From positions 1-64,000 of the forward strand of contig NZ_MBSO01000016.1 in assembly GCF_001695835.1 (NCBI RefSeq): a stretch of DNA of 64,000 nucleotides. Reading direction: 5' to 3'. Source of the DNA: Ensifer sp. LC11. Its GTDB lineage: Bacteria; Pseudomonadota; Alphaproteobacteria; Rhizobiales; Rhizobiaceae. The position numbers and the translations under genes are program-made. Below are positions 1 to 64,000 of this stretch, piece after piece; position 1 is the first letter of the stretch, and every line of letters begins with the position of its first letter. Below the pieces are notes generated by a model. It was not told where the DNA came from, searched no databases, and saw only the letters and a program-made list of their open reading frames with translations.

Positions 1-228
1 GCGGCTGAAGCCCTGAAGGAAAAAAGGGCCTGGTTCCTGTTCCTGCCGCCCTATTCACCCGATCTCAATCCCATCGAGATGGCTTTCTCAAAAATCAAAG
101 CGCACCTGCGAGCCGCTGCCGCCAGAACCTTCGACACGCTCTCAAACGCCCTTGGTTCCATCTGCAACCTCTTCAACAGAACCGAGTGCTGGAACTATCT
201 CAAGGCGGCAGGGTATGCGTCTGATTAA
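1..228 (+). mobile_element. IS630-family transposase, C-terminal end (cut by window edge)
   Basis: The open frame enters from the left edge and ends with TAA at 226-228, giving the last 75 residues of a transposase. It carries the PPYSPDLNPIE motif typical of the IS630/Tc1-mariner DDE catalytic core, whose Glu is the third acidic residue, followed by a helical C-terminal tail ending in YLKAAGYASD. The rest of the element lies outside the window, so completeness cannot be judged. No terminal inverted repeat was identified just downstream. Its position beside several broken genes fits a mobile, decaying neighbourhood. Confidence 0.85.
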
Positions 229-639
229 ACGTACGATGCTTTAGCTTGGTTCGCCCAATGCGCGGCTATCCCGCACAACCAGGCAAGGGCCGACGTCTGG
301 GGCTGATCAGATCTCAGGCATCGAAAAACGCGCCGCACACGGCGTCAATCGGGATGCCTCAAGCCCTCCAATTGCCCCTTACAATCCTCCCCCTGCGAAG
401 GACCACTCCCGATATTTGCATAAAACAACTATGACGCGCGTTCCAGTAGAAATTTTGAGGGAGAGTTGTAAAAGCTCCCGGGAGCCGGCCGGTGTCATGG
501 CAGGCGTCCTTCTTCGGTCCTCACCTGCCCGTCCGCCTCGTGGCGGGATGATCTCAAAGCCACATTGATCCACTTTGGCCGCGGGCTGCAAACGCCACAG
601 AAAACGACCTCGTGTGGGCCGCCAAGCATTGTTGGGCCC
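229..639. other. Intergenic stretch with no recognisable gene
   Basis: About 410 bases between the transposase end and the next recognisable coding remnant. Only short open frames without family resemblance or ribosome binding sites occur here on either strand. It may contain the outer end of the IS630 element and scar sequence, but I could not define a terminal repeat or target duplication. Confidence 0.5.
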
Positions 640-1290
640 CTACCCTCGTGGAAGAAACCCGTTCTTGCTCAGCACCTGCTGTGCACGCTTCGACATCGAA
701 AAGTCCCATAGGCTGCAGGCATCGGCAGCCGCGTCTTTGCGCAGCGCCAAGCCATAGGCGATATCAGCCGAAAACTCGAAAGGCACCTCCAAAATGCTGA
801 GCGCCGGTTCGCCCCGGTGCAGCCCGGCGTTGGATGCATATCCGACGAACAGATCGGCGGCGCTCCTCCCGGGCGGCGAGCGGCGTCCCCCGACCAATTG
901 CAAAGCCCGCGACTTCAGGACTTCTCCCTTCCCTGGATGCGCTGCCTCGATGCGATCGAACATTTCAAAGGCGTAATCGCCGGATGGATCATCGCCTGGC
1001 GTGGAAGTGCCGATCTTGGTTTCGGGATCCGACAGGACGTTGATGAGATTGGCCGGCGTCAGCTCGAGCTGGGCTCGTGCGAGGATGCAGAGCCGGTTTC
1101 TTGCAAAGCAGACGACTTGATCCGGAAGGCCGATAGTAACGAGGCGCTGCGGGTGCGCCATGTTGGTAGAAGCGAAAAGGTCGAACGGCTCGCCCGCCTC
1201 GATCCGTTCGCGCAAGAGGCCCGCGGGCCCGAGCACAACTGGGATTCCGATTCAAGAGCGGATTGTTGCCGAAAAGGCATCAAACGGAGC
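640..1290 (-). pseudogene. ModA-like (molybdate/tungstate type) solute-binding protein, N-terminally disrupted
   Basis: The 198-residue frame from a GTG at 1236 reads GPAGLLRERIEAG, FDLFASTNMAHPQRL and a C-terminal domain ending FLPRG, the pattern of class II periplasmic binding proteins of the ModA/WtpA type. It lacks the signal peptide and first beta-alpha unit. In the same frame upstream, an in-frame TGA at 1252-1254 separates it from codons reading AAPFDAFSATIRS, which look like the missing N-terminal segment. This is therefore probably a gene broken by a nonsense codon and loss of its 5' end. No ABC permease or ATPase genes adjoin it. Confidence 0.6.
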
Positions 1291-1363
1291 AGCGTATGAC
1301 CACCGAGAAATCCACGGCCACCCGGTCATCGCAATCGCGTGAGCGGGCGTTTCGCCAGCCCTC

Positions 1364-2268
1364 TTGGCGCGCATGTTCCATCAGCCGGCGATGGTCTATT
1401 TTCAGACGGTGGCGGAACTGCTCTCCATTCGCGAATGCGCCCGCAGGCTCAACATCGCGGCGTCGGCCGTATCGCGGCAGATTGGACAGCTCGACGGTGC
1501 CTTGGGCATGGAGTTGTTTCAGCGAAGGCCGCCGGCCCAAGTTGACAGCGGCGGGCGAAATCCTCCACCGGCATGTCCGTCGCGTCGCATCACCGCTCGA
1601 AGCGGCAGTATCCGAACTCGACATGCTCAGAGGCTTGAAGACAGGTACGGTTCGCTTCGCTACTGTGGAGAGTCTAGGGCTTTCCTTCCTGCCTTCGCTG
1701 ATCGTGGATTTTCGCGGCGCTACCTCACGCTCCATCTCAATGTCGAGGTCACCTCGTCTTCCGAGGTCGTCCAGCGTCTGCTCGACGAGACCGCCGATGT
1801 CGGCTTTGGCTTCCTCACGGCATCCATGCGCGACATCGAAAAGGCCGTGCGTGGTGATGTTCGCATCGACGCCCTGGTGCATCCGCAACATCCGTTGGCG
1901 GAAATGAAACACCTGACGATCGCGGACTGCTTCGCCCATCCTGTCGCGATCGGAAAGCGCGACCTGTCGATCCGCGAGGCGATCCAGCCTCTGCTCGAAG
2001 CGTCCAGTTCGTTGCCGCCACCGCTCCTGGAAGTCGCGTCCATTCGCATGCTCGTCGGACTGGCGCAACTCGGGCAACATGTCTCGATCATGACGCCAAT
2101 CGGCGCGCAAAACGAGATTGCCGATTGTGCATTGGTGTTTCGTCCGCTCGAGGATCGTGGGCTGTCAACCAACCGGTTCGGCCTGATGATACGAGCCGGC
2201 GCCGGCCTGCAACTGCCTATATGCTCGCGATCCGGTGCGGGAAACACCGGCATGGGACCAGTTCTTAA
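1364..2268 (+). pseudogene. LysR-family regulator broken by several frameshifts
   Basis: The first part reads as a LysR helix-turn-helix (YFQTVAELLSIRECARRLNI, then SAVSRQIGQLD). Near 1535 the homology moves to a second frame (PKLTAAGEILHRHVRRVASP, then LKTGTVRFATVESLG). Near 1715 it returns to the first frame for the effector domain (LHLNVEVTSSSEVVQRLLDE, then ADVGFGF, then SIRMLVGLAQLGQHVSIM). A further shift near 2215 gives a plausible end at 2268. With frame changes this amounts to one roughly 300-residue LysR protein. It lies divergent to the broken solute-binding gene, so the two may have been a regulator-target pair. Confidence 0.7.
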
Positions 2269-2295
2269 ACGAACGAGTTCCCCCGCTGGAACGGC

Positions 2296-2856
2296 TCAGC
2301 GCGGCGCCTCTGTCATTGCCACAAGTTGGTCCTTCAAGGCCTGGAGCTCCGCTGAACCTGACTTGGAATCGGCGGTCACGTATGAAAGCCAGGCGCCGTC
2401 TGCGGCCAATCGCACTATTTGGAGGCTTGGGTGGCCGTCCGTCACATCGTGACGTCGCAGGCGTTCGTTGAACCAGTCGATCCACCGATGACGCAAGTCG
2501 TGATCGCTGATGACGGCCATGAACAACGTCGACCATGGGGTCTCAAAACCGAACGCCTTTCCGACAAAGACAGACTTGACGTAAGCGCGTGTGAAGCTGC
2601 CGTATGGCGCGGGATCTTCAGCCATCGATGAATCTATTTCTGCATCGAGCTTATCGAGCAGAGCGTCTACCATACCCTCGAGAAGAACCTGTTTCGACGA
2701 GAAGTGGTGAAAGAGACCGCCCTTCGTAACCCCGGCCGCGTCCGCCACGGCCTGCACCGTCACCCCCGCGATTCCGTGGTCGGCGGCTATCTTGGCAGCG
2801 CATTCCAGTAGTGCGCGCTGAACCTGCTCCGGTTGTTTCTTGCGATTGTAACCCAT
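2296..2856 (-). CDS. TetR-family transcriptional repressor of the adjacent SMR efflux gene
   Basis: This 186-residue protein has a TetR N-terminal domain with the helix-turn-helix at about residues 27-50 (GVTVQAVADAAGVTKGGLFH, then HFSSKQVLL), and a helical ligand-binding C-terminal half. It starts four bases after the stop of the SMR transporter, so the two form one operon with the transporter first. A dyad upstream of the transporter is a likely binding site, giving the usual autoregulated drug-efflux arrangement. The inducer cannot be read from the sequence. The gene end lies close to the tail of the decayed LysR gene on the other strand. Confidence 0.9.
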   Translation of the reverse strand: MGYNRKKQPEQVQRALLECAAKIAADHGIAGVTVQAVADAAGVTKGGLFHHFSSKQVLLEGMVDALLDKLDAEIDSSMAEDPAPYGSFTRAYVKSVFVGKAFGFETPWSTLFMAVISDHDLRHRWIDWFNERLRRHDVTDGHPSLQIVRLAADGAWLSYVTADSKSGSAELQALKDQLVAMTEAPR

Positions 2857-2860
2857 GTGT

Positions 2861-3205
2861 TCAATGCACCGCGGTCTGCGAGAACAGGTTGATCACGAAA
2901 ACGCCCGACACGATCAGCCCAATGCCGACGACGGCGGCGAGGTCGATGGCCTGCTTGAAGACGACATAGCCCACCGCCGCGGTCAGAATGATGCCGACAC
3001 CCCCCCAGATCGCATAGGCGATGCTAAGAGGCATGGCCTTGACCGCATGCGTAAGCGAATAGAAGGATCCCGCATAGAGAACGACCATCGCGAGCGTCGG
3101 CCACGCGCGTGTGAATTGCATTGATTTCTGCAGGAACATCGTCCCGGCGACTTCCAGGGCGATCGCCAGCCCCAAGGCGAAATAGGCTGTTACAGCGGAA
3201 TTCAT
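2861..3205 (-). CDS. Small multidrug resistance (SMR/EmrE-like) efflux protein
   Basis: The 114-residue product has four predicted membrane helices and the SMR signature: Glu in AIALEVAGTMFLQKS on helix 1, then SIAYAIWGGVGI on helix 3. SMR proteins export cationic compounds as dimers in exchange for protons. The ATG at 3205 is preceded by an AAAGGGG ribosome binding site; an in-frame upstream extension exists but does not belong to the family, so the short form is preferred. It is the first gene of the SMR-tetR operon and has a dyad operator 26-47 bases upstream. Confidence 0.92.
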   Translation of the reverse strand: MNSAVTAYFALGLAIALEVAGTMFLQKSMQFTRAWPTLAMVVLYAGSFYSLTHAVKAMPLSIAYAIWGGVGIILTAAVGYVVFKQAIDLAAVVGIGLIVSGVFVINLFSQTAVH

Positions 3206-3230
3206 GACGTGCCCCTTTGATCTATAGAGA

Positions 3231-3252
3231 AAACATACCGCGCGGTTGGTTT
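3231..3252 (-). promoter_or_regulatory. Probable TetR operator upstream of the SMR-tetR operon
   Basis: A 22-base interrupted palindrome is centred on a perfect ACCGCGCGGT. Flanking AAAC and GTTT arms match each other across two mismatched pairs on each side. It lies directly upstream of the SMR start, where a repressor would block the promoter. Length and symmetry match TetR dimer sites; assignment to the adjacent regulator is inferred from position. Confidence 0.65.
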
Positions 3253-3611
3253 CTTTGCAAGCGGATTTGTCTGGCGTCAGAGCCGATCTGGGATGGGCAG
3301 CACGGCACCAGGGCAAGGCGCTGAACCGCGCGACGGGCTCCTCAAGGCCACAAACGTCGTCGGGGCATGCGAAAACCGAGCCTCCGGCGTCGCATGTGAT
3401 TGCGGCTTCCTCGGGCGTATTCCATCCGTCGTCACAAAAAGCCTCCTCAACCTGGGGCCGCCGAAACAAAGGCTGGTCGCATGTTTGGCAGGCACCACGA
3501 GCGACGGCCGCAATGAACCGGAAGGATCGGATCGATTGGCTGAACCGCGCGACGATGACGCCGTTGGAAACCGCTCCATCTCAGTCGGGACCAGGTCCAC
3601 TTTCGTTCCGG
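3253..3611. other. Intergenic region; Cys-rich minus-strand frame of doubtful status
   Basis: About 360 bases separate the SMR promoter from the end of the ATP-grasp gene. On the minus strand a frame continuous with the SMR gene contains a Cys-rich stretch (CQTCDQPLFRRP, later FACPDDVCG) resembling a small zinc-ribbon protein, but I see no convincing start or ribosome binding site. It may be a gene remnant. Nothing else was recognised. Confidence 0.35.
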
Positions 3612-4556
3612 CTATCGTTCTCCCTCCGCAAGCCAGCGGATAAGCGCAGCGGCAATTGGGGCGCCTGTGCGCGATTGGTAGTAGCTGTAGGCCGGACAAG
3701 GGTTCGCCTCGAAGCAGACGGCCTCGCCTTCCGGTGTAAGCCTGAGATCGATACCGGTAAATGGGAGGTCAAGTGCTGCGGAGAGCGCGACACAGGCCTT
3801 TTGCAGTCGGGGCTCCAGCTCAATCGAGGTCAGCTTCGCGTCGGTGCCCGACTGTCGCCCGGAATAGCGATAGTCAGTGGCCTCGCTTTCGATCCGCGTG
3901 GCAAAGACACGGCTGCCGACGACATGGACACGGACGTCGGTGCCGCGCACCTTGCGCTGGAACTGCGTCGGGCACCACCGGATACGCGAAAGCCGTGTTC
4001 GATCCGCCACCCGGAAGGTCTCGACAATGGAGCGCGTGCCGCTGACCGACTTGTAAACGACGTCGTCCCCCTCGGCTGCGCATCGATCGACGAAGTCGAC
4101 CACGGCGTCGGGATCGTTGGTCACAAGCGTTTCGGGAATACCGAAGCCGCAGCGGTGGATAATACCGGCCTGATAGGTCTTCGACATGTTCGACAACATC
4201 GCGCGCGGACGGCTGGCGATGCGGATCGACGCGGTGTTGAGCCAGTCGTACAGCAGCGAATGAAAACGAGCTGCCCTCAGTCTTTCGGGCGTGCTCGGGG
4301 GCAGGACCGCGACATCAGGCAGGTACCGTTCGTCCATCAGCCGCACATAAACGCCGTCGATCGCCTGTAAGTCGATCACCTCAGCCGCCGTCGACAACGT
4401 GCCCTGCCAGCCGGCAACGGCATCCAGCTTGAGCTGCAGCCGGGCAGAAAGATGGTCGCGCTGATCGAAGACGATGTAGGCGGCACCACTCTCCTCCGCC
4501 GCTGCAATGGCGAGCGCGACGGGCGGCTCGTGAGGTATCCCGGCGATCAAGATCAT
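3612..4556 (-). CDS. RimK/MvdD-like ATP-grasp ligase of the subtilase cassette
   Basis: This 314-residue protein has an N-terminal pre-ATP-grasp part (to about residue 120), followed by the ATP-grasp fold: SKTYQAGIIHRCGFGIPETL, the nucleotide-binding Lys in VVYKSVSG, and the metal-binding end FTGIDLRLTPEGEAVCFEAN. Family members form amide or ester bonds on peptides or small acids via acyl phosphates; graspetide ligases and RimK are the nearest comparison I can make. All catalytic elements look intact. It overlaps the preceding gene by four bases and is the last gene of the cassette, so its substrate may be one of the cassette proteins. That is inference. Confidence 0.8.
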   Translation of the reverse strand: MILIAGIPHEPPVALAIAAAEESGAAYIVFDQRDHLSARLQLKLDAVAGWQGTLSTAAEVIDLQAIDGVYVRLMDERYLPDVAVLPPSTPERLRAARFHSLLYDWLNTASIRIASRPRAMLSNMSKTYQAGIIHRCGFGIPETLVTNDPDAVVDFVDRCAAEGDDVVYKSVSGTRSIVETFRVADRTRLSRIRWCPTQFQRKVRGTDVRVHVVGSRVFATRIESEATDYRYSGRQSGTDAKLTSIELEPRLQKACVALSAALDLPFTGIDLRLTPEGEAVCFEANPCPAYSYYQSRTGAPIAAALIRWLAEGER

Positions 4557-5263
4557 GCCGACAATACCTCAGCCATGGCCCGGACAAGCGCGCGGCCACC
4601 AAGCGAGTAGTGCGGGAGGGCGGAGGCGGAAACGAAGGTGAGCTTTCCGCCCTGTCTGGCGGTTTCCACTTGCAGCAGGCGCGTGCCCCACAGATGGCCG
4701 AACTGCAGCAGCGCGTCGCGATCGCCGGCCGGCAGAATGGGGCCGATGACTTTGCCGTCAAGGACGAAATGTACCATTTGCGCGGGAGTCCGAGCGGGCA
4801 GAAACGGAGCATCCGCGTCGACACTCGCAACGGCGCAGTTTAGGCCGGCAAGCGTGGCAAGATGCAGAGCGGCGACTTCGCTGTGCCATGCGCCGGCGAG
4901 CGACTCCGGCGCCGGCGGGTTGAGCATCGGACAGGCAAGAGAGCCTAGCCAACCGAGCAGGAAGGCATGAAGCTCGGCTTCCGCATAGGCGCGATCGACG
5001 GGGGCAGCAAATTCCAGATGGGCCGTCGGCATTGTCGTCATTCGGTTGACGAGGCCGGCGACCTCGCCTGCAAGAAGCACACCGCCGTCGGCGAACTCGA
5101 AGCGGAAGCCGCCGCTGGTCGAAGGCAAGCGATGCGTGATCGAGCGCGCGCAGATGAGGCGTGTAGGCGTCAACACCTCCACCGGCATGTCCACGAGCGA
5201 CACGAGGGCGGTGCGCAGCCAAAGCGCCTCGCGGTCATCAGGGTTCGCGAGGACCAGTAACAC
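4553..5263 (-). CDS. Pre-ATP-grasp-like partner protein without an ATP-binding half
   Basis: The 236-residue product is not a clear member of a named family. Its middle (LVNRMTTMP, then LGSLACPMLNPPAPESLAGA) resembles the region just before the ATP-binding core in RimK-like ligases, where that position reads ASRPRAMLSNMSKTY in the next gene. No nucleotide-binding Lys loop or acidic metal site follows. It may be a non-catalytic or substrate-recognition partner of the ATP-grasp enzyme, whose start codon overlaps its stop. It begins 30 bases after the subtilase gene. Function is unknown. Confidence 0.6.
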   Translation of the reverse strand: MLLVLANPDDREALWLRTALVSLVDMPVEVLTPTRLICARSITHRLPSTSGGFRFEFADGGVLLAGEVAGLVNRMTTMPTAHLEFAAPVDRAYAEAELHAFLLGWLGSLACPMLNPPAPESLAGAWHSEVAALHLATLAGLNCAVASVDADAPFLPARTPAQMVHFVLDGKVIGPILPAGDRDALLQFGHLWGTRLLQVETARQGGKLTFVSASALPHYSLGGRALVRAMAEVLSA

Positions 5264-5293
5264 AGAAAGGTGCTCCTTTTGGCCGGCTCGAGT

Positions 5294-7261
5294 TCAAAAG
5301 CCCTCGGTGTCCTTCTGATCCTTTAACCGTTTGGCCTGCTCGTCGCCGCTCGCGAGACCGCTGGCATCACCGCCGAGCGCGGATGCCGAAAGGTCGGGTC
5401 TGAGCTCTGCGCCGATGAAATGGATGAGCTCCTGGACGGCGCTTTCGAGCGCTGCGATGCGGCCTTGGAGGTCACCTTCCTCGCCAGCAAAGCCGGTCGG
5501 CTGCGTCAGCCGTTCGCGAATACCGCCCCGCCCCTCGAAGATGTCTTTGTCCTTTTCTTTTCCCTCCTTGAATTCCTTGAACTCTTTGCCCTCCTTGAAC
5601 TCCTTCCGCTCCTTGCGGACGTCCTTGAGTTCCTTGACGGTTTCCTTGGCTTCCTTGCCTTCCTTGACGAACTCCTTGCCCTCCTTGCGAGTGTCCTTCA
5701 ACTCTTTGACGGATTCTTTGACTTCCTTGGCCTCCTTGACGAGTTCCTTGCTCAGTTCCTTGCTCTTGCCGAAGGCACAGACGGAGAGCTGGCGCAAGTT
5801 GGGCCGAGACCCGATGCGCTGGGAGGCAGGGCGGCCAGGCTCGTCCTGTTGGGCCGAGCCGGTGGCGCGCAGGCAATTGCGGAATTCGGCAGGCGTCAGC
5901 GGCGAACGGCCCCTTGCCCGCGCCATGCCCTGGAGCGAGGCCGCGACCCCAACGATGATCGGAGAGGCGCTCGATGTGCCGGAAAACATATCCGTGTACC
6001 AAATATCCTCGTTGGTACCGCCTTGAAGATCTCCGTAGCCCGCCGTGGTCACCTCGCGCCCCCAGCCCTGCGTATCGAAGAGAGCCCCAAAGTTCGAGAA
6101 GTCGAGACGGGACCGGTCTGCTCCATGGTTGCGGCCATGCGTACCGGGAGGTGGAGCACCGGCGCCGACGACGATCGCACCCGAGTCCCGGTTCGACCGG
6201 CGGAAGGGATTGGTCCAGCCCGCCGGGAACCCGGGTGCCGGGCTTTGGTAGATTGCGTCATCAAGGTTTTCCGCGCCGTTGCCGCCCGCTTCCACCACGA
6301 TGATGCCGCGGTTGACGGCATTGCGGATCGCCGCGAAGTCGTCGGGCCACCATTCTATGGCAATATAGCCCCGTTGGTCATTACGGCTGGCAAAGCCGAA
6401 CCGCGGTCCCGGGCGGTGTAGCTCGATGAGGATAACGTCGCCGGCGCCCAGCCGCGCGGCCGCGGCATTGATCGCTCCGGCCGAACCCATGCCACCAAAG
6501 ATGGAGATCGCGCTGACAATGGCGTCGGAAGCAATCCCGTCGATGCCGAAGGAGTTGAGGTCGCCGCTAAACTCGCCGATGACGGCCGTGCCATGATTGC
6601 GCCAACCTATGTCCGCGGACATGGTGCCGCCCACGACACCACCCTGGTTGCCGGTCAGATCTTCGTGGGTGAAACGCCAGGCGCCCTCAATGTCGATGAT
6701 GCGAATGCCGTTGCCTCGACCACCAGCCTGCGCCCATGCCCAGCGCGCCTCCACGCCTGCGGGGGCGGTTTCGAGATATCCTTGTCGAGCGGTGAAGTCG
6801 GGAGTGGATGGCGGCGCCTCCTCGCCCGAAGGTGCCATGTCGTTCAGAAGAGCGGCGGGCTCCGCGCCCGGCTTGACATAGGCCCCAGCCACGAGATCGT
6901 GCTTCGACAAGTCGGACTTCAGCGCCTCTATCTTCTCGGGCGGAGCCTCAACCGAATAGAAATTCATAAGGTCGGCGGGCTCCGCGGTGGCGGCAATACC
7001 GGCAGACTGATAGCTAAAGGCGGCGACACGCTCCTCTGTCGCGCCGAAGAGCGGACGCATGGTGGCATTGTTGTCGCTGAGAAGGCTCCTGAGTGTGTCG
7101 GTGGGCGCCCCCGAAAGAGCCTCAAAGCGGCCAGCAGAGGCTCGCATGCTCGCTTCGGGCTGCATGATGACAACAAGCTCGGGCGGCGAAGGTGGGGGAG
7201 CTGGCTTATCTCCGTCGCCATTTCCATTGCGACTGCTGGGTCTGGAAGGCCGCTTTGCCAT
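5294..7261 (-). CDS. Subtilisin-like (S8) serine peptidase with prodomain and Lys/Glu-rich tail
   Basis: A 655-residue protein. Residues 28-135 form an I9-like prodomain. The S8 domain follows with Asp190 (IIDIEG), His223 (RNHGTAV), a likely oxyanion Asn328 (AGGNG) and Ser430 (SGTSSASP), so the triad looks complete. From about 499 to 573 the chain is almost entirely Lys, Glu and a few hydrophobics, a charged helix; a short coiled-coil-like segment (LQGRIAALESAVQELIHFIG) follows. There is no signal peptide, so the protease is probably cytoplasmic, unusual for this family. A GAGGAG-type ribosome site precedes the ATG. Its neighbours are a free prodomain copy upstream and the ATP-grasp pair downstream. 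Confidence 0.88.
   Translation of the reverse strand: MAKRPSRPSSRNGNGDGDKPAPPPSPPELVVIMQPEASMRASAGRFEALSGAPTDTLRSLLSDNNATMRPLFGATEERVAAFSYQSAGIAATAEPADLMNFYSVEAPPEKIEALKSDLSKHDLVAGAYVKPGAEPAALLNDMAPSGEEAPPSTPDFTARQGYLETAPAGVEARWAWAQAGGRGNGIRIIDIEGAWRFTHEDLTGNQGGVVGGTMSADIGWRNHGTAVIGEFSGDLNSFGIDGIASDAIVSAISIFGGMGSAGAINAAAARLGAGDVILIELHRPGPRFGFASRNDQRGYIAIEWWPDDFAAIRNAVNRGIIVVEAGGNGAENLDDAIYQSPAPGFPAGWTNPFRRSNRDSGAIVVGAGAPPPGTHGRNHGADRSRLDFSNFGALFDTQGWGREVTTAGYGDLQGGTNEDIWYTDMFSGTSSASPIIVGVAASLQGMARARGRSPLTPAEFRNCLRATGSAQQDEPGRPASQRIGSRPNLRQLSVCAFGKSKELSKELVKEAKEVKESVKELKDTRKEGKEFVKEGKEAKETVKELKDVRKERKEFKEGKEFKEFKEGKEKDKDIFEGRGGIRERLTQPTGFAGEEGDLQGRIAALESAVQELIHFIGAELRPDLSASALGGDASGLASGDEQAKRLKDQKDTEGF
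5545..5768 (-). repeat. Low-complexity AAG/GAG tract encoding a charged Lys/Glu helix
   Basis: The coding strand is a run of degenerate repeats of units such as AAGGAG, so the translation cycles through KEGKEFKE- and KELKD-type units for about 75 residues of the subtilase. The alternating positive and negative pattern at i/i+4 spacing is that of single charged alpha-helices. Repeat-unit gain or loss would be expected among relatives. Confidence 0.85.
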
Positions 7262-7303
7262 TGTTCATCTCCTCATGAAGGAGGAGCGCCGGCTGCCGCT
7301 CCC

Positions 7304-7567
7304 CTATGGCAACTCGTCGGATGGCTTGATGTAAGACGCCTCCACTCCCTCAAGCGGCGCAAGCCGATTCCTGAGATCCTCAATTCTTTCGGGCCTTACG
7401 CCATCCACGCGGAAATAGAGTCGCGCTTCACCGGCGTCCTGCGCCGGCGCGACAAGTCTGGCATCGAAATCGTGCAAAATCCCAGCGATTACTTTTGGCT
7501 GGCTTCCACCAGAAGTTACCATCGCGTCCGCCGCCTCGCGATTCAATTTTATTATCAGATCAGCCAT
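7304..7567 (-). CDS. Small protein homologous to the subtilase prodomain
   Basis: This 87-residue protein begins at an ATG preceded by a strong AGGAGG eight bases upstream. Its C-terminal half (YFRVDGVRPERIEDLRNRLA, ending VEASYIKP) lines up without gaps with residues 102-131 of the next gene (FYSVEAPPEKIEALKSDLSK, ending VAGAYVKP). The N-terminal strand DLIIKLN matches ELVVIMQ. It is therefore a free-standing copy of the I9-like prodomain. It has no signal peptide. Prodomains fold and inhibit subtilases, so this could be a trans-acting inhibitor, chaperone or regulated substrate. The subtilase gene follows 42 bases downstream. Confidence 0.8.
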   Translation of the reverse strand: MADLIIKLNREAADAMVTSGGSQPKVIAGILHDFDARLVAPAQDAGEARLYFRVDGVRPERIEDLRNRLAPLEGVEASYIKPSDELP

Positions 7568-7970
7568 GCTGTATTCCTCCTGCTGATCGTTAAGAGCTGT
7601 GTATGTGGCCTCATTTCTGCATTTCGCGAATGCACGATTCATACACCATTCCGGGTCAAATCGGAGCCTTCTGTTGAGCCGAAAACGCTTTAACGCCTGC
7701 GCGCAGCGTTTCGCGGTCACCGTGTTCGACACCGGGCATTCAGCTCCTTTGGACCTGGCGTGCGCCGTCAGCGCATGGCCGTCTTCCCTGGTTTTGAGCG
7801 CTGTGACTTCTCCGGCCCCTGCCCTGTTGCGACGCTGGAGTTCATCCACAAGCGATTTCCAGGCAGTGTTCAGCTTCGCTTTCAACCCATTCCCGTTCGA
7901 TAGCCGCAACTCAGTCTCTCGACGGCGATGCCCGAATTCACGCTGACGAACACATTGCGCCGAAAGTGTC
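7568..7970. other. Divergent intergenic region between the subtilase cassette and lacI
   Basis: About 400 bases without a recognised gene. It must hold the minus-strand promoter of the small protein-subtilase-ATP-grasp cassette. A TTGACC hexamer lies on that strand roughly 90 bases before the start, and an imperfect GCATT/AATGC dyad sits at 7619-7633. Neither is strong enough to call. Open frames here lack family resemblance. Confidence 0.4.
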
Positions 7971-8026
7971 TTGACATAGACGGAGAGTCGAAATCTTATT
8001 GTAAAGCGTTTTAGTAAATCGGTTTA
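7971..8026 (+). promoter_or_regulatory. Promoter with two tandem LacI-type operators
   Basis: TTGACA at 7971-7976, a 17-base spacer and TCTTAT at 7994-7999 form a sigma70-like promoter. Immediately downstream lie two dyads with central CpG, TAAAGCGTTTTA (8002-8013) and TAAATCGGTTTA (8015-8026), both matching the LacI/GalR-family half-site pattern TAAA-N4-TTTA. The lacI-family gene starts at 8049, so autoregulation of the whole operon is likely. Confidence 0.75.
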
Positions 8027-8048
8027 CAACGGCAAGGATGGAGCCAAG

Positions 8049-9071
8049 GTGACCACACGACGCGTGACAGGTCTTAAGGATGTAGCCCGAGCCGCCGGCG
8101 TTTCCGTGACGACGGTTTCGCGCCTGCTGAACGGCTCGCTCGACCTTCCCTTCGAGACGAAGAAGCGGATCTCGGACGCCATCCACGACCTCAACTATCA
8201 ACCCAACCCGCACGCCCGCCGCCTCAGCCGTGGCCGTTCCGATACGATCGGTCTTGTCGTTCCGGATATTGCCAACCCCTTTTTCGCGACGCTCGTGGCC
8301 GCGGTCGAAGAAGAAGCGGATAGCCGCGGTCTTGCCGTTTCTCTCTACGCGACACTGAACCGGGCTGGCCGCGAGGTCGCCTATCTTCAGCTTATTGAGC
8401 GCAACCACGTAGATGGCCTGATCTTCGTCACCAACCACCCGGATGACGGGCAACTCGCCACGCTGATAAACCGCACCGGCAAAGTTGTGGTTGCAGACGA
8501 AGACGTGCCAGGCGCACGGGCTCCGAAGTTGTTCTGCGACAACGAGCTAGGCGGATATCTGGCGGGCAGGCATCTGGCTGAGTTCGGGCACACAAACGTG
8601 CTGTTCGTCGGCGGCCCGGAAGAGATGATCAGTTCACGTCGGCGTCTCAACGGGCTTGAACGGGCCCTGCGGGAGGCTTTTGGCGAAAGGTCCCGACTGG
8701 CGAAATACGCAGGCGATTATACCGTCGGTTTCGGTCGGCAGGCGGCCAAGCGCTTCATCGAAGAAAATCGTCCCGCGACTGCGATCTTCGCGAGCTCGGA
8801 CGAAATTGCCATCGGCATGATCGAGGTCTTCCGTGACCAAGGCGTATCGATCCCGGACGACGTCTCGGTCGTCGGCTTCGACGATGTCGGACCGCTCCAT
8901 CTTTTCGGTCCGCCGATGACTGCCATTCGCCAGCCGGTCCGCGCGATCGGCGAACGCGCCCTTTCTTTGCTTCTCGAAACAAACTGGCAGGACAAGCAGC
9001 TTGCCACCGAAGAGCTGCTGCCAGTCGAAATCGTCGTGCGGAAATCCGTTGCTCCGCCTGCGAAACGATAA
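8049..9071 (+). CDS. LacI-family regulator of the sugar-type ABC operon
   Basis: The 340-residue protein starts at a GTG preceded by GGAGCCAAG. Residues 8-30 are the LacI helix-turn-helix (LKDVARAAGVSVTTVSRLLN), followed by the hinge (YQPNPHARRLSRGRS) and a ribose-binding-protein-like effector domain. It is the first gene of a plus-strand operon with a complete monosaccharide ABC transporter, so the inducer is probably the transported compound or a derivative. Two tandem LacI-type operators lie just upstream. Confidence 0.93.
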   Translation: MTTRRVTGLKDVARAAGVSVTTVSRLLNGSLDLPFETKKRISDAIHDLNYQPNPHARRLSRGRSDTIGLVVPDIANPFFATLVAAVEEEADSRGLAVSLYATLNRAGREVAYLQLIERNHVDGLIFVTNHPDDGQLATLINRTGKVVVADEDVPGARAPKLFCDNELGGYLAGRHLAEFGHTNVLFVGGPEEMISSRRRLNGLERALREAFGERSRLAKYAGDYTVGFGRQAAKRFIEENRPATAIFASSDEIAIGMIEVFRDQGVSIPDDVSVVGFDDVGPLHLFGPPMTAIRQPVRAIGERALSLLLETNWQDKQLATEELLPVEIVVRKSVAPPAKR

Positions 9072-9105
9072 ATCACGCAATGGAGAACCAACAGAGGATA
9101 GGAAC

Positions 9106-10062
9106 ATGAACTGGACTTTGAAACGCAGGACTTTGATTGCCACACTTGGATTTACCGCATTGACCACCCTCGGCGCGGCGCTGTCGCCGGCTCTTGCCGC
9201 CGAGAAGACGTTCGCACTCGTACAGATCAATCAGCAGGCGCTTTTCTTCAACCAGATGAACGAAGGCGCGCAGAAAGCGGCCGATGCCGCCGGCGCGAAG
9301 CTCGTCATCTTCAACGCCAATAACGATCCGGCCGCGCAGAACAGCGCGATCGAGACCTATATCCAGCAAAAGGTCGATGGCATCGCGGTCGTTGCAATCG
9401 ACGTCAACGGCATCATGCCTGCGGTCAACCAGGCGGCCGAAGCCGGCATCCCCGTCGTTGCAATCGATGCGATCCTTCCGGAAGGCCCGCAGAAGGCGCA
9501 AATCGGCGTCGATAACGCCACTGCGGGTGCCGACATGGGCAAGTTCTTCCTCGACTACATCAAGGCCAACGCATCAGGCAAAGCCAAGATCGGTGTCGTC
9601 GGTGCGCTCAACTCCTTCATCCAGAACGTTCGCCAGGAGGGATTTGAAAAGACCATCAAGGACGTCGACGGCATCAGCGCGGCCGGCGTCGTCGATGGAC
9701 AGAACGTGCAGGACAACGCGCTTGCCGCAGCCGAGAACCTGATTACCGGCAATCCGGACCTGACCGCCATCTATGCGACCGGCGAACCGGCCCTGATGGG
9801 CGCCATCGCCGCTGTCGAAAGCCAGAGCAAGCAGGATAGCGTCAAGGTGTTTGGCTGGGACCTGACGGCCCAGGCGATCGCAGGCATTGATGCCGGCTAC
9901 GTCACCGCCGTGATCCAGCAGGATCCGGCTGCGATGGGCGCGGCTGCCGTCGACGCTTTGAAGAAGGTCTCTGACGGTGGCAGCGTCGAGAAGAGCATCG
10001 CCGTGCCGGTAACGATCGTCACCAAGGACAACGTCGAGCCATACCGGGCGATCTTCAAATGA
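9106..10062 (+). CDS. Periplasmic sugar-binding protein, RbsB/FrcB-like
   Basis: A 318-residue product with a signal peptide (basic MNWTLKRR, hydrophobic core, cleavage near ALAAEK) and the periplasmic binding protein 4 fold: FFNQMNEGAQKAADAAGAKL, then VVAIDAI and GWDLTAQAIAGI. Such proteins bind pentoses, hexoses or nucleoside-like sugars for an ABC importer. The ATG at 9106 is chosen because the signal peptide begins there and an AGGATAGGA ribosome site precedes it. The stop overlaps the start of the ATPase gene. Confidence 0.92.
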   Translation: MNWTLKRRTLIATLGFTALTTLGAALSPALAAEKTFALVQINQQALFFNQMNEGAQKAADAAGAKLVIFNANNDPAAQNSAIETYIQQKVDGIAVVAIDVNGIMPAVNQAAEAGIPVVAIDAILPEGPQKAQIGVDNATAGADMGKFFLDYIKANASGKAKIGVVGALNSFIQNVRQEGFEKTIKDVDGISAAGVVDGQNVQDNALAAAENLITGNPDLTAIYATGEPALMGAIAAVESQSKQDSVKVFGWDLTAQAIAGIDAGYVTAVIQQDPAAMGAAAVDALKKVSDGGSVEKSIAVPVTIVTKDNVEPYRAIFK

Positions 10063-10865
10063 TGACGACTGAAAGACAGCATCCTCCCGCTGTCGCTGGT
10101 GTCGGGGGGGCTTTGCCCTCCCGCACCGGTGCCAGTCCCCGCGTTTCCCTCAAGGGGATCGTCAAGACGTTTGGTTCGCACCAGGCACTGCGTGGGGTAG
10201 ACCTGGACATCTATCCTGGTGAATGCCTTGGCCTGGTCGGCGACAACGCCGCCGGCAAATCGACGCTGACCAAGATCATCTCGGGAACCTATATTCCAGA
10301 TGGCGGAACGATCACCCTGGAAGGTGAAGAGGTCCGCTTCTCGGGGCCCGCGGACGCCCGCAACCGCCAGATCGAAATGGTCTTCCAGGACCTGAGCCTC
10401 TGCGATCACATCGATGTGGTGGGCAATCTGTTTCTTGGTCGTGAAATCAGCAGGGGACCATTTCTCGATACGAAAACCATGCTGGCCGAAGCGCGCAAGA
10501 TGCTCGATGCGCTGGAGATCCGCATTCCGCGGCTCACCGGCAAGGTCGCCCAGCTCTCCGGCGGCCAGCGTCAGGCCATCGCGATTGCCCGCGCCGCTTC
10601 GTTCAACCCGAAAGTCCTGATCATGGACGAGCCTACCTCGGCGCTTGCCGTGGCGGAGGTCGAAGCCGTGCTCGCGCTTATCAACCGCGTCAAGGCCAAG
10701 GGGGTATCGGTCATCCTGATCACGCATCGCCTCCAGGACCTGTTCCGGGTCTGCGACCGCATTGCCGTCATGTATGAGGGCACCAAGGTCGCCGAGCGCG
10801 AAATCGGCAAGACCAACCTGGAAGACCTCGTCAAGCTGATCGTCGGGGAAGGAGCCAAGCAATGA
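10059..10865 (+). CDS. Sugar ABC transporter ATP-binding protein, FrcA-like
   Basis: The 268-residue protein has a single ATPase domain: Walker A GDNAAGKST at 61-69, signature LSGGQ at 166-170, Walker B VLIMDEPTSA at 186-195, and the switch His in LITHRL. Single-domain ATPases of this type (FrcA) form homodimers, unlike the double-domain RbsA. The first 28 residues (Pro/Gly-rich) are a short extension. It overlaps both the binding-protein and permease genes by four bases, indicating translational coupling. Confidence 0.92.
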   Translation: MMTTERQHPPAVAGVGGALPSRTGASPRVSLKGIVKTFGSHQALRGVDLDIYPGECLGLVGDNAAGKSTLTKIISGTYIPDGGTITLEGEEVRFSGPADARNRQIEMVFQDLSLCDHIDVVGNLFLGREISRGPFLDTKTMLAEARKMLDALEIRIPRLTGKVAQLSGGQRQAIAIARAASFNPKVLIMDEPTSALAVAEVEAVLALINRVKAKGVSVILITHRLQDLFRVCDRIAVMYEGTKVAEREIGKTNLEDLVKLIVGEGAKQ

Positions 10866-11863
10866 CGGCCTATACCGAACGCGCAAAAGGCTCGCCGGCG
10901 GCAGACTTCCTGTCGGAAAATGCACAGGTTCTGTCGATCGCCTTCTTCTTCCTGGCCTGTGTCGTCTTCTTCGCGGCCACGACCGACACGTTCATGACGC
11001 TCGGCAATATCCTGAACGTCATCCGCCAGGCAGCCCCAATCCTCATCGTCGCGGTTGCCATGACACTTGTGATCATCACCGGCGGCATCGATCTCTCGGT
11101 CGGCTCGCAGGTCGCACTGGTCAATGCTGTCGCGGCGATCGTTTTGGCGATGGGCTATCCCTGGCCTGTCGTCGTCGTCGCGATGCTCTTTTTCGGCGCC
11201 TTCCTCGGCTTCGTGCAGGGATGGTTCACAGCCTACCAGGGCATTCCGGCGTTCATCGTCACGCTTGCCGGCCTGTCCATCCTGCGCGGGCTCGCGCTCT
11301 ATCTGACGCAGGGCTATTCGATCCCGATCAAGGACGCCCCGGGATTTTTTGCGCTTGGCCGCGGTGAATTGTTCGGTGTTCCCATGCCGGCCCTGATCGC
11401 TGTTGCGGTCGCGGTGCTCGGCTATGTCGTCATATCCTCGACCAAGTACGGCCGCCAGGTCGTCGCCGTCGGCTCCAACATGGAAGCCGCCCGCCGCGTT
11501 GGCATGCCGGCAAGATGGGTGATCGCTTCGGTCTACATGATCGCAGGCGTGGCCTGCGCGCTCGCCGGCCTGCTGATCGCCGCGCGTCTCGGTTCCGGTT
11601 CGTCGAATGCGGCAGTCGGCTTCGAGCTACAGGTCATCGCCGCGGTGGTGCTTGGCGGAACGTCGCTGATGGGCGGCCGCGGCACGATCCTCGGCACCGT
11701 GCTTGGCACCATGACGATCGCGGTGATCGGCAACGGCCTGATCCTGATGCATATCTCGCCGTTCTTCACGCAGATCGTTACCGGCGCGATCATTCTCGTC
11801 GCGATCTGGCTCAACACCCGGATCTTCACCGCCAACTTTCGCCTCGGCGGCAAGAAGAGATAG
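10862..11863 (+). CDS. Sugar ABC transporter permease, RbsC/FrcC-like
   Basis: A 333-residue membrane protein of the BPD_transp_2 family, with 8-10 hydrophobic helices and the family motif ITGGIDLSVGS, plus the cytoplasmic coupling region GSNMEAARRVGMPAR and the glycine-rich GGTSLMGGRGTI. It would form a homodimeric channel with the preceding ATPase and binding protein. The start overlaps the stop of the ATPase gene (ATGA). Confidence 0.92.
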   Translation: MTAYTERAKGSPAADFLSENAQVLSIAFFFLACVVFFAATTDTFMTLGNILNVIRQAAPILIVAVAMTLVIITGGIDLSVGSQVALVNAVAAIVLAMGYPWPVVVVAMLFFGAFLGFVQGWFTAYQGIPAFIVTLAGLSILRGLALYLTQGYSIPIKDAPGFFALGRGELFGVPMPALIAVAVAVLGYVVISSTKYGRQVVAVGSNMEAARRVGMPARWVIASVYMIAGVACALAGLLIAARLGSGSSNAAVGFELQVIAAVVLGGTSLMGGRGTILGTVLGTMTIAVIGNGLILMHISPFFTQIVTGAIILVAIWLNTRIFTANFRLGGKKR

Positions 11864-11868
11864 CCGTC

Positions 11869-12936
11869 ATGACCCAGGAACTGTCTGAAGCGCACGTGCG
11901 ATCCGGCAAGGTGATGACGGTCAACGGGGCGATCGACGCGGATCTGCTTGGCATCACGCTGATGCACGAGCACATCCTCAACGATTGCCGCTGCTGGTGG
12001 AACGCGCCGCAAACCAAGGAGCGTCAGTATCTCGCCGAAGGTTTTGTCTGCATGGAAATCCTCGGCGAGCTCCGCCAGGATCCCTTCGTCAACGAGCACA
12101 ACATCACGCTGGACGACGAACCGCTGGCAATTGCCGAGTTGAAAGCCTTCGTCGCCGAAGGGGGACGCACGGTCGTCGAGCCCACCTGCAAGGGTATCGG
12201 GAGAAATCCGCTCGCGCTGCGACGGATTTCCGGGGCGACCGGCCTCAACATCGTGATGGGTGCGGGATACTACCTCGCCTCCTCCCACCCGGCCGAGGTC
12301 GCAGGGATGAGCGTCGACCAGATTGCCGACGGCATCGTCCGCGAGGCTGTTGAAGGTGCCGACGGCACGGACGTGAAAATCGGCCTGATCGGGGAGATCG
12401 GCGTCTCCTCGGATTTCACTGCGGCGGAGGAAAAGTCGCTGCGTGGGGCCGCACGGGCGCAGGTTCGGACCGGCTTGCCGCTTATGGTGCATCTGCCCGG
12501 TTGGTTCCGGCTCGGCCACCGTGTGCTCGACGTCGTCGCCGAGGAGGGCGCGGATCTCCGCCACACCGTGCTTTGCCACATGAACCCGTCGCACGACGAC
12601 TTCGCCTACCAAAGCGAACTCGCCGCACGCGGGGCGTTCATCGAGTACGACATGATCGGCATGGACTTCTTCTACGCCGATCAACAGGTGCAATGCCCGA
12701 GCGACGAAGAGGCTGCGCGGGCGATCGCACGGCTGGTGGACGCCGGTCACATCGACCGCATCCTGCTTTCGCACGACGTGTTCCTGAAGATGATGCTCAG
12801 CCACTATGGAGGCAACGGCTATGCCTATGTCCTGCGCCATTTCCTGCCGCGCCTCAAACGACACGGACTGAACGACGCTGCGCTCGACCGCATGATGCGG
12901 GGCAATCCCCGCTCGGTATTCCAAACCGGGGCCTGA
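11869..12936 (+). CDS. Phosphotriesterase-family metal hydrolase (Php-like)
   Basis: The 355-residue protein has the amidohydrolase TIM-barrel pattern: MHEH near residue 33, a Glu in GLIGEIG where true phosphotriesterase has the carboxylated Lys, VHLPG, CHMNPSHDD, and LLSHDVF with the final metal Asp. The Glu at the bridging position is typical of the Php subgroup, many of which are lactonases or esterases rather than pesticide hydrolases. The ATG at 11869 follows the permease stop by five bases; longer in-frame extensions overlap the permease and are rejected. Probably acts on the imported compound or its phosphorylated lactone. Confidence 0.88.
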   Translation: MTQELSEAHVRSGKVMTVNGAIDADLLGITLMHEHILNDCRCWWNAPQTKERQYLAEGFVCMEILGELRQDPFVNEHNITLDDEPLAIAELKAFVAEGGRTVVEPTCKGIGRNPLALRRISGATGLNIVMGAGYYLASSHPAEVAGMSVDQIADGIVREAVEGADGTDVKIGLIGEIGVSSDFTAAEEKSLRGAARAQVRTGLPLMVHLPGWFRLGHRVLDVVAEEGADLRHTVLCHMNPSHDDFAYQSELAARGAFIEYDMIGMDFFYADQQVQCPSDEEAARAIARLVDAGHIDRILLSHDVFLKMMLSHYGGNGYAYVLRHFLPRLKRHGLNDAALDRMMRGNPRSVFQTGA

Positions 12937-12976
12937 CATCCGGCTCTCAACGCAATTTTAGACCTACGGATAGACC

Positions 12977-13744
12977 ATGACCAAGAAAGTACTCCTCGTC
13001 GGCGAGAGCTGGGTAAGCTCCGCCACCCACTACAAGGGTTTCGACCAGTTCGGCAGCGTGACCTTCCACCTCGGCGCGGAACCGCTCGTCAAGGTGCTGA
13101 AGGACAGCGAGTTCGAGCTGACCTACGTGACAGCGCACGATGCCGTGGACCAGTTCCCCTACGAGATGGCGGGCCTCGACCAATACGACGCGATCATCCT
13201 TTCGGATATCGGCGCCAACTCGCTGTTGCTGCCGCCGGCAGTCTGGCTGCACTCGCGCACCGTTCCGAACCGTCTGAAGCTGATCAAGGCCTGGGTGGAA
13301 AAGGGCGGTGCACTGCTGATGGTCGGCGGCTACTTCTCCTTCCAGGGCATCGACGGCAAGGCACGCTGGCGCCGCACGGCGGTCGAAGACACGCTTCCGG
13401 TCACCTGCCTGCCCTATGACGACCGCGTCGAAATCCCGGAGGGTGCGGTTGCCGACGTCGTCAAGCCCGACCATCCGACCATGGCGGGCCTTTCCGGCAA
13501 TTGGCCGCTGCTTCTCGGCGTCAACGAAGTGGAGGTTCGCCCAGGGGCCGAGGTCGTCGCCAGGCTTCCGGCAGACCAGGGCGGACACCCGCTGCTCGTC
13601 CTCGGCAGCTTTGGAAAGGGCCGCACCGCCGCCTGGACGTCCGATATCGGGCCCCACTGGCTGTCGCCGGCATTCTGCGAATGGGAGGGCTACGGCCGCC
13701 TTTGGAAGAACATCCTCGGCTGGATGACGGAGGCCAAGCACTGA
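12977..13744 (+). CDS. Glutamine-amidotransferase-like cytoplasmic protein
   Basis: A 255-residue protein resembling the class I amidotransferase-like/ThuA superfamily of flavodoxin-like proteins: MTKKVLLVGESWVS at the start, YDAIILSDIGAN and KGGALLMVGGYFSFQG in the middle, and GSFGKGRTAAWTSDIGPHW near the end. There is no evident nucleophilic Cys in an elbow, so amidotransferase activity is doubtful. It is the last plus-strand gene before the convergent ribokinase gene and probably belongs to the ABC operon. Its role is unknown. Confidence 0.75.
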   Translation: MTKKVLLVGESWVSSATHYKGFDQFGSVTFHLGAEPLVKVLKDSEFELTYVTAHDAVDQFPYEMAGLDQYDAIILSDIGANSLLLPPAVWLHSRTVPNRLKLIKAWVEKGGALLMVGGYFSFQGIDGKARWRRTAVEDTLPVTCLPYDDRVEIPEGAVADVVKPDHPTMAGLSGNWPLLLGVNEVEVRPGAEVVARLPADQGGHPLLVLGSFGKGRTAAWTSDIGPHWLSPAFCEWEGYGRLWKNILGWMTEAKH

Positions 13745-13774
13745 CGACGAGAAAGAGCGCGCTGTGCCGAAAGC

Positions 13775-14674
13775 TCAGCGAGCTGCCAGAATGGTTGTCA
13801 GCTGCGCGTTCGACGGGAACGCCGAACGGGTGCCCGGGCGGCTGACGGTGATGGCGGCGGCCCGCGTTGCATGTTCGATTGCGGTGCGATCGAGACGGCT
13901 GCCTCGAAGAGCAGCGGATGCCAGCGCCACCGCCATGAACGTGTCGCCCGCCCCCGTCGTATCGACAACGTCGCATTCGACGGCCGCAACACGGACACTG
14001 CCCTCGGCGGTGACGAGCATGGCTCCGTCGCCGCCGAAGGTCAGAACGACTTCGCGAACGCCGGCCGCAAGCAGCTTGCGGGCAGCCTCATCGCCGCTTG
14101 TGCCGGTCAATGCCTGCGCCTCGCCTTCATTGAGGAAGGCGATGTCGGTCAAGGGCCACAGGTTACCGAAATAGGGACGCAAGGGAGACGGATTGAAAGC
14201 GGTGATCATGCGGCGGGCACGGGCGGCCTCAAGGACGCCCCGTGTCGTCTCGTCCGACAGGTTTCCCTGGAGCACGGCAAGGTCACCGGGAGCCGCGTTG
14301 GCCAAGGGCGCGATGGCATCGGCAAGCGTGAGGTTCTGGGCGGAATCGGTGGTCGTGATGTTGACGTTTTCGCCATCCGGCGTGGTCAGCACGATCGAGA
14401 AGTCGGTGGACTTCCCGAGGATCGGCACGAGCCGGCTGACAAGCGGTTCGCTTGCCAGATGCTGGCGGATCATGTCGGCGCGAAAGCCATCGCCGAAGGC
14501 GGCGACGAGGCTCGTCGGCAGGCCCGTGCGGGCCATGACGACCGCCTGGTTCGCGCCCTTGCCACCAAGGTCCCGCGACCGCTGACTGCCGTGAATAGAG
14601 GCACCCGCGGCCGGCATTTCCGACACGGCGATGGTCTCGTCCACCGTCACATTACCGATTACGTAAGCGTGCAT
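13775..14674 (-). CDS. PfkB-family carbohydrate kinase, ribokinase-like
   Basis: The 299-residue protein has both PfkB signatures: DLGGKGANQAVVMARTG near residue 40, and DVVDTTGAGDTFMAVALASA, containing the catalytic Asp. It would phosphorylate the sugar delivered by the adjacent transporter. The ATG at 14674 is favoured by a GAAGG site and by alignment of HAYVIGNVTVDE with ribokinase N-termini. The start lies only 25 bases from that of the plus-strand btpA-like gene, so each promoter must lie inside the other gene or transcripts overlap. Confidence 0.9.
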   Translation of the reverse strand: MHAYVIGNVTVDETIAVSEMPAAGASIHGSQRSRDLGGKGANQAVVMARTGLPTSLVAAFGDGFRADMIRQHLASEPLVSRLVPILGKSTDFSIVLTTPDGENVNITTTDSAQNLTLADAIAPLANAAPGDLAVLQGNLSDETTRGVLEAARARRMITAFNPSPLRPYFGNLWPLTDIAFLNEGEAQALTGTSGDEAARKLLAAGVREVVLTFGGDGAMLVTAEGSVRVAAVECDVVDTTGAGDTFMAVALASAALRGSRLDRTAIEHATRAAAITVSRPGTRSAFPSNAQLTTILAAR

Positions 14675-14699
14675 GAACATACCTTCGAAAGGGACAGAA

Positions 14700-15542
14700 A
14701 TGCAGGAAATATCCGACAAGTCATCAAGCGCCATAAGGGAAATATTCGGGACTGACAAGGTTCTGATCGGCATGATCCATTGCCCCGCCTTCCCGGGTGC
14801 GCCGCGCTATCGGGGCGCCGATATGTCTGTTATCTACGACGCCTGCATGCGTGATGCCGAAGCGCTGATCGAAGGTGGGCTGCATGGTCTGATGATCGAA
14901 AACCATGGCGACGTGCCCTTCTCCAAGCCGGAGGATATCGGCCACGAAACGGCAGCCTTCATGTCGGTCGTCACCGACAGGATCGCGCGGGCCACGGGTG
15001 TGCCGCTCGGCATCAACGTGCTTGCCAATGCGCCGATCCCGGCCTTTGCCATTGCCATGGCCGGCGGCGCCAAGTTCATTCGCGTCAACCAGTGGGCCAA
15101 TGCCTATGTCGCCAATGAAGGCTTCATGGAAGGCCGGGCAGCAGAAGCGATGCGGTATCGCTCCTTGCTGCGCGCCGAGCACATCAAGGTCTTCGCCGAC
15201 AGCCATGTGAAGCATGGTGCTCACGCAATCGTTGCCGATCGATCGATCCAGGAATTGACACGCGACCTCGCCTTTTTCGACGCCGATGGCGTGATTGCCA
15301 CGGGCCAGCGCACCGGCAACACCGCGACCATCGAAGAGATCGAGGAGATCGGCTCGGCCACACACCTGCCGCTTCTGGTCGGCTCGGGCGTGACCAAGGA
15401 CAACATCGTCGAAATCCTCAAGCGTACCAACGGGGTGATCGTGGCCTCGTCGCTGAAGCAAGACGGCGTGTGGTGGAACCCGGTCGATATCGAGCGCGTC
15501 AAAGCCTTCCGCGCCGCCGCCGCCCCCGCATTGGAGGCATGA
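14700..15542 (+). CDS. BtpA/SgcQ-family TIM-barrel protein
   Basis: A 280-residue protein of the BtpA family: VLIGMIHCPAFPGAPRY, GLMIENHGDVPF, FIRVNQWANAYVANEG, and the terminal LVGSGVTKDNI phosphate-binding-like loop. BtpA was described as a photosystem I assembly factor in cyanobacteria, but most bacterial members sit in sugar or nucleoside operons (SgcQ) and probably act in metabolism. GAAAGGGA precedes the ATG at 14700. The stop overlaps the start of the TenA-like gene. Confidence 0.88.
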   Translation: MQEISDKSSSAIREIFGTDKVLIGMIHCPAFPGAPRYRGADMSVIYDACMRDAEALIEGGLHGLMIENHGDVPFSKPEDIGHETAAFMSVVTDRIARATGVPLGINVLANAPIPAFAIAMAGGAKFIRVNQWANAYVANEGFMEGRAAEAMRYRSLLRAEHIKVFADSHVKHGAHAIVADRSIQELTRDLAFFDADGVIATGQRTGNTATIEEIEEIGSATHLPLLVGSGVTKDNIVEILKRTNGVIVASSLKQDGVWWNPVDIERVKAFRAAAAPALEA

Positions 15543-16192
15543 CGATGCCGACGGAAACGCTCTCGCAACAGATTCTTCGAGAAAACGCGGCCGTCTTCGC
15601 AGCGATGGTGAACCATCGCTTCGTCGAGGACATCGTGCTGGAGCGCCTCTCCCCTGCGGTTTTCGAGCGCTATCTGGTCTATGAGGGCGCCTTCGTCGAC
15701 ACTGCCATCTCGATCTTCGCCTTCGCGACGGCGAAGGCCGAGACCATCGAGCAGAAGCGCTGGCTGATCGCGGTTCTCGATGCGCTCGCCAACCAACAGA
15801 TCGCCTATTTCGAGAGGGTATTTGCCGAGCGCGGCATCGATGCCAGCGCCTACGATGTCGACCGTCCCGAGGTCGAAGCCTTCCGGACAGGCATGCTGGA
15901 GATCGCCCGCGACGGCGGTTTCCTCGATACGGTCGCCGCCATGTTCGCCGCCGAATGGATGTACTGGACCTGGTCGAAAAGAGCCGCGGGCTCAAACATC
16001 TCCGACCCGCATCTGAACGAATGGGTCGAAATGCATGCTCATGATGATTTCGCGGCTCAGGCGACCTGGCTCCGGCAACAACTCGACGCCGCCGGTAAAA
16101 CGCTCGACGCTTCCGAGCGCAACCGCCTCAGTGCCATCTTCGGGCGCGCACAAGAACTCGAGATCGCCTTTCACGATGCAGCCTATCGCTGA
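15539..16192 (+). CDS. TenA-family protein lacking the usual catalytic Cys
   Basis: The 217-residue all-helical protein matches the TenA/thiaminase II family (VNHRFVEDIVLERLSPAVFE, then RYLVYEGAFVD, and the C-terminal FHDAAYR). Classical TenA has Cys in a PCxWxY motif; here the aligned segment reads FAAEWMYWTW, with no Cys. It may thus be a TenA_E-like variant or have another reaction. TenA enzymes hydrolyse aminopyrimidines in thiamine salvage. ATGA overlap with btpA and the following M20 amidase suggest a shared pathway. Confidence 0.82.
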   Translation: MTMPTETLSQQILRENAAVFAAMVNHRFVEDIVLERLSPAVFERYLVYEGAFVDTAISIFAFATAKAETIEQKRWLIAVLDALANQQIAYFERVFAERGIDASAYDVDRPEVEAFRTGMLEIARDGGFLDTVAAMFAAEWMYWTWSKRAAGSNISDPHLNEWVEMHAHDDFAAQATWLRQQLDAAGKTLDASERNRLSAIFGRAQELEIAFHDAAYR

Positions 16193-16218
16193 TCGAGACG
16201 ACCTGATTGGAGCCGACC

Positions 16219-17469
16219 ATGACCTCTCGCATCGCAATTGACGGCAAGCGACTGCTGCAGCGCCTTGATGATTTCGCAAGGATCGGGGCAACGCCGGCCG
16301 GAGGCGTCAACCGTCAGGCCCTGTCGCCTGAGGACCGGGCATCACGGCGCCTTTTGGCTGACCTCGCCCTTCAACGCGGCTTTCGCGTGTTTCAGGATTC
16401 GATGGCAAACCTGTTCATTCGTCGCGAAGGCCGCCTTCCGGCGCGCGCCCCTCTCGTGATCGGCAGCCATCTCGACAGCCAGCCGACAGGCGGGCGTTTC
16501 GATGGAGCGCTCGGCACCCTCGCGGCCTTCGAGGTGATGGAGAGCATTGCGGATGCCGGGATCGAGACTGATCTTTCGCTTGAGGTCGTCGCCTGGACCA
16601 ACGAAGAAGGAAGCCGGTTTGCCCCGGGCGCCATGGGATCCATGGCCTTCGCCGCGGGCGCAATCCCTGATGCCTGGTCCGATCTTCGCGGTCGCGACGG
16701 ATCGCTGTTTGTTGATGAGCTGAGCGCAACGCTCCAGGCCTTGCCAGAAGCCGAAATGCGCCCACTTGGTTTCCCGATCTGCGGCTATCTTGAGCTGCAT
16801 ATCGAACAGGGTCCGTCGCTCGAACGGGAAAACATACCGATCGGCATCGTCCACGGCATCCAGGGAACCCGGTGGCTGGAGGTGACGATCAAAGGCCAGG
16901 CAGCGCATGCCGGCACGACAGCGCTGGAGTTCCGTCGTGATCCCATGGCGGCGGCTGTTGCCGCGCTTGAGCCGCTCTACAAAAGCGCGATGCCGAGCGA
17001 TCAGTACGCTCGTTTCACCGTCGGCCGGATTGCGGTCGAACCGGGGGCTGTGAATGCCATTCCAGGTTCGGTGACTTTCAGCATCGACCTGCGGCACCCG
17101 GAGACCGCGGTCATCGACGCTCTGGAGGACCGGGTTCGCCTCTCTTGTGACAGCGCGGCTGCGGCCGCCGGCTGTGAGAGCGAATTGAGACAGATCTTCG
17201 ACATGCCGCCGGCCGCCTTTTCTGAGGACCTGCTGGCCTGTCTCGATCGGGCTGCTGCCTCACTCGGATTAAAGGCCAAGCATATGCTGTCCGGCGCCTT
17301 CCACGATGCGCTGTTCGTCAATCGAGTGGCGCCAGCCGCCATGATCTTCGTGCCTTGCCGCGATGGGCTTAGCCATAACGAGGCGGAATATGTCGAGCCC
17401 GAGCATTCCATTGCGGGTGCCCGTATGCTGCTTGCGGCCACCATGGAAGCGATTGCCGTGAGAGCATAG
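16219..17469 (+). CDS. M20-family Zn-dependent amidase/N-carbamoylase
   Basis: A 416-residue hydrolase of the hydantoinase/carbamoylase group: metal ligands in GSHLDSQPTGGRFDG, WTNEEGSRF, ELHIEQGP and LSHNEAEYVEPEH are all present, and the dimerisation domain contains GQAAHAGTT. Such enzymes remove carbamoyl or formyl groups, or open ureides (beta-ureidopropionase, allantoate hydrolase, YlmB in thiamine salvage). The ATG at 16219 with GGAG eight bases upstream is preferred to the TTG at 16207. The gene follows tenA by 26 bases. Confidence 0.9.
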   Translation: MTSRIAIDGKRLLQRLDDFARIGATPAGGVNRQALSPEDRASRRLLADLALQRGFRVFQDSMANLFIRREGRLPARAPLVIGSHLDSQPTGGRFDGALGTLAAFEVMESIADAGIETDLSLEVVAWTNEEGSRFAPGAMGSMAFAAGAIPDAWSDLRGRDGSLFVDELSATLQALPEAEMRPLGFPICGYLELHIEQGPSLERENIPIGIVHGIQGTRWLEVTIKGQAAHAGTTALEFRRDPMAAAVAALEPLYKSAMPSDQYARFTVGRIAVEPGAVNAIPGSVTFSIDLRHPETAVIDALEDRVRLSCDSAAAAAGCESELRQIFDMPPAAFSEDLLACLDRAAASLGLKAKHMLSGAFHDALFVNRVAPAAMIFVPCRDGLSHNEAEYVEPEHSIAGARMLLAATMEAIAVRA

Positions 17470-17731
17470 GGCCCCGCGCGCGACCGGGCCAACAGTGGTT
17501 GGGCGAGACAGCAAGACCCACACCTGCCCGGAAACCCCGGCAGCCACCGAGAGCCGCATGCTCCCTTGTCGATGATCTCGGCATTCGGCGCCGGGCACGG
17601 AACGGGAAGCTGCCGCTTGTCCACGGCCGCCGTTTCGTGCGAAAATGGAGAAAGCTAGAAGGACCCGCTCAACGGGTAAGCTGGGGCAGGTCCGGTCGCG
17701 TTTCAGCCTGTCGATTAGGTGGCCGCGGAAC

Positions 17732-18718
17732 ATGGAACTTCTCTTCGCTCTTGGCCTCATCGCCATCAAGATTGCGCTGCTGATCGCGATGCTGCTTCTT
17801 TTGCCTTTGCCGCTGACCTGGCTGGAACGCAAGATTGCCGGGCATATGCAGCAACGGATGGGTCCGATGCGCGTGGGGTGGCACGGGCTGCTGCAGCCCG
17901 TGGCGGACGGCATCAAGCTCCTGACGAAGGAGGATCACATCCCTGCAGAGGCCGATCGATTCCTCTTCAAGCTGGCGCCAATCCTGGCGCTCGCGCCGCC
18001 CTTTGTCGTGTTCGTCGCGATTCCCTTCGGCGAGAGCATCTCAGTGCTCAATGCCGAAATCACGCTCTACGTTTCCAACCTGAACGTGGCTCTGCTTTTC
18101 GTCTTCGCGGTGATCGGTCTGGAGGTCTATGGCGTCATCTTCGGCGGCTGGGCCGCCAACAGTAAATACGCGGTTCTCGGCAGCCTCAGGACGTGCGCGC
18201 AGATGATCAGCTACGAAATCCCCATGGGGTTCGCGGTCGTCGGCGTTGTCATGTTGGCACAGTCGATGAGCCTCGTGGACATCGTGCGCGCCCAGAGCGA
18301 TCTCTGGAACATCGTCTATCAGCCGATCGGGTTCTTCGTATTCTTCGTCGCGGGATTAGCCGAAGCGCAGCGCATTCCCTTCGATCTGGCCGAGGCGGAA
18401 GGCGACCTCGGCGCCGGGTTTCACACCGAGTACAGCGGTATCCGTTTCGCGCTTTTCATGGTCAGCGAATACGTCGTCGTGCTGCTGGTATCGGTCCTGT
18501 CGGTGATCCTGTTCTTCGGCGGCTGGAACGGCGCGCTCATTCCGCTGCCGCCACTCCTCTGGTTCGCGCTCAAGGTGGCATTCTTCATATACGTCTTCAT
18601 GTGGTTTCGCTTCACCCTGCCCCGCTATCGCTACGACCAGCTGATGGCGATCGGATGGAAAGTCTTGCTTCCTCTGTCGATGGCGAACATAATTATCACT
18701 GGTATTGCTTTCACTTAG
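17732..18718 (+). CDS. nuoH: NADH-quinone oxidoreductase subunit H
   Basis: The 328-residue membrane protein carries NuoH signatures: LPLPLTWLERKIAGHMQQR, RMGPMRVGWHGLLQPVADG, and the quinone-site loop ISYEIPMGFAVVG with GLAEAQRIPFDLAEAE. Eight helices are expected. NuoH joins the peripheral arm to the membrane arm and lines the quinone chamber. The ATG at 17732 is preferred, as the longer upstream extension is charged and not NuoH-like. It starts a short plus-strand unit nuoH-nuoI-CBS, separate from and convergent with the rest of the nuo genes. Confidence 0.95.
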   Translation: MELLFALGLIAIKIALLIAMLLLLPLPLTWLERKIAGHMQQRMGPMRVGWHGLLQPVADGIKLLTKEDHIPAEADRFLFKLAPILALAPPFVVFVAIPFGESISVLNAEITLYVSNLNVALLFVFAVIGLEVYGVIFGGWAANSKYAVLGSLRTCAQMISYEIPMGFAVVGVVMLAQSMSLVDIVRAQSDLWNIVYQPIGFFVFFVAGLAEAQRIPFDLAEAEGDLGAGFHTEYSGIRFALFMVSEYVVVLLVSVLSVILFFGGWNGALIPLPPLLWFALKVAFFIYVFMWFRFTLPRYRYDQLMAIGWKVLLPLSMANIIITGIAFT

Positions 18719-18736
18719 GAGCCATTGCGGCTTCTC

Positions 18737-18777
18737 CACGTTCTTTCCTGGATCGATGGATCTCAGCAAAGAACGTG
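18737..18777 (+). repeat. Intra-operon inverted repeat between nuoH and nuoI
   Basis: CACGTTCTTT (18737-18746) and AAAGAACGTG (18768-18777) are perfect inverted repeats around a 21-base loop that itself has GATC-rich symmetry. There is no U tract, so it is less likely a terminator than an RNA processing or stability element in the 130-base gap. Confidence 0.6.
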
Positions 18778-18848
18778 CAGCGATCGAAAGGACTACAGCG
18801 ACCCGACTGCGTTGCAGCAAACGCATGGCGCTGTAGAACGGCGCGACG

Positions 18849-19415
18849 ATGTCACGCATAGTCGACAGAGCTGGAACATGGATCGGCTGGGCGCTTTTTG
18901 CCGACCTGGCGAGCGCCTTTACGCTGACATTTGGCTACATGTTCTCCAAGCCGGTGACCATGCAGTATCCGGACAAGGAGAAATGGCTCCCCTACTCGCG
19001 CTATCGTGGGCATCACTTCCTGAAACGGGACGAAGAGGGCGAGATCAAGTGCGTCGCGTGCGAACTCTGCGCTCGCATCTGCCCCTGCGATTGCATCGAA
19101 GTCGTTCCCTATGAGGACGAAAACGGCAAACGCCATCCGGCAAAATTCGAGATCGACACGGCACGGTGCCTGTTCTGCGGCCTGTGCGAAGACGCCTGCC
19201 CGGCGGACGCCATCGCACTTGGCCAGCAGTATGAGTTCTCGAGTTTTTCGTCACGTGACCTGGTGATCGGACGTGACGATCTGCTTGGCAAACCTGGAAA
19301 GGCAATGACCGGCGGTGGCGTCGTCACCGCACGCCTGAACACAGAACAGGACGTGCTGGTCGAAGCGAGCGAGCCGCAAGGATATAACTGGTGGCGCAAT
19401 ATCCGGCGAACGTGA
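18849..19415 (+). CDS. nuoI: NADH-quinone oxidoreductase subunit I
   Basis: The 188-residue protein contains two [4Fe-4S] binding motifs, CVACELCARICP and CLFCGLCEDACP, each followed by the Cys/Pro pattern of NuoI clusters N6a and N6b. NuoI passes electrons from NuoG toward NuoB. The N-terminal amphipathic region (LFADLASAFTLTFGYMFSK) contacts the membrane arm. It is separated from nuoH by 130 bases that include a stem-loop. Confidence 0.95.
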   Translation: MSRIVDRAGTWIGWALFADLASAFTLTFGYMFSKPVTMQYPDKEKWLPYSRYRGHHFLKRDEEGEIKCVACELCARICPCDCIEVVPYEDENGKRHPAKFEIDTARCLFCGLCEDACPADAIALGQQYEFSSFSSRDLVIGRDDLLGKPGKAMTGGGVVTARLNTEQDVLVEASEPQGYNWWRNIRRT

Positions 19416-19456
19416 GGAGCAACGATGAAACCGGCGCGCGCAGATAGGAGGCTCAG

Positions 19457-19897
19457 ATGCTTGTCGGTGAAATCGTGAAGGACAAGGGCGCTGGAGTGAT
19501 TGCAGTCGCTCCCGACCAGACAATGGTGGAGATCCTGCGGCTCTTTCGTGACAACAATATCGGCTTCGTGGTCGTCAGCCACGCGCCCGGAAGATATCTC
19601 GGCACGCTTTCGGAGCGGGATTGCTGCAACGCGCTTGCGGAGTACGGACCCGAGGCAGCGCTGATGCCGGTTGCCGACATCATGAACCGCAACGTGGCGA
19701 TCTGTTCGGCTGTCGATGGGCTGCCCCTGGTGATGTCGATCATGACCCAGCGACGGACGCGACATGTGCTGGTCATCGAGGAGGAGGCGATTGTCGGCGT
19801 CGTCAGTATCGGCGACGTGGTCAAGCATCGGCTGGACGAAGCGCAGCGCACGGAGCGGCACCTGCACGATTACATCGCCGGAGCCGGCTACCACTGA
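19457..19897 (+). CDS. Two-CBS-domain protein linked to the nuo genes
   Basis: A 146-residue soluble protein composed of a tandem CBS pair (VAPDQTMVEILRLFRDNNIG, then TQRRTRHVLVIEEEAIVGVV and SIGDVVKHRL). CBS pairs bind adenosine nucleotides or NAD and often regulate neighbours. It follows nuoI by 41 bases after an AGGAGG-type ribosome site (ATAGGAGGCTCAG) and is probably co-transcribed. A role as an energy-charge sensor for this complex I is possible but unproven. Confidence 0.88.
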   Translation: MLVGEIVKDKGAGVIAVAPDQTMVEILRLFRDNNIGFVVVSHAPGRYLGTLSERDCCNALAEYGPEAALMPVADIMNRNVAICSAVDGLPLVMSIMTQRRTRHVLVIEEEAIVGVVSIGDVVKHRLDEAQRTERHLHDYIAGAGYH

Positions 19898-19916
19898 TGA
19901 GGCTTCGTGCCGGCTG

Positions 19917-19947
19917 GCGAGGACGCGGGCCCTTGCGGGCGCCTCGC
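19917..19947. terminator. GC-rich hairpin between convergent CBS gene and nuoG
   Basis: GCGAGGACGC and GCGCCTCGC pair with one bulged base around a GC-rich loop, in the 60-base gap between two convergent stops. No clear U tract follows on either side, so termination is inferred from position. Confidence 0.4.
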
Positions 19948-19957
19948 GCCCAAATCC

Positions 19958-22534
19958 TCACGCTCCACGCCAGACCCGGTTCCTGCCCTCGATTTCGCGC
20001 GCGGTTTCTGCCTTTTGAACCTCGACCGGACACGGGTATTCACCGCGCCGCAGCAAGCTGTTGAGACGAAGAGATCGGTAGTTTTCGGGAACGAAGACGA
20101 GGCCCTTGGGAAACGACTTCTCGATCTTGAGTTGCGCCGTCAGCTCACTGCGCGTTGAACGAACGACCACCTGATCGCCGTCCGAAAGGCCAAGCTGCAC
20201 GGCATCCTCAGCGCTCATCGCGACATAGGGGTCGTTGGCGATCGTGTTGAGGATTTCCGAGCGCTCCGAAAGATAGCCGTTGTGGAACAGGCAGTTGCCA
20301 GTGACGAGCATGAGCCCGTCGCTCGCGTGCGAGGCGACCGGCGGTGCGTGGAAGGCGCCCAGCGGCGGTATCTGCCCCGCCTTGGTGAAGGCGCCGTCGG
20401 CACCAAGCCCGGTCCAAGTCAAAGCCTGATAGGCCGGTATCACACGGGCGATCTCATCGAAGATCTCGATTTGCGTCGAAGGCTGCACTGTTTGGCCGCC
20501 CAGCGCCGCCACGAAATCGAAGATCGCGAGATTGTCTCGTGCCTCGAAGACCGGTTGCCGGAACTTGCGGACCTGCTGGATGCGACCCTCATTGTTGGTA
20601 AAGCTGCCAGGTTCTTCGCCGTAGCCGGCCGCTGGCAGGACGACCTCGGCCAGTGCCGCCGTCTCCGTCAGGAAACTTTCCTGGACGATCAGCAAATCAG
20701 CCGCACCAAAGGCCCGCGCCACGAACTCCCTGTCCGGATAGGCGATCAGCGGGTCGCTACCGACAAGGTAGAGCGCGCCCATTTGTCCTGCGACGCAGAG
20801 ATCCAGCATCGTGTCGAGATCGGCGCCCGGCTCAGCGGGGATTTCGGCGCGCCAGGTCCGGGCAAAGGTGGCACGCACCTTCTCGTCGGCGACGGCCTGC
20901 GGCCCTGGCAAAGCAGCTGCGAGTGCTCCCATGTCCCAGGCGCCCATCTGGTTCGCGCGGTCGAAGAGGATCTGCAATGCCGGGTTCTTGCCGAGGCGGC
21001 GGAGCAGTTGCAGCAGATTGCCGAGCTGGTGCAATGCCACCCGCGCTTCGGACGATCTCAGGAGGTCAACACCGACAAGCACGGTGACAGTGCCTCCATC
21101 GTTGAGCGCGGCGGCCAGACGATCCGGTCCGTTGCTGCCATTGCCCGCTGTTGCACTGCCGGTTACCGCTCCGAGCGCTGCAAGAACGTCGCCCGATAGT
21201 TTGTCGCCGGCCGCCGCTGCAAGCGCGGCGACCAACGCCGCAAGGCTCGTGGCCTCTCGGCCGGGCGGTACACGAACCACAGCCTCTGCATCGGCGTCGA
21301 GACGGGACGGCCGTGTCGAGAGCATGAGCAATCGGGCGCCGCGCCGCCGGGCGGCATCCCGCAGCAGATATTCGGTAACCGGGTTTTCCTCCGTGACGTT
21401 GCAACCGATGACAAGCAAACTGTCGACGCCGATTACCTCCTCTAGCGGCGCACGGGTGTAGCTCGCCAGCAGCGGAGCAAGCGCAGCAAAGGGTGTGGAC
21501 CAGCGCGACGAGCAGTCGATGTTGTTGGTCCGAAACACCGTGCGCATGAGCTTCTGGAACTGATAGAGCACCTCGTTGGGCAAGCGCGGCGAGACAACAC
21601 CACCAGCCGCCTTGCTTTCCACTGCCGCCAGCCGCCGGCGCAGATGGTCTCCTGCTTCGTCCCAGGAAACCGGAACCAGAGCGCCATCGCGGCGGATCAT
21701 CGGTCGTTTGATCCGACCGTGCCCTTCGATGAAGTCAAGGCCGAAGCGGCCGCGGACGCAGAGCGTTTCGCGGTTGACGCCGTGTTCCTCCTTGGAGCGG
21801 ACCCGCATGAACTCGCCCTTGCGTGCCCCGACGGTCAGCTGGCATCCGGTACCGCAATGCGGGCAGACGGTATCCGTCTCGGCGAGATCCCACGGCCGCG
21901 CCTTGTATCGATAGGGAAAACTCATCAGCGCGCCGACCGGGCAGACCTCGATGCAGTTGCCGCACTGGTCGCAACTGGCAAGACTGCCCTCGAAGCCGGT
22001 GACGGCGGTATCCATGCCTTTTTCGACGGTGCCAAGGGCGACGGCGCCGACAACCTCCTCGCACATCCGCACGCAGCGCTGGCACTGGATGCAACGGTTG
22101 ACGTTCATGATCACGACCGGGCTCAGGCGAATGTCGCGGGAATGGAAGACGCGTTTGGGATCACGAAAGCGGCTTTTGCCTGGACCATAGGCCATCACCA
22201 TGTCCTGAAGTTCGCATTCGCCGCCCTTGTCGCAGATCGGACAATCAAGCGGATGGTTGGCAAGCAGCATGTCGAGCATGGCTGAACGCGTTTCATCGAT
22301 CAACGGGGTGTCAGTTCGCACCACCATGCCGTCGGTGACCGCGGTGGCGCAGGACGGCTGTAGTCGCCGTAGTCCCTCGATCTCGACGAGGCACATGCGG
22401 CAGGAGGCAAGCGGCGGCAGGCGCTTCAGGTAGCAGAAGGTCGGAACCTCGATGCCCAATCGCTGGGCGACCTGCAACACGGTCGAACCGGCCTCGACTT
22501 CCACCGTTTGCCCATTGATCGTAACGCTCGCCAT
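19958..22534 (-). CDS. nuoG: NADH-quinone oxidoreductase subunit G (FDH-like, with N7 site)
   Basis: The 858-residue protein has the [2Fe-2S] ligands Cys34, Cys45, Cys48 and Cys62, the His-Cys3 cluster (HPLDCPICDKGGECELQD), two ferredoxin-type motifs (CIQCQRCVRMC, CDQCGNCIEVC), and a CPHCGTGC...ETLC motif that would hold cluster N7. A molybdopterin-oxidoreductase-like domain and a C-terminal dinucleotide-binding-like domain follow. The N7 motif and formate-dehydrogenase-like C-terminus resemble E. coli NuoG rather than the shorter NuoG of mitochondrial-type complex I. It is the last gene of the minus-strand nuo unit. Confidence 0.93.
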   Translation of the reverse strand: MASVTINGQTVEVEAGSTVLQVAQRLGIEVPTFCYLKRLPPLASCRMCLVEIEGLRRLQPSCATAVTDGMVVRTDTPLIDETRSAMLDMLLANHPLDCPICDKGGECELQDMVMAYGPGKSRFRDPKRVFHSRDIRLSPVVIMNVNRCIQCQRCVRMCEEVVGAVALGTVEKGMDTAVTGFEGSLASCDQCGNCIEVCPVGALMSFPYRYKARPWDLAETDTVCPHCGTGCQLTVGARKGEFMRVRSKEEHGVNRETLCVRGRFGLDFIEGHGRIKRPMIRRDGALVPVSWDEAGDHLRRRLAAVESKAAGGVVSPRLPNEVLYQFQKLMRTVFRTNNIDCSSRWSTPFAALAPLLASYTRAPLEEVIGVDSLLVIGCNVTEENPVTEYLLRDAARRRGARLLMLSTRPSRLDADAEAVVRVPPGREATSLAALVAALAAAAGDKLSGDVLAALGAVTGSATAGNGSNGPDRLAAALNDGGTVTVLVGVDLLRSSEARVALHQLGNLLQLLRRLGKNPALQILFDRANQMGAWDMGALAAALPGPQAVADEKVRATFARTWRAEIPAEPGADLDTMLDLCVAGQMGALYLVGSDPLIAYPDREFVARAFGAADLLIVQESFLTETAALAEVVLPAAGYGEEPGSFTNNEGRIQQVRKFRQPVFEARDNLAIFDFVAALGGQTVQPSTQIEIFDEIARVIPAYQALTWTGLGADGAFTKAGQIPPLGAFHAPPVASHASDGLMLVTGNCLFHNGYLSERSEILNTIANDPYVAMSAEDAVQLGLSDGDQVVVRSTRSELTAQLKIEKSFPKGLVFVPENYRSLRLNSLLRRGEYPCPVEVQKAETAREIEGRNRVWRGA

Positions 22535-22562
22535 GACTTACTCGCCCGCACCAGGGGCCTCC

Positions 22563-23828
22563 TCAGTGAAACGGACACCGCCGCTCCTCGATATGGGCGA
22601 CGAACTCCTCGCGGAAATGCGCCAGCGCAGCGCGTAGCCCCATCGCCGCGCCGTCGCCCAAAGCACAAAACGTGTTGCCGAAAATGCCCTTGCAGAGCAT
22701 GTCCAACTGTTCCATGTCGCCGGCTTCGCCCTCACCCGCTTCGATGCGGCGCAGCACTTTCACCACCCAGTTCAGCCCCTCACGGCAAGGCGTGCACTTG
22801 CCGCAGGACTCGTGGTGAAAGAACTCGATGATGCGTGTGGCGACCTTGACCATGCAGGTCGTGTCGTCGACGACGATCACCCCGGCCGAGCCCAGCATGG
22901 TACCGGCGGCAGCAAGCGAGTCGAAATCCATCCCGACGTCCAGCCCCTGCTCCGGAATCACCGGCGCCGAAACGCCCCCCGGGATCACCGCCTTGATCTT
23001 GCGCTCAGGCAGCGGACCGCCGGCATGGTCCTCGACCAGTTCTCGCAGCGGAATGCCCATCGGCAGTTCGTAGAGCCCGGGTTTGCGCACCTGCCCGCTG
23101 ACGCAATAGAGCTTTGGGCCGGGGCTCTTCTCGGGGCCGATGCCGCGGAACCAATCGGCGCCCCGCGCCACGATGTGCGGCACGCAGACGAGCGTCTCGA
23201 CATTGTTGATGACCGTGGGGCTGGCATAGAGCCCGGCAACTGCCGGGAATGGCGGTTTGAGGCGCGGCTGCGCCCTCTTGCCTTCGAGCGAGTCGAGCAT
23301 TGCGGTCTCTTCGCCGCAGATATAGGCGCCCGCGCCGCAATGGACGTGCACGACGAAATTGAAATCCGAGCCGAGTATCCGCGCTCCGAGATAGCCTTTG
23401 GCTTTGGCCTCCTCGATCGCCTGTTCCAGCCGACGGATCGCCAGCACATACTCCCCGCGGACATAGACATAGGCGACCTCGGCCCCGATCGCATAAGCGC
23501 TGATCGCCATGCCTTCGATCAGCTGGTGCGGGTCCCGCTCCATGATGATCCGGTCCTTGAAGGTGCCAGGCTCCCCTTCATCGGCGTTGCAGCAGAGATA
23601 TTTCGGTTTGTCGGCCCGCTTCGGCACGAAGCTCCATTTCATGCCGGTCGGAAACCCCGCTCCGCCGCGGCCGCGCAGGTTCGATCTTTTTATGAGCTCG
23701 ATGATTTCGTCTGGCGTGTTTTCCCTGAGCGCCTTCCCAAGCGCGCGATAACCGCCGCCGGCCTCATAGCTGGAGAGGAGATGTCCCTCCGGCACGTTCA
23801 CGTTCTTCAGAAGAACCGGTTCGAACAT
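22563..23828 (-). CDS. nuoF: NADH-quinone oxidoreductase subunit F
   Basis: A 421-residue flavoprotein with the NADH/FMN site (LRGRGGAGFPTGMKW), the GEPGTFKDR loop, GAGAYICGEETAMLDSLEG, and the C-terminal [4Fe-4S] N3 motif ESCGKCTPCREG with a later Cys in MLCKGIFG. NuoF takes electrons from NADH. The ATG at 23828 gives the family N-terminus; a longer in-frame extension overlaps nuoE and is rejected. nuoE ends five bases upstream. Confidence 0.95.
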   Translation of the reverse strand: MFEPVLLKNVNVPEGHLLSSYEAGGGYRALGKALRENTPDEIIELIKRSNLRGRGGAGFPTGMKWSFVPKRADKPKYLCCNADEGEPGTFKDRIIMERDPHQLIEGMAISAYAIGAEVAYVYVRGEYVLAIRRLEQAIEEAKAKGYLGARILGSDFNFVVHVHCGAGAYICGEETAMLDSLEGKRAQPRLKPPFPAVAGLYASPTVINNVETLVCVPHIVARGADWFRGIGPEKSPGPKLYCVSGQVRKPGLYELPMGIPLRELVEDHAGGPLPERKIKAVIPGGVSAPVIPEQGLDVGMDFDSLAAAGTMLGSAGVIVVDDTTCMVKVATRIIEFFHHESCGKCTPCREGLNWVVKVLRRIEAGEGEAGDMEQLDMLCKGIFGNTFCALGDGAAMGLRAALAHFREEFVAHIEERRCPFH

Positions 23829-23832
23829 GGCG

Positions 23833-24354
23833 CTATCCCCCCGGTGGTTCCGCCGCTGCGAGATCGGCGCCGGTCGTGTCGGGCACCGTCGCACGCAGCC
23901 GCGCGATGAGGGCATCGATCCGCTCAATGTCGAGAGTGCCGTGATAGTCATCGCCGACCTGCATCACCGGGGCCATTTCGCAGGCGCCGAGGCATTCGAC
24001 GGTCGAGAGCGTGAACAACCCGTCAGGGGTCGTGCCGCCCTTCTTGATCCCGAGGACCTCCTCCAGATGCGTCAGCAGATCCTCGGATCGCCGCAGCATG
24101 CAGGAAACGTTGTCGCAGAGCTGCAGATGGAACTTGCCCACCGGCTCCGTATGGAAGAGCGTGTAAAAGGTCGCCAGCTCGTAGACCCAGATCCGCTCGA
24201 CGCCGAGGATTTCGGCGACCTCCTCAAGAACCGCCCCCGGAAGATGGCCATGTTCACGCTGCGCGATCAGAAGCGCGGGCATGATCGCCGAGCGCTGGTC
24301 GGGATACCGCCCCGCCGCCTGTTCGATCTTTTCGCGCATCGTCATCACGTCCAA
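23833..24354 (-). CDS. nuoE: NADH-quinone oxidoreductase subunit E
   Basis: The 173-residue protein has the thioredoxin-like fold with four [2Fe-2S] ligands in LQLCDNVSCML and VECLGACEMAPVM (cluster N1a). The N-terminal helical bundle (SAIMPALLIAQREHGHLPG) is typical of NuoE/HoxE. With NuoF and NuoG it forms the NADH dehydrogenase module. It lies seven bases after nuoD and before nuoF in the same operon. Confidence 0.94.
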   Translation of the reverse strand: MDVMTMREKIEQAAGRYPDQRSAIMPALLIAQREHGHLPGAVLEEVAEILGVERIWVYELATFYTLFHTEPVGKFHLQLCDNVSCMLRRSEDLLTHLEEVLGIKKGGTTPDGLFTLSTVECLGACEMAPVMQVGDDYHGTLDIERIDALIARLRATVPDTTGADLAAAEPPGG

Positions 24355-24361
24355 ATCTCCC

Positions 24362-25576
24362 CTACTTGTCGACCTCCGCCATCACGGGATCGAGGCTGCC
24401 GAGCACGGCGATCATGTCTGCCAGATAGCGGGCGTTCGTGACGCCAAAGACCGCCTGGAGGTTGACGAATGAGGGCGCCCTGACCTTCATGCGGAACGGC
24501 TTCGGTGACCCGTCGCTGATGATGTAGAAGCCCAGCTCACCCTTGGGCGCCTCGATTGCCGAATAGACCTCGCCCTTCGGCACGCTGAAGCCATAGGCCG
24601 ACAGGTCGAAATGCTGGATCAGCGCCTCCATCGAGCAATGCACGCGTTCCTTGTCGACGGGGAAGGCAATCGTCGGCATGTCGATCTGGAAGCCCCCCTC
24701 GGGCATCTGGTCGATGCATTGTTCGATGATACGCATGCTTTCCCGCATCTCATCGACCCGGCACCGCCAACGCGCATAACAATCACCCTCCGCGCGCGTG
24801 ATGACCTTGAAATCGAGCCGGTCGTAAATCTCGTAAGGCTCGTCGCGGCGGATGTCCCAGTCGACACCGGAAGCCCGCAGGTTTGGGCCGCTCAAGCCGA
24901 GATCGATGGCATCCTCGGCGGTGAGCACGCCGATCCCCTGGGTGCGCTTGAGGAACACCCGGTTGTCTTCGAGCAGCCGCTCATAGTCACGGATCCGGTT
25001 CGGGAAGATGTCGCAAAATTCCCTGATCTTCGGGAAAAACCCGTCAGGCAGGTCTTCGCGCACGCCGCCAACCCGGCAGAAGGACGTGTGCATACGCGCA
25101 CCGGTGACCATTTCGAGGAGATCCATGATCATTTCACGCTCGCGCATGACGTAAAGCAGCGCGGTCATGGCGCCGAGATCCATCGGCAGGGCGCCGGTGA
25201 TCAGCAGATGACCGGAGATACGCGCGAGTTCCGCCATCATGACGCGGATGTACTGCGCCCGGATCGGGGCCTTGATGCCGAGCAGTTTCTCCACCGCGAG
25301 CGCGAAGGCGAGATTGTTCGAAGGCGGGCAGAGATAGTCGAGCCGGTCGGTCAACGGGAAGATCTGGGTATAGGTGAAGCTCTCCGCCAGTTTCTCGGTG
25401 CCGCGATGCAGATAGCCGATATGGGGGTCCACCCGCTTGACATACTCACCGTCCAGTTCGAGGACGAGCCGGAGAACCCCATGAGTGCTGGGGTGTTGGG
25501 GGCCGAGGTTGAGAAGCACTTCCTTGCTGTTGAGCGCTTCACCTTCGGGCCGCGCGAGCTCGGTGACTTCGGTCAT
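24362..25576 (-). CDS. nuoD: NADH-quinone oxidoreductase subunit D
   Basis: A 404-residue protein of the 49-kDa subunit family with LNLGPQHPSTHGVLRLVLEL near the start, whose His and Tyr-containing loops line the quinone site, and CRVGGVREDLPDGF in the middle. It is a separate gene from nuoC, unlike the fused nuoCD of E. coli. It is followed by nuoE and preceded by nuoC with a 93-base gap. Confidence 0.95.
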   Translation of the reverse strand: MTEVTELARPEGEALNSKEVLLNLGPQHPSTHGVLRLVLELDGEYVKRVDPHIGYLHRGTEKLAESFTYTQIFPLTDRLDYLCPPSNNLAFALAVEKLLGIKAPIRAQYIRVMMAELARISGHLLITGALPMDLGAMTALLYVMREREMIMDLLEMVTGARMHTSFCRVGGVREDLPDGFFPKIREFCDIFPNRIRDYERLLEDNRVFLKRTQGIGVLTAEDAIDLGLSGPNLRASGVDWDIRRDEPYEIYDRLDFKVITRAEGDCYARWRCRVDEMRESMRIIEQCIDQMPEGGFQIDMPTIAFPVDKERVHCSMEALIQHFDLSAYGFSVPKGEVYSAIEAPKGELGFYIISDGSPKPFRMKVRAPSFVNLQAVFGVTNARYLADMIAVLGSLDPVMAEVDK

Positions 25577-25669
25577 CTCAACTTTTCCGACGTCGATCGG
25601 CCTCCGTTGTTCATGATGCTTTCGGATCGGCCCAAACGCAAAACCGCACTCACCTTTCCTTCTCCCTCC

Positions 25670-26206
25670 CTATGGAATGTCCCGGGTGGCGAGGTCGGGC
25701 TGTGTCGGTGGCGGACCTTCGGCACCAAACGGGTTCAGCTTGTCCTTGTAGCCCCTGAGCGGGAAATCCTTGCGCTGGGGAAAGCCCTCGAAGCCCTCCC
25801 ACATGTAGATCCGTCGCAAATCGGGATGCCCCTGAAACCGGATGCCATACATGTCCCAGGCTTCGCGCTCGTGCCAGTTGGCGGTACGCCAGACCCCGGT
25901 GACCGAGGGGACCTCGGGCGGGTCGCCAAGCCGGCACTTGATGCGGACACGGCAGCGGTTGGGCAGCGAATAGAGATGATACACCGCCTCGAAGCGCGGC
26001 GTTTCGGGATAGTGGTCAACGCCGCAGATGTCGGAAAGGAAATTGAACTTCAGCTCCGGGTGGTCTTTCAGGAAGCGGCAGAACTCGACGATCTTCTCGG
26101 GCGGAACCACAAAGACGTCCATGTCATGTGCGGTGCCGAGATCCTCGATTGTTTCGCCGAAGCGCTCCAGGATCGGGGCGCGATTGAGAGACGGCTCGAC
26201 ACTCAT
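25670..26206 (-). CDS. nuoC: NADH-quinone oxidoreductase subunit C
   Basis: The 178-residue 30-kDa-type subunit has the family signature [20 protein letters not shown], followed by [13 protein letters not shown]. It overlaps the nuoB stop by four bases. NuoC stabilises NuoD in the peripheral arm and holds no cofactors. A 93-base gap to nuoD contains nothing recognisable. Confidence 0.95.
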
Positions 26207-26706
26207 GATGCGGCAACCCGATCGAGAGGCGTTCCGGCCAGCGCGCGGGTCCTCTTGATCTTTTCTTGCAGCAGAAGGAAACCATGCATCAGCGCCTCGG
26301 GGCGTGGCGGACAGCCAGGCACGTGCACGTCGACCGGCACGAAGGTTTCAGACCCTTGCACCACGGCATAGGTGTTGTAGACGCCGCCCGATATGGCGCA
26401 GGTGCCCATGGCGATGACCCAGCGCGGCTCCGGCATCTGGTCGTAAAGCCGGCGCACGACGGGCGCGAACTTCCGGGTCACGGTGCCGGCAATGATCATC
26501 ACATCGGACTGCCGCGGCGAAGGACGAAAGACCACGCCGAACCGGTCGAGATCGTAGCGCGCGCACCCCGCCGAGATCATTTCGATGGCGCAGCAGGCGA
26601 TACCGAAGGTCTCGGGCCACAGAGCCGACCTTCGGCTCCAACTGATGACGCTCTCGGCCGTGGTGAACAGCACGCTGTCCTGGATGGTGTTTCCTATTCC
26701 TCCCAT
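26203..26706 (-). CDS. nuoB: NADH-quinone oxidoreductase subunit B
   Basis: A 167-residue PSST-type subunit with the N2 [4Fe-4S] ligands: adjacent Cys in [16 protein letters not shown] and [10 protein letters not shown]2 is the final electron donor to quinone. The ATG at 26706 overlaps the 3' end of nuoA by 13 bases and gives the usual N-terminus; the longer frame back to 26928 runs antisense-like through nuoA in another frame and is rejected. Confidence 0.95.
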
Positions 26707-27059
26707 TCCAGCGCTCCCTTCAGCCAGGCGTAGGCGAAACCCACGAGAAGCAGCACGATGAAGACGAACATTTCGAGATAGGCGACGATACCGATCTCCT
26801 TGAGGACAACGGCCCAGGGAAAGAGAAACATCGCCTCGACATCGAAGACGACCAGCAGGATCGCGAGGATGAAAAACTGCACCCTGAAGCGGCCCCCGGC
26901 GGCCTCGCCAGCCGGGTCCATGCCGCATTCATAGGGCATGTTCTTTTCGGGATAGGGATTGGACGGCCGCAAGAGCGAGGAAACAAAAAGCGTCGCCCCC
27001 ACCACCAGAACAATTCCGGCGATCATGAAAAGAACCGGCAGGAATTCCGCTGCAGACAT
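26694..27059 (-). CDS. nuoA: NADH-quinone oxidoreductase subunit A
   Basis: The 121-residue subunit has three membrane helices and the conserved loop [16 protein letters not shown] between helices 1 and 2, then [14 protein letters not shown]. The start at 27059 ([10 protein letters not shown]) is chosen by family length, but no strong ribosome site precedes it and an upstream ATG at 27113 remains possible. It heads the A-B-C-D-E-F-G block, 155 bases after nuoN on the same strand. Confidence 0.92.
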
Positions 27060-27213
27060 ATTGCGCAGCCCGGTCACCCATCGGGGGCGTTGCTCAAGCC
27101 GCGATCGGCTCATTTGGGCCGGTAACGCGGTCGCCCCGGAGAAGCGACTAAGGGCATTCCTTTCCTAAACCGCTAGTTTATTCCGTCGCATAGGCCATTG
27201 CAAATCCGATCGC

Positions 27214-28653
27214 TCAGCCGCCGAAGACCGACTGCTGTGCGAGCCTCAAAAACCACGCCGGAAACAGTCCGATGCCGAGCGTGCCAGCGGCGGTCACGGC
27301 GAGAGCGGTGCCGACCAGCGGCGTCAGCGCCGGCTCGAACACCCGCTCCGGTTCGCGCATGAACATCACCATGACGATACGGATGTAGAAATAGGCGGCG
27401 ACAGCGCTCAGGAGCACTGCGATCACGGCCAGCAGGACGAACCCGCGCTCGATGAGCGCGACCAGCACGTAGAACTTGGCAAAAAACCCGGCCGTTGGCG
27501 GAATGCCCGCCAGAGAAAACAGATAGAGCAACATCAACAGCGCCAGCCCCGGATGCAGCTTGGCGAAACCCGCATAGTCTTCGATGACTTCGCCCGAGAA
27601 ATTGCCGTTTCGCATCATGATGACGGCGCCGAAGATGCCGAGATTCATGAAGGTGTAGATCAGGAGGTAGAGCATCACGCTGGCGATCCCGTCGGCACCT
27701 CCGGCCACGATGCCGAAAATGGCAAAGCCGGCATGGGCGATGCTGGAATAGGCGAGCAGGCGCTTGAAGTTCTCCTGCACCAGCGCCACGAAACTGCCGA
27801 GCGTCATCGTCACGACCGCAATGACGGCCAATATGATCCAGACATTGGAGCCTGCGACCAGCGGATTGAGAAACACCCTGAGGATCACCGCGAAGCCCGC
27901 AGCCTTGGGACCGACGGACATGAAGGCGGTAATCGTCGTCGGTGCGCCCTCGTAGACATCCGGCACCCACATGTGGAACGGCACCGCACCAATCTTGAAG
28001 ACCAGTCCGGTGACGATGAAGACCACCGCCAAAAGCAGGCCCGGATCGAGCGGATCACCGGTGACTGCCGCCGCCATCCGGTCCAGCTGCGTCGTGCCGG
28101 TGAGGCCGTAGACCAGCGAGACGCCGTAGAGGAAAATCCCGGTCGAGACCGCGCCGAGGATGACATATTTCAGCGCCGCCTCGTTTGACCGTTGCTCTCG
28201 CCGAAGGAAGCCAGTCAGCACGTAGGTACAGAGCACCATCAGTTCGAGGCCGACATAGATCGACAGGAGGTCGGTCGCAGACGCCATGATCATCATGCCG
28301 GACAGCGCAAGGAGCAGCAGGACGTAGTATTCGCTGCCGGCGATCCCTTCGATTTCGGCATAGTTTCGCGAAAGCAGGAAGGTCAGGAGGATCGCCAGGT
28401 AGAACAGGGACTTGAAGAAGACAGAGAAGGGATCGGCGACGAACATGTCCGCATAGGCTGGCTGCGCCGCACCCGACACCGTGAATGTTGCCAGCGCCGC
28501 AAGCAGCACCACTGCGACCGCGGCCGAGACAAGGACAGCGCCCTGTCCCTTCGGCGTAAGCTGTCCAGCGATCAAAAGGATGCAGGCTCCCGTGATCACG
28601 ATGATTTCGGGCAGGCTCGCAAGGATCGACGGAAGGAGCGCTGCGGCGATCAT
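27214..28653 (-). CDS. nuoN: NADH-quinone oxidoreductase subunit N
   Basis: A 479-residue antiporter-like membrane subunit with the proton-channel motifs: Glu in SIYVGLELMVLCTYVL, Lys in FKIGAVPFHMWVPDVYEGAP, and the broken helix region EDYAGFAKLHPG. About 14 helices. It overlaps nuoM by four bases. The GTG/ATG-like frame further upstream is part of nuoM. It is one of four antiporter-like subunits in this cassette. Confidence 0.94.
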   Translation of the reverse strand: MIAAALLPSILASLPEIIVITGACILLIAGQLTPKGQGAVLVSAAVAVVLLAALATFTVSGAAQPAYADMFVADPFSVFFKSLFYLAILLTFLLSRNYAEIEGIAGSEYYVLLLLALSGMMIMASATDLLSIYVGLELMVLCTYVLTGFLRREQRSNEAALKYVILGAVSTGIFLYGVSLVYGLTGTTQLDRMAAAVTGDPLDPGLLLAVVFIVTGLVFKIGAVPFHMWVPDVYEGAPTTITAFMSVGPKAAGFAVILRVFLNPLVAGSNVWIILAVIAVVTMTLGSFVALVQENFKRLLAYSSIAHAGFAIFGIVAGGADGIASVMLYLLIYTFMNLGIFGAVIMMRNGNFSGEVIEDYAGFAKLHPGLALLMLLYLFSLAGIPPTAGFFAKFYVLVALIERGFVLLAVIAVLLSAVAAYFYIRIVMVMFMREPERVFEPALTPLVGTALAVTAAGTLGIGLFPAWFLRLAQQSVFGG

Positions 28654-30125
28654 GGGCCGGTCTCCTTGTCGTGGACCTGCTGCAAAAGATGCGTGACCGA
28701 GCTGTCGATAATGGCGAGAAAGGGCTTGGGGTAGAGCCCGACCCAAAACACGAAGACTGCGAGCGGCAGGATCGCGGCCATCTCGCGGCCGTTGACATCA
28801 CGGACCTTGAACCGCGCGCCGACGCTCGCCGGGCCAAGCGCGACCTTCCGGTACATGCCAAGCAGATAGGCCGCGCCCAGCAATGCGCCGAAAACCGCGA
28901 CCGCGCCGAAGGCAAGATTGGCTGCAAACCCACCCGACAGCACCAGCAACTCGCCCACGAATGCGTTCGTCCCCGGCAGCGCCATCGACGACAGCACGAA
29001 GAGCGCGAAGAAACCGGTGTAGACTGGTGCTACCTTCATCAAGCCGCCGTAGTCGGCGATGCTGCGGGTGTGGGTCCGCTCGTAGATCAGGCCGACGAAC
29101 AGAAACAGGGCACCGGTCGTCACGCCATGATTGAACATCTGCAGGATGCTGCCTTGGAGCCCGAGCGGGTTGAGGGCAAAAATCCCAAGCGTCACGAAAC
29201 CCATATGGCTGATGCTGGAATAGGCCACCAGCTTCTTCAGGTCGTCCTGCGCCAAGGCTAGCAGACCGCCATAAACGATCGCGAATGCCGAAAGCGCCAT
29301 CATCAGGGTCGAATAATAGACCGAGGCCGCCGGCAGCATCGGCAGCGAGAACCGCAGGAACCCGTAGGCGCCCATCTTCAGGAGCACGCCGGCAAGGATG
29401 ATGCTGCCCGCCGTCGGAGCCTGGACATGGGCATCCGGCAGCCAGGTATGGAGCGGGACCATCGGCACCTTGACCGCGAATGCGACGAGGAAGGCAAAGA
29501 ACAGCCAGGACTGAACATCAAACGGCAGGTTCAGCATCATCAGCGCCAGGATGTCGAAGGTCCTGCCGCCCTCGAAATACAGCACGATGACGCCGATCAG
29601 GAACAGGAGGCTGCCCGCCAGGGTGTAGAGAAAGAACTTGAACGCCGCATAGACCCGGCCGTCGCCGCCCCAGACACCGATGATCAGATACATCGGGATC
29701 AGCATCGCCTCCCAGCAGACATAGAACAGAAACAGGTCGAGCGCCGAGAACACACCCAACATCAGGCTCTGCATGGCGAGCAGACTGACCATGAACTGCT
29801 TCACTTTGCGGTCGATGGCGATCCATGAGGCGAGCACCGAGACCAGGCCCAAAAGCGCCGTGAGGAACACAAAGAGCGCACTGATCCCGTCGACGCCGAG
29901 CGCAAAGGTAATGCCAAGCGCCGGCACCCACGGGCGCTTCTCGACGAACTGCATCGCGGAGGTCCCGGTATCGAAACCGGCGAGCATCGCGATGGCGAAC
30001 GCCAGGTCGAGCAAGGTGAAACCGAGCGCGACCCATCGCACCGCATCGTCGCTGCGCAGAAACATCAGGATCGCTGCCCCGGTGGCGGGTGCGAAGACGA
30101 TCAGGCTGAGCAGCGGGAACGCCAT
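28650..30125 (-). CDS. nuoM: NADH-quinone oxidoreductase subunit M
   Basis: The 491-residue antiporter-like subunit has YVCWEAMLIPMYLIIGVWGG with the conserved Glu, VKVPMVPLHTWLPDAHVQAP with the Lys/His channel, and SSISHMGFVTLGIFALN. Fourteen helices are expected. The ATG at 30125 gives the usual start. It lies eight bases after the NuoL-like gene and overlaps nuoN. Confidence 0.94.
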   Translation of the reverse strand: MAFPLLSLIVFAPATGAAILMFLRSDDAVRWVALGFTLLDLAFAIAMLAGFDTGTSAMQFVEKRPWVPALGITFALGVDGISALFVFLTALLGLVSVLASWIAIDRKVKQFMVSLLAMQSLMLGVFSALDLFLFYVCWEAMLIPMYLIIGVWGGDGRVYAAFKFFLYTLAGSLLFLIGVIVLYFEGGRTFDILALMMLNLPFDVQSWLFFAFLVAFAVKVPMVPLHTWLPDAHVQAPTAGSIILAGVLLKMGAYGFLRFSLPMLPAASVYYSTLMMALSAFAIVYGGLLALAQDDLKKLVAYSSISHMGFVTLGIFALNPLGLQGSILQMFNHGVTTGALFLFVGLIYERTHTRSIADYGGLMKVAPVYTGFFALFVLSSMALPGTNAFVGELLVLSGGFAANLAFGAVAVFGALLGAAYLLGMYRKVALGPASVGARFKVRDVNGREMAAILPLAVFVFWVGLYPKPFLAIIDSSVTHLLQQVHDKETGP

Positions 30126-30133
30126 CACACCCC

Positions 30134-31894
30134 CTACTGCCACACGACTGTGAAAACGGCGATCGCCGCGATCACGCCGGCGATCATCGCCAGCGCATAG
30201 TGAGTGACGACGCCGGTCTGCAGCCGCCGCAACGCGCCGCCGCCGACAAGGATGGCGCGGGCGAGGCCATTGACGGCGGCGTCGACGCCGTTGAGATCGG
30301 CCCGCAGTCCGGCGTGCGCCGTCCCGTGCAGGAGCGGCAGCGCGACTGTGTCGGACACATTGCTCACCGCCTTTTCGTAGCGCGCCAACGGCTTCTCGGC
30401 GAGCCAGAGGAAGGCTCGCGCGCCCTTCCGGTAGAACCAGTCCGTATCGATGCTGATTGTATTTTCCGGATCGAGCGCCCGGAGGAAGAGGACGAAGCCC
30501 AGCGCTGTAAACATCAGCAGGCCGAGGCTCTCGGCGACATGCGCGCCCGTATAGGGCTCGAAGACGACCGGATAGGGAAGGAGCGCATAGAGCGGTCCCG
30601 GGAACACGCCGATCGCGATGCAGAGCACGGCCGCTATCCCCATGGCAACCAGCATGTTGCGGGGAGGCTCCCGCGCCTCCAGCTTTCGATCCGGCCCGAA
30701 AAACATGTAGTACGGCAGCTTGAGGCCGGTGTGCAGGAACGTCCCTGACGATGCCATCGTGAGCGCCAGAACCACGAGCGCCCGGTGATCCTGCCCGGCG
30801 GCGGCTATTACCATCGATTTGGTGACGAAGCCCGAGAAGAACGGAAAAGCCGAGATCGCGAAGGCGCCGACCATGTAGAGGGCAACCGTCAGCGGCATGG
30901 CTTTATAAAGCCCGCCGAGCTCGGTGAGCTTGCGCCGCCCGGTGACCTCAATCACCGCCCCCGCCCCCATGAAGAGAAGCGCCTTGTAGAGGATATGGGC
31001 GAAGGCGTGGCTGGTGGCTCCGTTCACGGCCATCTCTGTGCCGATGCCGATGCCCGCCACCATGTAACCCACCTGGCTGACGATGTGATAGGCAAGCAGC
31101 CGCCGACAGTCGTTCTCAAGCACTGCATAGATCACGCCGTAGAGCGCCATGGCCGCGCCGAGCCAGACGAGAAGCTCCATCCCTGGGAATGCGCGCGCCA
31201 ACACGTAGACGGCCGTCTTGGTGGTGAAGGCGCTCATGAACACTGCCCCCGTGACCGTCGCTTCAGGATAGGCGTCAGTCAGCCAGGCATTGAGCGGCGG
31301 CACGGCGGCATTCAGCAAGAAGCCAACAAGGATCAGATACGCACCCGTGTCCATTGCACCCGCGATCGGCCCGAAGAGTAGCGAGCTGGCGGCAAGTCCG
31401 TGGAGCACGATGCCGCCGAGCAGCGCGACGCCGCCGGTGATATGCACCATCAGATAGCGGAACGCGGCGCCGATCGCTCGCTTGCCCCCTTGCGCAAAGA
31501 CCAGATAGGCCGAGGCAAACGCCATGCTCTCCCAGAAAAGGTAGAGGGTCAAATAGTCGCCTGCAAACACCACACCCAGCGCACTGCCGACATAAACGAA
31601 GGCCGCCACATGCTGTCCGGCCCTTGTCAGATGCAGTGCGTAGACCATGCCAATCAGCGCCATGACGGAGAAGACGGTGGCGAAGACGATGCTGAGCTTG
31701 TCGACCTTCGCAAGCAGGATTTCCTGCCCGATGAAGCGCCCCGCCCCATAGTTGCCCGGCTCCATTGCGAGGACCGCGACGATCGCCAGGGCCGGAACCA
31801 GCACCAGATAGGCCTTGCGGACCGATCCCTTCAGGAACGGGATCGGCACGGCGCCGAGAATGAACAGGAGGGCCGGATGGACGAAGTCAATCAT
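30134..31894 (-). CDS. nuoL: NuoL-like antiporter subunit with C-terminal lateral helix
   Basis: A 586-residue antiporter-family protein. The core has LYLFWESMAFASAYLVF, PPLNAWLTDAYPEATVTGAV and SHAFAHILYKALLFMGAGAV. After the last core helix it continues as DTDWFYRKGARAFL, a long amphipathic stretch, then a final membrane helix (THYALAMIAGVIAAIAVF), as in NuoL, whose lateral helix clamps the membrane arm. The core itself is closer to MrpD-like subunits than to canonical NuoL. It overlaps the preceding small gene by eight bases. Confidence 0.85.
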   Translation of the reverse strand: MIDFVHPALLFILGAVPIPFLKGSVRKAYLVLVPALAIVAVLAMEPGNYGAGRFIGQEILLAKVDKLSIVFATVFSVMALIGMVYALHLTRAGQHVAAFVYVGSALGVVFAGDYLTLYLFWESMAFASAYLVFAQGGKRAIGAAFRYLMVHITGGVALLGGIVLHGLAASSLLFGPIAGAMDTGAYLILVGFLLNAAVPPLNAWLTDAYPEATVTGAVFMSAFTTKTAVYVLARAFPGMELLVWLGAAMALYGVIYAVLENDCRRLLAYHIVSQVGYMVAGIGIGTEMAVNGATSHAFAHILYKALLFMGAGAVIEVTGRRKLTELGGLYKAMPLTVALYMVGAFAISAFPFFSGFVTKSMVIAAAGQDHRALVVLALTMASSGTFLHTGLKLPYYMFFGPDRKLEAREPPRNMLVAMGIAAVLCIAIGVFPGPLYALLPYPVVFEPYTGAHVAESLGLLMFTALGFVLFLRALDPENTISIDTDWFYRKGARAFLWLAEKPLARYEKAVSNVSDTVALPLLHGTAHAGLRADLNGVDAAVNGLARAILVGGGALRRLQTGVVTHYALAMIAGVIAAIAVFTVVWQ

Positions 31895-32141
31895 AGTAGT
31901 CCTCGCGCCGCATGAGCCCGCCTTGATGGCCGAGGAACTTGGAAACGAAGATGAGCAGCACGCAGGAGCCGAAGCCGTAGACGGCCGACCAGCCAGGCAA
32001 ACGGTCCCAGAGATATTCGGCGTGTTCGCGCGGAACCAGGAAATCGGCGACGACGATGAGAACGAGCACGAGATAGAACAGGCGGCGGCGCGACCTTGCA
32101 TAGCCCTCGTCGCCAAAGAAATCGACGATCTGCTTGATCAT
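31887..32141 (-). CDS. Small two-helix membrane protein between antiporter subunits (orfX)
   Basis: An 84-residue protein with two hydrophobic segments (LFYLVLVLIVVADFLVP and YGFGSCVLLIFVSKFLG) separated by a short charged loop, and a charged C-terminus (LMRREDYYD). It overlaps both neighbours by four to eight bases, so it is very likely translated. I do not recognise the family; it is not NuoK or MrpF. Location suggests a structural adaptor between two antiporter modules of the enlarged membrane arm. Confidence 0.75.
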   Translation of the reverse strand: MIKQIVDFFGDEGYARSRRRLFYLVLVLIVVADFLVPREHAEYLWDRLPGWSAVYGFGSCVLLIFVSKFLGHQGGLMRREDYYD

Positions 32142-33601
32142 CTGACCACTCCTTCCGCCAAGGCGATGAAATAGCCGGGGAAGATGCCCATCAGGACCGA
32201 CAAGGCGGCGGTCGCGACCAACGGGATCGTTACCAGCGGTATTTCATGGACAGGTTCCGTCCCTCCCGGCGCCTCCGAACCGAAAAAGGCGATATAGCTG
32301 ACCGGCAGGAAGTAGGCGGCATTCAGCACCGAGCTTGCCAGCAGGACGGCCAGGAAAACCATCTCGCCCGCTTCGACAGAGCCGAGGGCCAGATACCACT
32401 TGCTGACGAAACCGGCGGTGGGCGGCACGCCAATCATGCTGAGCGAGGCGACGAAGAACGCCCCCATCGTCCAGGGCAGCCGGCGGCCGATGCCGGCCAT
32501 GTCGCTGATGTTTCGTTTTCCCGAGGCGCAGTAGATCGATCCGGCGCAGAAGAAGAGCGTGATCTTGGAGAAGGCGTGCACGGCGATATGAATGATGCCG
32601 CCGATCATCGCGACCGGCGACAGCAGGACCGCTCCCAGCACCACATAGGAGAGCTGGCTGACAGTCGAATAGGCAAGCCGCGCCTTCAGGTCGTCCCGGG
32701 TCAGGGCATAGATCGACGCCATCAGGATGGTGAAGGAGACGAGATAGGCCGTTGCGATGCCGAGCCCGAGCCTTCCGACCAGATCCACGCCGAACACATC
32801 GAACACCAACCGCAACACGCAAAACACGCCCATCTTGACCACGGCCACGGCATGCAACAGTGCGCTGACCGGCGTCGGCGCAACCATTGCTGCGGGCAGC
32901 CAGGCATGCATCGGCATCACCGCGGCCTTGGCGAAACCGAAGAGGTAGCAGAAATAGACAACCGTCAGCAGCGGCGCCGAGGCATCAATACTCGCCAACA
33001 ACCCTCCGGGCACAAAGTCGAGCGACCCGGCAATTTGATAGGTCAGCGCCAACGCGGCGAGTAGCACGCTTTTCGACGCGCCCATCAGGTAGACGAGGTA
33101 CTTGCGGCTGCCCGCCCATGCCTCTTCGTCCTCGTGGTGATAGACGAGCGGATAGGTCACGAGGCTCAGCACCTCGTAGAAGATCACCAGCGTGAACAGA
33201 TTGGCGGCAAACGCGCCGCCGACGGCGGCGGCAAGGCTGGTTGCGAAGCAGGCGAAGAAGCGGGTCTGCGCGTGCTCGTTCAGGTGTCGCATATAGCCGA
33301 TGGAATAGACCGCCGCGACGATCCACAGGAGCGACGAGACGGTGGCAAACACCATGCCGAGCGCATCGACCCGAAAAGCGAAGTCGATCCCCGGCAGGAT
33401 CTCGAACAGGCGCAGTTCGATGGTGCCGCCCGAAAGCACCGTGGGCGCCATCGAGAGGACGATCGCGAACATAGCGACTGCGGCCAGCGGCGAGACGGCA
33501 TCCCGGATTTTCTCGCGCTTGTCGAGAAGGAGAACTGCAAGGGCCGCCAGCCCTGCGACGGCGACGGCAAGTAGCGGCCGGATTGATAGCACCGGTTCCA
33601 A
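32138..33601 (-). CDS. Fourth antiporter-like subunit (MrpD/NuoL-like) of the nuo operon
   Basis: The 487-residue protein is a proton-conducting antiporter-family member with Glu in LFTLVIFYEVLSLVTYPLVY, Lys and His in FGFAKAAVMPMHAWLPAAMV, and HAFSKITLFFCAG. It has about 14 helices but no C-terminal lateral helix. Complex I normally has three such subunits (L, M, N); this is an additional one, placed directly after nuoK. With the next genes it might add a proton channel, or share the NuoL position. Confidence 0.88.
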   Translation of the reverse strand: MEPVLSIRPLLAVAVAGLAALAVLLLDKREKIRDAVSPLAAVAMFAIVLSMAPTVLSGGTIELRLFEILPGIDFAFRVDALGMVFATVSSLLWIVAAVYSIGYMRHLNEHAQTRFFACFATSLAAAVGGAFAANLFTLVIFYEVLSLVTYPLVYHHEDEEAWAGSRKYLVYLMGASKSVLLAALALTYQIAGSLDFVPGGLLASIDASAPLLTVVYFCYLFGFAKAAVMPMHAWLPAAMVAPTPVSALLHAVAVVKMGVFCVLRLVFDVFGVDLVGRLGLGIATAYLVSFTILMASIYALTRDDLKARLAYSTVSQLSYVVLGAVLLSPVAMIGGIIHIAVHAFSKITLFFCAGSIYCASGKRNISDMAGIGRRLPWTMGAFFVASLSMIGVPPTAGFVSKWYLALGSVEAGEMVFLAVLLASSVLNAAYFLPVSYIAFFGSEAPGGTEPVHEIPLVTIPLVATAALSVLMGIFPGYFIALAEGVVR

Positions 33602-33604
33602 GCG

Positions 33605-33910
33605 CTATCCTTTCATCGTCGTCACGTCGTCGATCTTGAGGGTGGGCTTGTTCCTCACGAGGGCGACCAAAATGCCGAGGGCGACGGCAACTTCCGCCGC
33701 GGTGATGGCGATGACGAAGATCGCGAAGATCTGCCCGCGAAAATCATCATAGTAACGTCCGAAAGCGATGAAATTGATGTTGACCGAGTTGAGCATCAGC
33801 TCCAGCGACATCAGCACCACCAGGATATTGCGCCTGAGCAGCACGCCCGCGGCTCCGATCACGAAGAGGACCACTGCGAGCGAAATGTACCACCAGAGCG
33901 GAACCATCAC
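33605..33910 (-). CDS. nuoK: NADH-quinone oxidoreductase subunit K
   Basis: The 101-residue subunit has three helices and the conserved acidic residues in [18 protein letters not shown] and [17 protein letters not shown], which form part of the central proton path. It overlaps nuoJ by four bases and is followed after three bases by the extra antiporter subunit. Confidence 0.95.
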
Positions 33911-34407
33911 CCGGGCTCCTTGCGAGCCAGTACGATGGCGCCGACGAGTGCCGCCAGAAGGATGACCGAAGCGACTTCAAACGGCAGCAGGTACTCGGCG
34001 AAGAGTGTCGTGCTGAGCTCCCTGACTTGGTCGCCGCCGCGCGACGCGACGGGCTCAACCGCCGAGAAGCGGCTGCTCCAGAGCACCAACGCAAGCATCT
34101 CGACCCCAAGCAGGACGAGCAGGACCAGTGCAGGCAGATTTCGCCCCGGCACAAATCGCTGCAATACCGCTTCGCGCACGTCGATCATCATGATCACGAA
34201 CAGGAACAGGACCATGATGGCGCCGACATAGACGAAGATCTGCACGACTGCGAGCAGCGGCGCCTCGAGCAGGACGAAGATTGCCGAGATTTGCAGGAAA
34301 CATGCCATCAGCGCCAATGCGCTGTGAACAGGGTTGCGCGCCAGGACGACTGTCAGGGCGGTGATCACGGCCCCCGCAGCAAACAGAAGGAAGAACCCCT
34401 GGCCCAT
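33907..34407 (-). CDS. nuoJ: NADH-quinone oxidoreductase subunit J
   Basis: A 166-residue five-helix subunit with [20 protein letters not shown] and [20 protein letters not shown], the pi-bulge helix typical of NuoJ. The ATG at 34407 is preceded by a GGGAGAGG site; the GTG-like extension to 34434 is rejected. It is the first gene of the long minus-strand transcription unit running to nuoG. Confidence 0.94.
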
Positions 34408-34666
34408 TGACGCAGCCTCTCCCGCGCGAACCATTCTGCGGGCGCATGACGGCCGGAACTCAGATAGCGCCGCACTTCGGTTGCGTTCATAAATTGTGCC
34501 TGAGCAAAGGGTTTTTCACAAGAATATTGTCGGCAACACAATTGAATGAGGCCGCGCGGCGGTAACCAGTGCGATCCGGCTTCGTATCGGCGACTGTCCG
34601 TGAAGTACCGGCATAGCGGCCATCAATCGACGAACCACGGCCAGTCATGGCATGCTGTCGTCGCGC
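34408..34666. promoter_or_regulatory. Upstream region of the nuoJ-G unit with a small dyad
   Basis: This gap must hold the main minus-strand nuo promoter. A symmetric ATTGT-N7-ACAAT sits at 34526-34542 in an AT-rich patch about 120-135 bases before nuoJ. It is a plausible regulator site but not assignable. No FNR, NnrR or RegR-type consensus is evident. Confidence 0.35.
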
Positions 34667-35143
34667 CTATCGTCGCGCTGACCGCATCGTCCCGGTCCTT
34701 GTTGCAAGCACGTTGCGGATCGAAAAGCTTGAATGAATGCGCGAGACCCCCGGGAGAGCCGAGAGGATCTCCTTGTGGATGCGTTCGAACTCGCCGGCAT
34801 TGGCGACTTCGACGCGCAACAGATAGTCCGAGCCGCCAGTCATCAGAAAACACTCTTTGATCTCGGGGTGTTTTCGCACCGCCGCTTCGAAACGGTCGAG
34901 ATAGTCCTCCGTCTGGCGATCCAGCGTGATGTTGATGATCACCGCGATGGTGGCCTCGACGTTCGACGTGTCCACCAGCGCCGTATAGCCGCGAATAACG
35001 CCCGCCTGCTCCAGGATCTTTATCCGCCTGAGGCAAGCCGATGGCGAAAGCCCGACTTCGCCCGCGAGGCTGGCATTGCTTCGGCGCGCATCCAGTCGGA
35101 GGAGTCGAAGGATGTTACGGTCTATCGCATCAAGCGCAGTCAT
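34667..35143 (-). CDS. Lrp/AsnC-family regulator, DadR-like
   Basis: The 158-residue protein has the Lrp winged helix at residues 1-60 (LDAIDRNILRLLRLDARRSN, then SPSACLRRIKILEQAGVIRG) and an AsnC ligand domain (ECFLMTGGSDYLLRVEVANA). It lies divergent to an alanine racemase/D-amino-acid dehydrogenase operon, the usual location of DadR, an activator of alanine catabolism that responds to alanine. The 125-base gap between starts probably holds its site. Confidence 0.9.
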   Translation of the reverse strand: MTALDAIDRNILRLLRLDARRSNASLAGEVGLSPSACLRRIKILEQAGVIRGYTALVDTSNVEATIAVIINITLDRQTEDYLDRFEAAVRKHPEIKECFLMTGGSDYLLRVEVANAGEFERIHKEILSALPGVSRIHSSFSIRNVLATRTGTMRSARR

Positions 35144-35268
35144 TGCAGATTATTCCAATTCTTCTTCGTTTCTTTCAATGATCATGATTTGGCGCAACGA
35201 TCAATTACTCTTTCCTCGGCAATTTCACGATCGTTTCAATAGGCTCGCGCCAGATGGGGAGGCCGGGC

Positions 35269-36402
35269 ATGGATGGCGTGCTACAGAACAACAGGCAGAT
35301 GAGGGCGGAGTGCACGAGCGGCGCTTCGGGTTATCTGACCATCGATCTTGCGGCCCTTGCGCGCAACTACGAAAAGCTCTCGGGGGAAGTTGCCCCGGCG
35401 CGCGCAGCGGCCGTCGTCAAGGCCGATGCCTACGGACTTGGCGCAGGACAGGTTGGCGCGCGGCTCTATGCCCAGGGTTGCCGGCACTTCTTCGTTGCCC
35501 AATTTGTCGAGGCAGTCCGGTTGCGGCCACACCTGGCCGATGACGCGCAGATCTTCGTCTTGAACGGCCTGCAACCCGGCAACGAACCCGGCTGCGCCCA
35601 GCAGGGCATCGTGCCGGTCATCAATTCGCTCGAGCAGTGGCAGCGCTGGTCCGAGATGGCTGAGGCGCTGGGGCGCAGGTTGCCGGCGGTGTTGCAGTTC
35701 GATACCGGCATGTCGCGGCTCGGCTTGCCACCGGAAGAGCGGGCGAGGCTCGCTGAAGCGCTTCGAACGGACGACAGGGTCGACGTGTTCTTCATCATGA
35801 GCCACCTCGCCTCGGCCGACGAAGTCGAAAGTGAGCAAAATTCCAGCCAGCTTACCGAGATGGCGCACATCGCACGGGAGTTCCCCGGTTTCGACCTGTG
35901 CTTTGCCAATTCGGGCGGCATATTTCTCGGTGGTGACTATCACGGCGTGCTTGCCCGCCCCGGCATCGCACTTTATGGCGGCGCACCGACTGCGGGCGTT
36001 GCAAACCCGATGGAACCGGTCGTGCGGCTCGACGTGGCCGTGGTCCAGACGCGCACCGTGCCGGCCGGTGCGCGCGTCGGCTACAGCGGCACCCATGTCG
36101 CGGCAGGCGAAACGCGTCTCGCCACGATTGCTGCCGGCTATGCCGACGGCCTGCCGCGCAGCCTCAGCGGCAGAGGAGCCGTCTATTGCGACGGCGTGCG
36201 CTTGCCGATCGTCGGGCGGGTTTCCATGGACAGCATTACCATCGATATCACCGGCCTTCCGGCGGACCGCCTGACGCTCGGCAGCCTCGTGGAAGTCCTC
36301 GGGCCCAACCAGACGCTCGAAGACATCGCTCGCGACGCCGGCACCATTTCCTACGAAATCCTGACCGGTCTCGGCGATCGCTATGAGCGGCAATACCGGT
36401 AA
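35269..36402 (+). CDS. dadX: Alanine racemase, catabolic DadX type
   Basis: The 377-residue PLP enzyme has the Lys site AAAVVKADAYGLGAGQ near the N-terminus, the GIALYGGAPT segment, VGYSGTHV, and the C-terminal VGRVSMDSITIDITG with phosphate-binding residues. The ATG at 35269 has a GGGAGG site at good spacing; ATG 35254 would lie within it and is less likely. It converts L- to D-alanine for the dehydrogenase encoded next. Confidence 0.92.
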   Translation: MDGVLQNNRQMRAECTSGASGYLTIDLAALARNYEKLSGEVAPARAAAVVKADAYGLGAGQVGARLYAQGCRHFFVAQFVEAVRLRPHLADDAQIFVLNGLQPGNEPGCAQQGIVPVINSLEQWQRWSEMAEALGRRLPAVLQFDTGMSRLGLPPEERARLAEALRTDDRVDVFFIMSHLASADEVESEQNSSQLTEMAHIAREFPGFDLCFANSGGIFLGGDYHGVLARPGIALYGGAPTAGVANPMEPVVRLDVAVVQTRTVPAGARVGYSGTHVAAGETRLATIAAGYADGLPRSLSGRGAVYCDGVRLPIVGRVSMDSITIDITGLPADRLTLGSLVEVLGPNQTLEDIARDAGTISYEILTGLGDRYERQYR

Positions 36403-36426
36403 CCCTTCTTTCCCAGTGAGGACATC

Positions 36427-37677
36427 ATGAAAGTCATCGTTCTCGGCGCCGGCATCGTCGGCGTCACCTCGGCCTACGAGCTTGCCAAGGCCGGTCACGA
36501 GGTGACGGTCATCGACCGCCAGTCCGGCCCGGCGCTGGAGACGAGTTTCGCCAATGCCGGCGAAGTCTCCTTCGGTTACTGCTCGCCCTGGGCCGCACCG
36601 GGCATACCGATGAAGGCGATGAAATGGCTGTTCATGGAACACGCACCACTGATCCTGCGCCCCAAGGTCGACACGGCGATGTTGTCCTGGATGATGAAGA
36701 TGCTCTTCAACTGTACGTCCAGGCGCTACGCCATCAACAAGAGCCGCATGTTGCGGCTTGCGGACTACAGCCGGACCTCGCTCGCAGCACTCCGCGCTGA
36801 AACAGCCATCGCCTATGACGAACGCATGCAGGGCACGCTGCAATTGTTCCGCACGCAACAGCAGCTTGATGCCTCCGGCAAGGACGTCAAGGCGCTCGCC
36901 GCCGACGGCATCCCCTTCGAAGTTCTCGATCGTGAAGGCTGCATCCGCGTCGAGCCGGCGCTGAAGCATGTGCGCGACAAGATCGTCGGCGGTCTGCTGA
37001 CGCCGAAGGACGAGACCGGCGACTGCTTCAAGTTCACCAACGCCTTGGCCAAAAGGGCCGAAGAGCTCGGCGTTCGCTTCAGCTACGGCAGCATCATCCG
37101 CGGCCTCGACGTGGAAGGCGGTCGCATACGGGGCGTCGTCACCGCCCACGGAACGCTGCAGGCCGATGCCGTGGTGGTGGCGCTTGGCAGCTTCTCCCCG
37201 CTCCTCGTCAGGCCGCACGGAATCCGTCTGCCGGTCTATCCGGTCAAGGGCTACTCGTTGACCATCCCGATCACCGACGCCGCGCGTGCTCCCGAATCAA
37301 CCGTTATGGACGAGACCTTCAAGATCGCGATCACCCGCCTCGGCGATCGCATCCGCGTCGGCGGCATGGCGGAGATCTCCGGCTACACCAACGATCTCGG
37401 CGAGCCACGCCGCCTCACGTTGCAGCATTCCGTCACCGATTTGTTTCCCGGCGGCGATGTGTCGAAAGCAAGCTTCTGGTCGGGCCTTCGCCCGATGACG
37501 CCGGACGGCACCCCCGTGATCGGAGCAACCAAGGTCGCCGGCCTTTATCTCAACACCGGCCACGGCACGCTCGGTTGGACGATGAGCTCTGGCTCGGCCC
37601 GCGTGGTCGCTGACCTCGTCAGCGGTCGTCAGCCGGAGATCGATGCCACCGACCTCGCGATCGCCCGCTACGCCTGA
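36427..37677 (+). CDS. dadA: D-amino-acid dehydrogenase
   Basis: The 416-residue FAD enzyme has the dinucleotide site [20 protein letters not shown] at the N-terminus, the substrate-domain segment [20 protein letters not shown], and the C-terminal [18 protein letters not shown] typical of DadA. It oxidises D-alanine to pyruvate and ammonia, passing electrons to the respiratory chain. It is 24 bases from dadX, with ridA following. Confidence 0.95.
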
Positions 37678-37712
37678 ACGGTTCCACACACCCTTTTTCA
37701 AGGAGACATGTC

Positions 37713-38090
37713 ATGATTGAGGAAATCCACACGAACGACGCGCCGGGCGCTGTCGGGCCCTTCTCGCAGGCGATCAAGGTCGGCAACCTGCTCTTCGTCT
37801 CCGGCCAGCTCCCGATCGATCCTGCGACCGGAGAGTTCAACTCGGACGACGCGATCGCGCAGGCCGATCAATGCCTGAAGAACCTTGCGGCAATTGCGGC
37901 CGCCGCCGGCACGACCCTCGCCAACACGGTCAAGACGACGGTTCTCCTGACCGACCTTGGCCATTTCGCGGAAATCAACAAGGTCTATGCCGGCTTTTTT
38001 GCCAAGCCATTTCCCGCCCGCGCCTGCTACGAGGTCAGCGCGCTTCCGAAGGGTGCAAAGGTTGAGATTGAGGCCGTCATCGCCCTTTGA
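37713..38090 (+). CDS. RidA-family reactive-intermediate deaminase
   Basis: A 125-residue RidA/YjgF protein with the substrate-binding Arg in KPFPARACYEVSALPKGAKV and the N-terminal GPFSQAIKVGNLLFVSGQ. RidA removes enamine/imine intermediates made by amino-acid dehydrogenases and PLP enzymes, which fits its place as third gene of the dad operon. An AAGGAGA ribosome site precedes the ATG. Confidence 0.94.
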   Translation: MIEEIHTNDAPGAVGPFSQAIKVGNLLFVSGQLPIDPATGEFNSDDAIAQADQCLKNLAAIAAAAGTTLANTVKTTVLLTDLGHFAEINKVYAGFFAKPFPARACYEVSALPKGAKVEIEAVIAL

Positions 38091-38142
38091 GTCCCTTGGA
38101 CAATCGGTGTTGTGCGCGCACCTATGGATCGCAGGAGCGCCC

Positions 38143-38159
38143 GGCGGCAACTAGCCGCC
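38143..38159. terminator. Short GC hairpin between ridA and the Crp/Fnr fragment
   Basis: GGCGGC and GCCGCC pair around a five-base loop that contains the stop codon of the minus-strand Crp/Fnr fragment. It lies between convergent genes; there is no U tract. Weak evidence for termination. Confidence 0.35.
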
Positions 38160-38530
38160 GATCCGCTCCGCCATGCGCCGCAGGCCCGGGATGTCCCTGA
38201 GCGTCAGCTTCTGCCACCCGCCTTGGACAAGGCCCTGTCCTTCCCAGGCACTGAGGATTCTTGAAACCGTATGCAAGGTGGTCCCCGTCATCTCGGCGAT
38301 ATCCTGGCGCGAGATCGGGAGGTCGATGCGGATCCCGCCGCCGTAAGGTTTGCCGGCCTGTTCGGCGAGCCGCAGCACCGTGTGGGCGACGCGGCGCTCG
38401 ACCTCCTCGGTCGACATCTCGCGGATGCGGGTATGCGCCTCGTCGAGGCGCTGACCGATCGTGTGCAGCGCATTGACGGCAAGGTGCGGGTTCTTCTCGA
38501 CGAAGACGTTCCAAAGCTCGGTCGGCCAGG
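38151..38530 (-). pseudogene. Crp/Fnr-family (NnrR-like) regulator, C-terminal remnant
   Basis: The frame reads WPTELWNVFVEKNPHLAVNA into EEVERRVAHTVLRLAEQAG and a helix-turn-helix PISRQDIAEMTGTTLHTVSR, then LSAWEGQGLVQGG. This is the dimerisation helix and DNA-binding domain of a Crp/Fnr protein of the NO/denitrification type. The whole cyclic-nucleotide-like sensor domain is missing because the sequence joins the 5' end of norB. Such a regulator next to nor genes would normally be NnrR. Confidence 0.8.
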
Positions 38531-38534
38531 CCAG

Positions 38535-38639
38535 ACATAAATGGTGCCGGCAAGCACGCCGAACAGCACCTGGGCGACGAACAGGCCGAGCGCTCCGTAG
38601 AAATAGAGCATCGCGACCTTCTGGGTTTGGTACTTCATG
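38535..38639 (-). pseudogene. norB: norB, first 35 codons only
   Basis: The ATG at 38639 begins MKYQTQKVAMLYFYGALGLF and continues to LFGVLAGTIYV, the first helix of the large subunit of cytochrome-c nitric oxide reductase. It then breaks into sequence of the Crp/Fnr fragment. About 415 codons are missing, so no NO reductase can be made from this locus. Confidence 0.8.
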
Positions 38640-38662
38640 GTGTCACACTCCAATCGCGTCGC

Positions 38663-39111
38663 TTAACCTGCCTCGTTCGGCGGCCAGTCCTGGGTCTTGA
38701 TGCGGCTCGTCCATTCCAGGAAGTCGGCGAGGTCGTTGAGTTCCTGTTCGGTAAGGTTGAACTGCGGCATCTGCCGCCGCCCTTCGATGCCGGTCGGCTG
38801 GGCGGCCATCCAGGCCTTGAGCGTCTCGCGCGCGCCGTCCGGATCGGCCTCGCCGCCGAAGCGCTTCCAGACATTGCCGAGTTCGGGCGCGAAATAGGCG
38901 CCCTCACCCAGAAGCGTCTGGCAGTTGATACAGGAGTTTTTTCCCAGACGTGTTTGCCGCGCGCGACCGCATCGGTCAGCGTCGTTTCATCCGTCGAGGT
39001 CGTCCGCATGTAGTAGTGGCTGTGGGCTGTCAGCCCGACGAAGATGGCGAAGAAGAAGGACCCGCCGTAAAAGACGTTACGGGCCCCGGTTTTGGTGAGG
39101 CGTTCTGCCAT
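38663..39111 (-). pseudogene. norC: norC, frameshifted, heme motif altered
   Basis: The N-terminal anchor and start of the domain (MAERLTKTGARNVFYGGSFF, then ARGKHVWEK) are in one frame. A run of six A (plus-strand T at 38937-38942), where seven are needed, shifts the frame; the other frame continues NSCINCQTLLGEGAYFAPEL and ends at 38663 with NEAG. The expected CxxCH heme motif is CINCQ, so the axial His codon is also changed to Gln. Two independent lesions indicate real decay, although a sequencing error could explain the first. Confidence 0.85.
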
Positions 39112-39249
39112 CACGTGGTCCTTTCGATTTCAGATGGCCGCGATGTGCCGCAGCCGGCTGATCTGATCCCCTCCCCGTGTGGCGTCGAAACTTGCGACTC
39201 CGGCAACAATCGGGGCGAACCCATGTCTAGGGAAATCGGCGGCGGCTTC

Positions 39250-39265
39250 TTTGCGTTTCGGCAAA
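39250..39265 (-). promoter_or_regulatory. NnrR/Dnr-type box upstream of norC
   Basis: TTTGCGTTTCGGCAAA fits the TTG-N8-CAA pattern bound by NO-responsive Crp/Fnr regulators, with an extra symmetric T/A on each side. It is about 140 bases before the norC start, between norC and the norE/F remnant. Confidence 0.6.
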
Positions 39266-39282
39266 CAAGTCGGCGGGTGACC

Positions 39283-39686
39283 TCAGCCGAAGAGAACAGT
39301 CCCCAGCATCAGCTTCGCTGCGGCGATGAGGACGAGCGCTGCGGGCCAGATCAGCAGGCCGAAGCGAAGCACAGACGGCGCATGCCGAAGAGCGCGGCAT
39401 TGACCAGCGCCCGCCGACGCTGCCCGAGCGACGCCTGCGGCCTTGTCGCCAGGGCCGCCTGCCAGCCGCTGGTCAGCAGAACGAGCGTGTTGATACCGGC
39501 AAGCAGCGGATCGAGATGCAAGCGGGTGGCAGCAAACGGATCCGGCTGAATGAGGCCGCCAACCAGAAAACCGATGAGCAGAATGCCGAAGGCGGCAAGT
39601 TCGCTCCAGACGAGCACCCAGAGCAGTAGGGTGTCCGTCGTCTCCTCTTCCGCCGCCGTGGTGATCGGATGACTGCGGGCGTCCAT
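39283..39686 (-). pseudogene. norE: norE/norF remnant
   Basis: The frame from ATG 39686 reads LLLWVLVWSELAAFGILLIG and NTLVLLTSGWQAALATRPQA, characteristic of NorE, a cytochrome-oxidase subunit III-like protein of nor clusters. It then breaks near 39360. In another frame the sequence continues LRFGLLIWPAALVLIAAAKL to a stop at 39283, which looks like the end of NorF or of NorE. The core of both genes is deleted. Confidence 0.7.
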
Positions 39687-39799
39687 GTCAGCGTCTCCGT
39701 CAGGTCTAAGGGGGTAGAGCGGGATGCGGACGGCACGTTTTGCCTCATCCCTCTCCAAAAACACGAGGCTTGAGCTAGGCGCGGATGCAAATCCTGTCG

Positions 39800-39813
39800 T
39801 TGCGATTACGCAA
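39800..39813. promoter_or_regulatory. NnrR/Dnr-type box between norE remnant and small membrane ORF
   Basis: TTGCGATTACGCAA fits TTG-N8-CAA with a matching inner CG/CG symmetry. It lies 114 bases from norE and 51 bases from the plus-strand ATG at 39864, so it may have served both. Confidence 0.6.
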
Positions 39814-39863
39814 AGAAGGCAGCATGGGGCGGCGCTATTGCCGTTGAACAAAGGAGCCTTCCG

Positions 39864-40018
39864 ATGACAGACGCACAGATCGGCCTATCCGTTGCCACCC
39901 CATCATCATCATCTTTGCCCTCGTGCTCTATCGCATGGGCGTGCTTCAACGCGGCGCGACGCTGTCGGCGATCCTTTCCTCCGTTGCGATCGCCATCGTT
40001 CTCTTCCTCGATCGCTGA
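39864..40018 (+). pseudogene. Small membrane protein, single-base frameshift
   Basis: ATG 39864, with AAGGAGCC upstream, starts MTDAQIGLSVAT. At a run of four C (39898-39901) the frame must shift by one for the sequence to continue as PIIIIFALVLYRMGVLQRGA and end VAIAIVLFLDR at 40018. The corrected product of about 51 residues would have two hydrophobic helices. I do not recognise the family. The NnrR-type box just upstream suggests co-regulation with denitrification genes. Confidence 0.5.
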
Positions 40019-40194
40019 GACGGGGGCTTCCGCGGCGCTAGCTGCCTGGACCGAAGGGAGCGGACTCATAACCACGCGAGCGGACGGCCTGTCAAAGCCC
40101 GCTTTGGAGCGGTGGGGGCTCTTCTGAGTCATGCTATAATCGGAGTTCGAGCATCGCGGTTGAAGCCACATGTCAGCACTGCGCAGCTTCGGTT

Positions 40195-40254
40195 TCTTCC
40201 GCATCCAAAATGGGAGCTGTCTCGTGGGCATCGCGGGCGCGGCGATGCGGAAGA
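40195..40254. repeat. Eleven-base inverted repeat upstream of the DUF1326 gene
   Basis: TCTTCCGCATC (40195-40205) and GATGCGGAAGA (40244-40254) are perfect inverted repeats with a 38-base interval. The right copy ends 50 bases before the DUF1326 start. It might be a long RNA hairpin or the remains of a small mobile element. Confidence 0.5.
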
Positions 40255-40303
40255 GTTCAGCGTGACGAGCTGCCCTCTCACAGATTAGGGGAGGATCGGG
40301 GTT

Positions 40304-40987
40304 ATGGTCGACCAATGGTTATTCAAGAGCGAGACTTACGATAACTGCAATTGCGCCATGAACTGCGGCTGCCAGTTCAACCTACCAAGCACCCACGGCT
40401 ATTGTCAGTCGGCTTTCGTTGGCAACATTGTTGAAGGCTACTTTGGCGACACGCCGATAGCAGGCCTGAACTGGGCGGCGATCTATAAGTGGCCCGGCGA
40501 AATCAAGGACGGCAACGGCCAGCGCCAGATCGTCATCGACGAGCGGGCGAACGATGCTCAACAGAGCGCGCTGGAGGCGATCATCTCAGGCGAGGCTGGC
40601 GAACCGTTCAGCAATCTGTTCTCCGTATTCGCGTCCACATGCTCGGAATTTTGTCGGACATTGTTCCTGTCGATCGATCTCGAAGTGGACATGGAACTCA
40701 GAACCGCCAGAGTAGAGATACCCGGCATCTTGGTGAGCCGCGCCAGGCCGAAGATCAACGAGTTTACCGGTCAGCCGTTCCACATTGCGATGGCACGTCC
40801 GAGTGGCAGTTTCGAGTTTACCTACGCAGAAATCGGGCTCGGTACGACGTCGGTCACCGGGGATATGCAGATGGCCTACGAAGATTCATGGGCGCATTTT
40901 TGTGTTCATCACTTCAATCAGGATGGTCTGGTCCGCGAAAGATCAAGACTGACCGCATGGCTTGATCGAATGACACCGCGTCCGTGA
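40304..40987 (+). CDS. DUF1326-family protein
   Basis: The 227-residue protein has the DUF1326 features: Cys-rich start SETYDNCNCAMNCGCQF, the GYFGDTPIAGLNWAAIY segment, and DERANDAQQSALEAIISGEA. The CxCxxxCxC pattern suggests metal binding, but function is unknown. DUF1326 genes often adjoin DUF2182 membrane proteins; none is found here. A second Cys pair occurs in ASTCSEFCR. No signal peptide is seen. Confidence 0.85.
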   Translation: MVDQWLFKSETYDNCNCAMNCGCQFNLPSTHGYCQSAFVGNIVEGYFGDTPIAGLNWAAIYKWPGEIKDGNGQRQIVIDERANDAQQSALEAIISGEAGEPFSNLFSVFASTCSEFCRTLFLSIDLEVDMELRTARVEIPGILVSRARPKINEFTGQPFHIAMARPSGSFEFTYAEIGLGTTSVTGDMQMAYEDSWAHFCVHHFNQDGLVRERSRLTAWLDRMTPRP

Positions 40988-41129
40988 ATACGGCGACGGA
41001 ACCAAACCCGGCCAAAGGCCGCGGCCGTGTTCCGGGCCCCGCAAACCAAAGTCACAATCTGATTTGAGGTGACAAGGACGCCTCTCGCCAGCGACAAGCG
41101 TGCGAGCCGTGAACGGTCACGCCGCAGAC

Positions 41130-41145
41130 TTTGAGAAATGTCAAA
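41130..41145 (+). promoter_or_regulatory. NnrR/Dnr-type box upstream of the hemerythrin-nnrU pair
   Basis: TTTGAGAAATGTCAAA fits TTG-N8-CAA with symmetric flanks and ends 55 bases before the hemerythrin-like start, the usual distance for an activator of the Crp/Fnr family. It is the third such box within 2 kb. Confidence 0.65.
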
Positions 41146-41200
41146 GAGAACCGTTGCCGTCGGGTGTAGTTCAAACACGACACCCACTGGAGCAGGTTCG

Positions 41201-41629
41201 ATGCAGCAACGATTTTCCGGACAACAGGCGCTGGGACAAGCCTACCGCGAGCTTCTTGCTCTCTGCGACCGCCTAGAGACGCTCGCAGACTCGATTCCGC
41301 ATCGCATCGACGCCTCGAGCTGCCATGTGATCATGGCGGAACTGCAGGACAAGCTCAGGCAGGTCCATGCGCTCGAGGAGACGATTCTCTTGCCCGCGGT
41401 CGTAGACGAGCGCACAGCCAGGAATCGCAAGGACCTGATCGAGCGGCTGCGTGCCGAGCACCATCAGGACGATCGGGCGGCCGCCGAACTGGTGCGCGTG
41501 CTGAAGGCCGTTCTCGACGACAGGGCATCGCTGAGATGGGACGCGATCGGCTATATGTTGCGTGGTTTCTTCGAAACCGTTCGCCGCCACGTGGCAACGG
41601 AACGCCTGCTTCTCTGGCGCCATGCGTGA
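41201..41629 (+). CDS. Hemerythrin HHE-like protein
   Basis: A 142-residue four-helix protein with ligand-type residues in VHALEETILLPAVVDE, RAEHHQDDRAA and RRHVATERLLLW. Hemerythrin-like proteins bind a di-iron centre and can sense or scavenge O2 or NO. The ATG at 41201 has a GGAGCAGG site. It precedes nnrU by ten bases, under an NnrR-type box, so a role in NO handling is likely. Confidence 0.78.
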   Translation: MQQRFSGQQALGQAYRELLALCDRLETLADSIPHRIDASSCHVIMAELQDKLRQVHALEETILLPAVVDERTARNRKDLIERLRAEHHQDDRAAAELVRVLKAVLDDRASLRWDAIGYMLRGFFETVRRHVATERLLLWRHA

Positions 41630-41639
41630 GACAATCGAC

Positions 41640-42332
41640 ATGACCTATTTTCTTCTCGCCTTCGCCGTCTTCCTCCTGCTCCATATGGTGCCGGCCTGGC
41701 CGGCGCTGCGGCAGGGCCTGATGGACCGTCTCAGCCGCTCGACCTATTTCATGGTCTATTCGCTTCTGTCGCTGCTCGCCCTCGGATTCGTCTTTCACGC
41801 AGCACTGCAGCTTGATTTCATCCCGCTCTGGGAGCCGGCTGCCTGGCAGGCCTGGGTGACCTTCGTTCTGGCGCCGCTTGGCATCTTTTTCGTGCTGGCC
41901 GGCCTCTTCAGCGAGAACGCGCTGTCGATCTCGATTTATGAGGGAAGCGAACGGCCGGGCGCCATCGTGACGATCACCCGCCATCCTGTGCTCTGGGGCT
42001 TCCTGCTCTGGGCCGCCGGTCACATCGTACCGAACGGCGATCTGCGTTCGCTCGTGCTTTTCGGCGGCCTCGCGCTGTTTTCGGTCGGCGGTTTCTTCAT
42101 GCTCGAAAAGCGTGCCCGGAGGCGTCTCGGGGTTAGTTGGCAAACAGCCTCGAAGGGCACATCGGTCTGGCCCTTCGCAGCCGTCATCAGGGGCGAAACC
42201 CGTTTGCGTGCCGATCCCGTGATGATCATCGCCGCCTTTGCCACCGTCACGATTGCCGTCTGGCTGCTGCTTGGCGGGCACGAGGTTCTCTTCGGCGCCG
42301 ACCCCCTGCTTCAGGCTAGTGCACTCGACTAG
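41640..42332 (+). CDS. nnrU: NnrU-family membrane protein
   Basis: The 230-residue protein has six or so helices and NnrU/DUF1295-like signatures (ITRHPVLWGFLLWAAGHIVP, preceded by EGSERPGAIV). NnrU is required for expression or function of NO reductase/nitrite reductase in rhizobia and Rhodobacter, though its reaction is not known to me. It is intact here although the nor genes are destroyed. An ATG at 41622 is an alternative start. Its stop overlaps the ubiX remnant's stop on the other strand. Confidence 0.85.
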   Translation: MTYFLLAFAVFLLLHMVPAWPALRQGLMDRLSRSTYFMVYSLLSLLALGFVFHAALQLDFIPLWEPAAWQAWVTFVLAPLGIFFVLAGLFSENALSISIYEGSERPGAIVTITRHPVLWGFLLWAAGHIVPNGDLRSLVLFGGLALFSVGGFFMLEKRARRRLGVSWQTASKGTSVWPFAAVIRGETRLRADPVMIIAAFATVTIAVWLLLGGHEVLFGADPLLQASALD

Positions 42333-42897
42333 CCTTCGCCTTGCCAGGCCCTTGCCAGCGGCGCTATCGGCAGCGCCAGCAGATCGATCGCCCGCGCCGC
42401 CAATGGCATCGACGGTCGCCGGGCGGTGAAAGAAGGCCGGCACCGGCGGCATGATGATTGCGCCCATTTCCGTGACGGCGCACATGTTGCGCAGGTGACC
42501 GAGATGCAGCGGAGTCTCGCGCGCCATCAGAACGAGCCTGCGTCGTTCCTTCAGATGCACGTCGGCCGCACGAACCAGAAGATTGTCGGCCATGCCGCCG
42601 GCGATCGCCGCCAGCGTCCGCATGGAGCACGGCGCCACGATCATGCCCGCGGTCGAAAACGACCCGCTGGCAATCGCCGCGCCGATGTCTGCGTGGTCGT
42701 AGGTTCGGGCGGACTTCTGCAGCAGGCAAGGAAGCCCGTCCGCGCCAACCTCGTGCGCAAGCGTGCGGTGTGCCGCCGGCGATAGGACGAGATGCAGTTC
42801 GACACTGTCGACTTCGGCGAGCCGCATCGGCGATGCGCACGGCAATCGCTGCCCCGGACGCACCGGTAACGCCGAGAACGATTTTCATCCGGTTCAT
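42329..42897 (-). pseudogene. ubiX: ubiX (flavin prenyltransferase), frameshifted
   Basis: MNRMKIVLGVTGASGAAIAV at the start is the FMN-binding N-terminus of UbiX. The frame then changes near 42835 to LAEVDSVELHLVLSPAAHRT, followed by SGSFSTAGMIVAPCSMRTLA and ERRRLVLMARETPLHLGHLR. It changes again near 42400 to end AIDLLALPIAPLARAWQGEG at 42329. UbiX makes the prenylated FMN used by UbiD. Two shifts make this copy inactive unless they are sequencing errors. Confidence 0.8.
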
Positions 42898-43026
42898 CGC
42901 GTGACGCCTCCAAGCCCGAGATCAGCCCAGATCGCGTCGACCTGACCGATGACCGCCGGCGACATCTGCAGCACCCGTCCCCATTCACGATCGGTCTCGC
43001 TACCGATCTTGTTGGTGGCGTCGAGT
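42894..43026 (-). pseudogene. ubiD: ubiD-family decarboxylase, C-terminal remnant
   Basis: About 43 codons read LDATNKIGSETDREWGRVLQ and end DAIWADLGLGGVTR, the C-terminal end of UbiD. The stop overlaps the ubiX start (ATGA), showing these were once a coupled ubiD-ubiX pair. An in-frame TGA precedes the fragment and the main part is missing. Confidence 0.72.
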
Positions 43027-43110
43027 CAAGGCTCATCGCATAGGGCTCCCATGCCCGAACTGCCGGGCAACGGCGCTGCTTGACAGCCGCATAGGCGCCT
43101 CATATGGTAC

Positions 43111-43124
43111 ACCTGTATACAGGT
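43111..43124 (+). promoter_or_regulatory. Perfect 14-base palindrome, probable GntR operator
   Basis: ACCTGTATACAGGT is a perfect palindrome 35-48 bases before the solute-binding protein start. GntR-family (FadR/VanR type) sites have similar T-G-T-A-T-A-C-A cores, and a GntR gene lies in the operon, so self-regulation is likely. Confidence 0.65.
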
Positions 43125-43158
43125 ATAGCTGTTGCTGTCTAAAAGAATGGGGAACATC

Positions 43159-44202
43159 ATGCTTCGGTCTTATCTTGCGGCGGCGCTCGCCGGCGTTGCC
43201 TCGCTTGCAAGCGCTTCTTACGTCCATGCCGGTCCTGTCTTCGACGAGGTCGTTTCAACCGGAAAGCTGATCTGCCTGGTAAGCCCGAGCGCGCCGGGTT
43301 TCTCGGTACCGGACAGTGCCGGCGTCTTTCAGGGGTTCAATGCGGATTTTTGCCGGATGGCCGCAGCCGCCATTCTCGGTGACGCCGGCAAGGCCGATAT
43401 TCGCGGCATCGGTTTTTCAGATTCGCTGAAGAGCCTCGTCTCCCGGCAGGCACACATGGCGTCGCGCTCGGTGACGGAGACGGGCACGCGGTCGGCCGAC
43501 CCCGGCTTGTCCTTCGTCGCCACGACCTTCTATGACGGGCAAGGCTTCATGGTGCCAAAGTCGCTCGGCGTGAAATCGGCAACCGAGCTGAAGGGCGCGA
43601 CGATCTGTGCCGAGGATGGATCGACAACGCTTCTCAACATCGCAGACTGGTTTTCTGCGCAAGGTCTCGAGTACAAGGTCGAAAACATTGCCGACAAGAC
43701 GGCGCGCCTGCAGGCGTTCTTTGCTGGAAAGTGCGACGTCTACGCCTCTGACATGACCGCCCTTGCGGCCGACCGCCACCTCGCCAAAACTCCGGCCGAC
43801 TACGAGCTTCTGCCCGAAGTGATCTCCGCCGAGCCCCTCACCCTCGTCACGCAGCCGGACGAAGCTCTGCAAAGGGCCGTGCGCTGGGGGTTTGAAGTCA
43901 TGCTCAACGCCGACGAGCTTGGCCTCAACTCGACGAATGTCGATGCTGCTGTCGCCCATCTGGACAAGCAGCCGAAGGCTGTACAGCGCTTGCTCGCCAA
44001 GGACGGCGCGACCGCCGACATGGCCGCGAAGATGAAACTGCCGGCCGATTGGGCCTATCAGGTCATCAAGCAGGTGGGTTCCTATGGCGAGGTGTTCGAT
44101 CGCCACCTCGGCCCATCGACACCGTTCAATCTCAAGCGCGAGGGCAGTTTGAACGCTTCGTCCAAGGATGGTGGCCTGATGTATGCCTATCCGATACGGT
44201 GA
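43159..44202 (+). CDS. Amino-acid-type ABC solute-binding protein, AapJ/BztA-like
   Basis: A 347-residue protein with a signal peptide (MLRSYLAAALAGVASLASAS, cleavage near VHAG) and the family-3 binding-protein signature (GFNADFCRMAAAAILGD, then GATICAEDGSTTLLN and AFFAGKCDVYASDMTAL). The closest group is the general L-amino-acid binding proteins AapJ/BztA. GGGGA precedes the ATG at 43159. Adjacent phosphatases suggest the ligand could carry a phosphate, which is inference. Confidence 0.9.
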   Translation: MLRSYLAAALAGVASLASASYVHAGPVFDEVVSTGKLICLVSPSAPGFSVPDSAGVFQGFNADFCRMAAAAILGDAGKADIRGIGFSDSLKSLVSRQAHMASRSVTETGTRSADPGLSFVATTFYDGQGFMVPKSLGVKSATELKGATICAEDGSTTLLNIADWFSAQGLEYKVENIADKTARLQAFFAGKCDVYASDMTALAADRHLAKTPADYELLPEVISAEPLTLVTQPDEALQRAVRWGFEVMLNADELGLNSTNVDAAVAHLDKQPKAVQRLLAKDGATADMAAKMKLPADWAYQVIKQVGSYGEVFDRHLGPSTPFNLKREGSLNASSKDGGLMYAYPIR

Positions 44203-44234
44203 GGCGTTCATTGTCACAAGTGGGGCAACGCGTG

Positions 44235-44834
44235 ATGACCGGCGGCGAGCTGGAGGGCGACATCGGGGACCTCGTACCCATTCGGGCCACAGTGGATTGC
44301 CCAGCCGGTGGTCGCCTCGTGACTCTCGGCGCTCCCGGTCTTTCCATCGGCCACCGCGGTGACGCATGGCTCGATCCAGAGGGGGTCGAAAGAGCGATCG
44401 ATGCGCTGGTCCGACGCGACGCCTCGTTGTTTCTGTTCCTGGCGCGGGACGAAGATTGCCCCGCAGGGCTCCGGCTCCTGCTGCGGCAGCGCGTGAGGCA
44501 GGCAGGCATCGCCTTTGCGGCGCTGCCGATCGATGATTTCGCCGCGCCGGGGCGGGCATGGATCAGAGCCTGGCGGCGTCTGGAAGGGTATGTATCGGCA
44601 ACCCTGGCTCAGGATCGGACAATTGCTCTGTGCTGCAGTTATGGTGCTGGCAGGAGCGGCACGGTTGCGGCCTACATACTCAACGAACGGGGCCTCTCGG
44701 TCAAAGAGGCCCTGTTCAGGATACGAGACCAGTTTCCGGAATCCGTCGAAAGCCCTCTTCAGGAAACCTGGCTGCACGAGCAATTCAACGACCGCAAAAG
44801 AGCGGTCGAGACCAATGGAGGTCCTAAGACGTGA
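44235..44834 (+). CDS. Dual-specificity/tyrosine-phosphatase-like protein, first copy
   Basis: The 199-residue protein has a Cys-X5-Arg loop (Cys134-SYGAG-Arg140-S) and a possible general-acid Asp in PIDDF around residue 100. No signal peptide is seen. The loop differs from the usual HCxxGxxR by having CCSYGAGR. The ATG at 44235 has a GTGGGG site; a GTG at 44199 overlapping the previous stop is possible. It lies between the solute-binding and GntR genes, with GTGA overlap to the latter. Confidence 0.75.
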   Translation: MTGGELEGDIGDLVPIRATVDCPAGGRLVTLGAPGLSIGHRGDAWLDPEGVERAIDALVRRDASLFLFLARDEDCPAGLRLLLRQRVRQAGIAFAALPIDDFAAPGRAWIRAWRRLEGYVSATLAQDRTIALCCSYGAGRSGTVAAYILNERGLSVKEALFRIRDQFPESVESPLQETWLHEQFNDRKRAVETNGGPKT

Positions 44835-45460
44835 GTTTGCCGCAAACATCGAGGTCCGGTCCGCCACGTTCCGAGGACATGTTGCAGGAGCTGCGCTTTC
44901 GCATCTGCAATACCGATCCCGATACGCCGATCATGCTGCACGAGGGCAAACTGGCGCAGGAGTTCGGCGTCAGTCGGACGCCGATCCGGCAGGTGCTGCA
45001 GCGGTTGTCGTTTGAAAGGTTGCTGGAAACGCGCTCGGGCGTCGGCACGGTCGTGAGCGCCCTCGACCCCGCCGAATGTGGGCTTCATTTCTCAATGTTG
45101 TCGGACATGCTTCGGCTCTGCACGCGCTGCTGCGCGGAAAGCTACACCATGCAGTCGCGCATCCAGATCGCGGCGATTGCAGAATTGTCGGCAAAGCCTG
45201 GCAACGATCCGCTCGCGAGCTACTTCGCCATTCGCGCGCAGTTTCTCGAACTGGCGTCTGGGCTGGTGCGTGATCCGATCATCGCCGAGGCGCATGCGGC
45301 GCTGCACTGGCGGGCAATTCGCTGGCGCATGCAGGCAGCGCGAGCCGACGTCGCTGGCGCATTTGCAGCGCTGCGCAACGTGGTCTCGAAGCTTGCAGAG
45401 ACGGAGAAGCCGGCCGGGCTGCTCGCGTGTCTCGCCGACGAGCCGGCAACGACAGCATGA
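44831..45460 (+). CDS. GntR-family regulator (FadR/FCD type)
   Basis: The 209-residue protein starts with a GTG overlapping the previous stop. The winged helix is at about residues 17-75 (EGKLAQEFGVSRTPIRQVLQ, then RLSFERLLETRSGVGTVVSA) and the C-terminal part is helical with FCD-like spacing. It lies inside the ABC/phosphatase operon, and a palindrome upstream of the first gene is a likely target. FCD ligands are usually small carboxylates. Confidence 0.88.
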   Translation: MSLPQTSRSGPPRSEDMLQELRFRICNTDPDTPIMLHEGKLAQEFGVSRTPIRQVLQRLSFERLLETRSGVGTVVSALDPAECGLHFSMLSDMLRLCTRCCAESYTMQSRIQIAAIAELSAKPGNDPLASYFAIRAQFLELASGLVRDPIIAEAHAALHWRAIRWRMQAARADVAGAFAALRNVVSKLAETEKPAGLLACLADEPATTA

Positions 45461-45990
45461 CCCCCGCCATCATCCCCTTCCTGCGGCCCGTCCATTTGCC
45501 GACTGGCGTTCCGGGCGAGCTTTGGCTTGGCCCGATGCCCGGCCGCCTGCGGCCATTGTCCGACGATCTGGACGCGCTGCGCCGGCAACGGATCTCCCAT
45601 GTGGTCAGCCTCACGCCGATTGGCGAGATAGAAGAGAAGGCGCCGGACTATGCCAGCGCCTTGGCCAAGGGGTTAGGCATTGCGGTCACCCGTTTCCCGA
45701 TCGCCGATTTTGGCGTGCCTGATGACGAAGACGGCTTTTTGGCTACAGCCGATCAGGCTGCGATCGCGCTTGCGGCCGGCGCCAGCGTCTTTGTCCATTG
45801 CGCCGCCGGGATTGGCCGCACCGGCACAGCGGCTACATGCATTCTGTTGGCCCTTGGGCTCAGCCAGACTCATGCCGCAAGGCTTGTCGCCGATGCCGGA
45901 TCGGGACCCGAGACCGAAGCGCAGAAAGAGCTGGTGGTCCGGATCGCCGGATCCGTGGCGTCGCGCAGCCCGGCCGAAGTACATCCTTGA
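45457..45990 (+). CDS. Dual-specificity phosphatase, second copy
   Basis: A 177-residue protein with the classical loop VHCAAGIGRTGTAATCILLA (Cys115 to Arg121) and the general acid Asp84 in IADFGVPDDE. This is a typical DSP/PTP-like fold, cytoplasmic. It is distinct from the first phosphatase in the operon. ATGA overlap with the GntR gene shows coupling. In this setting it may dephosphorylate an imported compound rather than a protein. Confidence 0.85.
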   Translation: MTPAIIPFLRPVHLPTGVPGELWLGPMPGRLRPLSDDLDALRRQRISHVVSLTPIGEIEEKAPDYASALAKGLGIAVTRFPIADFGVPDDEDGFLATADQAAIALAAGASVFVHCAAGIGRTGTAATCILLALGLSQTHAARLVADAGSGPETEAQKELVVRIAGSVASRSPAEVHP

Positions 45991-45997
45991 GGCGACT

Positions 45998-47188
45998 ATG
46001 GATCAGAAGCTGATATCTCCTGTCGCACAGAGCAGTCCGCCGAAGAAAGCGCTGGACATTTCCTGGTTGGATATCGGTGCCGGCCTTGCACTGATCGCGG
46101 TGTTCGCTCTGGTGGCGATGAACATCCATTCCAACATGGTCGCAGCTGGCATCCAGCCAGGGTTTTCATTTCTGACGCAACAGGCCGGCTTCGATCTTAG
46201 CGAGAGCTTGATCCCTTATGGGGCCAGCGACAGCTACCTGCGGGCGATCCTCGCGGGCCTCGCCAACACGATTGCCGTCGCAGCAGCCAGTCTCGTGGTC
46301 GCCTGCGCGAGCGGGCTGCTGGTTGGCCTGCTCAGCGTCAGCGCTCAGGCACCTGCGCGCCTGCTTGCGCTTGGCTATGTCGAGCTGTTCCGGAACCTGC
46401 CGAAGATTCTCGTCCTGCTGGTGATCTTCGTTGCGGCGGTGAATGGCCTGCCCGCGGTCCGGCAGGCCATCACCTTCGGGCCGCTGACGATTTCCAACCG
46501 GGCGATCTATCTTCCATGGCTCTCGGACGACCCACGCAACAGCCGCTGGCTGCTTGCGTCCCTCGTGGCCGTTCCCGCGGCGAGCGCGCTTTGGCTGCGC
46601 CGGGTTGCACGGCGCCAGGCGCAGACCGGCGTGCGCGGCACTGCATGGCCCGTCGTCATTGCGATCGCGATCGTCGTGCCGACCGCCCTCGCCTTCGTGC
46701 TCAAGGCGCCGCTTGTCTTGTCATGGCCAAAACTCGAAGGCTTTTCCGTAGGAGGCGGCGTCGCTTTTTCCATCCAGTTCTGCACGGTCGCGATCGCGCT
46801 TGGACTTTATCACGGCGCACAGATCGCTGAGGTTTTGCGCGGCGGCATCCGGGCCGTGCCTGCCGGACAGATCGAGGCGGCGGCCGCACTCGGCCTGAAG
46901 CGCGGCCGCATCACCCGGCTCATCGTCCTGCCCCAGGTGCTGCGCATCATTATCCCGCCGCTCAACAACCAGTTCGTCAATCTGCTGAAGAACACCTCCA
47001 TCTCGATCGCCGTGGGCTATTCCGACCTGATGTCGGTGGCCGGCACCACCATCAACCAGACATTCCGGCCGCTGGAGACCATGCTGATCACCATGTCGAT
47101 CTACTTGGCGCTCTGCCTTGTGCTTGCCGGCACCTTGAACCATTGGAGCGCCCGTATTCGCGCCCGGGAAGGACGCGGAACGCGATGA
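45998..47188 (+). CDS. Amino-acid-type ABC permease, AapQ/BztB-like
   Basis: The 396-residue protein has the long AapQ-type layout: N-terminal helix, insertion of about 100 residues between helices, and the C-terminal permease domain with the EAA loop (GQIEAAAALGLKRGRITRLI) and NNQFVNLLKNTSISIAVGYS. It pairs with the following permease. It starts seven bases after the second phosphatase. No ATPase gene (AapP/BztD) lies in the operon. Confidence 0.9.
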   Translation: MDQKLISPVAQSSPPKKALDISWLDIGAGLALIAVFALVAMNIHSNMVAAGIQPGFSFLTQQAGFDLSESLIPYGASDSYLRAILAGLANTIAVAAASLVVACASGLLVGLLSVSAQAPARLLALGYVELFRNLPKILVLLVIFVAAVNGLPAVRQAITFGPLTISNRAIYLPWLSDDPRNSRWLLASLVAVPAASALWLRRVARRQAQTGVRGTAWPVVIAIAIVVPTALAFVLKAPLVLSWPKLEGFSVGGGVAFSIQFCTVAIALGLYHGAQIAEVLRGGIRAVPAGQIEAAAALGLKRGRITRLIVLPQVLRIIIPPLNNQFVNLLKNTSISIAVGYSDLMSVAGTTINQTFRPLETMLITMSIYLALCLVLAGTLNHWSARIRAREGRGTR

Positions 47189-48279
47189 ACGTGGACGTTG
47201 CACTCTCAGGCCGCCCGCACAGCAAAGCGCAGGCGCGTTGGGGCAGGCTGCCGGCGCTGGGACCCTCGACCCTGTTGTCGCTCGCCTGCGTCGCGCTGGT
47301 GCTTTACATCGGCTGGATCACGCTCGACTGGTTGTTGCTTTCGGCAGTTCCGCCCTGGGCCAATGCCGAGTTTTGCGGGACTGCGAGCGGCGCCTGCTGG
47401 CCGTTTTGGGTGGAGAAGACGCGCTTCATCCTGTTTGGCACCTACCCGTTCGATTTGCAGTGGCGGCCGATGGTGGTCTGCATGCTGCTGCTTACTTTGT
47501 CCATGGCGACCGGTCAGATGGCGGTTTGTGGGCGGTGGGTGGACGTTCGTCTCCTTGTTGGCAGTTGGGTCGCCGGCATGATCGCCAGCTTTGTGCTGAT
47601 GGCGGGCGGCGTCGCCGGTCTGGCGCCGGTTGATGCGACGCGATGGAACGGCCTGCCAATCCTGCTCATCCTCTCCACCATCGCGCTGGCGCTGGCGCTG
47701 CCGGTGGGTGTGCTTCTGGCGCTGGCGCGCTACCAGACACGCCACCGGTTCATGCGTCGCGCGGCCGCCGCCTATGTCGAGATCATGCGCGGCATGCCGA
47801 TGGTGACGCTGCTCTTCGTCGGTGTGTTCGTGCTGCCGCTCACGCTTCCCAAGGGCATGGCAATCGACCCGATTGTCGCTGTGCTGATCGCGCTCGTCTT
47901 TTTTCACGCCGCCTATTTTGCCGAAGACGTCCGCAGCGGCCTCCTGTCGCTTCCCCCCGGCCAACACGAGGCTGCGTCTTCGCTCGGGCTCGGCTTCTGG
48001 CAAACGGCAAGGCTCGTGCTGTTGCCGCAGGCGATCGAGCGGTCAATGCCTGCACTCGTCAACAGCACCATCGGTGCCTACAAGGATACCTCGCTGGTCG
48101 TGATCCTCGGTCTACACGACCTGAGCGCGACCGCCCGCATGGCCTTCAGTGACGTCGCCTGGGGCAACCAGGCGCTGGAGGCCTATGTCTTTGTCGGTCT
48201 GTGGTTTCTGTTGTCCTGCTCATATCTTTCTTGGATCGGCCGACGGCTTAGCGCCAGCGCCACGACACGCGCGCACTAA
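47185..48279 (+). CDS. Amino-acid-type ABC permease, AapM/BztC-like
   Basis: A 364-residue AapM/BztC-like permease with AAAYVEIMRGMPMVTLLFVG, the EAA loop (GQHEAASSLGLGFWQTARLV) and NSTIGAYKDTSLVVILGLHD. ATGA overlap with the previous permease. The operon ends here; it lacks the ATP-binding subunit, so the pair must borrow an ATPase encoded elsewhere, or the gene has been lost. Confidence 0.9.
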   Translation: MNVDVALSGRPHSKAQARWGRLPALGPSTLLSLACVALVLYIGWITLDWLLLSAVPPWANAEFCGTASGACWPFWVEKTRFILFGTYPFDLQWRPMVVCMLLLTLSMATGQMAVCGRWVDVRLLVGSWVAGMIASFVLMAGGVAGLAPVDATRWNGLPILLILSTIALALALPVGVLLALARYQTRHRFMRRAAAAYVEIMRGMPMVTLLFVGVFVLPLTLPKGMAIDPIVAVLIALVFFHAAYFAEDVRSGLLSLPPGQHEAASSLGLGFWQTARLVLLPQAIERSMPALVNSTIGAYKDTSLVVILGLHDLSATARMAFSDVAWGNQALEAYVFVGLWFLLSCSYLSWIGRRLSASATTRAH

Positions 48280-48383
48280 AGTCGAAGCGACACGGAACGC
48301 GGACCGCACGCCCGTGCCCCCCGTGTCGGTTCGGTGCGCCCTTCGCTCTTCAGGTTCTGCGAGAGGCGCTGCGCGAAATTGGT

Positions 48384-49023
48384 TCATGACTCGTGCTGCA
48401 CTTTGGGCATGCATTCATTCGCAATGGCGAGAAAATTTGCAAGCGCCGCGTTTTCGTCGTTGCTGCGCCAGATCAAGCCGGTCTCGACCGTGGGAACAGG
48501 CCCGGAGAGCGGCCGGTAGCACACCCCCTCCCGTTGCAATCGGGTCATGGACATCGGAACCAATGCAACCCCCATTCCGGCGGCGACCAGCCCGATAATC
48601 GTCCGCATCTGTATCGCCTCCTGGAAGACGGAGAAGGTCGCACGGTCCTCGGCAAAGTAACCGGAAACGAGATCATGAAAGATCGGCGCGGACCGACGCG
48701 GAAAGAGGATGAGCGGGGCGGCAAAAAAGTCCGCTGGCGCGAGCGCTTCGCCGCAAAAGCCGTCGCGCCTTGCCTCGATCCACTGCGACGGAACGGCGGC
48801 GACCAGCGGTTCACGCAAGATAGGAAGATAGGTCAAAGTCTGGCTCAGCGCGGTCGATGGCGGCGCGATGACAATCCCAACGTCCGTCTCGTGTCTCAGC
48901 AGCGCGTCGATCTGCAGGTCGCTCGTCGCCTCCCGCAGCGAAAGCTCGACATGTGGGTAGGAGGCTCGAAAGCGACCGACGATCGCGGGCAGCAAGCTGT
49001 AGTCAACCGGAATGATCGGCATA
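48384..49023 (-). pseudogene. LysR-family regulator lacking its DNA-binding domain
   Basis: About 213 residues of LysR effector domain: [40 protein letters not shown] and GLVAAGMGVALVPMSMTRLQ. The helix-turn-helix (about 85 residues) is missing. At about 49023 the sequence changes to the middle of ilvD on the opposite strand, so the 5' end was deleted. Confidence 0.85.
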
Positions 49024-50295
49024 CTGCGCGCCAATATTCCGGCCATCTACGTCTATGGTGGCCCAATCAAGCCAGGCCATTGGAAAGGTCAGAGCCTGTC
49101 CGTTGTCTCCGCCTTCGAGGCCGTTGGTGCTTACATGGCCGGAAAATTGAGCGATGAGGATTTTGAGGGTATCGAGCGCAATGCCTGCCCGACAACCGGC
49201 TCCTGCGGCGGCATGTATACCGCCAACACGATGAGCTCGTCGTTCGAGGCGCTGGGCATGTCGCTGCTCTACTCCTCGAACATGGCCAATCCCGACCGGG
49301 AGAAAATCGACAGCACCGTCGAGCGCGCGCGTGCCCTGGTCGATGCGGTGAGGGCCGGCTTAAAGCCACGGGACATCGTCACACGGCAGTCGATCGAGAA
49401 CGCGGTGGCACTGGTGATGGCGACAGGTGGTTCGACGAATGCGGTGCTGCACTATCTCGCAATCGCGCATGCCGCCGAGATCGACTGGACGCTGGAGGAT
49501 TTCGAGCGTGTGCGCCGTCGGGTGCCGGTGATCGCAGATCTCAAGCCATCCGGCCGCCATATGGCGGTTGACCTCCATCAGGCCGGCGGCGTTCCGCAGA
49601 TTCTGAAGCTGCTGCTGAACGCCGGCCTTCTGCATGGCGACTGTCTGACGATTACCGGCAGGACCATCGGCGAAGAACTTTCCGGCGTGCCTGAGGAGCC
49701 CCGGACGGACCCGGATGTCATCCGGCCACTCAAGGCCCCGCTTTATCGCGAAGGGCACCTTGCGATCCTCAAGGGCAATCTGGCCGAGGACGGGGCGGTG
49801 GCAAAGATCAGTGGCCTCAAACACCCGGTGATGACCGGCCCGGGCCGGGTCTTCAACGACGAACAAACGGCCATGGACGCCATTCTATCCGATCGCATCA
49901 AACCCGGCGATATTGTCGTCCTTCGCTATCTCGGCCCGAAGGGCGGACCGGGCATGCCGGAAATGCTCGCCCCTGCGTCTGCGATCATCGGGCGGGGTCT
50001 CGGAGAGAGCGTCGGCCTCATTACTGATGGGCGCTTCTCCGGCGGGACGTGGGGCCTGGTGGCCGGGCACGTCACCCCGGAAGCATTCGAGGGAGGAACC
50101 ATTGCGCTGGTTGAAGATGGTGATCAGATCACGATCGACGCTCGTCGCCAGCTCCTGCAACTGGACCTTCCGGACGAAGAGATCGCGCGGCGACGGGCCT
50201 TATGGCGGCAGCCAGAGCCGCGATATCGGCGCGGCGTCTTGGCGAAGTTTGCGGCTTTGGTCCGCCCCGCCAGCGAAGGTGCCGTCACAGGCTGA
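49024..50295 (+). pseudogene. ilvD-like dihydroxy-acid dehydratase lacking its N-terminus
   Basis: About 423 residues with [53 protein letters not shown] and [19 protein letters not shown], the IlvD/Edd family. Full-length IlvD is about 560-615 residues; the N-terminal part with the first cluster Cys and metal sites is absent. The break coincides with the broken LysR gene. The copy may have been a sugar-acid dehydratase rather than true IlvD. Confidence 0.85.
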
Positions 50296-50366
50296 TGTTC
50301 CGAATGCAGAGCGGCGGCGACCGTGTGGCGCCTTTGCTCGCACGGCAGCCGACGGTTGCTGCTTTC

Positions 50367-50987
50367 TCAGGATGAGTGGGCTGCGGCAGCCTCTGCGGCT
50401 GTCGGTTTGCCGAAGAGGTTCAAGGCGGCGTATTGCAGCAGCATGATCGTCTTGCCATCGCGAATTGTCCCGGATCGGATCATCGCCAGCGCCTCGTCAA
50501 TGTCGACTTCCAGGACGGCAATATCCTCTCCTTCGGCCTCGTTGCCACCGCCGGCGGAAGCCTTGTCGCCCGGCTGGTATTCGCCAACGAAGAAGTGCAG
50601 TCGTTCCGTTACGGAGCCTGGGCTCATGAATGCGTCGAACACCTGACGCACGTCACGCACGCGAAAGCCCGTCTCCTCTTCCGTTTCCGCCCGGATGCGC
50701 GCTTCCGGTTCGGCATTGTCGAGCAGTCCGGCCGGCGCTTCGATGAGGAGGTCGTCATGACCGTTGACGAAGGCTGGATAACGAAACTGACGGGTAAGGA
50801 TTACCGTGCGGCGGTTCGGATCGTAGAGAAGGATCGTTGCACCGTTTCCGCGATCATAGGTTTCGCGCGACTGTCGCTGCCAGTTCCCGTCGCCGCGCAG
50901 AAAGGAGAATGTCGTCTTTTTCAGGACGTACCAGTCATTTGAGAGGATGGTGACATCCTCCACGCGAACGCGGTGCGCAATCGTCAT
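50367..50987 (-). CDS. Nudix hydrolase, NudK-like (GDP-mannose pyrophosphatase type)
   Basis: The 206-residue protein has NudK-like Nudix sequence, APAGLLDNAEPEARI followed by EETGF, and the N-terminal domain-swap region (VEDVTILSNDWYVLKKTTF). NudK hydrolyses GDP-mannose and related nucleotide sugars. GGAGGTCACG precedes the ATG at 50987; an upstream ATG at 51003 is possible. It is convergent with the ilvD remnant. Confidence 0.88.
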   Translation of the reverse strand: MTIAHRVRVEDVTILSNDWYVLKKTTFSFLRGDGNWQRQSRETYDRGNGATILLYDPNRRTVILTRQFRYPAFVNGHDDLLIEAPAGLLDNAEPEARIRAETEEETGFRVRDVRQVFDAFMSPGSVTERLHFFVGEYQPGDKASAGGGNEAEGEDIAVLEVDIDEALAMIRSGTIRDGKTIMLLQYAALNLFGKPTAAEAAAAHSS

Positions 50988-51180
50988 CGTGACCTCCTTC
51001 ATTGCGACAAGGTTGGCAGAAGGCCCATTCCTTGTTTGAAGGCAAAATCGTGCATTTTCGTGCAATGTCAAGATAAATCATGCAATCAAAGATGATGCTC
51101 CTCCCGCAAAGTACCCGCCTTGCGTCGCAGGTTACCCTGCGACGCTTCGTTCTGCGGATCGTGGCGGTCGGCATCGGGGA

Positions 51181-52167
51181 TTAACGCAGCGGGAACGCCA
51201 CCGGCCGGATCGGCGCTGCGTCCGCGCCGCGGAACTTCAAGGAAGCGCCGATGAATGCGAACTCGTAGACCCGGTCCTTTGACAATTCCTCGAGGTTGAT
51301 AAGTTCGATGATCGGGGCGCCCTGCTGGGCGAGCAGATAGGTATGAACGGGTATGTAGTTGTTCGCGGTCTCCGCGGGAAACGCCTCGAAGCTGAGGTTG
51401 TCAGCGCCCACGACCATGGCGCCGCCGTCCTCGACAAGGAACTTCGCCGCGTCGATGCTCAATCCCGGAGGGTTTGTCATGTAAGCCGATTTGTCCTCGT
51501 AATGCTGCATGCGTCCGGTGCGGATCAGAACGACGTCGCCCTCCGCCAGCGTCACCCCCTGGCTGTCGAGCGCCCCCTGGAGGTCGTTGCGCGTGATCCT
51601 GTAATTGTCTGGAAGCATCCGCATGCCTTTGGCAGCTGCGACATCGATCATCACGCCGCGGGCAACGATTGGCGGCAGCTTTTCCGCGCCTGTGACAGTC
51701 CAGCCCTGGTCCCCCAAGTGGTCGGCCGCCGCATAGCCATTCCATATCTTGCCATTCAGGCCGAAGTGATTGAGCGCGTCGATATGCGTGCCCATATGCG
51801 CGTACATCGAAACCGCCGAGCCGGTATAGCTGACATGCTGGTTCATTTCCTTGCCGACCTTCATCGGGTCGGAGACCGCCGTGCCGTGCGGCGTATGGGT
51901 CATCCACATCTGATATGGCGGGTCGCCGGCCGCCTCCCAACTCGGCATGCCAATGAAGTACTCAACCGCCAGATCGTAGGACTTGGCCCCTTCGATGCGC
52001 GCAAGAATGGCGGCGCGAGATTGGGGCGTGATCAGGTTGAGACGTCCGATCTCGTCCTTGGGTCCCCATGGGCTCTTTCCGACCTCTTGCGCGGCGGCCG
52101 TGCCGCCAAGAAGGCCGGCGACAAGGGAGGCGACCAAGACCCGGCCGACAACTGCGGTGTTGAACAT
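51181..52167 (-). CDS. Secreted cyclase-family metal hydrolase (kynurenine formamidase-like fold)
   Basis: A 328-residue protein with a signal peptide (VLVASLVAGLLGGTAAAQ) and the cyclase-family metal motif HMGTHIDALNHF, plus GDVVLIRTGR. Family members (PF04199) hydrolyse formylkynurenine or other cyclic amides/esters. Export to the periplasm is unusual for formamidase. It lies divergent to a LysR gene, 116 bases apart, which probably controls it. Confidence 0.88.
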   Translation of the reverse strand: MFNTAVVGRVLVASLVAGLLGGTAAAQEVGKSPWGPKDEIGRLNLITPQSRAAILARIEGAKSYDLAVEYFIGMPSWEAAGDPPYQMWMTHTPHGTAVSDPMKVGKEMNQHVSYTGSAVSMYAHMGTHIDALNHFGLNGKIWNGYAAADHLGDQGWTVTGAEKLPPIVARGVMIDVAAAKGMRMLPDNYRITRNDLQGALDSQGVTLAEGDVVLIRTGRMQHYEDKSAYMTNPPGLSIDAAKFLVEDGGAMVVGADNLSFEAFPAETANNYIPVHTYLLAQQGAPIIELINLEELSKDRVYEFAFIGASLKFRGADAAPIRPVAFPLR

Positions 52168-52283
52168 GATGAACTCCTTTTTCTGGTCTTCCCTCGAAAT
52201 CAGGAAGCTGAGTTCACCTTATTGCTGGCATTGACGAGAATAATCAGAGATAAACGGAAAACATAATTTACTGTGGAGAAAAT

Positions 52284-53180
52284 ATGGACCTCTTGGCGGT
52301 CATGCGTTCATTCCGCCGGGTCGTCGAGCTTCAGAGCTTCAACAAGGCGGCGGAGGAACTTGGGCAATCAAATGCGTCGATCAGCAAGCAGATCCGGCAG
52401 TTGGAGCAGCGCCTTGGCACTGTCTTGATCCTGCGCACGACCCGGCGCATGAGCCTGTCGGAGAACGGGCGCGGCTATTTCGCCGAGTGCTGCCGCCTTC
52501 TCGATGAACTCGACCATTTGGAGCGCACGACCTCAGGAGAGGCGGGCGAGGTCAACGGCCGGCTTCGTCTCAACGCGCCCTTGTCCTTTGGATTGACGGT
52601 GCTCGCACCGATGCTCGCCCGTTTCATGACCCTTCATCCGCAGTTGAAGGTCGATATGACGCTAGACGACCACGTGCTCGACGTCGTTTCGGAGGGGTTC
52701 GACGTCTCCATCCGCGTGCGCGCGGCGCTGACGGATTCCTCGCTGATTGCCCGGCGGCTTGGCGACATCGAGCAGATCATCTGCGCTGCACCCGGCTATC
52801 TGGCGAGCCACGGCACGCCGACGGCAGTGAGTGATCTCAAGAACCACGATTGTCTGACCTATCGCCTGGCCGACCAGCCCGGCAGCTGGGTGCTCGAAGG
52901 ACCCAACGGCGCTGCCAGCGTTGACTTGCCTGCCCGCTTTGTCGCCGACAACAGCTTGATGCTGAGCGAGATGATCCAATCGGGCATCGGTATCGGCGTC
53001 TTGCCGTCGTTCATCGCCGACCCGTTGCTTGCCAGTGGCAGGCTCCTGCGTGTCCTGCCCGGACATCAGCTTGCGCAACGCGGTATCTACGTGGTTTATC
53101 CGACCAACCGCCTGTTGCTGCCCAAAGTAAAGGTCTTTACCGAGTTTCTCGCGGCCGAGTTTCGCCAGGCCGGGTTTTAG
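52284..53180 (+). CDS. LysR-family regulator divergent to the cyclase gene
   Basis: The 298-residue protein has the LysR helix-turn-helix (FNKAAEELGQSNASISKQIR, then QLEQRLGTVLILRTTRRMSL) and a full effector domain of the CrgA/DsdC-like group (VNGRLRLNAPLSFGLTVLAP). The intact start and divergent arrangement with the cyclase suggest it regulates that gene. No obvious T-N11-A site was singled out. Confidence 0.92.
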   Translation: MDLLAVMRSFRRVVELQSFNKAAEELGQSNASISKQIRQLEQRLGTVLILRTTRRMSLSENGRGYFAECCRLLDELDHLERTTSGEAGEVNGRLRLNAPLSFGLTVLAPMLARFMTLHPQLKVDMTLDDHVLDVVSEGFDVSIRVRAALTDSSLIARRLGDIEQIICAAPGYLASHGTPTAVSDLKNHDCLTYRLADQPGSWVLEGPNGAASVDLPARFVADNSLMLSEMIQSGIGIGVLPSFIADPLLASGRLLRVLPGHQLAQRGIYVVYPTNRLLLPKVKVFTEFLAAEFRQAGF

Positions 53181-53223
53181 GAACGCCCAGCCTGCCTGCA
53201 GCTTTTGAGCCGGATGGTGAGGT

Positions 53224-53325
53224 TCACGCGAAATTGTCGACGCTGGCGCCGCCCATGATCTTGAGGTTGAAGGCGGTGTCAGACGCATGCGGGACCCGCA
53301 TGTTATTGGCTGCCTCTGTGAATTA
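53224..53325 (-). pseudogene. C-terminal remnant of an unidentified gene
   Basis: About 33 codons read TEAANNMRVPHASDTAFNLK and end IMGGASVDNFA with TGA at 53224. The composition and codon use look like genuine protein sequence, but an upstream in-frame TAA leaves only this piece. I do not recognise the family. Confidence 0.4.
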
Positions 53326-53352
53326 AGGACAATGGTTGCTTTCCAAATGTTA

Positions 53353-53398
53353 TTGACATCCGAAGATCGCGCGCGTATTTTAGAAACTAGGTAGTTTC
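53353..53398 (+). promoter_or_regulatory. Sigma70-type promoter with dyad operator for the efflux pair
   Basis: TTGACA (53353-53358), 17-base spacer and TATTTT (53376-53381) form a strong promoter. Overlapping the expected start point is GAAACT-AGGT-AGTTTC (53383-53398), a perfect six-base dyad, partly extended by flanking TTTA/TAAA. It is a likely TetR or MarR site. No such regulator gene adjoins it. Confidence 0.7.
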
Positions 53399-53451
53399 CT
53401 AAATGGTGAGATATCGCTTCAGCCCCGCTGCGCCGGGGAAAGGAACCGGAC

Positions 53452-54654
53452 ATGAGCCAGCTTCAAGCAGTCATCAGTCACGAGAATGCCCTGCCGACGA
53501 TGGAGAGCATTCCGGCCATCGAGGCGCCGCGGGCGTTGCCTGCGGCCCCTGCGACGATCGCAGCGGAAACGAACGTGCCACGGAGGCGCTGGCTGCGTAA
53601 CCTGCTGTTCGCATCGGCAGCCGTCGCTGTCGCGGCTGGCGCAGCTGATTTCAGTTGGCAGTATTGGACAGCGGGTCGCTTCCAGGTGTCGACTGACGAC
53701 GCCTATGTGAAGGCAGACAGCACAACGATCGCACCTAAGGTTTCCGGCCACATCGCCGCGGTGCTCGTGGCTGACAACGAGAAGGTCAGCGCCGGCCAGA
53801 TCCTCGCCAGGATCGACGATCGCGACTTCAAGGTCAGCCTGGAACAGGCCAGGGCGCAGGTCGAGGCCGCCGAGGCCAACATCACCAACAAGCAGTCGGC
53901 ACTTGCCGCCCAGCAATCGGCGATCGACGCGGCGAAAGCGACGGTAGAGGCGGACCGGGCCGATCAGACCTTCGCGGAACAGGACGATAAGCGCTATTCG
54001 GAGCTGGCGAGGCAAGGCTTCGGCACCATTCAGAACGCACAACAGGCCGCCTCACGCATTGCGGCTGCCCGCGCGGCTGTTACGCGCGACAGCGCGGCCC
54101 TTGCCAATGCGGTCAAGCAACTCGACGTGATCAAGGCGGAGCTTGCTCAGGCGAAGGCGGCTCTCGACAGCGTCAGGGCGGCCGAGCATCAGGCTGAACT
54201 CAACCTCTCCTACACCGCCCTCGCCGCCCCGATCGATGGCGTGATCGGCAACCGCACCTTGCGCGTCGGCCAATATGTCCAGGCGGGCACGCAGCTGATG
54301 GCAGTGGTCCCGACGGATGAAGCCTATATCGTCGCCAACTACAAGGAGACGCAGCTTGCGGATGTCCATCCCGGCCAGGCGGTGACGATTGAGGTGGACA
54401 CCTTCCCCGGACAGATCTTTGAGGGACATGTCGACAGCATATCGCCGGCCAGTGGCCAGGAATTCGCACTGCTTCCGCCCGACAATGCGACGGGCAACTT
54501 CACCAAGGTTGTGCAACGCATTCCGGTGAAGATCGTGCTCGATCGCAGCCGACCGATTTCGGTGGCGCTGAGGCCCGGTATGTCAGTCTATCCGACCATC
54601 GACACCAAGCAGATGGCGACCGAACTCGCCGCGGTTCCAAGGAACATAAACTGA
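53452..54654 (+). CDS. EmrA/HlyD-family membrane fusion protein
   Basis: The 400-residue protein has one N-terminal membrane anchor (about residues 47-66), a barrel-sandwich/lipoyl domain (DDAYVKADSTTIAPKVSGHI), a long coiled-coil hairpin of about 130 residues, and LSYTALAAPIDGVIGNRTLR. EmrA-type adaptors link an inner-membrane MFS pump to an outer-membrane channel. AAGGAACC precedes the ATG. The MFS gene follows 45 bases later. Confidence 0.93.
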   Translation: MSQLQAVISHENALPTMESIPAIEAPRALPAAPATIAAETNVPRRRWLRNLLFASAAVAVAAGAADFSWQYWTAGRFQVSTDDAYVKADSTTIAPKVSGHIAAVLVADNEKVSAGQILARIDDRDFKVSLEQARAQVEAAEANITNKQSALAAQQSAIDAAKATVEADRADQTFAEQDDKRYSELARQGFGTIQNAQQAASRIAAARAAVTRDSAALANAVKQLDVIKAELAQAKAALDSVRAAEHQAELNLSYTALAAPIDGVIGNRTLRVGQYVQAGTQLMAVVPTDEAYIVANYKETQLADVHPGQAVTIEVDTFPGQIFEGHVDSISPASGQEFALLPPDNATGNFTKVVQRIPVKIVLDRSRPISVALRPGMSVYPTIDTKQMATELAAVPRNIN

Positions 54655-54699
54655 CGGCGGTCAGCCGCCGGCTCGCCAGCCACAGTATGGCAGGAGGAT

Positions 54700-56319
54700 A
54701 TGATGTCCACCACAACGCACGCGGCTTTGCCCGGCTCAATCGGCACCGGCATCGCCACGACAGCTTCATCCGAGAAGGCAAGCACGACGGCATGGATCGC
54801 GGTGCTTGCCGGTTTGATCGGCGCCTTCATGGCGATCCTCAACATCCAGATCACCAACGCCTCGCTGCTCGACATCGAGGGGGGCATTGGCACAGGCGTC
54901 GACAACGGCGCCTGGATATCGACCTCCTACCTGATCGGCGAGATCGTCGTGATCCCGCTTGCCGACTACTTCAGTCGCGTCTTTTCCTTCCGGCGCTACA
55001 TGCTCGCGAATGCCATTCTGTTTCCCCTGTTCTCCGCGGCTTGCGCCTTCGCGCATGACCTTGGCTCGATGATCGCGCTGCGTGGACTGCAGGGAGTTGC
55101 CGGCGGCGTGCTCATCCCAATGGCCTTCACCATGATCCTGACCAGGCTGCCGAAGGCGCAGCAGCCATTCGGACTGGCGCTGTTTGCGCTGTCGGTCACA
55201 TTTGCGCCGGCGATTGGCCCGACGATTGGCGGCTATCTCACCGAAAACTATGGCTGGCAGTCGATCTTCTTCGTCAACGCGCCACCGAGCATCATCATGG
55301 TCGTTGCGCTCTATTTCACGCTTGAGAAAAAGCCGATGCAACTGTCGCTGCTGAAGGAGGGCGACTGGGCCGGTATCGTGACCATGGCCATCGGGCTTTC
55401 GGCGCTGCAGACCGTGCTGGAGGAAGGCAACAAGGATGACTGGTTCCAGTCGCCGTTCATTGTCAAGCTTGCCTTGGTTGCTGCTGTGTTTCTGATCGCC
55501 TTCGTCATCATCGAGCTCAGGGTCGAGAAGCCGCTCGTCCAGTTGCGCCTGCTCAGGCAGCGCAATTTCGGCGTCGGTGTGCTCGTCAACGTGCTCGTCG
55601 GCGTCGCACTGTTCGGCACCGTCTACATCCTGCCCCAGTACCTCGGGCAGGTGCAGCGCTACAATGCCGAGCAGATCGGCCTGGTCCTCGCCTGGACCGG
55701 CCTGCCGCAGCTGCTCATCATTCCGCTGGTGCCGATGCTGATGAAACGGTTTGACGCGCGTTACATCGGCTTTGTCGGCATCAGCATCTTTGCCGCCAGC
55801 TGTTTCATGAACACGACCCTGTCGCTCGATAGCGCCGGCGACCAGTTCTTCATGCCCAATATCGTTCGCGCCATCGGCCAGGCACTTGTCCTGACCCCGA
55901 TTACGGTGATCACGACGGCCGGTATTGCCCCGAGCGAGGCAGGTGCTGCCTCGGGCCTGTCGAACATGCTGCGCAATCTTGGGGGCGCAGTCGGCACGGC
56001 GACGCTGGCGACGGTGCTGACCAAACGGGAGCAGTTCCATTCGAACATAATCGGGCAGTCGGTTACGATCTACCGGGATGAAGTCCGTGATAGAATTGGC
56101 GATCTGACGCAGCATTTCATAGCGCGCGGCGTGACGGACGTCGCGGTTGCCCAACACAAGGCGATCGCCGCGATCGGTGCCACGGTCCGTCGCCAGGCGC
56201 TCATTCTGGGCTTCAGCGACACTTTCGCCGTGATCGGATTTGTACTCGCCCTCGCCGCGTTGGTGCTGCTCCTTACCCGAAAGGTTCAGGTCGGTGGAGG
56301 TGCTGGCGGCGCCCATTGA
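54700..56319 (+). CDS. DHA2-family MFS drug efflux pump, EmrB-like
   Basis: A 539-residue transporter with 14 expected helices and DHA2 motifs: GGIGTGVDNGAWISTSYLIG, DYFSRVFSFRRYMLANAILF (motif A-like), and FAPAIGPTIGGYLTENYGWQ (motif C). It would work with the preceding membrane fusion protein. Two ATG codons at 54700 and 54703 follow a GGAGGA site. No outer-membrane channel gene is nearby. Confidence 0.94.
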   Translation: MMSTTTHAALPGSIGTGIATTASSEKASTTAWIAVLAGLIGAFMAILNIQITNASLLDIEGGIGTGVDNGAWISTSYLIGEIVVIPLADYFSRVFSFRRYMLANAILFPLFSAACAFAHDLGSMIALRGLQGVAGGVLIPMAFTMILTRLPKAQQPFGLALFALSVTFAPAIGPTIGGYLTENYGWQSIFFVNAPPSIIMVVALYFTLEKKPMQLSLLKEGDWAGIVTMAIGLSALQTVLEEGNKDDWFQSPFIVKLALVAAVFLIAFVIIELRVEKPLVQLRLLRQRNFGVGVLVNVLVGVALFGTVYILPQYLGQVQRYNAEQIGLVLAWTGLPQLLIIPLVPMLMKRFDARYIGFVGISIFAASCFMNTTLSLDSAGDQFFMPNIVRAIGQALVLTPITVITTAGIAPSEAGAASGLSNMLRNLGGAVGTATLATVLTKREQFHSNIIGQSVTIYRDEVRDRIGDLTQHFIARGVTDVAVAQHKAIAAIGATVRRQALILGFSDTFAVIGFVLALAALVLLLTRKVQVGGGAGGAH

Positions 56320-56364
56320 AACACCAATCTCCAGCGGACAAATCAAGCGAAAAGGAGACCGCGA

Positions 56365-56835
56365 ATGAGCAACTCCGGACCCGATCGGCTCTATCTCGAC
56401 GACCTCCATGTGGGGCAACGCTTCAGGAGCGCAAGCCAGAGGATCGGCGAAGATGAGATCAAGGCATTTGCCGCGCAGTTCGACCCTCAGCCGTTTCACC
56501 TCGATGAGGCTGCTGCCCGGGAAACGCTGTTTAAGGGGCTGGCCGCAAGCGGCTGGCACACGGCTGCCGTGACGATGCGTCTCAATGTCGAGACGGGTTT
56601 GCCCTTGGCAGGAGGCCTTGTCGGAGCCGGCGGGGAAATCAGTTGGCCGGCTCCGACGCGTCCCGGCGACAGCCTGCACGTGGAAAGCGAAGTGGTCGAG
56701 CTTATCCCCTCGCGCTCAAAACCCGATCGGGGTATTGCCGTTGTCATGATGCGCACGATCAACCAGCGCGATGAGGTCGTCCAGATACTCAAAGCGAAGC
56801 TCATGGTTTCGCGCAGGCCAATTGGCCGGCACTGA
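56365..56835 (+). CDS. MaoC-family (R)-hydratase-like protein
   Basis: The 156-residue hot-dog-fold protein has the MaoC catalytic pair in AQFDPQPFHLDEAAARETLF (Asp and His) and GLAASGWHTAAVTMRLNVET. Such enzymes hydrate or dehydrate acyl-CoA thioesters. An AAAAGGAGA site precedes the ATG; it follows emrB by 45 bases, possibly in one transcript, although no functional link is evident. Confidence 0.9.
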   Translation: MSNSGPDRLYLDDLHVGQRFRSASQRIGEDEIKAFAAQFDPQPFHLDEAAARETLFKGLAASGWHTAAVTMRLNVETGLPLAGGLVGAGGEISWPAPTRPGDSLHVESEVVELIPSRSKPDRGIAVVMMRTINQRDEVVQILKAKLMVSRRPIGRH

Positions 56836-57044
56836 CGGAACTGACGGGCACCACCATCCTCATGGTGGCGCTGAAATTGTTGTGGGACGGCGTCTCCGGC
56901 TACCTCGGCTGATTTCCGCTTGCACATGTTCAAGCGCGGCGCGGATGCCGAGCCTCTGGATTTCCGATGGGTTGGATCGTACTGTCGCCCGACGCCGAAC
57001 GGTGCCCAACCGACGCAACTGTGCAAATGACAAGTAATTCATAG

Positions 57045-58586
57045 ATGATGCCGAACAACCGTCCGATTCTTGAGCGGCCGCTCTATCTTGTCGCCCTTTG
57101 GTGTCTTTTCCTGTTCGTTGGCGCCGGAATTCTGGCCGCGCTTGAGCGCCAGGCACTCGTTGCGGAACTCGAACGGGAAAGCACGGCGCTGCATAGCCTC
57201 GCCTCCCAGCGCGCTGACCAGCACGATGCGCATCTGACGGCGTTGTCGGCCGTGGCGGTGGCCTCCGAAGGGCGCAGGCACGATCTGTTCCTCGATGTTG
57301 CGCGCACGATCACCCGGTTCTATCCGCGCATCGATGAAGTGCAGCTTGTCCCTCTGGACCCGGCAATCGAGACCATCGGGACCACTCCGCTCGACACCGC
57401 GACGGCGGACCTCGTCCGCGCGGCGGCAAAGGCTTCGGATGGGCGGATCGCTCTGCTTGCTCACCCGCAGCGGCCAGACCACTACATCATGATCAAGCGC
57501 AGTCCCAACACCGCAGAGGCCCGCTACGGCCTGATGTTGGGAATTGACGCGGCAAGACTGATCGGCGACGGCGGGCCATTCTGGTCCCGGCGGGAGGTGG
57601 CGGTAAGCCTTTTCCTGCCGGATGGCCACTCGCTCCTGTCTTCGCCCGCGCTACCCGGTGCGATCCGGTTTTCGAAGGCGCTCGGGAGCGCCTCCCAGCC
57701 GTTGCGGCTTGAGACAGGCAGGGAGATCGGCCTCACCGGCATGTTTCCGCCGCTGCGCACCGGCCTGACGCTTCTTGCAATCAGTCTTGCCTATCTGGCG
57801 GCCCTCGCGGCCTTGCGTCAACGCGCGCGAACCCGCGCCGCAGTGCAGCAGGCAACATTAAGTGCCCTGGAATCGCGTCTCACCCACGCCTCGCGCGTCA
57901 ACGCTCTTGGCGAAATGGCGAGCGGCATGGCGCATGAACTGACCCAGCCCTTGACCGCTATCCTGGCGCAGGCGCAGGCCGGGCGTCGCCTGTTGGCACA
58001 GGGGCAGTATGAGGCGCTCGCCCCGGCGCTGGATGACAACGTGGCACAGGCGCGCCGGGCGTCGGCCATACTGGAAAGATTTCGCAACTGGTCCCATCCG
58101 CACGCCGCACCGCCCGCCGCCTTCGACTTGCGTGCCGCGCTGGCGAACGTGAAAGCCTTGCTGGAGCCGGAGGCCGCGTCCCGCGGCGTGCAGCTTGATT
58201 TTCTGGTTCCCGAGACACCCGTGGTCGTCGTAGCCGACCCGGTGGAAATCGAGCAGGTGGCGTTCAACCTGGTGCGAAACGCGCTTGAGGCCCTGGACGG
58301 GCAGCCGCACGATCGGGGACGGGTCGCCGTAACCTTGGCCGACCAAGGGTCGAATGCGGTCTTCGAGGTCTCAGACGACGGCCCCGGCATTGCTCCAGAC
58401 ATTCGCCCACGGCTGTTCACGCCGTTTACGACCACCCGCGTCGGTGGCACCGGCCTTGGGCTTGCGCTCAGCCAGCGCCTCGTCGAGCGCGCGGGCGGCG
58501 AAATCGCCCTTTTGGAGACCCATCATGGCGCAACGTTCCGGGTGGTTCTGCCGCGCGGGCCCAAGATCGAGGAGGCCTTGCAATGA
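57045..58586 (+). CDS. Membrane sensor histidine kinase
   Basis: A 513-residue kinase with membrane helices at about 13-33 and 238-258, flanking a periplasmic sensing region of about 200 residues. HisKA follows with phospho-acceptor His297 (ASGMAHELTQPLTAILAQAQ), then the N box (NLVRNALEALDG), DDGPGIAPD, and GTGLGLALSQRLVERAGG. There is no PAS or HAMP domain visible. The stop overlaps the response-regulator start by four bases. The signal is unknown; a secreted HbpS-like protein is encoded just downstream. Confidence 0.92.
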   Translation: MMPNNRPILERPLYLVALWCLFLFVGAGILAALERQALVAELERESTALHSLASQRADQHDAHLTALSAVAVASEGRRHDLFLDVARTITRFYPRIDEVQLVPLDPAIETIGTTPLDTATADLVRAAAKASDGRIALLAHPQRPDHYIMIKRSPNTAEARYGLMLGIDAARLIGDGGPFWSRREVAVSLFLPDGHSLLSSPALPGAIRFSKALGSASQPLRLETGREIGLTGMFPPLRTGLTLLAISLAYLAALAALRQRARTRAAVQQATLSALESRLTHASRVNALGEMASGMAHELTQPLTAILAQAQAGRRLLAQGQYEALAPALDDNVAQARRASAILERFRNWSHPHAAPPAAFDLRAALANVKALLEPEAASRGVQLDFLVPETPVVVVADPVEIEQVAFNLVRNALEALDGQPHDRGRVAVTLADQGSNAVFEVSDDGPGIAPDIRPRLFTPFTTTRVGGTGLGLALSQRLVERAGGEIALLETHHGATFRVVLPRGPKIEEALQ

Positions 58587-59191
58587 CCGTTCCCGTCTAC
58601 CTGGTCGATGACGACGATGCGGTCCGACGCGCCCTCAGCCTGCTGCTTTCGACCGTCGGCATCAAGGTCACCGCCTTCGCGGATCCGCAGGCCTTCCTCG
58701 CGCAGCTGTCGCGCCTCGAGACCGGCTGCCTCATCCTCGATATCCGCATGCCCGCCATATCCGGGCTGAAGCTTCAGGAGAAGCTTGCCGAACGCGGCGT
58801 GGACTGGCCGACGATTGTCATCTCCGGTCACGGCGACATCGAGGCCTGCAGGCGGGCCTTCCGCAATGGCGCGATCGATTTCCTGTCGAAACCCATCGAT
58901 GAGCAGGATCTGATCGACGCGATCCACAAGGGGCAGGAAACGCTCGTGCGCGCGATGCAATTGCACGCGGAGAAGGCCGAAACTCTTGCTCTGCTGGCCG
59001 CACTCACGCAGCGCGAGCGTGAGGTTCTCGACCGGATTGCCGCGGGGTTCACCACCCGCCAGATCGCTGAAGGACTTGGCCTGTCGCCGCGAACGGTCGA
59101 AAGCCATCGCGCAGCCATCGGCGCCAAGCTTGGCAGCACTTCGCAAGCGGAGATGACGCGCCTCTGGCTTGAGGGAGGAAAAACTCCGTAG
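58583..59191 (+). CDS. FixJ/NarL-type response regulator
   Basis: The 202-residue protein has a receiver domain with Asp8-11, phospho-acceptor Asp53 (LILDIRMPAISG), the Thr/Ser switch VISGHGD and Lys103 (FLSKPID), then a LuxR-type helix-turn-helix (LTQREREVLDRIAAG, then TTRQIAEGLGLSPRTVESHR). It is paired with the preceding kinase. A perfect palindrome overlaps its stop codon and may be a target in front of the next gene. Confidence 0.93.
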   Translation: MTVPVYLVDDDDAVRRALSLLLSTVGIKVTAFADPQAFLAQLSRLETGCLILDIRMPAISGLKLQEKLAERGVDWPTIVISGHGDIEACRRAFRNGAIDFLSKPIDEQDLIDAIHKGQETLVRAMQLHAEKAETLALLAALTQREREVLDRIAAGFTTRQIAEGLGLSPRTVESHRAAIGAKLGSTSQAEMTRLWLEGGKTP

Positions 59192-59201
59192 AACTACGGA
59201 G
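59184..59201. promoter_or_regulatory. Perfect inverted repeat between the two-component genes and hbpS-like gene
   Basis: CTCCGTAG-AA-CTACGGAG, an eight-base perfect dyad, spans the response-regulator stop codon and lies 75-92 bases before the next start. With no U tract it is more likely a response-regulator site than a terminator. A further CTACGAATGTCGG follows at 59214. Confidence 0.5.
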
Positions 59202-59275
59202 ATCGACGAAAGGCCTACGAATGTCGGTCGGGTGCGAAGACGAATAACCTTTCCATATCAACAGGAAAGGAACCT

Positions 59276-59761
59276 ATGATGATCCGCAACATCGTGCTTG
59301 CAGCAGCCCTTCTCGCCCCCGTAGCCGCCACGGCCCAGGAACTGCCGACTTCGGCCTATCTGCCGCTCGATATGGCCGTGAAGGCCGCTGAGGCCGCAGT
59401 GAAGGCCTGCGCTGCCGAAGGCCACAACGTCAGCGTCGCTGTCGTCGCACGCGATGGCGCGACCAAGGTGCTGCTGAAGGCTGACAACTCCGGACCTCAC
59501 ACCGGAAACAGCGCCCAGGGCAAGGCCTTTACCTCGGCTGCAATGGGTCGCGACACGGCCGCTCTCGGCGAGTTCATTGCCTCGAAGCCTGCCAATGAAG
59601 GACTTCGCGACATGGATGCACGTATGGTGATCCAGGCCGGCGGCGTTCCGATCAAGTTCGGCAAGGCGCTGGTAGGCGGTATCGGTGTCGGCGGTGCGCC
59701 GTCGGGCGACATCGACGCAACCTGCGCAAGCGCCGGCCTTGCCGCCATCGGCGCGAAGTGA
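59276..59761 (+). CDS. Secreted GlcG/HbpS-family protein
   Basis: The 161-residue protein has a signal peptide (IVLAAALLAPVAATAQ) and the GlcG/HbpS domain (VSVAVVARDGATKVLLKADN, then QGKAFTSAAMGRDTAALGEF and GGIGVGGAPSGDIDATCASA). HbpS of Streptomyces binds heme and acts as an accessory sensor for the SenS-SenR two-component pair. Here a kinase-regulator pair directly precedes the gene, so a similar relation is possible. GGAAAGGAACC precedes the ATG. Confidence 0.87.
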   Translation: MMIRNIVLAAALLAPVAATAQELPTSAYLPLDMAVKAAEAAVKACAAEGHNVSVAVVARDGATKVLLKADNSGPHTGNSAQGKAFTSAAMGRDTAALGEFIASKPANEGLRDMDARMVIQAGGVPIKFGKALVGGIGVGGAPSGDIDATCASAGLAAIGAK

Positions 59762-59884
59762 GCCACGCTGCGGAAGGTCCCTGCCCTTGAAAAGGCAGCG
59801 GACCTCTCCATTTAAAGGCCACTACCCGTTTCGAGAGCTCAGACCATTGCCGCCTCTGGCGTGCGACGGCAGCCCTCCGGGTTC

Positions 59885-59923
59885 GAACAGGGCGCTCCCC
59901 GACAAGGGTTGAGCGCCCTGTTC
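59885..59923. terminator. Strong bidirectional terminator hairpin
   Basis: GAACAGGGCGCTC and GAGCGCCCTGTTC form a perfect 13-base stem around a 13-base loop, followed by ATTTTG on the plus strand. It lies between the convergent hbpS-like and siderophore-receptor genes. Confidence 0.8.
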
Positions 59924-59961
59924 ATTTTGAGACGATCGGCGGCTTCAGGCCGGCGACCGGT

Positions 59962-62166
59962 CTACCATTTCTTGCTGAGCTTGAACGTGACCGTGCGGGC
60001 GTCGCCGTATCCGCAGACGAGAATGCCGCTGCAGCCGCTGACATAGTGCCTGTCGAACAGGTTCGTGACGTTCAGAGCGGCACCCCAGTCGTTCTTTTCG
60101 TAACGCAGGCCGGCGTCAAAGACCGTCAATGACGGCACTTTTGCCGTGTTCTCCTTGTTCGCCCAGCTTTCGCCACGGTAGCGAACGCCAGCCCCAAGGC
60201 TGACACCCTCGAACACGCCCTGCTGCACCGTGTAGTCGATCCAGAGCGAGGCCTGCCTATCGGGAACCAGATAGGGCGTCTTTCCGACCAAAGCCGCGTC
60301 CGCATCTTCCGTCACCTCGAGATCGGTGAAGTCGAGGCCCGCGATCACCTTCCAGCTTTCGTTGATGTTGATCTTGCCTTCGAGTTCGATGCCGCGTGAG
60401 CGCACCTCGCCCGTCTGCGTGGAAATGCTGGTAAAGGGGTCGGTGACAAGGGCGTTGCGCTTGGTCAGCTGGTAGATGGATGCCGTCAGCACGCCGTCGA
60501 GCAGCGTCGGTTCGTACTTGACGCCAGCTTCGAACTGCTCGCCTTCCTCGGGCTTGGTGTTACCGGTCGCCGTCACCGCCACGACCGGGTTGAAGAAGGT
60601 TGCGACGCTGACATAGGGCGTCAGGCCGTTGTCGAGCTCGTAGGCGAGACCGGCGCGGCCGCTGACTGCCCCTTCGCTGTAGTCGAAGGTCGAGTTCTGC
60701 GTTGGCGCCCAGAACGTCGGCCCGTTCTCGGTCTTGGTGTCGACGTAGTCGTAGCGGCCGTTGAGCGTCACCAGCCAGCCGTCGCCGAAACGGATCTGAT
60801 CCTGCGCATAGACACCCAGCTGCTGCTGCGTCACCACCTGGTTGATGTAGGTGGCATTGGCGGGCTGCGGCGCGCCGTAGATCGGGTTCGTCGCGCTGAT
60901 CGGCGTTCCGGCCGAGGACGCCTGGACATGGTCGAGGCGGTAAAGCTTGTAGTCCAGGCCAACGAGAAGCGTGTGGTCGAGTGCTCCGGTCTCGAATTCG
61001 CCCTCGAGCCTGTTGTCGACGGCGAAGGTATCGACCTTGGAGGTTGCCTCGAAACCAAGCCGATAGAGCCGGTTGTCCGGGGTGGCCGGCACGTTTGACA
61101 CCGGGAAAGGCAGGCTCGGATCGTAGTAGCCGTAGGTGTAGGGGCCGTTCTCGTGCTTGTAGAGGTGGCCGTAGCGCAGGTTCTGGCTGAATTGCCAGCC
61201 GCTGTCGAACTCGTGCTTGAACTCGTAGCCGAGCATCTGCTGGACATAGGTGCCGGTGTCGATGTCCGGTTCGCCGAAGAAAGCCTTGCGATCGATCTTG
61301 CCGAAAGGTGCGTCGACGACCGTGCCGACATAGGGCAGAAAACCGTTGCCGGTGTGGACTTGATCCAGACCCTGCAACAGGCCGTAGACGGTCAGGCTCG
61401 TCGTGTCGTCGGGCTGATAGGTGACCTGCGGCAGTATGAAGCCGCGCAGGTCTTCTGAGTGGTCGGTGTAGTTGTCGCCGCCGGACACCTTGCCGGTAAC
61501 CCGGTAGCTGATGGCATCGTTCAGCGGCCGGTTTACGTCGACGGCCAGAAACGCATTGCCGTTACTGTTGATACCGGTCTCCGCGTTGGCAAAGGTCTCG
61601 TCGAGGGGGCGTTTGCTGACCAGACTAACAATGCCGCCCGGGTTAGCGCCCCCGTAAAGCACCGAAGCCGGGCCCTTGAGTACCTCGACACGTTCCAGCA
61701 TGAAGGGATCGACCTGGAAGCCGCCGAATCCGTACGAGAACAGGGTGAGGCCGTCGAGGAAGACACCGGTCTGTGACGCGTCGAAGCCGCGAATGTAGAA
61801 CCAGTCGGTATCCGGATCGACGCCGAAAGGCTCGGCCATGACACCGGGCGTATAGCGCAGCGCCTCGTCGACCTTGTTGACGACACCGCGGTCGTCGAGT
61901 TCTTCGCGTCCGATGACGGAAACACTCTGGGGAACCTCTGCGATCGGCGTCGCCGTTTTCGAACCGGTCGTCGTCGCCTTGGCGACGTAGCCCTGAACCG
62001 GACCGGTCGCATCATCCTCGGCTTTGGTGCCCTTGACCTCAATCTTTTGCAGCTGTGTCACAGGCGCGTCCTGTGCAAGCGCCGCCCCAGCAGCCAAAAC
62101 CGCGACACAGGCGGCCCCGCTTGCCAGCCATTCCGTCAACCGCGCCGCCTTACCTCTTACCATCAT
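59962..62166 (-). CDS. TonB-dependent siderophore receptor
   Basis: A 734-residue outer-membrane receptor with signal peptide (ACVAVLAAGAALAQ), a TonB box-like start (TQLQKIEVKG), the plug domain (EVPQSVSVIGREELDDRG, then YIRGFDASQTGVFLDGLTLF and VEVLKGPASVLYGGANPGG) and a 22-strand barrel ending in KLSKKW. The plug resembles ferrichrome/hydroxamate-type receptors (FhuA group). An AraC regulator is encoded upstream on the same strand, as in siderophore uptake loci. Confidence 0.93.
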   Translation of the reverse strand: MMVRGKAARLTEWLASGAACVAVLAAGAALAQDAPVTQLQKIEVKGTKAEDDATGPVQGYVAKATTTGSKTATPIAEVPQSVSVIGREELDDRGVVNKVDEALRYTPGVMAEPFGVDPDTDWFYIRGFDASQTGVFLDGLTLFSYGFGGFQVDPFMLERVEVLKGPASVLYGGANPGGIVSLVSKRPLDETFANAETGINSNGNAFLAVDVNRPLNDAISYRVTGKVSGGDNYTDHSEDLRGFILPQVTYQPDDTTSLTVYGLLQGLDQVHTGNGFLPYVGTVVDAPFGKIDRKAFFGEPDIDTGTYVQQMLGYEFKHEFDSGWQFSQNLRYGHLYKHENGPYTYGYYDPSLPFPVSNVPATPDNRLYRLGFEATSKVDTFAVDNRLEGEFETGALDHTLLVGLDYKLYRLDHVQASSAGTPISATNPIYGAPQPANATYINQVVTQQQLGVYAQDQIRFGDGWLVTLNGRYDYVDTKTENGPTFWAPTQNSTFDYSEGAVSGRAGLAYELDNGLTPYVSVATFFNPVVAVTATGNTKPEEGEQFEAGVKYEPTLLDGVLTASIYQLTKRNALVTDPFTSISTQTGEVRSRGIELEGKININESWKVIAGLDFTDLEVTEDADAALVGKTPYLVPDRQASLWIDYTVQQGVFEGVSLGAGVRYRGESWANKENTAKVPSLTVFDAGLRYEKNDWGAALNVTNLFDRHYVSGCSGILVCGYGDARTVTFKLSKKW

Positions 62167-62235
62167 TGCCCTGTCGTCCCACGCCGATCCACCGCACGAC
62201 CCCTTCCGGGTGCGGCTTCTGCCCCTCTGATAAGA

Positions 62236-62250
62236 TGAGTGTTTATATCA
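62236..62250 (-). promoter_or_regulatory. Possible iron-responsive (RirA, IRO-type) box
   Basis: TGAGTGTTTATATCA fits the TGA-N9-TCA pattern of rhizobial iron-responsive operators, in an AT-rich patch about 70 bases before the receptor start. The pattern is short, so chance is possible. Confidence 0.4.
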
Positions 62251-62340
62251 ACTATTCGATCGACTCTTGTCGCGATCAGCGGAAATTGAACGTTCCTGGG
62301 CTATTCACAGCGAACATCGGCTCAGTGCAGATGATTTTGC

Positions 62341-63225
62341 TCAGCTCAACCGGCTGCGTTTCCACAATGCCGGCGTGGTGCCGACGACCCTCCGGAAGAT
62401 CCGGGTGAAGTGCGCCTGATCGGAAAATCCGGTTTCGGCGGCGATGGCCGTGAGCGACACCTCGTTCTTCAACAGCAGCGTCTTGGCCTTCTCGACCCTG
62501 GCATTGGTTTGCCACTGATGCGGGGCCATGCCGGTCGAGGCTTTGAAGGCGTGACTGAAATGCGATTGCGACAGCCCGGCAAGGGACGCCAGCTCCTCCA
62601 GGCGGATATTGCGGCTGCTGTTTTCGTCGATGAACTCGACCGCACGGCGAAGCTGCCAGGTGGCGAGCGGGCTGCGTTTGCGTGCGTCGCTGCGATTGAG
62701 CTTCATCAGGTCGATGAACAGTGCGACCGTCAATCCGTCGCCGTAAAGGTCGTGCAACGGCTGCGGATTGAGGCACTCGGCGGCGATCAGCTGCGCGAGT
62801 TGCAGAAAGCGCTCGTCGTGGAACATCAGCCGCGGCGTGTCGTAGCGGTCGGCATCGAGATCTTCCATCAAACGCCGGCTGAGGATCTCAAGGTTGAAAT
62901 GCAGGTCAAGATGGCGGATGTAGCTGACATCGACGACATCCGCCCAGATTTCCATGCCTGCGGGAATGTAGGAAAGCGCCTGCCGGTGATCGTTTTGCAC
63001 TGAGCCGCGGCTATCGGGAGAAAGCTTGACGTTGCAACGGGCGCCACCCTGCGCCTCGAGGACGATAAACATGCGCGGATCGTCGGATACGTAGTGCCCA
63101 CCGGCTTGCGTCTCGCACTCGACATCCCAGACGTCGGCGACGATGCCGTTCCATTCCCTGCGGTGCAAGCCGCCGAGCACCTTGAACCCGGAAATCCTGT
63201 TCTGCATCCGCGGCTGAAACGACAT
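62341..63225 (-). CDS. AraC-family regulator of the siderophore receptor
   Basis: The 294-residue protein has an N-terminal sensing domain (about 1-180) and a C-terminal AraC double helix-turn-helix (IRLEELASLAGLSQSHFSHA, then FKASTGMAPHQWQTNARVEK and AAETGFSDQAHFTRIFRRVV). It is encoded 175 bases upstream of the receptor on the same strand. Such regulators (PchR-like) usually respond to the cognate ferric siderophore. Confidence 0.92.
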   Translation of the reverse strand: MSFQPRMQNRISGFKVLGGLHRREWNGIVADVWDVECETQAGGHYVSDDPRMFIVLEAQGGARCNVKLSPDSRGSVQNDHRQALSYIPAGMEIWADVVDVSYIRHLDLHFNLEILSRRLMEDLDADRYDTPRLMFHDERFLQLAQLIAAECLNPQPLHDLYGDGLTVALFIDLMKLNRSDARKRSPLATWQLRRAVEFIDENSSRNIRLEELASLAGLSQSHFSHAFKASTGMAPHQWQTNARVEKAKTLLLKNEVSLTAIAAETGFSDQAHFTRIFRRVVGTTPALWKRSRLS

Positions 63226-63359
63226 CGACGCTTGTCCAACGCTAAAAGAGGCGAGACGACGCCTCAGGCTTATTCCTTCCTCTTTTACTCATCTTTAATG
63301 TGCAGCGGAAGCCCCGAAGCAAGATGGCGGACGACGGATGCTGTGGAGGGCCTGTCGCG

Positions 63360-64000
63360 CTAAGCGACCCTTCGGCGATAGACGATCCACACGCCGGCGG
63401 CACTCATGGCCGCGAGCGCGAACCAGGTGAGCGCGTAGACAAAGTGGCTGTTGCGAAAACGGACGACGGTGAGCCCGCCGATCGGCAGACCGCCGGGATT
63501 GGGGGATGCGTCTGCATCGACGAAATAAGGCGCGACATCGCTCAGCGCCTTCGACGCAGCGATGGCGGCGACGTCGCGGGAGAACCAACGGTCATTTGCC
63601 GGATCGTTCGAACGTAGGAAGGCGCCGCCAGGTTCAGTAATGCGCAGCAGACCGGTGACTGTAGCGGTTCCGACGATCTCGCCTTGCGCGCGGGCAGCAG
63701 GGTCGCGGCGATCCGACGGCACGAAACCGCGATTGATGAGGATCGTCGAGCCGTCTGCAAGGATCATCGGCGTCAGCACCCAGAAGCCGGCGCCACGCTC
63801 CGTGACCGCCTGCACCAGAACCGACTTGCCGTGGAGGAAGGTGCCGATTGCGCTGACACGCCGATATTCGTCCTTCTCCCTGGTCACGTACTCCCAGTCC
63901 GGTCGCGAGGGCGCCGGCACGGTTTCAGCATGAACGCGGGCATCCACGCGGGCGATAAGGTCAAGTTTCCAGGAAAGGCGCTGAACCTGCCAGGTCCCGA
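63360..64000 (-). CDS. SURF1-family protein, N-terminus beyond window
   Basis: The frame runs through the right edge. It reads GTWQVQRLSWKLDLIARVDA, then REKDEYRRVSAIGTFLHG, LINRGFVPSDRRDP and a C-terminal membrane helix (FVYALTWFALAAMSAAGVWI). SURF1 proteins assist heme insertion in heme-copper oxidases and often follow cyo/cox genes, which may lie to the right. The N-terminal membrane helix is not in the window. Confidence 0.88.
   Translation of the reverse strand, partial: GTWQVQRLSWKLDLIARVDARVHAETVPAPSRPDWEYVTREKDEYRRVSAIGTFLHGKSVLVQAVTERGAGFWVLTPMILADGSTILINRGFVPSDRRDPAARAQGEIVGTATVTGLLRITEPGGAFLRSNDPANDRWFSRDVAAIAASKALSDVAPYFVDADASPNPGGLPIGGLTVVRFRNSHFVYALTWFALAAMSAAGVWIVYRRRVA

What the first reader, a model, noticed from the sequence alone, without database searches (positions are those of the whole stretch)
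3612..7567. Compact cassette: free prodomain, intracellular subtilase, pre-ATP-grasp protein and ATP-grasp ligase
Seen: four tightly spaced minus-strand genes (42- and 30-base gaps, one 4-base overlap) encode an 87-residue prodomain-like protein, a full-triad S8 protease without a signal peptide, a 236-residue pre-ATP-grasp-like protein and a RimK/MvdD-like ATP-grasp ligase. Known: subtilases and ATP-grasp ligases each occur in peptide-modification pathways such as lanthipeptides and graspetides. Inference: this may be a protease-ligase peptide or protein modification system, possibly defensive or regulatory, of a type I cannot match to a named one.
Basis: partly seen in the sequence, partly recalled or inferred. 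Interest (0 to 1): 0.9.

Follow-up and report, generated by a model that had tools for sequence, protein, structure and literature searches.

The report
Protease with a ligase-modified lysine-rich tail
A bacterial protease carries a lysine- and glutamate-rich tail that two neighbouring ligase-family proteins probably stitch to itself, and the same tail-plus-ligase unit turns up on several unrelated proteases in distant microbes, which suggests where the missing substrate of these ligases is.

Summary
The conserved unit, however, is not the four-gene cassette but three parts: a C-terminal Lys/Glu(Asp)-repeat tail ending in a 33-residue motif, a truncated graspetide-synthetase paralogue (C), and a full ATP-grasp ligase of graspetide-synthetase type (D). 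A scan seeded only with D gave 39 loci; 38 of 39 have the tail motif in an ORF directly before C and D. The tail is fused to S8, trypsin/Nal1-like, M6 or astacin proteases, or stands alone. It was absent from fetched subtilase loci lacking D and from 8 other ligase loci. Makarova et al. 2022 (PMC8939145) described such loci (branch 8: unrelated peptidases plus an inactive truncated ATP-grasp) and found no precursor. Best explanation: the precursor is the protease's own tail, in which D with C forms Lys-Glu/Asp side-chain amides. The free 87-residue protein is a paralogue of the subtilase's N-terminal domain and goes with the subtilase, not the ligase. The chemistry is untested here. Carter et al. 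2026 (PMC13097080) mention a graspetide group with diverse neighbouring proteases; its supplement could not be read.

The parts
7304..7567 (-). A: free 87-residue protein, paralogue of the N-terminal domain of B; belongs to the subtilase subtype, not to the ligase unit
   Evidence: BLASTP of A with B 1-150: E 4e-5 over 66 residues; A HMM and neighbourhood
5294..7261 (-). B: subtilase with C-terminal Lys/Glu tail (655 aa)
   Evidence: PF00082 above cut-off; D190, H223, S430 invariant in 7 of 7
6857..7180 (-). B residues 28-135: N-terminal domain related to A
5858..6607 (-). B residues 219-468: part of the S8 catalytic domain matched by Pfam
5471..5806 (-). B residues 486-597: Lys/Glu repeat (24 Lys, 8 Arg, 23 Glu, 5 Asp of 112), presumed ligase substrate
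5372..5470 (-). B residues 598-630: conserved C-terminal motif, presumed recognition element
4553..5263 (-). C: truncated graspetide-synthetase paralogue (236 aa), presumed partner of D
3612..4556 (-). D: ATP-grasp ligase of graspetide-synthetase type (314 aa)
3864..3875 (-). DYRY motif of D (residues 228-231), aligned with DFR of PsnB
   Evidence: DYRY in 38 of 38 D proteins; alignment

Best explanation
The subtilase is at once an enzyme and the substrate of the ligase beside it. D, an active graspetide-type ATP-grasp ligase, works with C, a paralogue that has lost the ATP-grasp core, probably as a D-C pair. The pair binds the C-terminal motif of the tail (a follower rather than the usual N-terminal leader), activates Glu/Asp side chains as acyl phosphates and joins them to Lys side chains of the repeat. 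The product is a protease with a multiply cross-linked, isopeptide-stapled tail. A, a free copy of the N-terminal domain of B, probably acts on the subtilase as a prodomain-like inhibitor or folding helper and is not part of the ligase unit. Shown: the genes, the homologies, the co-occurrence, the exchange of protease types, the mostly single copy of the motif. Inferred: that the tail is the substrate (about 0.8), that the bond is an intramolecular Lys-acid amide (about 0.6), that C is an essential partner, the roles of the motif and of A. The use of the modified tail is unknown; my guess is a protease-resistant stalk or a regulatory arm.
For: Tail motif directly before C and D in 38 of 39 loci found with D alone. 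The same motif on S8, trypsin/Nal1-like, M6 and astacin proteases and on 9 stand-alone Lys/Glu proteins. No tail and no C in fetched subtilase loci without D, or in 8 other ATP-grasp loci. One strong motif copy per genome in 34 of 37 host genomes, two in one (G588), none in two. D profile matches PsnB nearly full length at E 1.4e-32 and RimK only in residues 124-309 at 3e-13; DYRY and E-x-N kept in 38 of 38 D. Tails: K/(K+R) median 0.86, acid/Lys median 1.15, Ser+Thr 6 per 100, n = 38; Lys and acids kept more often than other residues in 7 of 7 pairs. From papers: partner-dependent synthetases and KxxxD isopeptide repeats (PMC13097080), a C-terminally placed leader works (PMC13003496), a synthetase can cyclise whole proteins (PMC12291112).
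Against: No chemical evidence at all. Lys/Glu repeats are low-complexity and could be plain charged helices; Lys-Lys alignment of repeats is easy. The cross-linking partners cannot be read off: acids are enriched at several offsets. L028 has the motif but no Lys in the 100 residues before it (maybe an assembly error or a deletion). The motif of L060 is divergent and was missed in the genome search. D is far below the TIGR04187 cut-off. The motif does not obviously show the Phhx(1,2)h leader motif that PMC8939145 reports in about half of precursors (by eye).
Confidence: 0.6

Rival explanations
1. The peptidase supplies peptides cut from other cellular proteins to the ligase, and the tail is only a docking or coiled-coil segment. 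Makarova et al. 2022 proposed such peptide supply for branches 7 and 8.
For: Stated in PMC8939145; the motif could be read as a docking helix.
Against: 9 of 39 tail loci have a tail protein with no protease domain. Lys and acids are kept more than other tail residues. The metallo- and serine proteases share nothing but the tail.
Confidence: 0.13
2. D is a RimK-like amino acid ligase that adds Glu or other residues to the tail.
For: PF08443 RimK hit above cut-off; RimK structures are hit at 3e-13.
Against: Graspetide synthetases match far better and over the pre-ATP-grasp part as well. Strong retention of Lys is not explained by addition to acids.
Confidence: 0.1
3. D and C link tails of different molecules, giving isopeptide-bonded protease polymers or conjugates.
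For: The same chemistry would serve; nothing in the sequence forbids it.
Against: No conserved single conjugation site or conserved C-terminus is seen in the 19 tails printed; characterised graspetide linkages in the papers seen are intramolecular.
Confidence: 0.1
4. The small protein A is the peptide substrate of the ligase.
For: A lies in the same apparent operon.
Against: A was found only beside subtilases, also where C and D are missing (L016, L014); no A relative was found in the M6, trypsin-like, astacin and stand-alone loci.
Confidence: 0.04

Closest known systems
ATP-grasp branch 8 loci of Makarova et al. 2022 (PMC8939145)
   Same: ATP-grasp ligase beside peptidases of unrelated families and a truncated, catalytically inactive ATP-grasp.
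   Different: They found no precursor and suggested one encoded elsewhere; here the tail of the peptidase, or a stand-alone tail protein, fills that place. Placement in their tree was not tested.
Graspetides (microviridin, plesiocin, corallotide, rosaritide)
   Same: Synthetase homology; Lys donors and Glu/Asp acceptors available; partner-dependent synthetases and Lys-Asp isopeptide repeats are known (PMC13097080).
   Different: Substrate part of a full-size enzyme in 30 of 39 loci; recognition motif C-terminal; no signal-like N-terminus by a crude test.
Graspetide groups 32, 34 and 35 of Carter et al. 2026 (PMC13097080)
   Same: Group 32 has diverse neighbouring proteases; 34 and 35 long repetitive precursors.
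   Different: Main text does not speak of fusion ('fused': 0 occurrences).
RimK glutamate ligases
   Same: ATP-grasp domain.
   Different: Match D only over residues 124-309.

Membership tests
Graspetide biosynthesis (RiPP class) | ATP-grasp ligase homologous to graspetide synthetases over its length | tested here: met
   PsnB 7drm E 1.4e-32, profile 2-308
Graspetide biosynthesis (RiPP class) | Score above the curated cut-off of a graspetide maturase model | tested here: not met
   TIGR04187 134 bits, cut-off 350; three further D 112-136 bits
Graspetide biosynthesis (RiPP class) | Precursor with Ser/Thr/Lys donors and Asp/Glu acceptors beside the ligase | tested here: inconclusive
   Lys- and acid-rich tail present; that it is the precursor is inferred
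Graspetide biosynthesis (RiPP class) | Small precursor peptide with N-terminal leader | tested here: not met
   Tail fused to proteases in 30 of 39 loci, conserved motif C-terminal
Graspetide biosynthesis (RiPP class) | Side-chain lactone or lactam linkages | not testable with these tools
   Needs mass spectrometry
Branch 8 of Makarova et al. 2022 | Peptidases of several unrelated families in the locus | tested here: met
   S8, M6, M12A above Pfam cut-offs; trypsin/Nal1-like mostly below
Branch 8 of Makarova et al. 2022 | Truncated, inactive ATP-grasp partner | tested here: met
Branch 8 of Makarova et al. 2022 | Position in the published ATP-grasp tree | not tested
   No sequences of that tree were on hand
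RimK family | Score above the rimK_fam cut-off (TIGR00768) | tested here: not met
   50.9 bits, cut-off 143.4
Subtilase prodomain (inhibitor I9) | Pfam match of A to any family, I9 included | tested here: not met
   No Pfam hit for A at E up to 1; homology to the N-domain of B only
Subtilase prodomain (inhibitor I9) | I9-like fold of the N-domain | tested here: inconclusive
   Model of B 1-500 poor overall, mean pLDDT 47.8; no fold search run
Known anti-phage defence systems (PADLOC 2.0.0) | Match of one of the four proteins to a defence model | tested here: not met
   Only LmuB on the tail of B at E 0.052, likely composition

The most novel reading that the evidence does not exclude
Full-size enzymes as natural graspetide precursors: proteases of several unrelated families, in bacteria and an archaeon, carry a C-terminal Lys/acid-repeat tail with a C-terminal recognition motif, which a graspetide synthetase and its pseudo-enzyme paralogue turn into an isopeptide-stapled tail. 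It would be a portable protein-tail modification unit rather than a natural-product pathway.
Probability: 0.55. Interest if true: 0.85.

Novelty: new variant of a known kind. Interest (0 to 1): 0.76.

Why it matters
A published survey left open what the ligases of such loci act on (PMC8939145). The tail gives a concrete, testable answer and would be a natural counterpart of the engineered C-terminal leader (PMC13003496) and of protein cyclisation by a graspetide synthetase (PMC12291112). If true, graspetide chemistry decorates whole enzymes, and the tail with C and D could become a tool for stapling protein tails.

Tried and rejected
Rejected: the small protein A as ligase substrate (it follows the subtilase, not the ligase). 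Rejected for lack of support: a defence or phage system (in 'phages' only partial matches to B in 4 records). Considered: substrates elsewhere in the genome; a 36-residue motif query matched once each in G000, G029 and G057 and not in G067, and the motif profile mostly once per host genome.

Led nowhere: AlphaFold of B 1-500 (mean pLDDT 47.8; not used for a fold search); plasmid search with C (no match); paper searches (no paper; listings in which I saw no description of this system). In the phylum sample (398 genomes) only G000 had a strong motif hit; 18 others were weak (E 4e-5 to 8e-3) and partial. I looked at one of the 18 (L069: a Glu/Ala-rich ORF). True members scored as weakly as 1e-5 and one was missed, so weak hits are not proven chance. 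The C profile hit 3 of 397 genomes of the order; all three sequences were in the profile. None of 15 congeners matched the cassette beyond a 42-base stretch in G795, while five share the flanking LacI-type gene at 86-88%, so presence is patchy.

Weak points of the counts: the motif HMM, the A HMM and the C and D HMMs were iterated on the same loci; the A HMM took in N-domains of B, so its E-values for B are circular, and the independent figure is. Core limits were set by Lys density; the fixed windows are fairer. L050 and L054 are the genomes G057 and G029, two of the three that built the query, so 36 tail loci of the scan are new. Of the 38, L028 lacks the Lys core. The subtilase controls are 16 stretches but 11 distinct places: 5 genomes and 6 of the 16 plasmid records; one (L014) holds only an N-terminal piece of B, so its lack of a tail says little. 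The 8 ligase controls are 8 of the 30 rows listed.

Full report
Observation. The four minus-strand genes are present with the stated lengths, 42- and 30-base gaps and a 4-base overlap. I call them A (7304-7567), B (5294-7261), C (4553-5263) and D (3612-4556). B is a subtilase with D190, H223 and S430 invariant in 7 of 7 aligned B proteins. D is an ATP-grasp ligase. A profile of three D proteins aligns with the plesiocin synthetase PsnB (7drm) over nearly its whole length at E 1.4e-32, with five other chains of graspetide-type ligases at 1e-23 to 5e-21, and with RimK only over residues 124-309 at 3e-13. D does not reach the cut-off of TIGR04187.

C is a truncated paralogue of D. A profile comparison of 39 C and 38 D proteins gives E 4.9e-14 over 244 columns, with long gaps in C where D has its ATP-grasp core. 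The AlphaFold model of C has mean pLDDT 94.6. Its 32 best PDB chains are all PruB, MdnB, MdnC, AMdnB, PsnB or the Chryseobacterium RiPP-associated ligase; LysX and RimK follow. That PruB is a graspetide synthetase is recalled. DYRY and E-x-N, kept in 38 of 38 D proteins, have no counterpart in the window's C in that alignment.

A resembles the N-terminal domain of B: BLASTP of A with B 1-150 gives 66 aligned residues at E 4e-5, in a two-sequence search. A relative of A lies by B in 8 of 9 subtilase-type loci (upstream in window, L026, L027, L028, L029, L054, L062; on the other strand in L060; in L042 B runs off the contig), and also in L016 and L014, which lack C and D.

The part not noticed before. 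B ends in a tail: residues 486-597 hold 24 Lys, 8 Arg, 23 Glu and 5 Asp of 112, followed by a conserved motif (598-630). The first hint was G057, where an M6 metalloprotease has a DKR-repeat tail and the same motif before C and D, while the subtilase of G067, 61% identical to B over residues 27-497, has neither tail nor C nor D.

Test across genomes. A scan of genome contigs seeded with three D proteins, not with the tail, returned 39 loci. The motif lies in an ORF directly before C and D in 38 of 39; the exception, L063 (Nostoc), has two long ATP-grasp proteins. The hosts span ten phyla, one of them archaeal. Of the 39 tail loci (window and 38) the tail is fused to an S8 subtilase in 9, a trypsin/Nal1-like protease in 13, an M6 protease in 7 and an astacin in 1; in 9 it stands alone, with no Pfam hit. 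S8 (8 of 9; L028 below), M6 (7 of 7) and astacin exceed Pfam cut-offs. The trypsin-like class rests on a GDSG-type motif in 13 of 13 and on weak Nal1, S7 or S32 hits, of which only L038, L055, L058 and L061 exceed a cut-off and L047 equals one. A crude hydrophobicity test found no signal-like N-terminus in 38 of 39; several starts are uncertain, L042 is partial, and L055, the exception, has an over-extended ORF.

Specificity. Eleven distinct subtilase places without D (16 fetched stretches, L004-L014 and L016-L020) have no tail and no C. Eight other ATP-grasp loci, four with an annotated ATP-grasp-modified precursor (tgmA), have no tail and no separate C. Among 37 host genomes the motif profile matched in 35: once in 33, in G572 once strongly and once weakly, in G588 twice strongly (on two contigs); L060's and L063's genomes gave none. 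In 398 genomes of the phylum only G000 had a strong hit, 18 had weak ones. The C profile hit 3 of 397 genomes of the order, each with tail and D.

Exchange of protease. On a tree of 38 D proteins the five classes need 10 changes, against a minimum of 4 and 21 in shuffles; well-supported branches alone force at least 2 for S8 and 2 for the trypsin-like class. The backbone is weak, so the number is unsure. The tail stays with C and D while the protease changes.

Composition of the tail. In the 100 residues before the motif (n = 38; L028 left out for lack of Lys) K/(K+R) has median 0.86 and 7 tails have no Arg, while K/(K+R) of D is under 0.5 in 36 of 38. Acid/Lys has median 1.15 (sd 0.15), and Ser+Thr only 6 per 100, so that a graspetide bond here would mostly be an amide. 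Relative to Lys, acids are enriched at +1, +4, +5, +7, -2 and -5 among others; this fixes no partner. In seven pairs of relatives Lys and acids were kept more often than other residues. Lys, acids, others: window/L026 48/48, 54/55, 68/106; L055/L058 38/38, 42/42, 94/100; L056/L061 40/41, 42/42, 100/104; L055/L057 28/31, 32/37, 44/93; L026/L027 42/45, 44/51, 54/109; L030/L034 60/74, 62/80, 96/219; L045/L046 26/38, 28/42, 28/89 (counted in both directions, Glu and Asp as one class; repeats make Lys align with Lys easily).

Literature. Makarova et al. 2022 (PMC8939145; outline with abstract, section 6 part 2 and passages seen) state that for ATP-grasp branches 7 and 8 no precursors could be predicted, that the loci hold peptidases of several unrelated families, and that branch 8 typically encodes a truncated, inactive ATP-grasp; they suggest precursors encoded elsewhere. 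Carter et al. 2026 (PMC13097080; parts 1-4 of 6, conclusion and passages seen) show partner-dependent synthetases and KxxxD isopeptide repeats, and mention group 32 with diverse neighbouring proteases and groups 34 and 35 with long repetitive precursors. Johnson et al. 2026 (PMC13003496; abstract and passages) moved a leader to the C-terminus with retained activity. Choi et al. 2025 (PMC12291112; passages) cyclised whole proteins. In the listings of searches I saw no paper that describes protease-fused precursors; titles and abstract starts only were seen for most, and supplements were closed, so I cannot say that none exists.

Mechanism and verdict. The best reading is that D, with C as pseudo-enzyme partner, forms Lys-Glu/Asp side-chain amides in the protease's own tail, recruited by the C-terminal motif. 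That the tail belongs with C and D is well supported; the bond and its use are inferred. Known graspetides inhibit proteases (PMC8939145), which would suit control in cis; stand-alone tails and metalloproteases argue for a more general role, such as a protease-resistant stalk.

Noticed in passing
L014 7606-11562 (Rhizobium johnstonii plasmid pRlX5): A relative of A and an N-terminal piece only of B (148 aa, 65% identical) stand before a SIR2 family protein and an ATP-binding protein, without C and D.
   Followed up: partly
L063 2554-4928 (Nostoc sp. UCD121): D relative with a C-terminal PqqD-like domain, preceded by a long degenerate ATP-grasp paralogue that could be an earlier stage of C.
   Followed up: partly
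L009 and L010: Tail-less relatives of B on plasmids of Nostoc commune (63% identical) and of the archaeon Haloferax mediterranei (54%), without C and D: spread between domains.
   Followed up: no
L015 4373-6208: Upstream of the G029 cassette lies a 611-residue ORF that looks by eye like an SGNH hydrolase joined to a caspase-like domain.
   Followed up: no
L012 5623-9089 (Paenibacillus sp. 37 plasmid): Two S8 proteases and a trypsin-like protease side by side; the A HMM also hits a separate 171-residue ORF just upstream of the second S8 protease.
   Followed up: no
L069 (G413:C213:288-374): Weak motif match (E 4.2e-5) at the end of a Glu/Ala-rich ORF cut by the contig start; maybe a distant tail without Lys.
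   Followed up: partly
L028 1769-3109: Subtilase ORF that passes straight from the middle of the catalytic domain to the motif, with no Lys core; deletion or assembly error over repeats.
   Followed up: no
L049 14693-14869: Second short D-like fragment at the edge of the fetched stretch.
   Followed up: no
window 8049-12936: Beside the cassette, on the other strand, a LacI-type regulator, a sugar-type ABC transporter and a phosphotriesterase-like protein (by eye); five congeners share the regulator gene at 86-88% but not the cassette.
   Followed up: partly
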